Assembly: GCA_903891325.1 (NCBI GenBank)
Contig: CAITEC010000032.1
Coordinates: 1 to 41,305, forward strand
Direction: 5' to 3'
Source of the DNA: an uncultured Opitutaceae bacterium
GTDB lineage: Bacteria; Verrucomicrobiota; Verrucomicrobiia; Opitutales; Opitutaceae
DNA length: 41,305 nt
Within the stretch, counting starts at the first letter, position 1, and every line of letters starts with the position of its first letter. The translations under genes and the position numbers were made by a program. Shown piece after piece: positions 1-41,305 of this stretch. Under the pieces are notes generated by a model, which was not told where the DNA came from, did not search any database, and saw nothing but the letters and a program-made list of their open reading frames with translations.

Positions 1-91
1 ACCTGAAACCTGAGTCGATCCTTCACGCCTCGGAATCGGCGGCATGGGCGCCTTGGTCCGATTTCAGGTTTCAGGTCTCAGGTCTCAGGTT
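1..91. repeat. Heptamer tandem repeat with inverted partner, downstream of phoR
   Basis: Four tandem copies of a 7-bp unit TCAGGTY fill 64-91 (TCAGGTT, TCAGGTC, TCAGGTC, TCAGGTT). The first 13 bases of the window, ACCTGAAACCTGA, are the exact reverse complement of 64-76, so the block can fold into a stem with a loop of about 50 nt. It begins 15 nt past the phoR stop at the end of the phosphate operon. The left side may extend outside the window. It could be a dispersed genome repeat, or a 3' structure that ends or stabilises the transcript. There is no T-run typical of an intrinsic terminator. Confidence 0.7.
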
Positions 92-105
92 TCTGCAAGG
101 GCGGA

Positions 106-1293
106 TCAGGCCCCCGCGTTCGGGAGCGTGAAATAAAATGTCGTCCCCTCGCCGGGCGCGCTTGCGATCCGCACGTCGCCCCCGTGGGCCTGGACCACGT
201 GCTTGACGATCGCCAGGCCCAGCCCGGTGCCCCCCTGGTCCCGCGACCGGGCCTTGTCCACCCGGTAAAATCGCTCGAAGATCCGGGGCTGGGCCTCCGG
301 CGGAATCCCCGCCCCGTCGTCGGCCACTGCGACCTCGATCCATCCCGGCTCGAGCGCCCGGGCGGAAACGGCCATCGCCCCGTCGGCGCGCCCGTACTTG
401 ATCGCGTTGTCGATAAGGTTGGCGAGGACCTGCCGCAGCCGGTCCGGATCGGCCTTGCCGACGACCGCCACGGGGATGTCGTTGACCAGGCTCACCCCGC
501 GGGCCCGGGCCCTCTCGTGGAAATCATCCATGACCTCCTGGGCGGCGGCCCGCAGGGGCACCGGCTCAAGCGAAAGCCGGATTCGCCCGGATTCGAGGGT
601 CGAGAGGAGCAGCAGGTCGTTGATCAGCAGCGTCAGGCGCTCCGTGTGGCGGTCGATGATATCCAGGAAACGGCCTAGCGTCACCGGGTCCTCCTTGCCG
701 CCGTCGAGCAGGGTCTCGACGGCCCCCTTGATCAGCGAGAGCGGCGTGCGCAGCTCGTGGCTCACGTTGGCCACGAACTCCTGGCGGATCGCCTCGAGCT
801 GGCGGAGGCGGGACACGTCGTGGAAAACGAGAAGCGCCCCGTCGTTCCTCCCCTGCCCGTCCCGCAGCGCCAGTGCGTTGACCTGGAGAAAGCGCGCCGC
901 CCCGGAACCCTCAAAGCGGATCTCGTGGTCGAGAACCTCCGGCTCGCGGGCGAGCCGCGCGACAACCGCCGCGACCTCGTGGTGGCGCACGACCTCGAGG
1001 AGGGCCCGGCCGGTGGCGGGCGGGGAAAAGCCGAAGAGTTCGCCGGCTGACCGGTTCGCATGCAGGACCGCGCCAGCGGTGTCCAGGACCACGACACCCT
1101 CGACCATCCGGTCGAAAAGGGCGGCGGTTCGGCGGACCTGCTCGGCCAGCTCGGCCTCGCGGCGGGCCCTCTGCCGGGAAAATTCATCCGCGTAGGAGCG
1201 CGCCGCCGCCGCGCCCGCCCGGCGCTCCCTCCACCAGGCGGCGGCGAAGGCGCCGAGCGCGGCCAGCAGGAAAAGATCGATTGCCGTTCCCAT
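106..1293 (-). CDS. phoR: Phosphate regulon sensor histidine kinase PhoR
   Basis: This is a 395-residue membrane-bound histidine kinase that would phosphorylate PhoB when phosphate is scarce. Residues 1-21 form one hydrophobic N-terminal segment followed by WRERR. A PAS domain covers about 55-160. The dimerisation H-box FVANVSHELRTPL places the phospho-acceptor at His179. The C-terminal ATPase domain shows the N-box NLIDNAIKYG, the G1 box DDGAGIPPEA, and GGTGLGLAIVKH. One N-terminal anchor, then PAS, HisKA and HATPase is the usual PhoR layout. It is the last gene of the pst-pho operon, 6 nt after the phoB stop, and this context separates it from other PAS kinases. The start ATG at 1293 leaves the hydrophobic segment at the very N-terminus. 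Confidence 0.93.
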   Translation of the reverse strand: MGTAIDLFLLAALGAFAAAWWRERRAGAAAARSYADEFSRQRARREAELAEQVRRTAALFDRMVEGVVVLDTAGAVLHANRSAGELFGFSPPATGRALLEVVRHHEVAAVVARLAREPEVLDHEIRFEGSGAARFLQVNALALRDGQGRNDGALLVFHDVSRLRQLEAIRQEFVANVSHELRTPLSLIKGAVETLLDGGKEDPVTLGRFLDIIDRHTERLTLLINDLLLLSTLESGRIRLSLEPVPLRAAAQEVMDDFHERARARGVSLVNDIPVAVVGKADPDRLRQVLANLIDNAIKYGRADGAMAVSARALEPGWIEVAVADDGAGIPPEAQPRIFERFYRVDKARSRDQGGTGLGLAIVKHVVQAHGGDVRIASAPGEGTTFYFTLPNAGA

Positions 1294-1299
1294 GCGGGC

Positions 1300-1992
1300 C
1301 TATCCCCTGCCGTCCACCGCCATCCGGTACCCCACGCCGCGGACCGTCTCAAGGCAGGACGCCGCCGGGCCGAGCTTTTCCCTGAGCCGGCGCATGTGGG
1401 TGTCCACGGTGCGGCTGTCGATCGGGTTCTCGTAGCCCCAGACATCCTGGAGCAGGCGGTCGCGCGACTGGACCCGATCCCGGCGGCGCGCAAGGATCTC
1501 CAGCAGCCTGAACTCCGTGGCGGTGAGCGCCACCGCCGCGCCGCCCACCCGCACCTCGTGGCGCGGCACGTCGATCTCGATCCCGCCCACCCTGATCTGC
1601 GCCCCGGGCTCCTCGGGGGCGCCCGCCCGTGCCAGGAGCTTGCGGATCCGCAGGACCAGTTCGCGCGGGCTGAAGGGCTTCGTCACGTAGTCGTCGGCGC
1701 CCAGCTCCAGCCCGACCACCCGGTCCATCTCGGCGGCCCGGGCGGTCAGCATGATGATCGGGATCCGGGCGGTGGCCGGGTCGCGGCGAAGCAGCTTGCA
1801 GACCTCGAGCCCGTCGACCTCCGGGAGCATGAGGTCCAGGACCACCAGGTCGGGCTTCTCGCTGCGCACGGCCGCAAGAGCGCGGGCCCCGTCCTGGGCG
1901 AAGAGGGGCGCGAACCCGGCCTCGCGGAGCTTGAACCCGAGGACCTCGAGCGCGTCGGCCTCGTCGTCAACTACCAGGATTTTGGGCTTCAT
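1300..1992 (-). CDS. phoB: Phosphate regulon response regulator PhoB
   Basis: This 230-residue OmpR-family response regulator is the expected partner of the PhoR encoded just downstream. The receiver domain occupies about 1-120, with acidic residues Asp9/Asp10, phospho-acceptor Asp53 in VVLDLMLPE, Thr83 and Lys105 (TKPFSP). A winged-helix DNA-binding domain covers about 130-226, with ALTATEFRLLEIL and the recognition-helix region DSRTVDTHMRRLREKLG. The frame is open further upstream, but the ATG at 1992 gives the canonical start MKPKILVVDD. That start lies inside the 3' end of phoU (26-bp overlap), which suggests translational coupling. By family knowledge it would activate the pst operon from direct-repeat Pho boxes. 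Confidence 0.94.
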   Translation of the reverse strand: MKPKILVVDDEADALEVLGFKLREAGFAPLFAQDGARALAAVRSEKPDLVVLDLMLPEVDGLEVCKLLRRDPATARIPIIMLTARAAEMDRVVGLELGADDYVTKPFSPRELVLRIRKLLARAGAPEEPGAQIRVGGIEIDVPRHEVRVGGAAVALTATEFRLLEILARRRDRVQSRDRLLQDVWGYENPIDSRTVDTHMRRLREKLGPAASCLETVRGVGYRMAVDGRG

Positions 1993-2647
1993 TCGGCTTC
2001 GGGGCTGAGTGGCGGATGTCGATGGCCTCGTAGAGGTAAACCACCTCCTCGGCAATGTTCTGCGCGTGGTCGGCCACCCGCTCAAGGCTCTTGGAAATGA
2101 CCATCAGGTTGAGGCAGCGGGTGATCGTGGCCGGGCGCTCGACCATGTAGCTGGAGAGCTCCCGGTGAAGCTGCCGGTTGATGTTGTCCACGTCGGAGTC
2201 GCGGGGCACCACCGCGCGCGCCTTCGCCGGGTCGTGGTCGATGAACGCGGAAATCGCGTCGCGGAGCATCTCAAGCGACATCGCGGCCATCCGCGGGATG
2301 TCCACGTAGGGCTTGAGCTGGGGCTCGGCCCCCAGGTCGATCGCGCGGCGGGCGATCGTGACCGAGCTGTCGCCCACCCGCTCAAGGTTCTGCGAGATCT
2401 TCATGGCGACGGTCGTCAGCCGCAGGTCGGTCGCCAGGGGCGCCTTGGCCAGCAGGTGGATCGCGATGTCGTCGATCTCGATCTCGAGCTGGTCGATGAC
2501 ATTGTCCTCGGCCTCCACCTCCCGGGCGAGCGCGTCGTCGCGCTCGACCAGGGCGCGGATGCTGCGCGCGACGGCGGACTCGGCATGGCTGGCCATGGCG
2601 AGGAGCCTTTCCTTCAGGCGGTCCATTTCTTCGGCGTAATGTGTCAT
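1967..2647 (-). CDS. phoU: Phosphate signalling protein PhoU
   Basis: This 226-residue all-helical protein has the two PhoU repeats. The first starts at the N-terminus and includes an acidic stretch, EVEAEDNVIDQLEIEID. The second includes VPRDSDVDNINRQLHREL. Both carry the E/DxxxD-type metal-binding pattern. RVGDSSVTIARRAIDLG and RVADHAQNIAEEVVYLYE are the paired repeat ends typical of the family. PhoU restrains PhoR when phosphate is plentiful, acting together with the PstSCAB transporter. It lies 31 nt after pstB, and its last 26 bp overlap the start of phoB. Length and motifs match the family, so the identification is firm. Confidence 0.94.
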   Translation of the reverse strand: MTHYAEEMDRLKERLLAMASHAESAVARSIRALVERDDALAREVEAEDNVIDQLEIEIDDIAIHLLAKAPLATDLRLTTVAMKISQNLERVGDSSVTIARRAIDLGAEPQLKPYVDIPRMAAMSLEMLRDAISAFIDHDPAKARAVVPRDSDVDNINRQLHRELSSYMVERPATITRCLNLMVISKSLERVADHAQNIAEEVVYLYEAIDIRHSAPKPNEAQNPGS

Positions 2648-2678
2648 GAGGGTGGTGGGGTGGAAATAGGGGGACCGC

Positions 2679-3527
2679 TCATCCGAAGCGACCGGAGACG
2701 TAGGCCTCCGTCTGCGGATTGGACGGGTTCGTGAACATGCCCCGGGTCTCGCCGAACTCGACGAGCTTGCCGAGGTAGAAAAATGCGGTCCGGTCCGAGC
2801 AGCGCGCCGCCTGCTGCATGTTGTGCGTGACGATGACCACCGTGAACCGCAGCCGGAGCTGCTGGATCAGCTCCTCGATCTTCGCCGTCGCGAGCGGGTC
2901 CAGCGCCGAGCAGGGCTCGTCCATGAGGAGCACCTCCGGCTCGACCGCGAGCGCCCGGGCGATGCAAAGCCGCTGCTGCTGGCCGCCGGAGAGGCTGATC
3001 CCGGGGCGCTTCAGGTGATCCTTCACCTCGTCCCACAGGGCGGACATCCGCAGCGACTGCTCCAGCCGGTGCTGCAGGAAGGCGCGGTCCTTCACACCGT
3101 TGAGGCGCAGGCCGACCAGGACATTCTCCTCGATCGACATGGTCGGAAAGGGATTGGACTTCTGGAAAACCATCCCGACCCTCCGCCGGACGACCACCGG
3201 GTCGACCGAGGGCGCGTAGAGGTCCTCGCCGAAAAGGTGCAGGCTGCCCTCGATCCGGGTGCCCGGCGTGAGCTCGTGCATCCGGTTGAGCGCGCGCAGG
3301 AAGGTGGATTTCCCGCAGCCGCTCGGGCCGATGATCGCCGTCACCCGGCGCGCCGGTATGCGGATCGAGACCCCGTCGAGCGCCTTGCGGGCCCCGTACC
3401 AGAGTGAAAAGTCGCGGACGTCAAAGGCGGGGCCCTCTTCGGGCGCGACGGGCTTGCCGCCGGCTTCAGGCTGAACGGGGGCGGGAGCGGTCTTGGGCTT
3501 TTCCGGGGTTGAGACGGGCGTGGCCAT
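2679..3527 (-). CDS. pstB: Phosphate ABC transporter ATP-binding protein PstB
   Basis: This 282-residue ATPase energises high-affinity phosphate import. It has Walker [10 protein letters not shown] at 67-75, the Q-loop in VFQKSNPFP, signature LSGGQQQR at about 179-186, Walker [13 protein letters not shown] at 199-210, and the switch histidine in [26 protein letters not shown] and [12 protein letters not shown] are hallmarks of PstB among ABC ATPases. The first 32 residues are a Pro/Ala/Lys-rich extension not found in the Escherichia coli protein, which has about 257 residues. It is probably disordered and of unknown use. The gene lies between pstA (49-nt gap) and phoU (31-nt gap). Confidence 0.96.
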
Positions 3528-3576
3528 TGTGGGCGGTCGGTCGGGATTCGGGAGAGGATGAGGGGAGTGTCCGGGA

Positions 3577-4440
3577 TCAGCGGCGGTCTCGCGACACGAA
3601 GCGGACGACCACGTTGCAGGATAGGATGAGCATCATCAGGACCAGGGCTCCCGCCCAGGCCTGCCGGTGCCAGTCGTCGTAGGGCGAGATCGCATAGGAG
3701 AATATCTGCAGCGGCAGCGCCGCGATCGGCTCGGCCAGGCTGTGATTCCAGAAATTGTTGCCCAGGGCCGTGAAGAGAAGGGGCGCGGTCTCGCCGGCGA
3801 CCCGGGCGAGCGCGATCAGAACTCCGGTGACGATGCCCTTCAGGGCGGTCTTGATGACGATGACGGTGATGATCTTCCAGCGCGCTATCCCGAGCGCCAG
3901 CCCGGCCTCCCGGTAGCTCTGCGGGACGAGGACGAGCACCTCCTCGGTCGTCCGCATGACCAGGGGTATCATCATGAGCCCGAGGGCGACCCCGCCCGCA
4001 TAGGCGGAGAAGGTTTTGAAGGGGACGACCAGCATCGCGTAGACGACCATCCCCCAGACGATCGAGGGGACGCCGTTCAGGACATCGGCGGCGAAGCGCA
4101 GCCAGTAGTTGGAGCGAGCCGAGCCGTATTCGGCCAGGTAGACCCCGCCCATGACCCCGATGGGCACCCCGATTGCCGCGGCCATGCCCAGAAGCGCGAC
4201 CGTGCCCACGATGGCGTTGGCCATGCCCCCGCCCTGCTCGCCCGCGGGCTTGGGCAGCTGGGTGAAGAAGTTCCAGTCCAGGGAGGATGCGCCCTCCCGG
4301 ATGAGGAAATAGAGGACCAGGAAGAGCGGCGCGATCACCAGCAGCGAGCTCAGCCCCATCAGGCCGGTCATGCCACGGCTTATCCAGCGGCGGCGGGACT
4401 GGTGGGCCGGGTCGGGGTGATGGGTCGGGGCGGCGTCCAC
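3577..4440 (-). CDS. pstA: Phosphate ABC transporter permease PstA
   Basis: This 287-residue inner-membrane permease has about six hydrophobic segments, beginning with [18 protein letters not shown] after a short basic cytoplasmic start (about 1-30). The cytoplasmic coupling loop reads [19 protein letters not shown], matching the EAA loop of phosphate permeases. [15 protein letters not shown] and [15 protein letters not shown] are also typical of PstA. It pairs with PstC to form the phosphate channel. Its start lies 4 nt after the pstC stop, so the two are almost certainly co-translated. Confidence 0.95.
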
Positions 4441-4444
4441 GGGT

Positions 4445-5416
4445 TCAGTGCGCCTTGGCCCCGGCCCCGCCCGCCAGGGAGCGGAGCATGAGCTGGGCGA
4501 CGGCGTTTACCAGGATCGTGATCGCCAGGAGCACGAGCCCCAGCTCGAAGAGCGCGTTGAGGTACAGGTCGCTTGTCGCCTCGGTGAACTCGTTGGCGAC
4601 GACGCTCGCCAGCGTGTAGCCCGGCGCGAAGAGCGAGGCGCTGATCTCGGGCCGGTTGCCGATCACCATCGTGACGGCCATCGTCTCGCCCAGCGCCCGG
4701 CCAAGGCCGAGCACCGCCGCCCCGAAGATCCCCCTTCGGGCATAGCTGATGACCGCTATCCGGATCACCTCCCAGTGGGTGGCGCCGAGCGCGTACGCGG
4801 CCTCCCTCTGGAGGTTGGGTACGGAGCGCAGGATCTCGCGGGAGACCGAGGTGACGATGGGCAGGATCATGATCGCGACGATGATTCCCCCGGCCAGCAT
4901 GCTCGGGCCGTAGATCGGCCCGGTGAAGAGCGGCAGGAACCCCAGCGAATCCTTGAGCCACCGGAAAAAATGATCCCGGAGCCACGGGACCAGGACAAAG
5001 ATCCCCCAAAGCCCGAAGATCACGCTCGGGACGGCGGCCAGAAGCTCAATGACCGTGATGATCGGCTGCCGGAGCCGGACCGGCGCCATCTCCGTGAGGA
5101 AAAGCGCGGTCGCAACGCCGAGCGGGACTGCGATCACCAGCGCGATCAGCGAGGAGACGAGGGTCCCGAAGATGAAGGGCAGCGCGCCGTAGACATCGGA
5201 GACCGGATCCCACTGGGAACTGACCAGGAAGCGCGGGCCGAACTGGTGGATGGACAGGCGGGAACCCCGGTAAAGCTCCCAGCCGACCAGGACGATGAGC
5301 CCCACCAGGGTCAGGGCCGCGAGCAGGGCCAGCCAGTGGAACGAGCGGTCCGGCCACCGGGAAACCGAGGTTGGTTTCACCGGCGCCGGGCTGTCGGGCG
5401 TTGTGACGGTGCGCAC
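4445..5416 (-). CDS. pstC: Phosphate ABC transporter permease PstC
   Basis: This 323-residue inner-membrane permease partners PstA. The first membrane segment is at about 28-48 (WLALLAALTLVGLIVLVGWEL), followed by a periplasmic stretch ending FGPRFLVSSQWDPVSDVYGALPF, which is characteristic of PstC. The coupling loop reads LQREAAYALGATHWEVIR. LGRALGETMAVTMVIGN is the conserved permease core. The gene starts 7 nt after pstS and ends 4 nt before pstA. Nothing in length or motif is unusual. Confidence 0.95.
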   Translation of the reverse strand: MRTVTTPDSPAPVKPTSVSRWPDRSFHWLALLAALTLVGLIVLVGWELYRGSRLSIHQFGPRFLVSSQWDPVSDVYGALPFIFGTLVSSLIALVIAVPLGVATALFLTEMAPVRLRQPIITVIELLAAVPSVIFGLWGIFVLVPWLRDHFFRWLKDSLGFLPLFTGPIYGPSMLAGGIIVAIMILPIVTSVSREILRSVPNLQREAAYALGATHWEVIRIAVISYARRGIFGAAVLGLGRALGETMAVTMVIGNRPEISASLFAPGYTLASVVANEFTEATSDLYLNALFELGLVLLAITILVNAVAQLMLRSLAGGAGAKAH

Positions 5417-5423
5417 TATCCGT

Positions 5424-6428
5424 TCAGTACTTGATTTCGTTCACGCGGGCAAGAACCCTTGCCTGCACGGCGTCGGGCAGCGGGGCGTAGTCGAGCGCGG
5501 CGGCCATCTTCTGGCCGTCGGTGTAGGCCCACTTGAGGAAGGCCACCAGCTTCTCCCCCTTGGCCGAGTCCTTCTGCTGCTGGTAGACCAGCAGCCAGGT
5601 GACCCCGGCGATCGGATAGGCGTTTTCCCCGGGGGAATTGACCATGGAGAACCGGAAGTCGTCCGGGATCGTGGCCGAGGCGAGGGCGGCGACCACCGAG
5701 TCGATCGTCGGGGTGACGTAGTTGCCCGACGCGTTCTTCAGGTCCGCGTAGGGCAGCTTGTTCTGGCGGGCGTAGGCGAGCTCGATGTAGCCGATGGCCC
5801 CCGACAACTGCCGGATCTGCCCGGCGACGCCGGCGTTGCCCTTCCCGCCGAGGCCGGCGGGCCAGTTCACCGCGGTGCCCTTGCCCACCAGGGTCTTCCA
5901 CGCCGGGCTCACCTTGCTCAGGTAGTCGGTGAAGATGTAGCTGGTGCCGCTTCCGTCCGAGCGGTGGACGACGATGATGTCCTGCGCGGGCAGCGCGACG
6001 CCGGGGTTCTGGCCGGAGATCGCCAGGTCGTCCCAGCGCGTGATCTTGCCCAGGTAGATCCCCGCGAGGGTCGGGCCATCGAGCCGGATCTTCAGGTCGC
6101 CGGGGAGGTTGTAGCTGACGACCACGGCGCCGGCCACCGTCGGGATGTGCCAGAGGGCCCGCGGCGCCTTGGCGAGGTTCGCGTCGGACATCGGGCCGTC
6201 GGAGGCGCCGAAGTCGACCGTCTCGGAGAGGATCTGCTTCTGGCCGCCGCCCGATCCGATTCCCTGGTAGTTGAATCGGACGGAGGAATCGACCTTCGTG
6301 TACTGGTCGAACCACTTCGCGTAGATCACCTGGGGAAACGTGGCGCCCGCGCCGTTGATGAGCATCTGGGCGGAGGCGGAGGCGGCAAGGGCCGCGGCAA
6401 ACAGGAGGGTGATAAGTGCTTTTTTCAT
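5424..6428 (-). CDS. pstS: Periplasmic phosphate-binding protein PstS
   Basis: This 334-residue exported protein captures phosphate and delivers it to PstCA. Residues 1-20 form a signal peptide ending ASASA. There is no lipobox cysteine, so it is probably soluble in the periplasm. Ligand-contact segments are GAGATFP (about 26-32), YQGIGSGGG, VDFGASDGPM and HRSDGSGT, all diagnostic of PstS. It lies 39 nt downstream of the porin gene and 7 nt upstream of pstC. A leading porin followed by pstS means outer-membrane and periplasmic capture are made from one transcript. Confidence 0.95.
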   Translation of the reverse strand: MKKALITLLFAAALAASASAQMLINGAGATFPQVIYAKWFDQYTKVDSSVRFNYQGIGSGGGQKQILSETVDFGASDGPMSDANLAKAPRALWHIPTVAGAVVVSYNLPGDLKIRLDGPTLAGIYLGKITRWDDLAISGQNPGVALPAQDIIVVHRSDGSGTSYIFTDYLSKVSPAWKTLVGKGTAVNWPAGLGGKGNAGVAGQIRQLSGAIGYIELAYARQNKLPYADLKNASGNYVTPTIDSVVAALASATIPDDFRFSMVNSPGENAYPIAGVTWLLVYQQQKDSAKGEKLVAFLKWAYTDGQKMAAALDYAPLPDAVQARVLARVNEIKY

Positions 6429-6467
6429 GTGGGAATGGTTGAGGCTGGAGGGAATGGGCGGGCGCGG

Positions 6468-7845
6468 TCAGAAATTGACCTGCACCTGTGAGCGGACGCC
6501 GTCGGCGGTCGCGTGGGTGGCGACGCCATTCGCGATCACGCCCGAGGAGGTGGTCGGCAGGATCGCCCCGGAGGACGTTCCGCGGATGTAGCCAAACTGC
6601 AGCTTCACGTCGTTGCCGATGATGTACCAGTTTCCGCCGACGTACAGTTCATCCATCTTGTCCATCGTGCCGCCGGAGGTCGCGCCGCGGATCCCGTCGG
6701 AAAGGGCAACACCCCTGTCGTCGGAGTCCAGGGAGCTGTAGCGGACCACCGCCTCGAGCTTCTTGGGAACGAGGTAGAGCGTGGGCTGGATCCAGTAGCC
6801 GGTCGGCTTGGCCTTCCGGACGACCCCGTAGGCGGTCACAGCGTTCTGGTCGTTCGCGCCGAGATACTCGCCCTGCAGGTTGAAGCCGTCCTCCTTGAAG
6901 TCCGCAAACGCGCCGTAGATGGTCAGGTTGTTGCCCACGCCGACGCTTGTCCCCGGGCCGCCCTGGTCGCGCAGGCTCCCGCCCTCGCCGCCCACCTTCA
7001 GGCTGCCGTCTGTCCACTTGGCGTTGTAGCCGCCCCAGCCGTAGAAGGCCAGGTTGTTGTTCGTGCTGTTGCTGTAATTGCCCACCCCGCCGCTGCCGTT
7101 GACCGTGGTGCCGGAGCTGCTGTCGCCGCTGTACTCGTTGCGTTCCGGATTGGTCACCGCGACGTTGTAGAAGAAGCCGTTCTCAGTCCCACCGGCGAAC
7201 ACGCCGGTCCGGTAGCTGGCCGCGCCGAGTCGGCGCCCGTTGTTGGGCTCGTCGAAGTAGCGGGTCACCGGCGAGCGCTCGATCGCCCGCAGGTCGCCGC
7301 TGGAGGTGACCTCCTCGTAGTCGAACGGCACCTTCTTGAAGCCGGCGTCGACAAAGAACGCGTCGTTCTTCTTCCACTCGATGTAGGCGGCGTCAAACGA
7401 GAGGTTGGCAAAGTCGTAATTCACGTAGCCGGAGAAGCCGTCGATGAACTTGACCGTGGTGCCAAGGTAGATGCGCCGGAGCAGGAAGTGCTCCGAGGCG
7501 ACGGGGTGCGCGGGCAGCGTCGTCGGGGGAACGTTGTTGAAACCGTTGATGCTCGTCCCCAGGTCGGCAAACTGGGTCTGGAAGCGCCCGGTGAGGACCA
7601 GCGAGGTGATGTACTTGTCCGAGGCGTTGGTGATGACGTCGTCGCCGGCGCTCGACTTGGCGACCGAGCTCTCGATCTGCTGGGGCCTCCGCGTCGGTGA
7701 TGACGCCCTTCTTGATCAGGGCGTTGATCAGGGCGCGGTCGGCCGCCGAGGTGGTGGAGACGGGCGCGGATTGGGCCCACGCGGAGCTGGAGGCGATCAG
7801 GGCGCCGGCGCAAAGCGCGCACACGGCCAGTTTTTGTATTCTCAT
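6468..7845 (-). CDS. Phosphate-selective porin (OprO/OprP-like), frameshifted
   Basis: The full reading needs a one-base correction. The first part starts at ATG 7845 with a signal peptide (MRIQKLAVC to SSAWAQ, about 25 residues), then a short helical segment ALINALIKKGVITDAEA. An extra C on the coding strand (run 7682-7685) then moves the frame. Skipping it restores QQIESSVAKS and an uninterrupted barrel to the stop at 6468, for about 458 residues. The barrel part shows alternating aromatic strands and ends QVQVNF, the terminal Phe typical of outer-membrane porins. Family and substrate are inferred from the overall pattern and the position directly upstream of pstS. As read, only a short N-terminal peptide and a signal-less remainder could be made. 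The gene is either freshly broken or carries a sequencing error. Confidence 0.85.
7682..7685 (-). other. Single-base frameshift in the porin gene
   Basis: On the coding strand the text reads GAG GCC CCA GCA, giving E-A-P-A followed by non-porin sequence. Removing one C from the four-C run gives GAG GCC CAG CAG (E-A-Q-Q), and the frame then runs on to the porin C-terminus with no stop. A four-base run is short for slippage-based phase variation, so an assembly error or a recent mutation is more likely. Confidence 0.85.
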
Positions 7846-7893
7846 GGGATTTGCTTCGTTTGGTTCGGGTGTGGTTGAAGGAGCGCGCTGTTT

Positions 7894-7934
7894 GTAACAT
7901 CCGCGTGTTACGGTTTCATGGCGGCCGGGTTACG
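7894..7934 (-). promoter_or_regulatory. Candidate operator upstream of the porin-pst-pho operon
   Basis: Upstream of the porin start is a perfect 6-bp inverted repeat, GTAACA at 7894-7899 and TGTTAC at 7906-7911, with a 6-bp spacer. GTTACG (plus strand) occurs at 7907-7912 and again at 7929-7934, exactly 22 bp apart, which is two 11-bp periods. PhoB is known to bind direct repeats with an 11-bp period, so this could be a Pho box. The half-sites do not match the enterobacterial consensus, so the assignment rests on spacing and position only. The site lies 49-89 nt upstream of the porin ATG. Confidence 0.35.
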
Positions 7935-7984
7935 AACGGGGAAAAGGGCTTGCCGTCGCCCCAAACCGGGCCGTGATTCACGGG

Positions 7985-9811
7985 ATGGATCCTGTTTCCG
8001 AGTTCAACGAGCTGACCGGCGAGGTGGCCGCCATTGGATCGCACATGTTCAAGGTCCGGTTTCCCTTTGTGGGGGAGCTGCGGCGCTACTCCTGGTCGAA
8101 GTTCCGCTCCGACCTGATCGCCGGCGCCACGCTCACGCTCGTCTCGATCCCCCAGGCGATCGGGTTTGCGCTCATCCTGAACCTGCCCCCGCAGCCGGTC
8201 ATCGCGGCGGTCATCATCGGGGGCTTTGTCGGGGCCCTCTTCTTCTCCTCCCACCACCACGTCTTCGGGCCCACCAGCTCGATCAGCCTGATCGTGGCGG
8301 CGACGATCGCCAGCCACACGAGCGCGACCGGGCTTGAGCCCCTCCAGCTCGCCGTCTACCTCGCCTTCCTGATCGGGCTGATCCAGCTTCTGGCCGGGCT
8401 GCTCAATTTCGGGGAGATCACGAAGTTCATCTCACGCTCCGTGGTCGTCGGCTACAGCACGGGGATCGGCGTGCTCCTGATCGCAACGCAGCTCCACAAC
8501 GTCCTGGGCTACGACAGCGCCTCGGGCCAGACCTTCCTGACGGACATCTGGCAGGCCCTCTTCAAGCTGGGCACAATCCACGTCCAGCCGCTGGCGATCG
8601 GGATCGGGGCGCTCACGCTCGCCATCTTCGCGCTGGTCCGGCGGTTCAGGCCCCGCTGGCCCGAGGCGCTGATCGGCCTGGCGCTCATGGGCCTGGCGGC
8701 GCGGATATTCACGATCATCCACCCGGCCCCGGACTTCCTCATGGTCAAGGACGAGGGCGCCCTCACCACCGTCATTCCCGCCTTCGCCGGGTTCAAGTTC
8801 GGCTCGCACCAGCTCCACCTCATCCACAGCCTGGGGGGGACCGCGGTCGCCATCGCGATCCTCGGGATGCTCGAGGCGGCGTCGATCACCAAGGGCCTGG
8901 CGGCGAAGAGCGGCCAGAAGATCGAGCCGAACCAGGAGCTGATCGGCATGGGGGTTGCGAACATCGCCTGCGGCCTCTTCGGGGCGGTGCCCGGCTCGTC
9001 GTCCTTCGCCCGCTCCGCGGTCAATTTCCAGAGCGGCGCCGTCTCGCAGCTCTCCTCGATGATGAGCAGCGCGGTCGTCCTCCTCGTCCTGATGTTCGTG
9101 ACGCCCGTGTTCAACTTCATACCGATCGCCGCCCTGGCGGCGCACCTCATCCGGGTGGGCGTGAAGATGGTCAACTGGCACCAGATCCGGGTCGCCTGCC
9201 TCTCGACCCGCGGCGACGCGGTCGTGTTCGCCGCCACGCTCGTCTCCTGCCTTGTGCTCAAGCTCGACACCGCCATCTACGTGGGAATCGGCATCTCCCT
9301 GGCCCTCTTCCTGCAGAAGTCCAGCACCCCCATGCTGGTCGAGTACGCGATCGACGCGAGCGGCGCGCTGGCCGAGCTCAAGGATCCCGCGCAGCGCGTC
9401 CATCCCCAGATCTCGATCGTCCACGTCGAGGGCGAGCTTTACTTCGGCGCCGCGGACCTCTTCCAGGAGCAGGTGCGGCGGCTCGCCGAGGATCAGAACA
9501 TCCGCGTCGTGATCCTCCGGATGAAGAACGCCCGGCACCTGGACGCCTCGACCGTGATGGCTCTCGAGAACCTGCACGACTACCTGCTCCAGACCGGCCG
9601 CCACCTCCTGATCAGCGGGTCCAGCCCCGAGGTCACGCGCGTGTTCCGGAAAAGCGGGCTGCTCGCGCGGATCGGCGAGGGCAACATCTTCCCGGCCGAG
9701 GCGAACCCGACCACCGCCACGCGCAACGCGCTGAGGCGCGCCCAGGAGCTTCTCAACGACAAGGCCCCCGAGATCCGGCTCTTCTACGAGGAGCCGCATG
9801 GAGGGATCTGA
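7985..9811 (+). CDS. SulP-family anion transporter with STAS domain
   Basis: This is a protein of about 608 residues with an N-terminal multi-spanning membrane domain (about 40-430) and a C-terminal cytoplasmic STAS domain (about 455-570). The membrane part has the SulP pattern LIAGATLTLVSIPQAIGFALI, then GPTSSISLIVAATIASH and GAVPGSSSFARSAVNFQSGA. The STAS part contains ISIVHVEGELYFGA and LDASTVMALENL. Family members move sulfate, bicarbonate or dicarboxylates by symport or exchange; the substrate here cannot be read. It is divergent from the phosphate operon and could share its control region. A GTG at 7973 would add four residues; the ATG is preferred. Confidence 0.88.
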   Translation: MDPVSEFNELTGEVAAIGSHMFKVRFPFVGELRRYSWSKFRSDLIAGATLTLVSIPQAIGFALILNLPPQPVIAAVIIGGFVGALFFSSHHHVFGPTSSISLIVAATIASHTSATGLEPLQLAVYLAFLIGLIQLLAGLLNFGEITKFISRSVVVGYSTGIGVLLIATQLHNVLGYDSASGQTFLTDIWQALFKLGTIHVQPLAIGIGALTLAIFALVRRFRPRWPEALIGLALMGLAARIFTIIHPAPDFLMVKDEGALTTVIPAFAGFKFGSHQLHLIHSLGGTAVAIAILGMLEAASITKGLAAKSGQKIEPNQELIGMGVANIACGLFGAVPGSSSFARSAVNFQSGAVSQLSSMMSSAVVLLVLMFVTPVFNFIPIAALAAHLIRVGVKMVNWHQIRVACLSTRGDAVVFAATLVSCLVLKLDTAIYVGIGISLALFLQKSSTPMLVEYAIDASGALAELKDPAQRVHPQISIVHVEGELYFGAADLFQEQVRRLAEDQNIRVVILRMKNARHLDASTVMALENLHDYLLQTGRHLLISGSSPEVTRVFRKSGLLARIGEGNIFPAEANPTTATRNALRRAQELLNDKAPEIRLFYEEPHGGI

Positions 9812-9822
9812 GCGGGCCCGGC

Positions 9823-12411
9823 CTACTGCGGCTGCTCGGGCTCCGCGTGGGCGGTGAGCTGCACGAGGCTGCGCAGCGAGGTGAAGTGGCGGCTGAGGTC
9901 GAAGTCCCCCCCAATCCCGTCCACCAGCCGGTCGAACAGGTCGCGCTTAGCGGCCTTGAGCGCCTGGATCCGCTCCTCAATGGTGCCGGCGGTCACCATC
10001 CGGTAGACGAACACGGTGTTGGTCTGGCCGATCCGGTGAACCCGGTCGACCGCCTGCGCCTCGACGGCGGGATTCCACCAGGGGTCCAGGAGAAACACGT
10101 AGTCGGCGGCATGGAGCGTGATCCCGGTGCCGGCGGCCTTCAGCGACACGAGCATGACCGCCGCGCCCGGCGCGCCCTGGAAGTCCTGGACGGGCTTCTG
10201 CCGGTCGAGCGTCATGCCGGTCAGCTCGTAGCGCGGCAGGTCGGGGAAGTTCTGCGCAAGCGCCGTGCGCACGCGTCCCAGGAGCATCACGAACTGCGAG
10301 AAGATCACGACCTTGTGCCCGCTTCCCACGATCTCCGCCAGCTTCTCCAGGAGCAGGTTGATCTTGCCGGAGTCAGCCAGCGGCGAATTGAGCCAGGGCA
10401 GCATGTCCGGGTCGCAGCAGGTCTGGCGAAGCCGGGTCAGGAGCGCGAGGAATCCGAAGGACTTCTCCCGCATCGCGGCGCCCACGTCGTCGCCGAGGCG
10501 GGCGAGCCCCTCGGTGCAGATGTTCGCGTAGGCGGAGCGCTGGACGTCGGTCAGCGGGCAGATCAGGTCCATCTCGACCTTCGGGGGGAGCTCCTGCGCC
10601 ACCTCCTTCTTGGTGCGCCGCAGGAGGAAGGGGGCCAGCTGCGCGCGCAGGCGGGTGAGCGTGCCCTCGCGGTCCGTGTGCAGGGCGGACTCGAAGGACG
10701 CCCGCGAGCCCAGGAGCCCCGGGAGCAGGAAGCGGAAGATGCTCCACAGGTCGAGCTGCCGGTTCTCGAGCGGCGTGCCGGTCAGGACGATCCGGTGGTC
10801 CGCCTTCACGGCGAAGCAGGTCTGCGTCACCTTCGCGTCGGGATTCTTGATGAACTGGCCCTCGTCGAGGACCGCGTACCCGAACTGCACCGACTCCAGG
10901 AGGGCCCGGTGCTTGCGAAGCTGGGTGTAGCTGGCGAGCCAGAGCACGGGATCCTTGCGGGAGACAAAGTCATTCCCCGACTTGAGCGTGTCGGTCGCCA
11001 ACTGCGGGAAGAACTTCTCGATCTCGCCCTTCCACACCGGCACGACGCTCGCCGGGCAGACGATGAGGCCCGGCCGGTCCGGGCACGGCCTGACCGCAAG
11101 CAGGGAGAGCACCTGCAGGGTCTTGCCCAGCCCCATCTCGTCGGCCAGCAGGCCGTGGCAGCCCACGTCGCAGAGGTGGTGCATCCACTCGACTCCGCGG
11201 CACTGGTACTGGCGCAGGAGCGGGGGTAGCGCCGGGGGGGCGGCGGGCGGCGTGAGGACGCGCTCGCGCCAGGCGGAGATTTCCGGGGACAGCGTCACCT
11301 TCAGGCGGGCGTCGTTGAACAGGGAAAAGATGAGGTACGGGGGCAGCGACGCGCCCCCGGCGGTCTCGTCGAGGTTCTTCTGCCAGGCCGTGTAGGAGTC
11401 CCAGCGGTCCGCCGCCAGCGAGACGATCCCGAGATTCGGAAGGATGACCATCTGCCCCTCCCGCTTGAGCAGCGTGGCCACCTCGCTCTCGGTGAGCATC
11501 CGCTCCCCGGTCCGGAAGATCCAGCGGAGATTGAGCGCGGTGCCGTCGACATCCCCCCGCCCGGAACCGCCGGCCGCCCGCTCCGCGACCGCCTCGATCT
11601 CGATCGTGCGGGTCCCCTTCATCAGGTTGGCCGCCTTTTCGTCGAGCTCGATCGCGAAGGCCCTCCGCCAGGCCGGCAGCACCGCGTGGAGGAAGTTGGG
11701 TATTTCCGCGAGGGACTCGAGCAGGTAGACCCCCGACTCCTGATCGTAGTGGAAATGGGCCTTCCGGGCATAGGCCGCCAAGCCGATCAGCTTGGCCCGC
11801 TCGGAGGAGGACACGTGCCCGTTGGTCCCCGCGGGCCCGTGGGCCGCGGCGCCCAGCGCGGGGACCCGCGTCTTGCGGTCCGCCTCGACCCAAAAGGCCT
11901 GGAAGGCGAGCCCGGCGACGCGGGTCTTGAATGAGAGCAGAAGCGCGCGCGAGGCCGATCCGTTCTGGCCCGCGGCGTGGGCCGGCCGGGCCGGATCGTG
12001 GGCGGAATCGCGGGCAGGCTGCGCGGCGCCCGCCGCGGCCGAAACCCGTCCCTGCCCCCAACCGACCTCGCCCAGGGGTGAAATTTCGTCGGCCACCAGC
12101 TCCTCGATCTCGTGCAGCCCGGCCACGGCGAGCGCATGGGCCAGCTCGCGGTCCGTCGTCGACGACCGGACCGACAATCCCCCGGCCTCCCACTCGATCA
12201 CGGCGTATTCGTCCTTTTTCTCGATCCTCCGGTGGACGATCGCGTCGTGGTCGGTCAGCTCCAGCTCGCGCACCTCCCCGTCCCGGTAGATTCGCCGCCC
12301 CTCGTCGAGCTGTCCCGGGGTAAATGCGTGCGACCATTCCGCCGACAGCTTTTCAAACCAGAATTCGAGGGAATTTGGAGTGTAGAAGCGCTTGGGTCCG
12401 TGCGACTTCAT
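9823..12411 (-). CDS. SNF2-family DNA-dependent ATPase/helicase
   Basis: This is an 862-residue SNF2/Swi2 protein. The ATPase core has motif I LLADEMGLGKT (421-431), motif II as DEGQ (516-519) where most relatives have DEAH or DEAQ, motif III VLTGTPLENRQLDLWSIF, and in the second lobe VIFSQFVMLLGRV, LVSLKAAGTGITLHAADYVF, and motif VI AVDRVHRIGQT. The first 110 residues resemble the lead-in of SWIM-type bacterial SNF2 proteins (FTPGQLDEGRRIYRDGEV), but the zinc-binding Cys and His residues are absent. An Ala-rich linker with low conservation follows (about 115-155). It probably remodels protein-DNA complexes or acts in repair or transcription recycling. It stands alone and converges with the SulP gene (11-bp gap). 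Confidence 0.9.
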   Translation of the reverse strand: MKSHGPKRFYTPNSLEFWFEKLSAEWSHAFTPGQLDEGRRIYRDGEVRELELTDHDAIVHRRIEKKDEYAVIEWEAGGLSVRSSTTDRELAHALAVAGLHEIEELVADEISPLGEVGWGQGRVSAAAGAAQPARDSAHDPARPAHAAGQNGSASRALLLSFKTRVAGLAFQAFWVEADRKTRVPALGAAAHGPAGTNGHVSSSERAKLIGLAAYARKAHFHYDQESGVYLLESLAEIPNFLHAVLPAWRRAFAIELDEKAANLMKGTRTIEIEAVAERAAGGSGRGDVDGTALNLRWIFRTGERMLTESEVATLLKREGQMVILPNLGIVSLAADRWDSYTAWQKNLDETAGGASLPPYLIFSLFNDARLKVTLSPEISAWRERVLTPPAAPPALPPLLRQYQCRGVEWMHHLCDVGCHGLLADEMGLGKTLQVLSLLAVRPCPDRPGLIVCPASVVPVWKGEIEKFFPQLATDTLKSGNDFVSRKDPVLWLASYTQLRKHRALLESVQFGYAVLDEGQFIKNPDAKVTQTCFAVKADHRIVLTGTPLENRQLDLWSIFRFLLPGLLGSRASFESALHTDREGTLTRLRAQLAPFLLRRTKKEVAQELPPKVEMDLICPLTDVQRSAYANICTEGLARLGDDVGAAMREKSFGFLALLTRLRQTCCDPDMLPWLNSPLADSGKINLLLEKLAEIVGSGHKVVIFSQFVMLLGRVRTALAQNFPDLPRYELTGMTLDRQKPVQDFQGAPGAAVMLVSLKAAGTGITLHAADYVFLLDPWWNPAVEAQAVDRVHRIGQTNTVFVYRMVTAGTIEERIQALKAAKRDLFDRLVDGIGGDFDLSRHFTSLRSLVQLTAHAEPEQPQ

Positions 12412-12546
12412 TGCCTAAAAAGGGTGAACGTAGAGAGTGCCTCATCGGCCGCGCAACTTAAATCTTGAGTCCGGTGCCTGCGTTAAATCCGCGTATCGGA
12501 GAGATTACGGCTTGCCGCAGCGCTTGCGCGGCTGGTGAAATCGCGC

Positions 12547-14286
12547 ATGGCCTTCACGCTAGTCAAGCCCCTCGGAGAGCGCCGCTCGGCGCTCTGGCTT
12601 GACGCGATCATAGTCCTGGCGATAGGCGCCGTGGCGCTGGGCCTCACGCAGGTTGCCGCCCAATGGCGCCACCCCCTCCTTGCGAACGTCGAAATCGACA
12701 TTTCGCTCAAGTCCCTGCCCCGGTATGCCTTTTTCACATTTGTGAGGGGCTGGATCGCCTATTTCTTCTCGCTTCTTTTCACGATCGTCGTCGCCTCCTG
12801 GGCCTACTATGACCAGCGCGCCCGGCACTACATCCTCCCGGCCCTCGACATCCTCCAGAGCCTCCCGGTTCTGACCTTCCTCCCCGGGCTGGAGTTCGGG
12901 TTGGTCGCCCTCTTTCACCGCAGCAACACCGGACTGGAGCTGGCCTGCATCCTCTCCATTTTCCTCGGGCAGGTCTGGAACATGACCTTCAGCTACTACG
13001 ATTCGCTCAGGGGCACCCCGCCGGACTTCCGGATGCTCGGGAAACTCTACAATTACTCCTGGTGGAGCCGGTTCTGGCGGATCGAGCTTCCCTTCGGCGC
13101 GCAGGCCCTCCTGTACAACAGCATGGTCTCGATGGCGGGCGGATGGTTCTACCTGACAACCTGCGAGGCGTTCACCTCCGGAGACAGGAGCTTCCGGGTT
13201 CCGGGCGTCGGATCCTACATGGCCGAGGCCATGTCGCGCGGCAACGTGCGGGCGCAGATTGCCGGGGTTGTGGCGATGGGGGTCATCATCATCGTCATTG
13301 ACCGGCTGATCTGGTGGCCGCTCGTGAACTGGTCGGTCCGCTTCAAGCTCGACGACTTCGGCGGCAACCGCGCCCAGCGCTCGAGCCTCCAGCTCTGGCT
13401 GGCCCGCTCGGCGGCCGTCCAGGGGCTGTCCGGGGTGTGGCAATCCCTGAGGAACCGCCTGCTTCCCCCACCCCAGCCCCCGTGCGCCGCGACCTCGCTG
13501 GTCGCCCCGGGAACAAAGCCGCCGGCCCCGTCGCGTGTCGGCCCGGTGATCTACATCGCCGTTCTGGCGGCCCTGATCGCGCTCCTGGGATGGGGCGCGA
13601 CCCGGCTCGCGTGGATGCTGGGCCAGGTTCACGTCGTCGACTGGCTTGAGATGGGCCGCGGGGCCGGCTACTCGCTGGTCCGCGTCTTTGCCTCGGTCCT
13701 GATCGGGACGCTCTGGGCCGTCCCCTTCGGAATATGGATCGGCCTCAACCCGAAACTCTCGGGCCGGCTGCAGCCGCTCATCCAGTTCGTCGCCTCCTTC
13801 CCGATGCCGATGATCTACCCCTGGCTGCTGGGCCTGATATTCCTCGTCCACGGCAGCCTCGGCTGGGGTTCGATCCTCCTGATTCTCTTCGGGACCCAGT
13901 GGTACATCCTCTTCAACGTGGCGGGTTCGGCCGCGGCCATTCCCAACGACATGATCTCGTGCGTGGAAATCCTCCACCTCAGGGGGTGGCGGCGCTGGTG
14001 GAAGTTCCTCATCCCCGCCGTCATGCCCGGTCTTGTCATCGGCTGGATCACGGCGGCCGGCGGAGCCTGGAACACGACGATCATCGCCGAGATCGTGACC
14101 GTCGGGCCGAGGACCTACACGACGACCGGCCTGGGTTCCTACATCGCGCGGGCCGCCAACGACGGCCGCTTCGCCCAGCTTGCCGCCTCCGCGCTCCTGA
14201 TGGCCGCGATCGTCGTCGCCATCAACCGGACGGTGTGGAAGCGCCTTCAAACCTTGGCAAACGATCGTTGCCGCTTCATCACCTGA
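12547..14286 (+). CDS. NitT/TauT-type ABC transporter permease, double-length
   Basis: This is an inner-membrane permease of about 579 residues formed from two fused binding-protein-dependent transport domains, roughly 15-265 and 330-575. Each half has about six hydrophobic segments and its own coupling loop. The first is around FRMLGKLYNYSWWSRFWRIELP, the second around EILHLRGWRRWWKFLIPAVMPG. GAWNTTIIAEIV in the second half is typical of nitrate/taurine-family permeases. A linker rich in Pro and Ala (about 310-335) joins the halves. With both halves in one chain it could form a full channel alone. A GTG at 12535 is an alternative start. The ATG is preferred because GGTGA lies 8 nt upstream of it. 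The ATPase follows after 11 nt. Substrate unknown. Confidence 0.88.
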   Translation: MAFTLVKPLGERRSALWLDAIIVLAIGAVALGLTQVAAQWRHPLLANVEIDISLKSLPRYAFFTFVRGWIAYFFSLLFTIVVASWAYYDQRARHYILPALDILQSLPVLTFLPGLEFGLVALFHRSNTGLELACILSIFLGQVWNMTFSYYDSLRGTPPDFRMLGKLYNYSWWSRFWRIELPFGAQALLYNSMVSMAGGWFYLTTCEAFTSGDRSFRVPGVGSYMAEAMSRGNVRAQIAGVVAMGVIIIVIDRLIWWPLVNWSVRFKLDDFGGNRAQRSSLQLWLARSAAVQGLSGVWQSLRNRLLPPPQPPCAATSLVAPGTKPPAPSRVGPVIYIAVLAALIALLGWGATRLAWMLGQVHVVDWLEMGRGAGYSLVRVFASVLIGTLWAVPFGIWIGLNPKLSGRLQPLIQFVASFPMPMIYPWLLGLIFLVHGSLGWGSILLILFGTQWYILFNVAGSAAAIPNDMISCVEILHLRGWRRWWKFLIPAVMPGLVIGWITAAGGAWNTTIIAEIVTVGPRTYTTTGLGSYIARAANDGRFAQLAASALLMAAIVVAINRTVWKRLQTLANDRCRFIT

Positions 14287-14297
14287 ACGGTCCCACA

Positions 14298-15851
14298 ATG
14301 GAAGCCCAGACCAATCCCCTCATCGAGCTGCGCCACATCAGCCACGAATACGCGGCGGTGTCCCAGGAGAGCGACCTTGTCCTGAGCGAGATCAACCTGT
14401 CGGTAAACGAGTATGACGCCGTCGCGCTGCTGGGACCCTCCGGCTGCGGCAAGTCGACCCTGCTGCGAATCATGGCCGGGCTGATCACCCCGACGAAGGG
14501 CGAGGTCTACAACAAGGGAATGCGGCTGTGCGGGGTATCGCCCGGCGTGTCCATGGTCTTCCAGAATTTCGCCCTGTTCCCGTGGCTGACCGTCCGGGGC
14601 AATGTGCTCCTGCCCGTCGGCACGCTCCCGGCCGCCGAGCAGCAGGCCCGCCTGGAGAAGGTGCTCGGGACGGTGGGCCTCGGCGCCTACGAGTACGCAT
14701 TCCCCCGGGAGCTCTCCGGCGGGATGAAGCAGCGCGTGGGGATTGCCCGCGCGCTGATCGCCGAACCGGAGGTGCTGGCGATGGACGAGCCCTTCAGCGC
14801 GCTCGACGTCCTGACCGCCGAGACGCTCCGCGGTGAAATCGGCCGGCTGGTGGCCGACCCGAATCACCCCCTTCGGACGATGGTCTTTGTCACGCACAAC
14901 ATCACGGAGGCGGTTTTTCTCGCCACCCGGATCGTGGTGATGGCGACCCAGCCGGGGCGGGTCGAGGTCGTGGTGACAAACAATCTTCCCTATCCGCGCG
15001 ACACCGACGCCCCGGAGTTCAAGCAGATGGTGGAGCGCCTGCACAGCATCCTCACGCACACGATCCTGCCCGACACCTCGCACCCCGCGCAGGACAAGGT
15101 CGTCACGAAGATCGACGATTTCCACCGCCGGATCGCCCCGGTGGCCCTTCCCTACGTGACGCCCGCGGAGGTCCTCGGCCTCATGGCCCTCCTCGGCGAC
15201 GAACCCACGGACGTGTTCGCGCTCGCGGAGCGCTTTGGCAAGGAGTTCGGCTCGGTGGTGAACGTCGTCAAGGCCGCCGAGATGCTGGAGTTCGTCCGAA
15301 CTCCCGAGCACGACGTGCTCTTCACCCCGCTGGGCCGGGAGCTGGTGGGCGCCTCGACCGCCGGCCAGAAGAAGCTGGTCCGCGACCAGCTCCTCAAGCT
15401 GAAGATCTTCGAGCTCCTCATCCGGCTGATCAAGGTCCAGGAGCAGCACGTCCTGAGCGCGGAGGAGATGCTTCGGGAGCTCCAGGTCGCCCTGCCCCAT
15501 GAGAAGCCCCGGCCGCTCTTCCGGACGCTCCTGAGCTGGGGACGGTACGCCGAGATCATCAGTTACGACCAGCGCCGGCACATCGTGCGGCTTTACGAGA
15601 GCCGCGGGGCGGCGAGGGCGAGGGCAAAGCCCGGGGCGCCGGACGGGCCGGGCGCACATTCGCCGGCGGACCCCGCCGCGCATACGCCGGCCGAACCGGT
15701 CGTGCAGTCCCCGGCGGAGCCGGCCGCGAATCTCCCGGGAGGACCCGTGGCGCCCGCGCAGCCTGCGGTGCCCCCGGTGCCGGCGGTGCCGCCGGTCGCC
15801 GCGCAGGCGGCGCAGCCACCCGCGGGTCCCCCGGCGCAGCCGGGGGCATAG
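14298..15851 (+). CDS. NitT/TauT-type ABC transporter ATPase with C-terminal extension
   Basis: This 517-residue ATPase is paired with the double permease. It has Walker [10 protein letters not shown] at 46-54, Q-loop VFQNFALFP, signature LSGGMKQR at about 139-146, Walker B VLAMDEPFSALD at 159-170, and switch VFVTHNITEAV. After the ATPase (to about 265) comes a winged-helix-like region (about 280-430), resembling the AAA-associated C-terminal domain found on some nitrate/sulfonate-type ATPases. The last 75 or so residues are almost only Pro, Ala, Gly and Val and are probably disordered. The TAG stop lies within a 9-bp repeat array. No substrate-binding protein is encoded next to it, so the ligand cannot be named. 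Confidence 0.87.
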   Translation: MEAQTNPLIELRHISHEYAAVSQESDLVLSEINLSVNEYDAVALLGPSGCGKSTLLRIMAGLITPTKGEVYNKGMRLCGVSPGVSMVFQNFALFPWLTVRGNVLLPVGTLPAAEQQARLEKVLGTVGLGAYEYAFPRELSGGMKQRVGIARALIAEPEVLAMDEPFSALDVLTAETLRGEIGRLVADPNHPLRTMVFVTHNITEAVFLATRIVVMATQPGRVEVVVTNNLPYPRDTDAPEFKQMVERLHSILTHTILPDTSHPAQDKVVTKIDDFHRRIAPVALPYVTPAEVLGLMALLGDEPTDVFALAERFGKEFGSVVNVVKAAEMLEFVRTPEHDVLFTPLGRELVGASTAGQKKLVRDQLLKLKIFELLIRLIKVQEQHVLSAEEMLRELQVALPHEKPRPLFRTLLSWGRYAEIISYDQRRHIVRLYESRGAARARAKPGAPDGPGAHSPADPAAHTPAEPVVQSPAEPAANLPGGPVAPAQPAVPPVPAVPPVAAQAAQPPAGPPAQPGA

Positions 15852-15883
15852 GACCTATACGACCTATAGTTCCTATAGGGCCT
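15848..15883. repeat. Tandem array of a 9-bp palindromic unit (4 copies)
   Basis: The block reads ATAGGACCT, ATACGACCT, ATAGTTCCT, ATAGGGCCT, four 9-bp units of consensus ATAGGNCCT. The unit joins into the palindrome CCTATAGG, so the block can pair with itself. It sits in the convergent junction between the ABC ATPase and the phosphoesterase genes. TAG at 15849-15851 is the stop of the first, and the complement of 15873-15875 is the TAG stop of the second. A relative with five copies occurs at 18083-18130. Confidence 0.8.
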
Positions 15884-16661
15884 CCGCCATCTCCGGCTCC
15901 TCAACCAGCGGAAACTCCCTCGCAAAGCTCACATAGTCGACCAGCTCGTACCGCCCATCCCAGTGCTCGACAATGGCAGTCAGCGACTCCACCCAGTCGC
16001 CCGAGTTGAGGTAGTGGATACCTCCGATTATCTTGTCGGCCGGGGTGTGGATGTGCCCGCAGAGGACTCCCACGCAGCCGCGCTCGCGGGCCAGGCGCGC
16101 GACGTGCCCCTCGAAATTCGACACATGGCTCACGGCCTCCTTCACGCGCGCCTTGATCGCCTTGCTGAGCGACCAATACTCGAGCCCGCGCCAGGCCCTC
16201 CAGGCGTTGTAGGCGCGGTTGATCTTGAGCAGCAGGCCGTATCCCCAGTCCCCAAGGTGCGAAAGGAAGACGAAATTCTTCGTGATCGTGTCGAACACGT
16301 CGCCATGAAGCACCAGGTAGCGCCCTCCCGGGCCCGTGTGGATGAATTCCTCGACTACCCTCAGCCGCTCGAAGTCCAGCGGCAGGAACCGGGAGAGGAC
16401 ATCGTCGTGGTTGCCCCGGAGATAGATCACCTCGGTGTCCCTTTTCTCGAGCATCTTCAGTACGATCCGGACGAAGCGGGTGTGGGCTTTCGTCCACTGG
16501 CCCCGCCGCCGGAGCTGCCATCCGTCGATGATGTCGCCGTTCAGGATGAGCCGGTCGCAGCGCACGTGCCGGAGGAAGTGGTTGACCTCCGCGGCCTTGC
16601 TGCCCGGCGTGCCGAGGTGCACGTCGGAGAGGATCACGGTACGCACGCGCAGTTTTTTCAT
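15873..16661 (-). CDS. LpxH-like metallophosphoesterase (UDP-2,3-diacylglucosamine diphosphatase family)
   Basis: This 262-residue calcineurin-type phosphoesterase has the full metal-site set: Asp13 and His15 in LSDVHLG, Asp43 in NGDIIDGW, Asn84 and His85 in RGNHDD, a histidine in LVLHGDVFD, and GHIHTPAD near 200. Spacing and the NGDIIDGWQL signature match the LpxH-like group, which cleaves UDP-2,3-diacylglucosamine in lipid A synthesis. Many close relatives outside proteobacteria have unproven activity. The neighbours downstream of its window position, a lipid-type glycosyltransferase and WaaA on the same strand, support an envelope role. The last codons, CTA TAG, lie in the 9-bp repeat. The conserved GNHD and GHxH histidines are intact. 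Confidence 0.8.
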   Translation of the reverse strand: MKKLRVRTVILSDVHLGTPGSKAAEVNHFLRHVRCDRLILNGDIIDGWQLRRRGQWTKAHTRFVRIVLKMLEKRDTEVIYLRGNHDDVLSRFLPLDFERLRVVEEFIHTGPGGRYLVLHGDVFDTITKNFVFLSHLGDWGYGLLLKINRAYNAWRAWRGLEYWSLSKAIKARVKEAVSHVSNFEGHVARLARERGCVGVLCGHIHTPADKIIGGIHYLNSGDWVESLTAIVEHWDGRYELVDYVSFAREFPLVEEPEMAEAL

Positions 16662-16834
16662 GGGGATATCCGACGTTCGTTGTTGGGTTCGGGCTTGGCA
16701 GGGCTACGCAATCGGCGGCCCCGCGCGCTCGTCTGCTTCGGTGGAAACCCTGCTGGGGCGGGATGCCGGGACCGGGATGAGTGGATCGTCCTTCACTTTC
16801 CCCCGGCGCCCCGCAGGAATCGGCGATGAACCCT

Positions 16835-18010
16835 TCATGGCTGCAGGGCCGCCTCGGTCGCGGGCATCGGCTGGGATTCGCCGGCGACCGCGAGGAGGCG
16901 GGTCGCGATGGTTCGCGCCGCCCCGGGATGAGCGAGGCCGGCGACGCCCGAGCGCCACGCCCGCAGGACTGCGCCCTCGTTCGCAAAGCAGCGGCGGAGA
17001 GCGCCGGCCACTTCCCCGGGCGTGGTTGCCAGCAGGCCTGCGGAGTGCCGCCGCATCAGCTCGTAGTTGCCCTCCTCCTGGCCGGGGACCACCTGGGTTA
17101 CGATCATCGGGCAGCCCGCGGCGATCGCCTCCTGGGTTGTGGCGCCGCCCGCCTTGCTGACAACCACGTGGTGGGTCATCATCAGCCTGGGCATCTCGCG
17201 GGTCCATCCGAGGATTGTGGCGGGATTTCGGCGGAGATCCGCCACGGCCTGCAGCTCCCGCCGCAGCCCGTCATCCCGGCCGACCGCGCAGGTCACCTCC
17301 CAGGTGTCCTCGACGAGAAGCTTGCGCGCGATGGAAGCCGCCGCCCGGCTGCCGGAGTTGACGATCACGAGCACCCGCGCCCTGCCGGCGGCGGCGATAT
17401 CGGGAGGGCTGTCACCCGGGCTGCGGTTGTTGAAGACTGGATCGACCGGAAATCCGGACACGCAGAGCCGGGATGCATCGACCCCGGCCGCGCGCATCAC
17501 GGAGGCGGTGTCCTCGTTTGGCACAAACCAGCCGGAACATCCGGCGCGCCACCAAAGGGAGTTGATGCTGATCGAGTCGGTCACGACATTGAAGTGGGGC
17601 ACGTCGACCAGCGACTCCCGCCGCAGCTTCTCGACGAGGAATGCGTAGACCGGATAGGTGCTGCAGATGACGCCCGGCCCATCCTCGCGGACCAACTGGG
17701 CGAGCTTGCGGAGGTCGCGGCCCAGCCAGGAGAAGGTGCGGGGGAGGAGCGTGGAGCGGTCCATCCACGCATAGGCGCGGCTCCAGAACCGGGGCATCCC
17801 GTTGATGACCGTGAGGTAGGCCTGCCGCGAGATCTCGTTGAGGCGCGGGGATGTCAGGGCAAACAGATCCGCAAGCGTGGCCGTGCCGGGTCCCTGGATC
17901 TCGTCACAGGCCGCCACAACGGCGCGTGCCGCCGCGTTGTGCCCTTCGCCGAACCCGGCGGTGAGAACCAGGACCTTGGGGCGCGATGACGGGGTGGGTC
18001 GGGAGGGCAC
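16835..18010 (-). CDS. MGDG-synthase-like glycosyltransferase
   Basis: This 391-residue GT-B glycosyltransferase resembles monogalactosyldiacylglycerol synthases and processive diacylglycerol glucosyltransferases. The N-terminal domain starts KVLVLTAGFGEGHNAAARAV, the characteristic acceptor-side loop, and continues with ICSTYPVYAFLVEKL and FNVVTDSISINSLWW. The C-terminal nucleotide-sugar domain shows VLVIVNSGSRAAASIA, TILGWTREMPRLM and VSKAGGATTQEAIAAGCPMIV, the last matching the donor-binding GGxTxxE pattern. It would transfer a sugar to a membrane lipid; which sugar and lipid is not visible. The start is a GTG at 18010. It lies between the LpxH-like gene (173-nt gap) and waaA on the same strand. 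Confidence 0.82.
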   Translation of the reverse strand: MPSRPTPSSRPKVLVLTAGFGEGHNAAARAVVAACDEIQGPGTATLADLFALTSPRLNEISRQAYLTVINGMPRFWSRAYAWMDRSTLLPRTFSWLGRDLRKLAQLVREDGPGVICSTYPVYAFLVEKLRRESLVDVPHFNVVTDSISINSLWWRAGCSGWFVPNEDTASVMRAAGVDASRLCVSGFPVDPVFNNRSPGDSPPDIAAAGRARVLVIVNSGSRAAASIARKLLVEDTWEVTCAVGRDDGLRRELQAVADLRRNPATILGWTREMPRLMMTHHVVVSKAGGATTQEAIAAGCPMIVTQVVPGQEEGNYELMRRHSAGLLATTPGEVAGALRRCFANEGAVLRAWRSGVAGLAHPGAARTIATRLLAVAGESQPMPATEAALQP

Positions 18011-18082
18011 GCGGCGGATAGTGGGCGCAAACTGTCACGGGAGGATGGCCGCGGGGTCACGATTGGGTGAAGTCTGGGGCCC

Positions 18083-18130
18083 GTAGGTCCTATAGGACCT
18101 ATAGGTCGTATAGGGCCTATTGGTCCTATA
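18083..18130. repeat. Tandem array of a 9-bp palindromic unit (5 copies)
   Basis: Five units run from 18083: GTAGGTCCT, ATAGGACCT, ATAGGTCGT, ATAGGGCCT, ATTGGTCCT, then ATA. The consensus is the same ATAGGNCCT as at 15848-15883. The waaA stop codon, TAG on the minus strand (18126-18128), falls within the last unit. The array lies between waaA and the glycosyltransferase gene, both on the minus strand, so a waaA transcript would run through it. The unit is 9 bp, so a reading frame through it stays open and gives tripeptide repeats. These create false ORFs on both strands. Confidence 0.8.
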
Positions 18131-19409
18131 TCACCCCGGCCAGCTCCTCGCGGATCACCGCCAGCGTTCGCTCGAGGGCCCCGGCGTTGCGTTTCCGCCA
18201 GGCGGCCGCGGCGGCCGCCAGCGCCTCGCGGCGGCTGGCGTCGCGAAGGAGCTGCGGCGCCTCGACGGCGAGGGCCGCGGCGTCGGCAACCTCCCACGCG
18301 GCGCCCATGGCGCGCAATTCGCGGGAGATCGCCCTGAAATTCCCCATGCCCGGACCCATCATCAGCGGCTTGCCCAGGGCCGCCGCCTCCACCGGCGTCT
18401 GCCCCTCCGTGTGCGGCGGAAGGCTCTTCCCGACAAAGACCAGGTCGGCTAGCTGCGTCAGGTCGCGGAGTTCGCCGGTGGTGTCGCCCACGGCCACGTC
18501 CACCTCCGACGGCGCGACCCCGCGCGATCTGAAATGATAGCTCAGGCCCGTCGCCCTTAGCATCTGCTCGATCTCGAAGCGGCGCTCGGCGTGGCGGGGC
18601 ACGATGAGCAGGACGCAGCGAAGCCCGCCGGCCCGCGCGGCCTTGAGCGCCTCCACCAATGCCTCCTCCTCGCCCTTCCAGGTCGACGACCCGAGGAGGA
18701 CAAGCGCCGGCGGAAGCCCCAGCTCCCCGCGAAGCCGCGCCAGCGCGGCATCGTCGAGCCGCGGGATGGACACGTCGACCTTGATGTTCCCGGTCGTCGT
18801 CATGCGGGATGCCGGGACGCCAAGCCGCAGGAAGCGCGCCTCGTCCTGGGCGGAGCACGGAAGCAGCCGGCCAATGTTCGACAGGGCCAGGCGCGCGGCC
18901 GGCGGGAAAAGCTTCATCCGGGAAAAGCTCCGGTCGGAAACCCGCGCGTTGATGCAAAGGACCGGAACCCCCCTCACCCGGGCCTGGCGGGTGTGCTCGG
19001 GCCAGCGCTCGCCCTCCATCAGGACCACCAGGTCAGGCTTGATCCGGCGCCAGGCGCGCGCAGAGAAGGGCCACCAGTCGATCGGAAAATAGCCGATTCC
19101 CATGGCCACCCCGCGGTAGCGGTCGTTGGCCAGGCGATAGCCCGTGCTCGTCGTGGTCGTCAGGTAGACCTCCATCCCCTCACGCACAAGCGACTGCAGC
19201 AGGGGCGCAATCGCGAGCATCTCGCCGACGCTGACGGCCTGCAGCCAGATGCGCCGGATGCCGGGGGTCGGCCGCGCCAGCTCGGGATGATTCCCGAGAC
19301 GCTGCCCGAAATTCCGGGCATAATCGCCCCTGCGGCGCATGCGCCGCAGCTGGGCGGGGGCCATCACCGCCAGGGCGGGCAGGAACAGCAGGCGGTAAAG
19401 CCAAATCAT
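18126..19409 (-). CDS. waaA: 3-deoxy-D-manno-octulosonic acid transferase WaaA/KdtA
   Basis: This 427-residue enzyme adds Kdo to the lipid A precursor at the inner membrane. The N-terminus is a hydrophobic anchor (2-18) followed by basic residues. The N-terminal GT domain holds the catalytic Glu63 in IWLQAVSVGEMLA, then TTTTSTGYRLA and FPIDWWPFSARAW. The C-terminal domain has LLGSSTWKGEEEALVEAL, LLIVPRHAERRFEIEQML, VDVAVGDTTGELRDL and FVGKSLPPHTEGQTPVEAAALGKP. All are standard WaaA features and the length matches the family (about 425). It shows that the organism makes Kdo-containing lipopolysaccharide. The C-terminus ends in the 9-bp repeat array, where the TAG is supplied. Confidence 0.94.
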   Translation of the reverse strand: MIWLYRLLFLPALAVMAPAQLRRMRRRGDYARNFGQRLGNHPELARPTPGIRRIWLQAVSVGEMLAIAPLLQSLVREGMEVYLTTTTSTGYRLANDRYRGVAMGIGYFPIDWWPFSARAWRRIKPDLVVLMEGERWPEHTRQARVRGVPVLCINARVSDRSFSRMKLFPPAARLALSNIGRLLPCSAQDEARFLRLGVPASRMTTTGNIKVDVSIPRLDDAALARLRGELGLPPALVLLGSSTWKGEEEALVEALKAARAGGLRCVLLIVPRHAERRFEIEQMLRATGLSYHFRSRGVAPSEVDVAVGDTTGELRDLTQLADLVFVGKSLPPHTEGQTPVEAAALGKPLMMGPGMGNFRAISRELRAMGAAWEVADAAALAVEAPQLLRDASRREALAAAAAAWRKRNAGALERTLAVIREELAGVI

Positions 19410-19524
19410 CCCCTATTCGCCCCAAAAAGCCGGGTCGCCGCAAGCAGCAATCCGCGGCGGACGCGCCTCCACCCCACTTTGTGCTTCGTGTTCGATCCAT
19501 CCTTCTGCAATACCGGGGCAGCCC

Positions 19525-22335
19525 ATGAAGAAGTCGTTCCTGCTGGCCCTGTGGTGTCCCGTCCTCCTCTGCCTCGCGCGGGCGGTCCAGCCGTTCCCGC
19601 AGGCCGCAAGCGACCTGAGGCCCGACCCGGCGGCGCACTTCGGCGCCCTGCCCAATGGCTTGCGCTACGTCGTGCTCCCGAATCGCGAGCCCCGGGGCCG
19701 GGCGGCACTGCGGCTGCTCGTCCTGTCCGGATCGCTCGAGGAAAAGGAGGACCAGCGGGGCCTCGCCCATTACCTCGAGCACATGGCATTCAACGGCAGC
19801 ACGCACTATGCGCCCGGGACCCTCGTCGAGTACTTCCAGCGGCTGGGAATGTGCTTTGGCGGGGACACAAACGCCTACACCTCCTTCGATCACACCGCCT
19901 ACAAGATCGCGCTGCCCAACACCCGGCCGGAATCCATTGCGGACGGCCTCCGGGTCCTCGCCGATTTCGCCGACGGGCTCCTGCTCAGGCCGGAGATGCT
20001 GCGCAAGGAGCGCCTCATCATCCTCAGCGAGAAACGGGACCGCGACTCGGTGGACTACCGGCAATTCGTGGCCTCCTTTGAGTTCCTGCTGGGCGACACC
20101 CTCTTCCCGAAGCGCCTGCCGATCGGACTGAAGCCGGTCATCGAGGGTGCGAGCCGGGAGCAGTTTGCCGACCTCTATGACGCCTGGTACCGCCCGGAGC
20201 GAATGGTCGTGATCGTGGTCGGCGACGTGGATCCCTCGGCGGTCGAGCGCCAGGTCGCGGCGGCCTTCGCCGGCGTCCGCGACCGCGCCCCGGCCCGGCC
20301 GGACCCCGGCCTCGGGACGGTGGCCGTCGCACTCGGGCTGCGGGCCGGCTGCCACTACGAGCCCGAGGCCCCGGTCACGACTGTCACGGTCGACGCAATC
20401 GTCCCGTATTCCTACCTTCCCGACACCTCGCGCCTGCGGCTCAGGCACCTGCCCCGCGACCTGGCCGTCGCAATGCTCAACCGGAGGTTCGACATCCTCG
20501 CCAAGAAGGAGGGGGCACCCTTCATCGGCGCCTCGGCGACAATCGGGGAGAATTTCAATTTCTACCACCAGGCGGAAATCTCCCTGACCTGCCAGCCGGG
20601 GCAGTGGCGGGCGACGCTCTCGGTCGGCGAGCAGGAGCTGCGGCGCGCGCTGCAGTTCGGCTTCACTCCCGCGGAGATGAAGGAGGCGGTGGCCAACTTC
20701 AGGAATGACCTCCTTCAGGCGGCGGCAAGCGCGCCCACGCGCCGCTCCAACGACCTGTGCGACGAGATTGTCCAGAGCCTGGTGCAGCGCTCGGTCTTCA
20801 CCCACCCGGCCGCAGACCTCGCCCTCTACACGCCCGCGCTCGACACGGTGACCCCCCGCGACTGCCAGCGCGCCCTGCAGCTCGCCTTCGGCGCGCCGGG
20901 CCGGTACATCCTGGTGTCGGGCAACGCGGTCATCCCCGGGGACGCCTCCACGGCGATTGCGCGCGCCTACGAGGCCTCGCGGTCCGTCGCCGTCCAGCCC
21001 CCCGAGGGCAGGCGGGACCTGAGGTTCGGGTACACCGACTTCGGACCCGCGGGCCGGATCGTCGCGCAGCGCCACGTGGATGACCTCGACATCACGCTCG
21101 CCACCTTTGCCAACGGGGTCCGCGCGAGCCTCAAGAAGACCGACTTCGAGGCGCACCGGGTCAGGCTCTCGATCCGCGTGGGCGCCGGGCGCCTTGTCGA
21201 GCGACCGGACAAACCCGGCCTCGCCCTATTCACGGACATGACCTTCGCGGCCGGCGGGCTGGGAAGGCACAGCGCCGACGACCTCGAGCGGATCCTCGCC
21301 GGGCACACCCTGGACATGGATTTCGCGACCGCCGACGACGCATTCACCTTTTCCGCCACGACCACCCGCGAGGATCTCCAGCTCCAGCTCCAGCTCTTTG
21401 CCGCCTACCTGACCGATCCGGGCTACCGGCCCGAGGCGGTGCGGCTGGCGCGAAAGAACATGGAGGAGCTCTACGACCAGCTCTCCCACCTGGTCGAGGG
21501 TCCGCTCGAGGCGGATATCCCGCGGGACCTTGCCTCCGGCGACCCGCGCTTCGGCCTCCCCTCGAAGTCCGAGGCGCTCTCGCGGACGCTGGCGGAGGAG
21601 GCCGCCTGGCTCCGCCCCCAGTTCGCCTCCGGCCCGGTCGAGATCGGGATCGTCGGCGACATCGACGTGCCCGGGACGCTGGCCGCAATCGCCCGGACTT
21701 TCGGCGCGCTGCCCGCCCGTTCGCCCAAGCCGCCCTACGATGCCGAGCGGGTCGTCCATTTCCCGGCGAAGCCGTTCTCCCGCGAGCTGGCGGTGCCGAC
21801 CGTCATACCCAAGGCGGTGGTCGCCCTCTACTGGCCGACCGCCGACGCCCGCGACATCCGGCGAACACGGCGCCTGTCGGTGCTCGCCGAGATCCTCAAC
21901 GACCGGCTCCGCGTCAAGATTCGCGAGCAGCTCGGGGGCGCTTACAGCCCGCAGGCGGCGAGCGAGCCCAGCCCGGCTTTCACCGATTACGGCCTGCTTG
22001 TCGCCGAAATCGTGGTCGCCCCCGATCGCTCCGCCGAGATTGCGCGCTCCGTGCTCGCGATCGCCGGGAACCTGCAGGCGCACGGCGTCACGGCCGACGA
22101 GCTGGATCGCGCCAAGAAGCCCATCATCACCAGCCTGAGGGAATCCGCCCGGACCAACCAGTACTGGCTGGGCGCCGTTGTGGGGCGCTGCCAGGAGTTT
22201 CCCCAGCGGCTGGAATGGGCGCGAACCCGCCAAACGGACATCGAGGCGATCACCAAGCCGGAGATGGACGCCCTGGCCGCCCGCTACCTTGATCCGGCGA
22301 AGGCCTTCCGGGTGGTCGTCAGCCCCGGAAAATAA
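19525..22335 (+). CDS. M16 family zinc metalloprotease, exported
   Basis: This 936-residue protein has an N-terminal signal peptide (about 1-20, KKSFLLALWCPVLLCLARA). The first M16 domain carries the inverted zinc motif HYLEH (His82, Glu85, His86) with the third ligand Glu162, 76 residues on, in RKERLIILSEKR. It is followed by inactive M16-like domains. The second half begins near 510 (ANGVRASLKKTDFEAHRVRL) and includes a C-terminal segment LRVKIREQLGGAYSPQA, the R/Y pair that shapes the cleft in pitrilysins. About 930 residues fits the two-part, single-chain PqqL-like M16 group. It probably degrades peptides in the periplasm. It is divergent from waaA (115-bp gap) and converges with fabF (9-bp gap). 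Confidence 0.9.
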   Translation: MKKSFLLALWCPVLLCLARAVQPFPQAASDLRPDPAAHFGALPNGLRYVVLPNREPRGRAALRLLVLSGSLEEKEDQRGLAHYLEHMAFNGSTHYAPGTLVEYFQRLGMCFGGDTNAYTSFDHTAYKIALPNTRPESIADGLRVLADFADGLLLRPEMLRKERLIILSEKRDRDSVDYRQFVASFEFLLGDTLFPKRLPIGLKPVIEGASREQFADLYDAWYRPERMVVIVVGDVDPSAVERQVAAAFAGVRDRAPARPDPGLGTVAVALGLRAGCHYEPEAPVTTVTVDAIVPYSYLPDTSRLRLRHLPRDLAVAMLNRRFDILAKKEGAPFIGASATIGENFNFYHQAEISLTCQPGQWRATLSVGEQELRRALQFGFTPAEMKEAVANFRNDLLQAAASAPTRRSNDLCDEIVQSLVQRSVFTHPAADLALYTPALDTVTPRDCQRALQLAFGAPGRYILVSGNAVIPGDASTAIARAYEASRSVAVQPPEGRRDLRFGYTDFGPAGRIVAQRHVDDLDITLATFANGVRASLKKTDFEAHRVRLSIRVGAGRLVERPDKPGLALFTDMTFAAGGLGRHSADDLERILAGHTLDMDFATADDAFTFSATTTREDLQLQLQLFAAYLTDPGYRPEAVRLARKNMEELYDQLSHLVEGPLEADIPRDLASGDPRFGLPSKSEALSRTLAEEAAWLRPQFASGPVEIGIVGDIDVPGTLAAIARTFGALPARSPKPPYDAERVVHFPAKPFSRELAVPTVIPKAVVALYWPTADARDIRRTRRLSVLAEILNDRLRVKIREQLGGAYSPQAASEPSPAFTDYGLLVAEIVVAPDRSAEIARSVLAIAGNLQAHGVTADELDRAKKPIITSLRESARTNQYWLGAVVGRCQEFPQRLEWARTRQTDIEAITKPEMDALAARYLDPAKAFRVVVSPGK

Positions 22336-22344
22336 CGGGCCGGG

Positions 22345-23679
22345 TCAGGCGTCCCGGATGATGACAAGCGACGCGTTCGTGCCGCCGAAGCCGAAGCTGT
22401 TCGAGAGGGCGGCATTCACCTGTTTGCGGACCGCCTGGTTGGGGGTAAAGTCCAGCCCGAGGGCCGCGCAGGCCGGGTCGAGGTTTTCCAGGTTGATCGT
22501 CGGGGGCACGACGCCCTCGGCGATCGCCAGCGTCGCCGCCATCGCGCCCAGCGCCCCGGCGGCGCCGAGCAGGTGGCCGGTCATCGACTTGACGGCGCTG
22601 ATGTGGAGGCCCTTCCCGGCCGCCCCAAACACCGCCGCGATCGCCGCGGCCTCCTCCGCGTCGCCGCCCGGGGTCGAGGTCGCATGGGCGGAGACGTAGC
22701 CGACGGTTTCCGCCGCGATCCCCGCGTCGGCCAGGGCCAGCGCCATCGCCCGCCGCGATCCCTCGGCCTGGGGCGCCAGGGACGAGAGGTGGTGCGCGTC
22801 GGAGGTCGCCCCGTACCCGGCGAGCTCCGCATAGATCCGAGCCCCCCGCTTCCGGGCGTGCTCGCGCTCCTCGAGCACCAGGACGACCGCGCCCTCCCCC
22901 ATGACAAACCCGTCGCGATCCGCGTCGTAGGGACGGGAGGCGCGATGGGGCGCGTCGTTTCGCGTCGAGAGGGCCCGCATCTGGGCGAAGGCACCGACCG
23001 CGATCGGGGTGATCACCGCCTCGGCCCCGCCCGCAAACATGATGTCGGCCTCCCCGCGCTGGATCGCCCGGAGCGACTCGCCGAGGCTGTGCCCGCTCGT
23101 GGCGCAGGCCGACGCGGTGCTCATGTTCGGCCCGCGGCAGTCGAGCAGGATGGCGAGCTGGCCGGAGAGGATGTTCGGCGCGGTCTGAAGGATGAAAAAG
23201 GGCGAGATCTTCCGAAACCCGCCCTGTTGCCAGGTCTCGTGCATGGCGACGATCTCGGGAAGGCCGCCGAGCCCCACGCCAATATTGACCCCGATGCGCT
23301 CCGGCGCCACGGAGCCGCGGACCGACTCCAGGCCCGAATCGGCGTACGCCTCGATCCCGGCGACCAGGCCCAGGTGGGAAAAGCGCCCGAGCTTCTTGGC
23401 CTCCTTGAGGGACACGGCCGTCAGGAGCGGTTCGCCGGCCGGACCCCGGGGATGCAGCGGGGCGGAAAGCGGCGCCGTCGGATTGAAGTCCCTGACCTCG
23501 CCGGCGATCTGGGCGGTGCATCCTGACGCGTCAAATCGGGTGATCGGCCCGATCCCGCTTTTCCCGGCGACGAGCGCCTGCCAGGTCTCCGACCGGGTCT
23601 TGCCAACAGGGGTTATCGCGCCGATGCCGGTCACGACGACGCGGCGCGGGGATACGGGGGGATGGTTCGTGGGCGGCAT
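22345..23679 (-). CDS. fabF: 3-oxoacyl-[acyl-carrier-protein] synthase II (FabF type)
   Basis: This 444-residue condensing enzyme elongates acyl-ACP with malonyl-ACP. The catalytic triad is Cys192 in TASACATSGHSLG, His332 in SAHATSTPGGD, and His369 in VKSMTGHLLGAAG. The C-terminus has the Phe gate region LSNSFGFGGTNASLVI. It is about 30 residues longer than typical FabF, with an insertion near 70-90 (Pro-rich, LHPRGPAGEPLL). The frame is open to 23733, but the ATG at 23679 gives a normal start just before RRVVVTGIGAITPVG. It stands alone here, with no acpP or fabD beside it, so it could be a second copy or part of a secondary acyl pathway. Active-site residues are intact. Confidence 0.9.
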   Translation of the reverse strand: MPPTNHPPVSPRRVVVTGIGAITPVGKTRSETWQALVAGKSGIGPITRFDASGCTAQIAGEVRDFNPTAPLSAPLHPRGPAGEPLLTAVSLKEAKKLGRFSHLGLVAGIEAYADSGLESVRGSVAPERIGVNIGVGLGGLPEIVAMHETWQQGGFRKISPFFILQTAPNILSGQLAILLDCRGPNMSTASACATSGHSLGESLRAIQRGEADIMFAGGAEAVITPIAVGAFAQMRALSTRNDAPHRASRPYDADRDGFVMGEGAVVLVLEEREHARKRGARIYAELAGYGATSDAHHLSSLAPQAEGSRRAMALALADAGIAAETVGYVSAHATSTPGGDAEEAAAIAAVFGAAGKGLHISAVKSMTGHLLGAAGALGAMAATLAIAEGVVPPTINLENLDPACAALGLDFTPNQAVRKQVNAALSNSFGFGGTNASLVIIRDA

Positions 23680-23788
23680 GGAAAGAATGGTTTCGGAACC
23701 CAGTAGGGAGTAAGGGGAAAGGGGAAAGTGCAAGCCTTAGAGCAGCCTTTACTTTTGAGGCAAAAACCCCTTTGATATCCTGTTGAAC

Positions 23789-24322
23789 ATGCAGCTGCAC
23801 CCCTATTGGCGGATGGAGTACATCGAGGCGCCGCGCTATCCCGCCACGATGAAGAGGCCCTTCACGGACCTGCCCGCCCTGGGGGATGATCGGGCCGCGC
23901 TGATCGTGCACCGATCGAGGCTTTCGTACCTCCTCCTGAACCGGTTTCCCTACAACCCCGGCCATCTCCTGGTGGTCCCCTTTCGAGAAGTCACCAATTT
24001 GGAGGACCTTACAACGGACGAGCGGGCCGACCTCATGGAGGAGATTGTCCGGGGAAAGCTGCTCCTGACCGCGGCGCTCAAGGCGGACGGATTCAACGTC
24101 GGATTCAATCTTGGGAAGTTCGGCGCCTCCGGGGGCAGCATCGAGCATCTTCACGCCCACATTGTGCCGCGCTGGGCCGGGGACAATAATTTCATGCCGG
24201 TGATCGGGCAGACCCGCGTGCTGCCGCAGTCCCTCGAGGCGACGTGGGAGCGGCTGGCGGCCGTGCAGGCTGCGCCCAAGCCCCGGCCCAGCGCGCGAAG
24301 TCGGCCGGGCAAACGGTCCTGA
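23789..24322 (+). CDS. HIT family protein (histidine triad hydrolase/phosphorylase)
   Basis: This is a 177-residue protein with the histidine triad HLHAHIVPRW, placing His120, His122 and His124 in the expected spacing. Upstream elements NRFPYNPGHLLVVPFREV and GFNVGFNLGKFGASGGSIEH fit the branch that includes AP-4-A phosphorylases. These cleave or transfer nucleotides such as diadenosine polyphosphates; the exact substrate is not shown. An in-frame TTG at 23783 precedes the chosen ATG at 23789. It may be the first gene of the rightward group leading to phoH, which starts 31 nt downstream. Confidence 0.86.
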   Translation: MQLHPYWRMEYIEAPRYPATMKRPFTDLPALGDDRAALIVHRSRLSYLLLNRFPYNPGHLLVVPFREVTNLEDLTTDERADLMEEIVRGKLLLTAALKADGFNVGFNLGKFGASGGSIEHLHAHIVPRWAGDNNFMPVIGQTRVLPQSLEATWERLAAVQAAPKPRPSARSRPGKRS

Positions 24323-24353
24323 ACCTGCTGCACCTTTCCCGCCAGCCACGCAC

Positions 24354-25307
24354 TTGCCCTCCAAGACCCTCCACTTTCCGAGCCCGCGGCACCTCAGCCA
24401 GCTCTACGCGGGGCGCCAGGAAAACCTCGCCCACGCCGAGCAGGCGCTGAGCGTAAAGCTCGTGACCCGCGAGGACTGGCTGAAGATCGAGGCCCCCGCG
24501 GGGCCGCTCGAGGTCGCCGAGGAATTCTTCGGGTTCCTGCATACCGCCCGGGTCCAGGGAATGCACATCCGCACGCCGGACTTCGCGCGGCTGGCCGACT
24601 CCTTTGCCCGCGGCGAGGGCGGCCGGTTGCGCGCCCTCCTGGACGAGCCCCTGGTGGTCGAGACCAGCCGCCGCAGCGTCGTCCCCAAGACCATCGCCCA
24701 GAAGCTCTACCTTAAGTCGATCCTGAAGCACCCGATCGTCTTCGGGATCGGGCCCGCCGGGACGGGCAAGACCTACCTGGCCGTCGCGGCGGCCGTTTCC
24801 GCGCTCCTCAAGGGCGAGGTTAAGCGGATCGTGCTCACGCGCCCGGCCGTCGAGGCCGGCGAGGCGCTGGGCTTCCTGCCCGGGGACCTGCGGGAGAAGA
24901 TCCTCCCCTACCTCAGGCCGCTCTACGACGCCCTGCAGGACATGATGGAGCCCGAGGAGCTCACCAGCCTGGGGGAAAAGGGCCTGATCGAGATCGCCCC
25001 CCTTGCGTACATGCGCGGCCGCACCCTCGCCCACGCCTTCGTCGTCCTGGACGAGGCGCAGAACACGACGCCCGAGCAGATGATGATGTTCCTCACCCGG
25101 CTGGGCGAGGATTCGCGGATGGTCATCAACGGCGACGTGACGCAGATCGACCTGCCCCGCTCCAAGCAGTCGGGCCTGATGGAGGCCCGGGAGGTGCTCG
25201 AGGGGATACCCGGCGTGGATTTCCACCTGTTCACCAGCGCGGACGTCGTCCGGCATCCGCTGGTCCAGCGCATCATCGACGCCTACGAGCGGAAACGCGG
25301 AGCCTGA
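24354..25307 (+). CDS. phoH: PhoH-family ATPase
   Basis: This is a 317-residue cytoplasmic P-loop ATPase. Walker A is GPAGTGKT at 133-140 and Walker B is FVVLDEAQNTT near 230. MFLTRLGEDSRMVINGDVTQIDLPR is diagnostic of PhoH. The N-terminal region (about 1-105) is the usual PhoH lead-in. The start appears to be a TTG at 24354, since no ATG or GTG gives a full N-terminus. It heads a classic cluster with a PgpH-type phosphodiesterase and YbeY, which is linked to RNA metabolism and ribosome quality control in many bacteria. The name derives from phosphate-starvation induction in Escherichia coli, and nothing here ties it to the pst operon. Confidence 0.92.
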   Translation: MPSKTLHFPSPRHLSQLYAGRQENLAHAEQALSVKLVTREDWLKIEAPAGPLEVAEEFFGFLHTARVQGMHIRTPDFARLADSFARGEGGRLRALLDEPLVVETSRRSVVPKTIAQKLYLKSILKHPIVFGIGPAGTGKTYLAVAAAVSALLKGEVKRIVLTRPAVEAGEALGFLPGDLREKILPYLRPLYDALQDMMEPEELTSLGEKGLIEIAPLAYMRGRTLAHAFVVLDEAQNTTPEQMMMFLTRLGEDSRMVINGDVTQIDLPRSKQSGLMEAREVLEGIPGVDFHLFTSADVVRHPLVQRIIDAYERKRGA

Positions 25308-25310
25308 CCG

Positions 25311-27665
25311 ATGTCCGTCCGCAACCAGCTCAAGCTTCTCGCCGGCGGGCTCGGCCGCCGCCGCCCGCCCGTGAACACGGCCGCGCATTCGGCGTTTCGG
25401 GACTTCCTGGACCAGAGCCGGGTGACCGCCGCCCTGATCTTCGTGGTCACCGTGGTCGCGATCGTGCTGATCAGCTCAGCGGGGATGACCACGATCAACC
25501 TGCCCGCGCTCCCCGACCAGATCGCGCCGGTCCGCGTCGTCTCGCGCGCCTCCTTCTCCTACGTGAGCGAGGAGAAGACCCGCCAGCTCCGCGACCAGCT
25601 CGTCGACCGCACGCCGCCGGTCTACCGCCTCGAGTTCGCGCCGCTCCAGCAGTTTGAGGCGTCGACGCGCACCCTCCTTGCGAGGCTGGCGGCCTTTGAG
25701 GCCTCCCACCCGGCCGGCGCCCCCGAGTTCACCAGCCGCCGCGACGCACTGGTCGCCCTGGCCGACGACTTCAACGGCGCCCAGCCCTTCCGCGTGGCCC
25801 CCGAGGACCTCGAGGCGATCCTCGCGGCCGGCGACGCCAAGGCCCGGGAGGCGCTCTTTGACAACGGCCTTGCCGCGCTCCGCGAGATCTACAACGAGGG
25901 GGTTCACGACGCCTCGTTTTCGGGCGCGGGCGGGGACAGCATGACGCTCTTCCGGATCGCGCGCCCCAACGGCGACGTCACCCAGCGGCCGGTCGAGTCG
26001 ATGGAGGACGCGCTCACCTTCCTGCGGGTCAGCATGGCGACCGACGGCGTCGCCCCGGCCGCCGCCCACGCGCTGTTTCGCTTCTTCCGGAGCGGGGTCT
26101 CGCCGAACCTCGTATTTGACGGGGCCGCCACCCGCGCCCGCGTGACCGAGGCGCAGCGCGCCGTGAAGCCCGTCACCGTGAACGTCTCCAGCGGGGAAAT
26201 CATCGTCGAGGCCGGCGAGCGGGTGACGCCCGAGCAGTACGAGATGCTCATCCGCCACCAGGAGTACCTCAGCGGGCACGGGGAGGTCGGCGTGATCGGC
26301 AGCCTGCTGGTCTTCGGCCACGTCCTCCTCGTGCTGGCCATGGTGCTCGCGTCCCTGCTTTACATCCGCCTTGAGGACCCCGAGACGCTCCGCAGCAACC
26401 TGCGGCTCGGGCTGCTCGCGCTCGTGGTCATCATCAACCTGGGGCTGGTCCGGGTCGTCTATTCGCTGGGCGGCGCGGACTTCTTCGTCCGGGACGGATC
26501 CTGGGCCTCGACGCTGCCCTACGTCGCGCCGACCGCCTTCGCGCCGCTGATTGTCGCCATCCTGATCGACGCCGGGTCGGCGATCTTCATGGCCCTGCTC
26601 ATCTCGATTTTCACGGGCGTGATCTACGGGAACCGGCTGGACCTTCTCGTCCTCACCTTCCTCGCCTCAATGGTTGCCATCTTCCTGTGCCGCGACGCGC
26701 GGCGCCGGAGCCTGGTCGTCCGGGCGGCCGGGGGCGGGGGCCTGACCGTCGCCGCCTTTGCCGCCCTGATCGCCTTCGCCAACCAGACCCCGCTGGAGAC
26801 GCTGGCCCGGGAGATGGTGGCCGGGCTGATCACCGGGCTGATCACCGGGGTCGCCGTCGTCGGGCTCCTTCCGGTCCTCGAGTCGGTGTTCAAGCGGACA
26901 ACCGACATCACGCTGCTCGAGCTGACCGACTACAACCATCCCCTCCTGCGCCGCATGCAGCTTGAGGCCCCGGGGACCTACCACCACTCGCTGATCGTCG
27001 CCCAGCTCTCGGAAAACGCCTGCAACGCGATCGGCGCCAATCCCCTCCAGGCGCGGGTCTGCGCCCTGTTTCACGACATCGGCAAGACCGTCAACCCCGG
27101 CTTCTTCACGGAGAACCAGCGCAACCGCCTCAACCCCCACGACGAGATGGAGCCGGCCGCCTCCGCGCGGATCATCCGCCAGCACGTTTTCGACGGCGTG
27201 GAACTGGGGATCCGGCACAACCTGCCCCGGGCGGTGATCGACGTGATCCGGCAGCACCACGGGACGACGCTGATGCGGTACTTTCACCAAAGGGCGCTCG
27301 CCCGCGCGGCGGCCGGGACTGAGGTCGCCGATGCGGCCTACCGCTACGAGGGCCCCAAGCCCCAGTTCAGGGAGAGCGCCGTCGTGTCGCTGGCCGACGC
27401 CACCGAGGCGGCGACCCGCTCGCTGCGCTCGGCGACCGCCGAGCAGCTCGGCGAGCTGATCGACGGGATTGTCGGCGCCCGGACCTCCGAGGGGGAGCTG
27501 AACGAGGCGCCTGTGACCCTTGAGGACATCGCCAAGATCAAGAACAGTTTCATTTTCACCCTGCTGAACATGCTCCATGGGCGGGTCTCCTACGGACCGG
27601 TGGCCAAGGGGGGCGGGGGCTCGGACGGGGGCGAGGCGGCCCCGGCGCGCAAGGTCGAGCCGTGA
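25311..27665 (+). CDS. PgpH-like 7TM-HD cyclic-di-AMP phosphodiesterase
   Basis: This is a 784-residue membrane protein. One N-terminal membrane segment (about 38-60) is followed by a large extracytoplasmic 7TMR-HDED domain (about 65-320). About seven membrane segments come next (about 325-535), and a cytoplasmic HD domain ends it (about 550-720). The HD motif has YHHSLIVAQ, the metal pair His588-Asp589 in LFHDIGK, NPHDEM, and RQHHGTT. This architecture matches PgpH, shown in Listeria to degrade c-di-AMP. Substrate is inferred from architecture only. It starts 3 nt after phoH, and its stop overlaps the ybeY start by 4 nt, so the three genes are translated together. Confidence 0.88.
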   Translation: MSVRNQLKLLAGGLGRRRPPVNTAAHSAFRDFLDQSRVTAALIFVVTVVAIVLISSAGMTTINLPALPDQIAPVRVVSRASFSYVSEEKTRQLRDQLVDRTPPVYRLEFAPLQQFEASTRTLLARLAAFEASHPAGAPEFTSRRDALVALADDFNGAQPFRVAPEDLEAILAAGDAKAREALFDNGLAALREIYNEGVHDASFSGAGGDSMTLFRIARPNGDVTQRPVESMEDALTFLRVSMATDGVAPAAAHALFRFFRSGVSPNLVFDGAATRARVTEAQRAVKPVTVNVSSGEIIVEAGERVTPEQYEMLIRHQEYLSGHGEVGVIGSLLVFGHVLLVLAMVLASLLYIRLEDPETLRSNLRLGLLALVVIINLGLVRVVYSLGGADFFVRDGSWASTLPYVAPTAFAPLIVAILIDAGSAIFMALLISIFTGVIYGNRLDLLVLTFLASMVAIFLCRDARRRSLVVRAAGGGGLTVAAFAALIAFANQTPLETLAREMVAGLITGLITGVAVVGLLPVLESVFKRTTDITLLELTDYNHPLLRRMQLEAPGTYHHSLIVAQLSENACNAIGANPLQARVCALFHDIGKTVNPGFFTENQRNRLNPHDEMEPAASARIIRQHVFDGVELGIRHNLPRAVIDVIRQHHGTTLMRYFHQRALARAAAGTEVADAAYRYEGPKPQFRESAVVSLADATEAATRSLRSATAEQLGELIDGIVGARTSEGELNEAPVTLEDIAKIKNSFIFTLLNMLHGRVSYGPVAKGGGGSDGGEAAPARKVEP

Positions 27666-28198
27666 GCGGAACGGCGTCCACCGGGCCGGGGCGGCGCGTC
27701 GAGGTGTCCAACCGGCATCCCTCGCTGCGGATCGACCGCCGGGGAATCGCGCGCGCAGTCCGCGTGCTGGACGCCAACCACGCGGCGCTGGCGACCCGCC
27801 GCTCGGGCATGGAAAACGCCCACGACCTCTCCCTCGCATTCCTCACGGACGGCGAGCTCGCGCTGCTCCACGGCCGGTTCCTGGCCGATCCCTCGGAGAC
27901 GGACGTCATCACCTTCGAGGGGCGGCCCTCGCTCGGGGTCGCCGGGGAGATCTGCGTGTCGGCGGACGCAGCCGCCCGCTACGCCGGCGCCCGCGGCGCG
28001 GACCTCTCGGGCGAACTCACCCTGTACCTGGTCCACGGCTGGCTGCACCTTGCCGGCCACGACGACCGCGCCCCGGCGGCCCGGCGGGCGATGCGCGGCG
28101 CGGAGGCCCGGGCCCTCGCCCTCCTCCGGGCTGCCGGCGCCCTGCCGCGGTTCACGGGGGCCAAGAAAACCCGTGCCAGAAGGCCGGTTCGCGGATAG
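27662..28198 (+). CDS. ybeY: Endoribonuclease YbeY (rRNA maturation factor)
   Basis: This is a 178-residue zinc-dependent RNase that matures 16S rRNA 3' ends and takes part in ribosome quality control. The metal motif reads HGWLHLAGHDD, giving His125 and His129 as ligands. The third ligand position, ten residues after the first, is Asp135 rather than the His of Escherichia coli. As far as I recall, Bacteroidota homologues also use Asp there. Upstream it has DVITFE and AGEICVSADAA, both conserved. The GTG start at 27662 overlaps the previous stop (GTGA). The N-terminus has about 15 extra residues, and the C-terminus is basic. Confidence 0.9.
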   Translation: MSGTASTGPGRRVEVSNRHPSLRIDRRGIARAVRVLDANHAALATRRSGMENAHDLSLAFLTDGELALLHGRFLADPSETDVITFEGRPSLGVAGEICVSADAAARYAGARGADLSGELTLYLVHGWLHLAGHDDRAPAARRAMRGAEARALALLRAAGALPRFTGAKKTRARRPVRG

Positions 28199-28207
28199 CT
28201 TTGTTCC

Positions 28208-28876
28208 ATGGCCCGCCAAAACGACTCCCGCCTCGCCAGCCTTCGCGATGCCTTTTTCTCGGGCGTCCTGCTCCTGACCCCGCTGGTCGTCAGCCTCTGG
28301 GCGTTCACCCGCTTCATCGAGCTGGTCGGCGGCAACTTCCGGCCCATCTTCTTCGCCTACCTGCCCCAGCGCTTCCGGGAGCAGCCCAGCGTGGTCGTCC
28401 TGCTGGATACCCTCTCGACGTGCATCGTGATCGTGCTGGTCACGCTCCTGGGCTACGTCTCGCGGGCCGTCTTCGGGAGATTCTTCGTCAGGGTGGCCGA
28501 GCGCTTCATGCGGGGCATCCCGGGCGTCGGGGCCGTCTACAATTCCGTGAAGCAGATCGTGGACACCTTCGGCGCCCAGAAGCACCAGCTCTTCACCAAG
28601 GTCGTGCTGGTGGAGTTTCCCCGAAAGGGAGTCTGGGCGGTCGCCTTCCTGACCAACAAGGCCCAGAGCGAGGCCCAGGCGAAGATCGGCAAGGGGGTAT
28701 TCTGGACCGTGTTCGTTCCCACGACGCCCAACCCGACCGGGGGCTACCTTCTCCTGCTCCCGCCCGACGAGATCGTTCCCCTCGATATGTCCGTCGGCGA
28801 GGGCATGAAAATGGTCATTTCCGGCGGCGCGGTGGTGCCGCCGTGGCCGGTGGCCGGGGCGCCGCCCGGCTCCTGA
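28208..28876 (+). CDS. DUF502 family membrane protein
   Basis: This is a 222-residue protein of the DUF502 family. There are two hydrophobic segments, about 15-38 (SGVLLLTPLVVSLWAFTRF) and about 65-90 (VLLDTLSTCIVIVLVTLLGYV). The conserved block follows: RFMRGIPGVGAVYNSVKQIVDTF, VEFPRKGVWAVAFLT, and VFVPTTPNPTGGYLLLLP. Function is unknown for the family. The soluble part is probably cytoplasmic. It starts 9 nt after ybeY and ends just before a long hairpin repeat. The C-terminal tail is rich in Pro, Gly and Ala, unlike the conserved core. Confidence 0.9.
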   Translation: MARQNDSRLASLRDAFFSGVLLLTPLVVSLWAFTRFIELVGGNFRPIFFAYLPQRFREQPSVVVLLDTLSTCIVIVLVTLLGYVSRAVFGRFFVRVAERFMRGIPGVGAVYNSVKQIVDTFGAQKHQLFTKVVLVEFPRKGVWAVAFLTNKAQSEAQAKIGKGVFWTVFVPTTPNPTGGYLLLLPPDEIVPLDMSVGEGMKMVISGGAVVPPWPVAGAPPGS

Positions 28877-28882
28877 CCTGAA

Positions 28883-28955
28883 GGTGGAGCGCGATCTCCG
28901 AGCGCGCTGAGCGACCAAAGTTCCAAACCAGCGTGCCCGGAGGTCCCGCTCCACC
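28883..28955. repeat. Long hairpin repeat (REP/MITE-like), copy 1
   Basis: A 26-bp arm at 28883-28908 begins GGTGGAGCGCGATCTCC. It is matched by its reverse complement at 28930-28955 with 22 of 26 positions paired and a 21-nt loop. The left arm is identical in all 26 positions to 41243-41268. The element occupies the DUF502-recO gap almost exactly. It creates false ORFs in reverse, which contain the string SEIALH. It may slow or end transcription between the two genes. Confidence 0.8.
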
Positions 28956-28983
28956 CTCAAACCGACCCGCCGTCCAACGCAAG

Positions 28984-29601
28984 ATGCCCGCCCAATCCAT
29001 CCACACCGAGGGTTTCGTCCTCACGCGGCGGCCGGCGGCCGACCCCTTCCAGTCCTGCATCCTGTTCTCGGGCGAACTGGGCTCCCTCCACGTCCTCCAG
29101 CGGCTTCCCAAGAAACCGGCGAGCACCCGGGTCCAGCTCGACCTCTTCGACGAGGTCGCCGTCGACCTGGACAGCTCGAACCAGGGTCGGACCTGGTTTG
29201 TCCGCGAGGCCCGGCTCATCGCGCGGGCCACGGATATCGGCCGGACCTACGAGTCCCTCAAGGCCGCCTCGGCGTTCACCGCGATGATCGCCCGCAACCC
29301 GGTCGCACCGGAAAGCCGGGCGCCGGTCGCCGACCTGCTGCGGACCGCGATCGCCGCGTTCTCGACCTCGACCCGGCCCGACGTCGTGGCCTTCAAGTGC
29401 CTCTACCTCTTCGCCCGCGACGAGGGGCACCCGGTCAAGCAGCAGTGGCTCCCGATGCTGGGCGCCGCCGACCTGGAAACCGCCGTTCTCCTGCTCAAGC
29501 GTCCGCTCGCCCAGCAGACCACCGACCCGGAGCCGGTCGCGCGGCTCCAACGCTCGCTCGAGGAGTACCTCTCCGGCAACACCGAGCTGCAGCCAACCTG
29601 A
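28984..29601 (+). CDS. recO: DNA repair protein RecO (RecO-like)
   Basis: This is a 205-residue protein whose first 75 residues fit the RecO OB-fold (HTEGFVLTRRPAADPFQSCILFSGELGSLHVLQRL). A helical region (about 100-200) follows and lacks the four-Cys zinc site seen in many RecO proteins. RecO helps load RecA onto SSB-coated single strands. It is shorter than the Escherichia coli protein (242). The frame is open upstream to a GTG at 28933 inside the hairpin repeat, and the ATG at 28984 is preferred. A nuclease-helicase gene begins 4 nt after its stop, implying a shared repair function. Sequence similarity to RecO is modest, so a distant RecO family member is the safe call. Confidence 0.72.
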   Translation: MPAQSIHTEGFVLTRRPAADPFQSCILFSGELGSLHVLQRLPKKPASTRVQLDLFDEVAVDLDSSNQGRTWFVREARLIARATDIGRTYESLKAASAFTAMIARNPVAPESRAPVADLLRTAIAAFSTSTRPDVVAFKCLYLFARDEGHPVKQQWLPMLGAADLETAVLLLKRPLAQQTTDPEPVARLQRSLEEYLSGNTELQPT

Positions 29602-29605
29602 GCCG

Positions 29606-32083
29606 ATGGACGTCGACCTGGACAAGCGCACGGCGCGCATGGCGGTGGGCGACTTCGCGGGGTTCTCCACGGGGCCCCGGGAAGGCGGCGATGGCGCGGC
29701 GGGCCTCTGGCGCGCGCAGCTGGGAACGCACTGGCACCGCGAGCTCCGGGCCCGGGCGAGCGCGGACCACCCCGGCGCGGAATTCGAGCGCGCGGTCGAG
29801 GGCTGCGTCGCCCACCGGGGATGGAAGCTGACGCTGAACGGCCGCGTGGACCAGGTGATTCCCGGCGCGGGCCGCCTGGTGCTGCGCGAGATCAAGTCGG
29901 TCACCCGCGAACTTCCCGGGGAGGAGTCCGCGCTCCGCGCGGAATATCCGGGGTATTTCATCCAGCTGGCCGCCTACGCCGCGCTCCTGCGCGCCGCCGG
30001 GCCGGTCGCCCCCGAACCGGAGCTGCTATTTGTCGAGGCGGGATCCGGCCTCCTGCAGCGCGTCGCCCTCACCGCCGAGGACGACGCCCTCTTCCACGCC
30101 CAGCTCTGCCGCGTGGTGGAATTCCTCGAGCTGCGGCTCCGCGCCCGCGACCGGCTCAGGAACCTGGACTTCACCCCGCCCTTCGCGAGCCTGCGTCCCG
30201 GCCAGGGAACGATCGCCGCGGAGCTCGAGGCGGCCACCCGCGCCCGCCAGGCCGCGATTCTCCTGGAGGCGCCGACCGGATTCGGCAAGACCGGCGTCCT
30301 GCTCGAGTTTGCCCTGGGCCGGATGCGCGCCGGCGACTTCGAGCGGACGATCTACGTCACGGGCAAGTCCACCGGCCAGATCCAGGTCCTCCAGACGCTG
30401 GCCTCCATGACCCGCCCCGGTGGCGGGCTGGCGGCGTGGCAGGTGCGCCCGAAGGCCGAGCACTGCGTCAACCACGCCTTTCACTGCGTCCGCGACGGGT
30501 GCGCCTACCTGGATGGCGCCGCGTCCCGCTGGCAGCGCAGCGGGCTGTCCCGCTTTTACCTCTTCGAGGGCCAGGCCCGCGATATCGGGACGCTTCGGGC
30601 GGCGGGCCAGGAGGCGGGAATCTGCCCCTATGAGATCACGCGCGCCGCGCTCGCCTTCAACGACCTGTGGGTCGGCGACTACAACTACGTCTTCTCCCCC
30701 TCCAGCCGCAGCCTGTTTTTCGACCAGCCCGGCTTCGACCCGGCCCGCACCCTGCTGATCGTCGACGAGGCCCACAACCTCGCCTCCCGGGTCGCCGACG
30801 CATTTTCGCACTCCTTTTCCGCAGGCGACGCGATCATCGCCCGGCAGGCCCTGGACGCGGCCCGGATTTCAGCACACTTCGCGATGGCCTGGGACGAGTG
30901 GGCCCGGTTCCTGGGCGCTCTCGAGCCATCCGGTGCGCTCGACCCCGGGACCGAGGAGGAGGCCCGGCGCCACCTCGGGCGCCTGGCGGGCCTGCTCGCG
31001 GGGACGCCCGTCGACCACGCGTCCCTCGGCGCGCCGATCTCCGACGCCCTCTGGAGGATAGCGGCGTTTGGCGATCGCGCGGACGGGGACGAACTTCCCA
31101 GCCTCTGGTGGTGCCCGCGCCCCGGGGAACTGGCGATCACCTGCCTCGATGCCGCGGACTCGATCGGCGCCGCGCTCGGGGAATTCGGGGGGGTCGTCCT
31201 GGCGACCGCCACCCCCGGCCCCGTCGGGGCCTTTGCGGAGGCCCTCGGGCTCCGGCGCCCCCCGGCCGAGGTTCCGGCTCCCGCCGCGGTGATCGGCGGC
31301 GACCGGCTGGGTGCGCTGACCAAGCGCGAAACCCGGAAGCTTTCGCCCCACATCACGAGCGGGACCGCCCTCCTGAAGGCCGCCGAGGCCCGCGCGGAAA
31401 CCCCGCTCTGCCATGTCCGGGCGTCCACTCCGTGGCGCCAGGGGGCCTACGACGTCGCCTGCGACCTTCGCGTGGACACCTCCTACCGGGAACGCCACAA
31501 CCACTACGCGGGCACCGCCGCCACGGTCGAGGCGCTCAGCCGCGCGAAGGCCGGCACGGCGGTCTTCTTCTCAAGCTACGCGTACGCCGACGCCATCATC
31601 CGCGAGCTCGCGATTTCCCATCCCCGCTTCAAGGCCTCCCTGCAGCCCCGGCTGTCCGGTCTCGCCGAGCAGGCGGCCTGGATTTCCGATTCGCTCGCGT
31701 CAGCGGACGCGCTTTTCCTCGTCCTTGGTTCCGGCTTCGCCGAGAGCATCGACCTGCTCGGGGGCCGGATCACCCGGGCCATGGTCGTCGGCCCCGCGCT
31801 GCCCGAGGTGAACGCCGTCCAGCGGGCGCGCCTTGGGATGCGCCCCGGGGACGGGCACGAGGCGGCGTTTCGCCGGGTGTACCAGATTCCCGGAATGCAG
31901 AAGGTCAACCAGGCGCTCGGCCGGCTGGTCCGCGCCCCGGGCCAGCACGCCAAGGTGCTGCTGCACTGCCGGCGCTTTGCAGAGCCCTCGTACGCGGAAC
32001 TTCTTGCCCAGGATTTCCGTTCGTCCCAGTCAATAGCCACGGACACCCACCTTGAGGCGTGGCTCGCCGACGCCATCCCATGA
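29606..32083 (+). CDS. PD-(D/E)XK nuclease fused to XPD/DinG-like Fe-S helicase
   Basis: This is an 825-residue DNA-processing protein with two parts. Residues about 35-130 look like a RecB/Cas4-type nuclease: HWHREL near 42-47, Asp82 in LNGRVDQV, Glu95-x-Lys97 in LREIKS, and the Q-x3-Y pattern Gln120/Tyr124. The helicase follows: motif I EAPTGFGKT (221-229), four cysteines Cys287, Cys294, Cys299, Cys340 positioned like the XPD/DinG iron-sulfur cluster, DEAHN (387-391), and motif VI QALGRLVRAPGQH near 770. The order nuclease then Fe-S helicase suggests a 5'-flap or end-resection enzyme, but no activity can be read from sequence. It lies 4 nt after recO and overlaps the next gene by 4 nt. Confidence 0.85.
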   Translation: MDVDLDKRTARMAVGDFAGFSTGPREGGDGAAGLWRAQLGTHWHRELRARASADHPGAEFERAVEGCVAHRGWKLTLNGRVDQVIPGAGRLVLREIKSVTRELPGEESALRAEYPGYFIQLAAYAALLRAAGPVAPEPELLFVEAGSGLLQRVALTAEDDALFHAQLCRVVEFLELRLRARDRLRNLDFTPPFASLRPGQGTIAAELEAATRARQAAILLEAPTGFGKTGVLLEFALGRMRAGDFERTIYVTGKSTGQIQVLQTLASMTRPGGGLAAWQVRPKAEHCVNHAFHCVRDGCAYLDGAASRWQRSGLSRFYLFEGQARDIGTLRAAGQEAGICPYEITRAALAFNDLWVGDYNYVFSPSSRSLFFDQPGFDPARTLLIVDEAHNLASRVADAFSHSFSAGDAIIARQALDAARISAHFAMAWDEWARFLGALEPSGALDPGTEEEARRHLGRLAGLLAGTPVDHASLGAPISDALWRIAAFGDRADGDELPSLWWCPRPGELAITCLDAADSIGAALGEFGGVVLATATPGPVGAFAEALGLRRPPAEVPAPAAVIGGDRLGALTKRETRKLSPHITSGTALLKAAEARAETPLCHVRASTPWRQGAYDVACDLRVDTSYRERHNHYAGTAATVEALSRAKAGTAVFFSSYAYADAIIRELAISHPRFKASLQPRLSGLAEQAAWISDSLASADALFLVLGSGFAESIDLLGGRITRAMVVGPALPEVNAVQRARLGMRPGDGHEAAFRRVYQIPGMQKVNQALGRLVRAPGQHAKVLLHCRRFAEPSYAELLAQDFRSSQSIATDTHLEAWLADAIP

Positions 32084-35000
32084 CCCGACGCGCATTTGTC
32101 CTGGCTTCAATCGCCACCCTAATGCTGGCCGCGCTCCCCGGCCCGGCGCGCGCCTCGCAGCTGACGGCCGCGGACGTGGCCCGGGGCTACCGCGAGGGCT
32201 ACGTCCTGGCCAAGCCCCGGAAGGATCACCTCGCCACCGTGGACGCCGCGGAGACTGCCGAGGGAATGGTCGCCGAGCGGAAGTTCACGCGGATGGGGAA
32301 CCTGCGGAAACTCCGGCTGCGGGCCGGGGATACGGCCGCCGCCGCGCTCCGGCGGCTGGCCGCCACCGGCCGGTATGAATTCGTGGAGACGGACCGGATC
32401 CTGCACGCCAACGCGATGCCGGACGACCCGGACTTTTCCCAGCAGTGGGCCCTTTACAACACCGGCGGCAACGGGCCGGGCGGCGGGATCGCCGGGGCGG
32501 ATATTCACGCGCTGACTGCGTGGAACACCCGGACATCCGCTTCCTCGGTGATCGTCGCTGTGATCGACTCCGGCGTCCTGACGACCCACAGCGACATCGT
32601 CGCCAACCTCTGGATCAATCCGCTCGAGAATCTCGACGGTGCCGAGAACGGCTATACCGGCGACAAATACGGCATCAACACGGTGTCCTCCAACGGAATC
32701 CCGACCGACGACAGCGCCGACGGCCACGGCACGCACGTCAGCGGCATCCTCGGGGCGGTCGGGAACAACGACGACGACATCTCGGGCGTGGCCTGGCAGG
32801 TCCAGATCATGGCCCTGAAGTTCCTCAACTCGAGCGGCAGCGGGACAACCTCCGACGAAATCGAGTGCATCGACTTTGCGATCTCGCACGGGGCGAACCT
32901 GATCAACGCGAGCTTCGGAAGCTCCACATTTAGCCAGTCGGAATTCACCGCGATCCAGGAGGCCGGCAGCGCGGGGATCATCTTCGTCGCGGCGGCGGGA
33001 AACCTGTCCGAGGACAACGACCTGACCCTGAATTTTCCGGCGAGCTATCTGCTGGACAACGTCGTGTCGGTCGGCTGCTCCGACAATCGCGACGACGTCG
33101 CGTTCTTCTCGGCCTACGGGTCCGGGGTCGTGGACCTGTTTGCGCCCGGGTACGACATCCTGTCCCTCTCCAATGCCAGCAACACCGCGACGGAGATCCT
33201 CTCGGGCACCTCCATGTCCACGCCGATGGTGACCGGCTCGCTCGCCCTCCTGAAGGCCCAATTTCCCGGCGACAGCTACCGGCAGCTCATCAACCGGGTC
33301 CTGTCACACGTGGATCCTGGCCCCGATTTCGCATTTAAGGCCCAGTCCGGCGGGCGCCTGAATCTCGCCGCGGCGCTTGGATCCGCTCCAATGGACAACG
33401 CCCCGATGAATGACACGTTTGCCAGGCGGTGCCACCTCGCCGGCACCCAGGTGACGGCCCGGGCCGACAACTCCGGCGCGAGTATTGAGCTCGGCGAGCC
33501 GTTAATCGCCGGCACGACCGGCGGCCATTCGCTCTGGTGGGACTGGAAGGCCCCGGTCACCGGCAGCGTGGCGGTGACTACCAGCGCCGTTTCCGGGGGT
33601 TACTCCGTGAACAGCTCCTATCCCACCCTCGTCGGCGTTTACACCGGGTCCGCGCTGTCCTCGCTTTCCGCCGTCGCCGTCAGCGCCGCGGCGGGCAACG
33701 GCGCCAGCAACGTGACATTCACGGCCCAGGCGGGGACGACCTACGAGATCACCGTGGACGGCCAGAACGGAGCGACCGGCTTCACCCTCCTGCACATCAA
33801 TTACCTGAACGACGCCTTTGAGACGCCGGTCACGCTGACCGGGTCGAGCGTCGGGATCACGGCCACCAACGTGAACGCCTCCCGGGAGGCCGGCGAACCC
33901 CTGATCCAGAACAATCCGGGCGGGCACTCCGTATGGTACCAGTGGACAGCCCCCGCCTCGCGGCAGTACAGCATCACCGCGCTCAGCCCGGACTTCGACA
34001 CGCTGCTCGGCGTCTACACCGGCTCGTCGCTCACTTCGCTCACCACGGTCACCTCGTCGAAGGGCGCCTCCCTATCCTCCTCGGCCTCTGTTCCCGTCAG
34101 CGTGTGCAGTTGCACCTTCAGCGCCGCCGGGGGAACGACTTATTTCATTGCGATCGACGGCGGCGGCGACGCGGACACGCAGCTGAGCACCGGCCAGTTC
34201 ACGCTCTCGATCGCCGACGACTCCTGGCAGTACACGACGGGCGACGGGATCACCTGCTCGCCGGCGGTCGGGCCGGACGGAACGGTCTATGTCGGGGGCG
34301 ACGACGGCTACGTCTACGCCCTCACGCCGGGCGCCACATCCGGGACCCTGAAATGGAGGTACAGGACCGGCGGGGCGCTCGATTCCACGGCGGCGAGCGT
34401 CAGCGGCGACGGAACGAGCGTTTACGCCGTCTCGGCGGATGGCTACGTGTACGCGCTGGCGACGGCAAGCGGCGCCCTCGAGTGGCGCTACGGCGTGGCC
34501 TCCTCCCCGCCGGCCTGCGCGCCGACGCTCGCGGCCGACGGGACGATCTACGTCAGGGATTCGCTCAATACCTTGTACGCGCTCAACCCCGCGGGAACGG
34601 TCAAGTGGACCTGCCCGATCAGCGGCATTTCCTACGCGTCGCCGACCGTGGCCGCGGACGGGACGGTGTACATCGGCTCGGATAACGGCTTCTTCTACGC
34701 CGTGAACCCGGCCAGCGGCGCAATCAAGTGGAGCTTCAACGCCGGCGGGGCGATCTACACCGCCGCGGCGATCGACGGCGCGGGAAACGCCTATTTTGCC
34801 ACGCTCGCCGGCACTGTCTACGCCGTGAATCCCCTGGGAGTCCAGATCTGGTCCTACCTGGCCGGCAACAGCGTCACCTCCTCTCCGGCGCTGGGGGCCG
34901 GGGGAACCGTTTATTTCGGGTGCTACGACCACAATCTCTACGCCCTCGGCGCGGCCACCGGTGCCCTGCAGTGGACGTGCGCGCTCGGCGCGGAAGTGCG

Positions 35001-36660
35001 GGCCAGCTCGCCCGCCGTGGACGCGAACGGGGTCATCTACGTCGGATGCTACGACAACAACGTCTACGCGGTGAATCCAAACGGCACGGTCAACCGGATC
35101 TTCGCCACCGGCTACCTGGTCCGTTCATCGCCGGTCATCTCAGGCGGCGCACTCTACGTTGGCAGCGAGGATCACAACCTGTATGCATTCAACCTAGGGG
35201 TCGGGCCCGCCGCCTCGGCGTGGCCGATGCACCTGGCAAACGCAGCCCGGAACGGCGAGGCCCCGGCCGTCGCGCCGACCGTGTTGACGCAACCGATCAG
35301 CCAAAGCGTGCCGCAGGGGACCGCCGCGACGCTCACCGTCGCGGCCTACGGTTCCCCCACCCTTTCCTACCAATGGTACAAGGCGGGCGTGGCGATTACC
35401 GGTGCCACGGCGGCGAGCTACTCGATCGCCTCGCCGCAGGCCGGCGACGCGGGGAGCTACACGGTCCGGGTTGGCAACAGCCTCGGGAATGTTCTCTCAA
35501 ATCCCGCGATCCTTGCCGTCACGGTGCCGGCGCCCGTGTTCACCCTCCAGCCGAGCCCGGCGGCGGTCTCGGTTGCCAGCGGCCGGACCGTCGTCTTCAA
35601 CGCGACCGCGACCGGATCGGCGGCGACGACCTACCAATGGACGCTCAACGGCGGCACGGCGATTCCCGGAGCCTCGGTGACGACCGACCCCATCCTCATG
35701 GTAACCGGGGCGAGCTCCGCGGATGCGGGCAGCTATGTCTGCACGGCGACCAATCCGGGCGGTTCCACCGCCTCGGCCTCCGCCGTGCTCACAGTCGTCT
35801 CGACGTCGAATCCCGGCTACCTGACCAACGTCTCCGCCCGCGGGTACGTGGGAACCGGCTCGGGAATCCTGATCGGCGGATTTGGGGTCGTCGGAACCGG
35901 ATCCAAGCAGGTCCTGATCCGGGGGATAGGGCCGGGCCTGAACACCCAGTTTCAGCTCACCGGCTACGTGGCCGATCCCCAGGTCGTGCTCTTCAGCGGC
36001 CCGAACGGGGTTACGTCGAACGGGCAGCCGGTCCAGAACGACGACTGGGCCACTCCCGAATACGGCGCCGCCGCCACCCAATCGGCCATGGCTGCGGCCT
36101 TCACCGCACTGGGCGCCTATTCCATTCCGCCCTCCTCGCTGGACGCCGCGCTTCTGTTCTCCGTCCCGGTCACTGGCGGGGGTTATACCGCCCAGGTTTC
36201 CGGGGCGAACGGGGGTACGGGAACCGGCGTCATCGAGATCTACGACGCGGACTCGGGCGCCCCGGCGACCCGCCTGGCGAACCTCTCGGCCCGCGACCTG
36301 GTCCAGACCGGCCAGAACATCCTGATCGGCGGCTTCTACGTCGGCGGCAGCACCGCGGAAACCGTGCTGATCCGCGGGATCGGACCGGGCCTGAACACGG
36401 AATTCGGGCTCGCGGGCTGGCTTGTCCAGCCGGTGCTCGCGCTCTATTCAGGCGGCACGCCGATCTACTCGAACACGATCTGGGGCGGCGACCCGGTGCT
36501 TGCCGCCGCCGAGGCCACCGTCGGGGCCTATTCGATCCCCTCATCCTCGCTCGACGCGCTCCTCCTCGTCACCCTCCCGCCCGGCGGCTACACGGCCCAG
36601 ATCACCGGCCTGAATGGCACCACCGGCCTCGCCGTCGTCGAGATCTACGAGCTGCCCTGA
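32080..36660 (+). CDS. Exported subtilisin-like protease with PQQ propeller, Ig-like and terminal repeat domains
   Basis: This is a 1526-residue secreted protein. A signal peptide covers about 1-26. A propeptide-like region (about 27-115) precedes an S8 domain with Asp163 (VIDSG), His216 (DGHGTHVSG) and Ser378 (SGTSMSTP). Two modules of about 125 residues follow (about 440-715), each with GEPLI, GGHS and GVYTGS. A propeller of PQQ-type blades (about 718-1050) repeats DGTVYVG and LYAL-like motifs. Two Ig-like domains come next (about 1065-1245, with SYQWYKAG and TYQWTLNGG). Two terminal modules end the protein, each with ILIGGF, VLIRGIGPGLNT and GAYSIP. The start is ATG at 32080, overlapping the helicase stop by 4 nt (ATGA). 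It is probably a cell-surface or secreted protease; its target is unknown. Confidence 0.88.
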   Translation: MTRRAFVLASIATLMLAALPGPARASQLTAADVARGYREGYVLAKPRKDHLATVDAAETAEGMVAERKFTRMGNLRKLRLRAGDTAAAALRRLAATGRYEFVETDRILHANAMPDDPDFSQQWALYNTGGNGPGGGIAGADIHALTAWNTRTSASSVIVAVIDSGVLTTHSDIVANLWINPLENLDGAENGYTGDKYGINTVSSNGIPTDDSADGHGTHVSGILGAVGNNDDDISGVAWQVQIMALKFLNSSGSGTTSDEIECIDFAISHGANLINASFGSSTFSQSEFTAIQEAGSAGIIFVAAAGNLSEDNDLTLNFPASYLLDNVVSVGCSDNRDDVAFFSAYGSGVVDLFAPGYDILSLSNASNTATEILSGTSMSTPMVTGSLALLKAQFPGDSYRQLINRVLSHVDPGPDFAFKAQSGGRLNLAAALGSAPMDNAPMNDTFARRCHLAGTQVTARADNSGASIELGEPLIAGTTGGHSLWWDWKAPVTGSVAVTTSAVSGGYSVNSSYPTLVGVYTGSALSSLSAVAVSAAAGNGASNVTFTAQAGTTYEITVDGQNGATGFTLLHINYLNDAFETPVTLTGSSVGITATNVNASREAGEPLIQNNPGGHSVWYQWTAPASRQYSITALSPDFDTLLGVYTGSSLTSLTTVTSSKGASLSSSASVPVSVCSCTFSAAGGTTYFIAIDGGGDADTQLSTGQFTLSIADDSWQYTTGDGITCSPAVGPDGTVYVGGDDGYVYALTPGATSGTLKWRYRTGGALDSTAASVSGDGTSVYAVSADGYVYALATASGALEWRYGVASSPPACAPTLAADGTIYVRDSLNTLYALNPAGTVKWTCPISGISYASPTVAADGTVYIGSDNGFFYAVNPASGAIKWSFNAGGAIYTAAAIDGAGNAYFATLAGTVYAVNPLGVQIWSYLAGNSVTSSPALGAGGTVYFGCYDHNLYALGAATGALQWTCALGAEVRASSPAVDANGVIYVGCYDNNVYAVNPNGTVNRIFATGYLVRSSPVISGGALYVGSEDHNLYAFNLGVGPAASAWPMHLANAARNGEAPAVAPTVLTQPISQSVPQGTAATLTVAAYGSPTLSYQWYKAGVAITGATAASYSIASPQAGDAGSYTVRVGNSLGNVLSNPAILAVTVPAPVFTLQPSPAAVSVASGRTVVFNATATGSAATTYQWTLNGGTAIPGASVTTDPILMVTGASSADAGSYVCTATNPGGSTASASAVLTVVSTSNPGYLTNVSARGYVGTGSGILIGGFGVVGTGSKQVLIRGIGPGLNTQFQLTGYVADPQVVLFSGPNGVTSNGQPVQNDDWATPEYGAAATQSAMAAAFTALGAYSIPPSSLDAALLFSVPVTGGGYTAQVSGANGGTGTGVIEIYDADSGAPATRLANLSARDLVQTGQNILIGGFYVGGSTAETVLIRGIGPGLNTEFGLAGWLVQPVLALYSGGTPIYSNTIWGGDPVLAAAEATVGAYSIPSSSLDALLLVTLPPGGYTAQITGLNGTTGLAVVEIYELP

Positions 36661-36685
36661 GCCGCGCCCGACGCTTTCCGCTTCC

Positions 36686-36708
36686 AAAGCCCGGCAATAG
36701 GGCTTTTT
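36686..36708 (+). terminator. Intrinsic terminator or attenuator before pyrB
   Basis: A perfect 7-bp stem, AAAGCCC at 36686-36692 and GGGCTTT at 36700-36706, encloses a 7-nt loop and ends in a run of five T (36704-36708). This is a standard Rho-independent terminator. It lies 25 nt after the protease stop and only 8 nt before the GTG of pyrB, so a pyrB transcript starting upstream must pass it. It may only end the protease transcript, or it may also be an attenuator for pyrB. Confidence 0.75.
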
Positions 36709-36716
36709 GTGGCAGC

Positions 36717-37658
36717 GTGCCCTGGAATCGCCGCCACCTCCTGACCGTCGAGGACCTCAGCATCGCTGAAATCGACCAGATCCACGCGACGGCCGCCGTT
36801 TTCAAGAAGCAGCTCCAGCACAGCGTCAAGAAGCTGCCGGCGCTGCGCGGCAAGACGATCGTCAATTTCTTCCTCGAGCCGAGCACCCGCACCCGGATGG
36901 CATTCGAGATGGCCGCCAAGCGCCTGAGCGCCGATGTGGTCTCCCTGGACGCGGCCAGCTCGTCCACGCAGAAGGGCGAGACCCTGAGGGACACCGCCCA
37001 GAACATCCAGGCCCTGAACGCCGACCTGATCGTCATCCGCCACTCCGCGTCGGGATCGCCCCTCTACCTGTCCCGGATCCTGAACATCCCCGTGATCAAC
37101 GCCGGCGACGGCTCGCACGAGCACCCCACGCAGGGGCTGCTCGACACCTTCACGATGAAGGAGCACCTCGGCTCGCTGGCGGGCCGCAAGGTGGTGATCC
37201 TCGGCGACATCCTCTTCAGCCGCGTGGCCCGCTCGAACATCCACGCGCTCACCAAGATGGGGGCCGCCGTCACGCTCGTCGGGCCCTCCACCCTCGTCCC
37301 GGACTGGTTCACGGATTTTGGGGTCACCGTCGCCCACGACCTGAAGACGGCCCTCGCCGACGCGGAGGTTGTGATGCTCCTGCGGATCCAGCACGAGCGC
37401 CAGGCGGCCTCGCACTTCCCCTCCCTGGGGGAATACACCGGCATGTTCGGCCTGAACAAGACACGGGCCTCGTGGCTCAACCCAAAGGCGATCATCATGC
37501 ATCCCGGGCCCATCAACCGCGGCGTCGAGATCGACAGCGATCTCGCCGACGGGTCCCGCAGCGTCATCCTCGAGCAGGTGTCCAACGGGATAGCGATCCG
37601 GATGGCCGCCCTCTACCTGTGCTCCGGGGGGCAGCCCGAGCTGGTCGAGGCCGGCTGA
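36717..37658 (+). CDS. pyrB: Aspartate carbamoyltransferase catalytic subunit PyrB
   Basis: This 313-residue enzyme joins carbamoyl phosphate and aspartate in the second step of pyrimidine synthesis. The carbamoyl-phosphate loop STRTR is at 56-60 in FFLEPSTRTRMAFE. The SSSTQKGET loop is near 81-89, HEHPTQGLLDT near 135, and LRIQHER and MHPGPINRGVEI complete the active site. All are conserved ATCase features and the length matches. The start is a GTG at 36717, as no upstream ATG is in frame without crossing the protease stop. The frame is open far back into the protease gene, but that stretch is a shadow. pyrC follows after 28 nt. No regulatory pyrI is present nearby. Confidence 0.95.
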   Translation: MPWNRRHLLTVEDLSIAEIDQIHATAAVFKKQLQHSVKKLPALRGKTIVNFFLEPSTRTRMAFEMAAKRLSADVVSLDAASSSTQKGETLRDTAQNIQALNADLIVIRHSASGSPLYLSRILNIPVINAGDGSHEHPTQGLLDTFTMKEHLGSLAGRKVVILGDILFSRVARSNIHALTKMGAAVTLVGPSTLVPDWFTDFGVTVAHDLKTALADAEVVMLLRIQHERQAASHFPSLGEYTGMFGLNKTRASWLNPKAIIMHPGPINRGVEIDSDLADGSRSVILEQVSNGIAIRMAALYLCSGGQPELVEAG

Positions 37659-37686
37659 AATTGCCATCCCTGCCCACTTTCCACCC

Positions 37687-38976
37687 ATGCCCGCCCTCTG
37701 GATAGCCAATGCCCGCGTCATCGACCCGGCCGCCCGCCGCGACGCCCGCGGCAATGTCTTTGTCCGGGACGGACGCATCGTCACCTCGCTCTCCGCAGCC
37801 GAAAAAAAGCAGGCGCAGATGATCGACGGCACCGGGCTGGTCGCCTGCCCGGGCCTGGTCGACATCCACGTGCACTTCCGGGAGCCGGGCCAGACCCACA
37901 AGGAGACGATCGCCACCGGATCCCGCGCAGCGGCCGCCGGGGGATTCACGACGGTGGTGTGCATGCCGAACACCTCGCCGCCGGCCGACAACGCCGGGAC
38001 CATCCAGTTCATCAAGGACGCCGTGCTGCGCGACGCGGTCGTCCGGGTGCTCCCGACCGGGTGCATCACCGTCGGGATGAAGGGCCAGGCGCTCGCTCCC
38101 ATCGGCTCCCTGAGGCAGGCCGGGGTCGTGGCGATCACCGACGACGGCGACTGCGTGCAGTCCAACGAGCTCATGCGCCGCGCCGCCGAGTACGCCCGCA
38201 TGTTCGGACTGCCGATCATGGACCACTGCCAGGACCAGGCGATGACCAAGGGGGCGGTGATGAACGAGGGGATCATGTCCACCCGGCTCGGCCTGAGCGG
38301 CTGGCCCAACGCGGCGGAGGACATCATCGTGTCCCGCAACGCCATCCTCTCCGCCTACACGGGGGCGCACATCCACCTCCAGCACATCTCCTCAAAACTT
38401 TCCGTCGAGCTGATCCGGCGGGCGAAGGCCGACGGGCTGCGGATCACCGCCGAGGCCACGCCGCACCACATCACCTTCACCGACCGGGAGCTGGCCGGCT
38501 ACGACACGAGCTTCAAGATGAACCCGCCGCTGCGAACCGAGGAGGACCGGCGCGCGATCGTTGCGGGCCTGCGCGACGGGACGATCGACTGCATCTGCAC
38601 CGACCACGCGCCGCACACCGACTACGAGAAGGACCGGGAGTTCGACTACGCGCCCAACGGGATCATCGGGCTGGAGACCTCCCTGCCGGCCACGCTCGAG
38701 GCCCTGTACCGAAAGGGGAAGTTCAAGCTCTCCCACGTGGTCGACCTGATGACCCGCCGGCCGGCCGCGATCCTGGGCCTGCAGGGCGGCAGCCTGGCCG
38801 AGGGCGTTCCCGCCGACATCTGCCTCTTCGATCCGGACGAGTCCTGGAGGTACGACTCCCGGAATGGCTTCAGCAAGTCGGGAAATTCCCCCTGGCACGG
38901 GAAGACCCTCCGGGGCCGGGTCAAGGCGACCCTTGTCGGCGGCCGCGTGGTGTTCGACGGCGCTGCGATCGCCTAG
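37687..38976 (+). CDS. pyrC: Dihydroorotase PyrC
   Basis: This 429-residue amidohydrolase closes carbamoyl aspartate to dihydroorotate. The metal site starts with His61 and His63 in DIHVHFREPG. It continues with MDHCQDQAM, HIHLQHIS, and the catalytic CTDHAPHTDYEK. Length and motifs match the long (class I) dihydroorotases found beside pyrB in many bacteria. In some lineages a similar pyrC-like protein paired with PyrB is inactive, but here the HxH and other ligands are intact, which argues for activity. It lies 28 nt after pyrB and 6 nt before the next gene. Confidence 0.94.
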   Translation: MPALWIANARVIDPAARRDARGNVFVRDGRIVTSLSAAEKKQAQMIDGTGLVACPGLVDIHVHFREPGQTHKETIATGSRAAAAGGFTTVVCMPNTSPPADNAGTIQFIKDAVLRDAVVRVLPTGCITVGMKGQALAPIGSLRQAGVVAITDDGDCVQSNELMRRAAEYARMFGLPIMDHCQDQAMTKGAVMNEGIMSTRLGLSGWPNAAEDIIVSRNAILSAYTGAHIHLQHISSKLSVELIRRAKADGLRITAEATPHHITFTDRELAGYDTSFKMNPPLRTEEDRRAIVAGLRDGTIDCICTDHAPHTDYEKDREFDYAPNGIIGLETSLPATLEALYRKGKFKLSHVVDLMTRRPAAILGLQGGSLAEGVPADICLFDPDESWRYDSRNGFSKSGNSPWHGKTLRGRVKATLVGGRVVFDGAAIA

Positions 38977-38982
38977 CCCGCG

Positions 38983-39810
38983 ATGGGAGATGCCGTTGCC
39001 ACGTCCGCGAAAGTGCTGGAGCTGGGCCTTGTCGTGGCGGGAGTCGCGCAGCTCTGGCGGCGGGTCATCAGCCCCCGGGCGCGGGCGTCGCGCCCCGCCG
39101 CCGCCCTGCAATTCTGGGAGGTGACGGGAAGCGACCTGGTCCTCTTCCTGGCCTTTGTCGCCGCCGGGGGCATCGGCCTGCAGCTGGCCGCCGTCCGCCT
39201 CGCCGCCCACTTTTCGCTCACCGCCGACAGCCGGCTGATCGCCGCCGCCGCGGGCTTTCAGGCGGGTATGCTGGCCGGGGTCGCCGCGTTCCATGTTGCG
39301 CGGCCGGGCGCCGCATCGCCGCGGCCCCCGCTTCCGGCGGCGCTCGCGACGGGCGCCGCCACCTTCCTGGTCTCGCTGCCCGTGCTCGCCCTCGTCGCCC
39401 TCGTCTGGCAGAACGGGCTGGACCTGGTCGGGCTGCCCGTCGAGCAGCAGGACCTGATGGACCTTTTTGTCAGCGCGCACTCCCGCGTCCTGCGCGCCGT
39501 CCTGGTGGTCTTTGCGGTGATCATCGCGCCGGTCACCGAGGAACTGATTTTCCGCAGGGGAATCTTCCGCTTCCTCAGGGGAAGGGTCCCGCGCTGGGTG
39601 GCGCTGTGGGCGCCCGCGCTTCTCTTTGGCGCGCTCCACGTCTCCTGGGGGACGCTGGACGGGTTGTCCGCCCTCGCCCCCCTCGTCGTGCTCGGCGTTG
39701 TCTTCTCTATCGCCTACGAGCGCACTGGCCGGATCGGCACCGCGATCGTCGCCCACGCGCTCTTCAACCTGAACACCGTGGTGCTGGTGCTTGCCGGCGT
39801 GAACGTCTGA
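38983..39810 (+). CDS. CPBP family intramembrane metalloprotease
   Basis: This 275-residue protein has about seven hydrophobic segments and the CPBP/CAAX-protease signature. Glu186-Glu187 sit in VTEELIFRRGIF, His219 in LLFGALHVSWG, and His258 in IVAHALFNLN. These are the usual catalytic Glu and metal His residues, so it is probably active. Bacterial members have been linked to membrane protein processing, bacteriocin immunity and prenyl-protein processing. No bacteriocin or substrate gene lies near, so the role is open. It sits in a tight run, 6 nt after pyrC and 3 nt before thiL. Confidence 0.9.
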   Translation: MGDAVATSAKVLELGLVVAGVAQLWRRVISPRARASRPAAALQFWEVTGSDLVLFLAFVAAGGIGLQLAAVRLAAHFSLTADSRLIAAAAGFQAGMLAGVAAFHVARPGAASPRPPLPAALATGAATFLVSLPVLALVALVWQNGLDLVGLPVEQQDLMDLFVSAHSRVLRAVLVVFAVIIAPVTEELIFRRGIFRFLRGRVPRWVALWAPALLFGALHVSWGTLDGLSALAPLVVLGVVFSIAYERTGRIGTAIVAHALFNLNTVVLVLAGVNV

Positions 39811-39813
39811 GTC

Positions 39814-40743
39814 GTGAATCCCTTTGCCAAGCGCCGTTCGGAATCAGTCGCCTCCCTCGGCGAGGAGGGACTGATAGCGGCCATCCGCGGCTGGCTCGGC
39901 AACGCCACCCCGCCCGCTCCCCGCGGCATCGGCGACGACTGCGCGCTCGTCGGCGGGCCGGCCGGGCCCCGGCTGCTGACCGTCGACCCGGTGGTCTACG
40001 CGAGGCATTTTGACGACTCCACGCCCGCGGCGGCGGTCGGCGCCAAGCTTCTGAAGCGGAACCTGAGCGACATTGCCGCCATGGGCGGCCGGCCCGGGGT
40101 CGCCGTCGTGGCGCTTGCGCTCGACCCCCGGGTGAAACGCGCCTGGGTCGAGGGGTTTTACCGCGGGCTGGCGGCCTGCGCCCGCAGATACCGCGTCCGG
40201 ATCGTCGGCGGCGACGTCGCCGAGGCCCCGGGGACCCTGGTCGCCAGCCTCACGCTTCTGGGGACGCTCGGGTCCGGGCGCGCGGTGCCCCGGCGCGGAG
40301 CCCGTCTTGGCGACCGGATCTACGTGACGGGCCGGCTCGGCGGCAGCCTGCGCAGCGGGCACCATCTGTCCTTCGAGCCGCGGCTCAGGGAGGGCGCCTG
40401 GCTCGCGCGGCACCGGGCGGTGAGGGCGATGATGGACGTGAGCGACGGGATCGCCAAGGACATCGCGGCGCTGACCCCGCGGGGCGCTGCGGCGGACCTC
40501 GACCCTTCCGCCCTGCCGCTGCGGAAGGGCTGCTCGCTCAGGGAGGCCCTGTGCGACGGCGAGGACTACGAGCTTCTCTTCGCGCTGGACCGGAGAACGG
40601 CGCCCGGGACGTTCGAGCAAAAATGGCGCCGCGCGTTTCCCCGGGTGCCGCTTTCCCGGATCGGCCGATTCGTGCGGGCTGCCGCGCTTCCGTCCGGGGC
40701 CATCCGGCTTTCCGATTACCGCGGCTTTGAGCACCTGCGCTGA
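39814..40743 (+). CDS. thiL: Thiamine-monophosphate kinase ThiL
   Basis: This 309-residue kinase makes thiamine diphosphate from the monophosphate. GIGDDCALV carries the metal-binding acidic residues near the N-terminus. LSDIAAMGGRP is the typical dimer/nucleotide segment, and VGGDVAEAPG, MMDVSDGIAKD and GEDYELLFAL complete the AIR-synthase-like fold. The start is a GTG at 39814, 3 nt after the protease stop. VDPVVYARHF replaces the more common TDMLVEGVHF, a mild divergence of the substrate loop. It is followed by tsaE after 12 nt, a pairing seen in several lineages. Confidence 0.92.
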   Translation: MNPFAKRRSESVASLGEEGLIAAIRGWLGNATPPAPRGIGDDCALVGGPAGPRLLTVDPVVYARHFDDSTPAAAVGAKLLKRNLSDIAAMGGRPGVAVVALALDPRVKRAWVEGFYRGLAACARRYRVRIVGGDVAEAPGTLVASLTLLGTLGSGRAVPRRGARLGDRIYVTGRLGGSLRSGHHLSFEPRLREGAWLARHRAVRAMMDVSDGIAKDIAALTPRGAAADLDPSALPLRKGCSLREALCDGEDYELLFALDRRTAPGTFEQKWRRAFPRVPLSRIGRFVRAAALPSGAIRLSDYRGFEHLR

Positions 40744-40755
40744 GCCCCCAACCCG

Positions 40756-41232
40756 ATGAACATCCTCGACCGCCTGCGGCAGGGCGTTACCACCGGGTCC
40801 GCCGAGGAGACCCGATCCGTTGCCACCGAACTCGCCGGGGTCCTTCCCGCCGACACAACCATCGCCCTTCACGGCGACCTGGGCGTGGGAAAGACGACCT
40901 TTGTCCAGGGACTGGCCCGCGGTCTGGGAATCATGGCCCCGGTCACCAGCCCGACCTACACGATCTACACCATCCTCAACTCCCCGGTCACCGGTCAGAC
41001 GGCGAACCGACAGACAGCGGCCGCTCCAAGGCGAATGCTCGTCCACCTCGACGCCTACCGGCTCAATTCCCCTGCGGAGTTCGACGCGCTGCTGCTGGAC
41101 GATTTCCTGAAGTCACCCTGGTGCCTGGCGATCGAGTGGCCCGAAAAGGTCGGCGACCGCCTCCCCGAAAACGCCCTCCACATTGTCCTGGGCATTGGCC
41201 CGGACAAGCGGCACTCGATCCAGCTGGGATAG
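40756..41232 (+). CDS. tsaE: tRNA threonylcarbamoyladenosine ATPase TsaE
   Basis: This 158-residue ATPase supports the TsaBD complex that makes t6A37 in tRNA. Walker A is GDLGVGKTT, and family motifs SPTY, HLDAYRL and IEWPEKVGDRLP follow in order. Between SPTY and HLDAYRL there is an insertion of roughly 10-15 residues (about 78-95), rich in Thr, Gln and Ala, that most homologues lack. It is the last gene of the visible group; a hairpin repeat begins 10 nt after its stop. No other t6A genes are within the window. Confidence 0.93.
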   Translation: MNILDRLRQGVTTGSAEETRSVATELAGVLPADTTIALHGDLGVGKTTFVQGLARGLGIMAPVTSPTYTIYTILNSPVTGQTANRQTAAAPRRMLVHLDAYRLNSPAEFDALLLDDFLKSPWCLAIEWPEKVGDRLPENALHIVLGIGPDKRHSIQLG

Positions 41233-41242
41233 GATCGCTCAG

Positions 41243-41305
41243 GGTGGAGCGCGATCTCCGAGCGCGCTTGTCCGGCAACTGAGTCAAGCAAGCGCGCTCG
41301 GAGAT
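41243..41305. repeat. Long hairpin repeat (REP/MITE-like), copy 2, cut by window end
   Basis: Bases 41243-41268 repeat exactly the 26-bp left arm seen at 28883-28908. The right arm starts at 41289 and pairs perfectly over 17 bp (41254-41270 with 41289-41305), with an 18-nt loop, before the window stops. The arm is better matched than in copy 1, but the loop differs. It lies just downstream of tsaE, again in a gene gap. Confidence 0.8.

Follow-up and report, generated by a model that had tools for sequence, protein, structure and literature searches.

Two tandem arrays at gene ends

The stretch of DNA under analysis (the window, 41,305 bp) makes up a single contig of G000, a draft genome of 3.29 Mb. 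Two arrays of 9-bp units punctuate a run of genes in the order ABC(+), array 1, lpxH(-), MGDG(-), array 2, waaA(-), M16(+) (Table 1). Array 1 consists of ATAGGACCT ATACGACCT ATAGTTCCT ATAGGGCCT and array 2 of GTAGGTCCT ATAGGACCT ATAGGTCGT ATAGGGCCT ATTGGTCCT followed by ATA. The exact unit ATAGGNCCT accounts for four of these nine units and occurs eight times in the window (both strands of the palindrome being counted), against 0.35 expected; none of 100 shuffled windows reached that count. The four- and five-unit arrays described in the sequence-only reading are confirmed. The triplets at 15849-15851 (+), 15873-15875 (-) and 18126-18128 (-) are each TAG and each lie within an array, so that the TAG of the unit is indeed the stop codon of the ABC ATPase, the LpxH-like gene and waaA. 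Array 1 also holds the last two codons of the LpxH-like gene (an earlier reader's name, retained here for a gene whose family match is Metallophos). The further statement that three of three adjoining genes end in the repeat is right for these three and omits a fourth, the MGDG_synth-like gene, which ends with TGA at 16835.

Table 1. Genes and repeat arrays of the locus (positions in the window)
Feature	Positions	Strand	Remarks
ABC transporter ATPase, Pro/Ala-rich tail	14298..15851	+	ABC_tran, AAA_assoc_C; TAG stop in array 1; longest ORF from 13734
Array 1	15848..15883		four 9-bp units; TAG for ABC ATPase (+) and LpxH-like gene (-)
Calcineurin-like phosphoesterase (LpxH-like)	15873..16661	-	Metallophos; 16-25 aa shorter than in 10 relatives
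lpxH-MGDG pair	15884..18082		inverted vs relatives; array on either side; genes A, B, C of relatives missing
MGDG_synth / glycosyltransferase-like gene	16835..18010	-	start side 72 bp from array 2; stop outside repeats
Array 2	18083..18130		five 9-bp units + ATA; TAG for waaA (-)
waaA	18126..19409	-	Glycos_transf_N; TAG stop in array 2; length about that in two relatives

The same locus in relatives

The corresponding order in the relative G011 is ABC(+), gene A, MGDG(+), gene B, lpxH(+), gene C, waaA(-), M16(+). The succession ABC-A-MGDG-B-lpxH recurs in all three relatives whose stretch includes ABC, with MGDG and lpxH following ABC on its own strand in all three that show that part; the order A-MGDG-B-lpxH is kept in 11/11 relatives, and lpxH and waaA face each other in 2/2. 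Gene C follows lpxH in 9 of 10 relatives; the exception is G012, with a 35-bp tail-to-tail overlap of lpxH and waaA. The G000 DNA that was searched (the window and 19 further stretches) yielded no match to gene A, B or C. Their absence from the locus means that the change in the lpxH-MGDG pair is not a clean inversion between two arrays, and the loss of genes implies more than one step.

The proteins that end in the arrays fare differently in these comparisons. The LpxH-like protein has 262 aa in G000 and 278-287 aa in the 10 relatives with the 3' end covered, and the missing piece is a variable tail beyond the conserved part; WaaA has 427 aa against 426 and 432 in two relatives, and the ABC protein 517 aa against 455, 488 and 482 in three. 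Homologues reading past the array stops had been named in advance as evidence against the arrays being standing gene-end signals: this is what is found for the LpxH-like gene (10/10 relatives) and not for waaA, while the tail of the ABC protein is variable and ends earlier in three relatives.

Other array sites and local rearrangement

At five other junctions of G000 the array is absent in the compared relatives and the flanking genes are colinear. The gain between trpB and the YicC/YloC-like gene that follows it is 46 bp relative to four and 49 bp relative to one of five aligned relatives (in G011 the same flanks lie 1.6 kb apart). Colinear gains are also seen relative to 6/6 relatives between gyrB and gyrA, where the spacers themselves vary among the relatives, and at a metal-type ABC transporter pair (C27a), and relative to one relative at C59. 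An array likewise separates X4 and X3 (GldA- and GldF-like, below cut-off), which lie 2-8 bp apart in 8/8 relatives. In these eight the genes X6-X5-X4-X3-X2 all run in one direction; in G000 X5 is inverted and is flanked by an array on its start side only. A third inversion lies at the hisF site, where the flank matches agree in 6/6 relatives: compared with G011 and G012, Y5-Y4-Y3 form an inverted block ahead of rho, with a 9-bp array at one end and an array of the heptamer TTTCAGG at the other. Of the three inversions, only that in the window thus has arrays at both ends.

A 20-kb array-free control stretch is colinear in G002 and G003 where it could be matched, and likewise in G012, apart from M16, which lies on a different contig. 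By hand count, 4/9 junctions with arrays and 3/22 without are altered (p=0.15; p=0.32 when the two window arrays are counted once); an earlier count, made before the gene losses were noticed, had given p=0.02-0.04. The synteny comparison covers the arrays other than C136a, C136b and C63 and the contig-end arrays C27b, C89, C126 and C128. At p=0.15 the link between arrays and local rearrangement is suggestive and not significant. One explanation is that fold-back or slippage synthesis makes the arrays where DNA ends are broken or stalled, so that they mark past breaks and rearrangements. Palindromic units, arrays at three rearranged loci and an excess of mirror-complementary centre bases in G016 (13/18, 10.0 expected) speak for it; however, colinear gains account for 5/9 testable arrays, most other groups show no more mirror complementarity than expected, or less, and a consensus shared across phyla is left without explanation. 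This origin is very unlikely.

Distribution

A search of G000 for three units with up to three mismatches gives 25 and 23 matches on the two strands, which resolve to about 16 arrays (median 38 bp, usually about four units); the reversed pattern, as a control, gives none there. The arrays are patchily distributed even among close kin: a two-unit search allowing one mismatch finds no array in 12 genomes of the same genus, and two-unit matches occur in 2 of the 38 genomes of the relatives search, G000 and one genome of the same family. Counting G000, the sample of the phylum has three-unit matches in 23 of 387 genomes and 15 of 198 genera. Public genome contigs, scanned for two and a half perfect units, return 109 stretches in many phyla, among which those with a single short array may be chance; they include Acidobacteria, Aminicenantes, Cloacimonadota, Hydrogenedentota, Planctomycetes, Verrucomicrobia, Kiritimatiellae, Lentisphaerae, Bacteroidales, Desulfobacterales, Chloroflexota, a Vibrio and others. 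Several genomes with array matches carry many copies. Other 9-bp units are also found in tandem in some of the 109 loci.

Tandem units in gene junctions genome-wide, with a patchy presence, are the marks of dispersed 6-9 bp repeats, and both are seen here. Near-identical copies, as a single master element would leave, are not seen by inspection of the G000 arrays, which vary in their unit variants and in number. On the best explanation, which as a whole is held with somewhat better than even confidence, the array family appeared in this lineage after its split from the examined genomes of the same genus.

Placement and reading frame

The preference of arrays for gene ends proposed in the sequence-only reading is borne out both in G000 and across phyla. 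The 109 loci hold 143 merged arrays, of which 98 were used (the others being 30 located within called genes, 14 at the edges of loci and one duplicate), with gene calls, uncurated, from a simple purpose-made caller. A stop codon lies inside the array or within 10 bp of it in 43 of the 83 arrays with an adjoining stop; arrays slid within their own spacers give 28.4 (SD 3.1, maximum 42 in 5000). At co-directional junctions the array is nearer the stop side in 43/57 cases (p=1.5e-4), convergent junctions are enriched (26/98 arrays, p=0.001), and divergent junctions, with 33% of spacer bases, hold just 15/98 arrays (p=6e-5). In G000 one array, C139b, lies between divergent starts.

The 9-bp unit presents a stop in one of three frames on either strand. 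Around the arrays examined in G000 there are seven stops inside arrays, all TAG, with four further stops no more than 12 bp before an array and no read-through. Uniform use of TAG is unexpected (p=3e-4), because TAG ends just 28 of the 88 called genes in the array stretches of G000, the seven included. TAG stops lying four or more bases into an array number 28 (seven in G000, two in the same-family stretches, 11 in the 109 loci and eight in a phage contig described below), against seven read-throughs ending within 120 bp (none in G000 or the same-family stretches, five in the 109 loci and two in the phage). This departs from the one third that frame alone would give (p=2e-8), and still does so (p=0.004) when 19 arrays deeper in called genes (none in G000, one in the same-family stretches, 17 in the 109 loci, one in the phage) are counted as read-throughs, these rows being not fully independent and the gene calls uncurated. 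The array TAG is thus shown to serve as a stop more often than the reading frame alone predicts. Most array stops use the array's first TAG, and the A ahead of it in ATAG completes the last codon as its third base, which fits the entry of ready-made arrays better than growth from an existing stop.

Possible transcript signals and the core of the unit

The arrangement described above is also what would be expected of 3' transcript signals, that is, of bidirectional terminators or of stabilising or processing hairpins selected at gene ends: the arrays favour 3' ends and convergent junctions, avoid divergent ones, and consist of self-complementary units. T-rich sequence follows three arrays of G016 (L197-L199) and T-runs follow C59 and C136b in G000; the G016 cases indicate that single arrays may terminate transcription. 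The fraction of A in the 8 nt before the array is raised (0.283, with at least four A in 14/57), as is that of T on the outer sides of convergent arrays (0.272, 52 sides), and bidirectional terminators could account for both. The downstream T content and the folding of the units, however, give the terminator reading no support. In the 8 nt that follow the array, T makes up 0.246 of the bases against 0.202 (a weak trend), at least four T's occur there in just 6/57 arrays, so that the hairpin-plus-T-run form of an intrinsic terminator is generally wanting, and folding is no better than that of shuffled unit orders (mean z +0.16, 117 arrays). Rfam covariance models find no match between positions 15500 and 18500 of the window at E up to 1. 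Arrays also separate genes that run in one direction in likely operons (gyrB-gyrA, trpB-yicC, X4-X3) and among phage genes, some families, such as (ATAAGTCCT)n, are not self-complementary, and the arrays are absent from the same-genus relatives. The earlier suggestion that the arrays are kept as 3' termination or processing signals is not sustained in the face of the 12 array-free genomes of the genus, the weak T trend, the null result of folding and the arrays inside likely operons; a role of this kind is unlikely. The association with gene ends is real and general; the signal function proposed for it is not supported.

The unit has a period of 9 and the core ATRRGNCYY, each unit being palindromic. 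Conservation at A1, T2, G5 and C7 reaches 91% or more at every one of them in 9 of 12 sets, one of these being a phage; three sets are lower at one core position or more (Aminicenantes 79%, Hydrogenedentota 86%, bin.378 81%). Positions 3, 4, 6, 8 and 9 are more variable than the core in most sets and not in all: exceptions are Aminicenantes, Cloacimonadota and Puniceicoccales, whose positions 3 and 9 are conserved to about the same degree as the core. The scan is biased toward the consensus and places equal penalties on positions 1, 5, 7 and 9; the contrast among these is therefore not made by the scan, though the overall level is. The core is better conserved than expected under neutral decay, which points to a function in recognition and counts against the preferred reading of the arrays. 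A sequence-specific protein reading A1 T2.. G5. C7, with arrays as functional binding sites at gene ends, would account for that conservation and for the greater variability, in most sets, of position 9 at the same penalty. Against this stand the weaker core of three sets, the equality of positions 3 and 9 with the core in some, the patchiness of the arrays within genus and family, the failure to find a linked gene, and the bias of the scan toward the consensus, which together make such binding arrays quite unlikely.

A phage with arrays and the search for a mover

One 34-kb IMG/VR contig (L259) carries 18 arrays. Its PHROGs matches (transposase, DNA transposition protein, terminase, portal, head protease and major head protein) identify it as a Mu-like phage. 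In eight cases the array provides a TAG stop, and in five an ATG start lies within it or directly beside it; near gene ends there are two read-throughs, and the portal gene has one array in frame within it. A looser viral scan returned 36 stretches; of the 35 new ones, 25 have in-gene arrays and 10, this contig among them, have one or more arrays outside called genes. A first scan of viral contigs had given nine stretches, of which L218, L220, L222, L225 and L226 were set aside as collagen-type coding repeats by appearance. Named phages and plasmids give no match to the 56-bp stretch with array 2, in a search whose low-complexity filter may hide such repeats.

RAYT-like genes were considered as movers and rejected. 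There are six in G000, with no 9-mer array in the 5-kb stretches around any of them (0/6), and such genes also occur in array-free genomes: G018, which lacks a three-unit match, has 13, while 5 of 7 same-genus relatives searched have none. A REP-like palindrome lies just downstream of the RAYT-like gene in stretch L228.

Relation to known repeats

The STRR heptamers of cyanobacteria are intergenic short tandem repeats with a period of 7. The present arrays fall outside STRR, TAACTGA and GGGNATC repeats proper, having no seven-base unit, a period of 9 and the core ATRRGNCYY. Like the 9-bp arrays, the GGGNATC heptamers of Xanthomonas and Nostoc are preferentially in four units, lie near or overlapping stop codons and have no known role (PMC4692102). 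They resemble the 9-bp arrays as dispersed tandem units that favour co-directional junctions and are rare at divergent ones, and differ in being of period 7, G-rich and quadruplex-forming; their authors also write of greater stability around the repeats, in contrast to the three rearranged loci described here (PMC4692102). The TAACTGA direct repeats of Beggiatoaceae, Cyanobacteria and Bacteroidetes overlap the stop of the upstream gene in 13 ORFs and share with the 9-bp arrays a patchy presence over distant phyla, a suspicion of horizontal spread and a mechanism that is not evident; they have a period of 7, carry stops in all three forward frames and lie mostly just upstream of starts (PMC4679880). 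The 9-bp arrays, unlike these, repeat every 9 bp, offer a stop in one of the three frames on each strand and favour 3' ends.

REP elements are small extragenic palindromes for which termination and mRNA stabilisation are among the hypothesised roles; they are palindromes of 20-40 bp, most with GTAG or CGTC tags, as opposed to the 9-bp tandem units seen here (PMC3733652). The commonest edges of the 9-bp arrays are ATAG/TATA and CTAT. A RAYT gene flanked by the repeat, a trait of that system, is found at none of the six genes in G000. In the open library searched, no paper contains the exact strings ATAGGTCCTATAGG and ATAGGACCTATAGG, and topic searches gave none on a 9-bp family by title or abstract; the family may still be published. 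The arrays are accordingly filed as a new variety of dispersed short tandem repeats, the overlap with stops having been described before (PMC4692102, PMC4679880). The present analysis adds the period of 9, the conservation of the core, the frame filter, a comparison with relatives that lack arrays, the rearranged loci and the phage.

Proposed origin of the arrays and what they may mean for gene ends

These results are best accommodated, at moderate probability, by a family of gene-junction repeats, mobile or formed time and again, that has the core ATRRGNCYY and that selection has confined to harmless positions at 3' ends. Arrays of about 30-50 bp would enter many sites ready-made, and selection would retain them at gene ends where an in-frame TAG halts translation at once; the supply of stop codons would then be a by-product of this frame filter. 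At the window locus the arrays may have been present at the rearrangement breakpoints or have arisen with them, and recombination between two palindromic arrays would in principle invert the DNA between them. Phages may carry arrays between phyla. A more far-reaching version, in which a transposase-free mobile repeat crosses phyla and also travels on Mu-like phages, enters gene junctions, re-makes the stops and starts of neighbouring genes with its in-frame TAG and sometimes an end ATG, is made or moved by machinery reading the core and promotes local rearrangement, is doubtful as a whole. Under the preferred reading of a filtered junction repeat, the arrays look like recent, patchy insertions, some at rearranged spots, rather than old transcript-end signals.

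This lineage offers a natural case of repeats entering and redrawing gene ends, with array-free relatives for comparison. The occurrence of the same 9-bp unit in many phyla and in a Mu-like phage makes the spread of short repeats without a known transposase testable. It also counsels caution: gene ends and operon breaks in array-bearing genomes may be recent and not regulatory.

Nine-base-pair arrays and other 9-mers in other genomes

Long open reading frames with arrays of the 9-bp palindromic family called inside them occur in the Aminicenantes genome CS4-C025, and a second 9-bp unit, AAGGTGAGT, is also present in some of these loci. In the Acidobacteria genome Centralia_MAG_134 (numbered loci L032, L035, L083 and others) the arrays occur as inverted pairs, a GGACC arm being followed by a short loop and a GGTCC arm; such pairs could form large hairpins. 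Array-bearing loci of Kiritimatiellae (L068, L118) and Prevotella (L042) contain other tandem 9-mers, AAAGGACAC and GGAGTTAAA. The Mu-like phage contig IMGVR_UViG_3300035660_000048 (L221, L234, L235) carries 18 arrays of the 9-bp family, most of them at gene junctions.

Repeats of the source genome

An array occupies most of the gyrB-gyrA spacer. A GC-rich REP-like palindrome, GCGCGATCTCCGAGCGCGC, is dispersed, with several copies close to contig ends and one directly after a RAYT-like gene; the source genome has six such Y1 transposase genes, and five of the seven same-genus relatives searched have none.

Locations of repeats and RAYT-like genes
Feature	Contig or locus	Positions
Arrays in Aminicenantes CS4-C025	L036, L037, L051, L052, L071, L077, L079, L095, L102, L111, L120, L123	
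gyrB-gyrA spacer array	L150	3109-3166
GCGCGATCTCCGAGCGCGC palindrome	Window	28889, 41249
GCGCGATCTCCGAGCGCGC palindrome	L155	20, 10551
GCGCGATCTCCGAGCGCGC palindrome	L228	3234
RAYT-like Y1 transposase genes	G000 (source genome) C110, C23, C88, C62, C87, C69	
TTTCAGG array	Window	62-93
TTTCAGG array	L146	5515-5607
TTTCAGG array	L155	82-102

The heptamer TTTCAGG also forms arrays. A genome search returned 79 and 86 strand matches in the source genome; among 12 same-genus genomes, 11 had none and one (G006) had a single match. The TTTCAGG arrays are a second repeat family that the lineage of the source genome gained.
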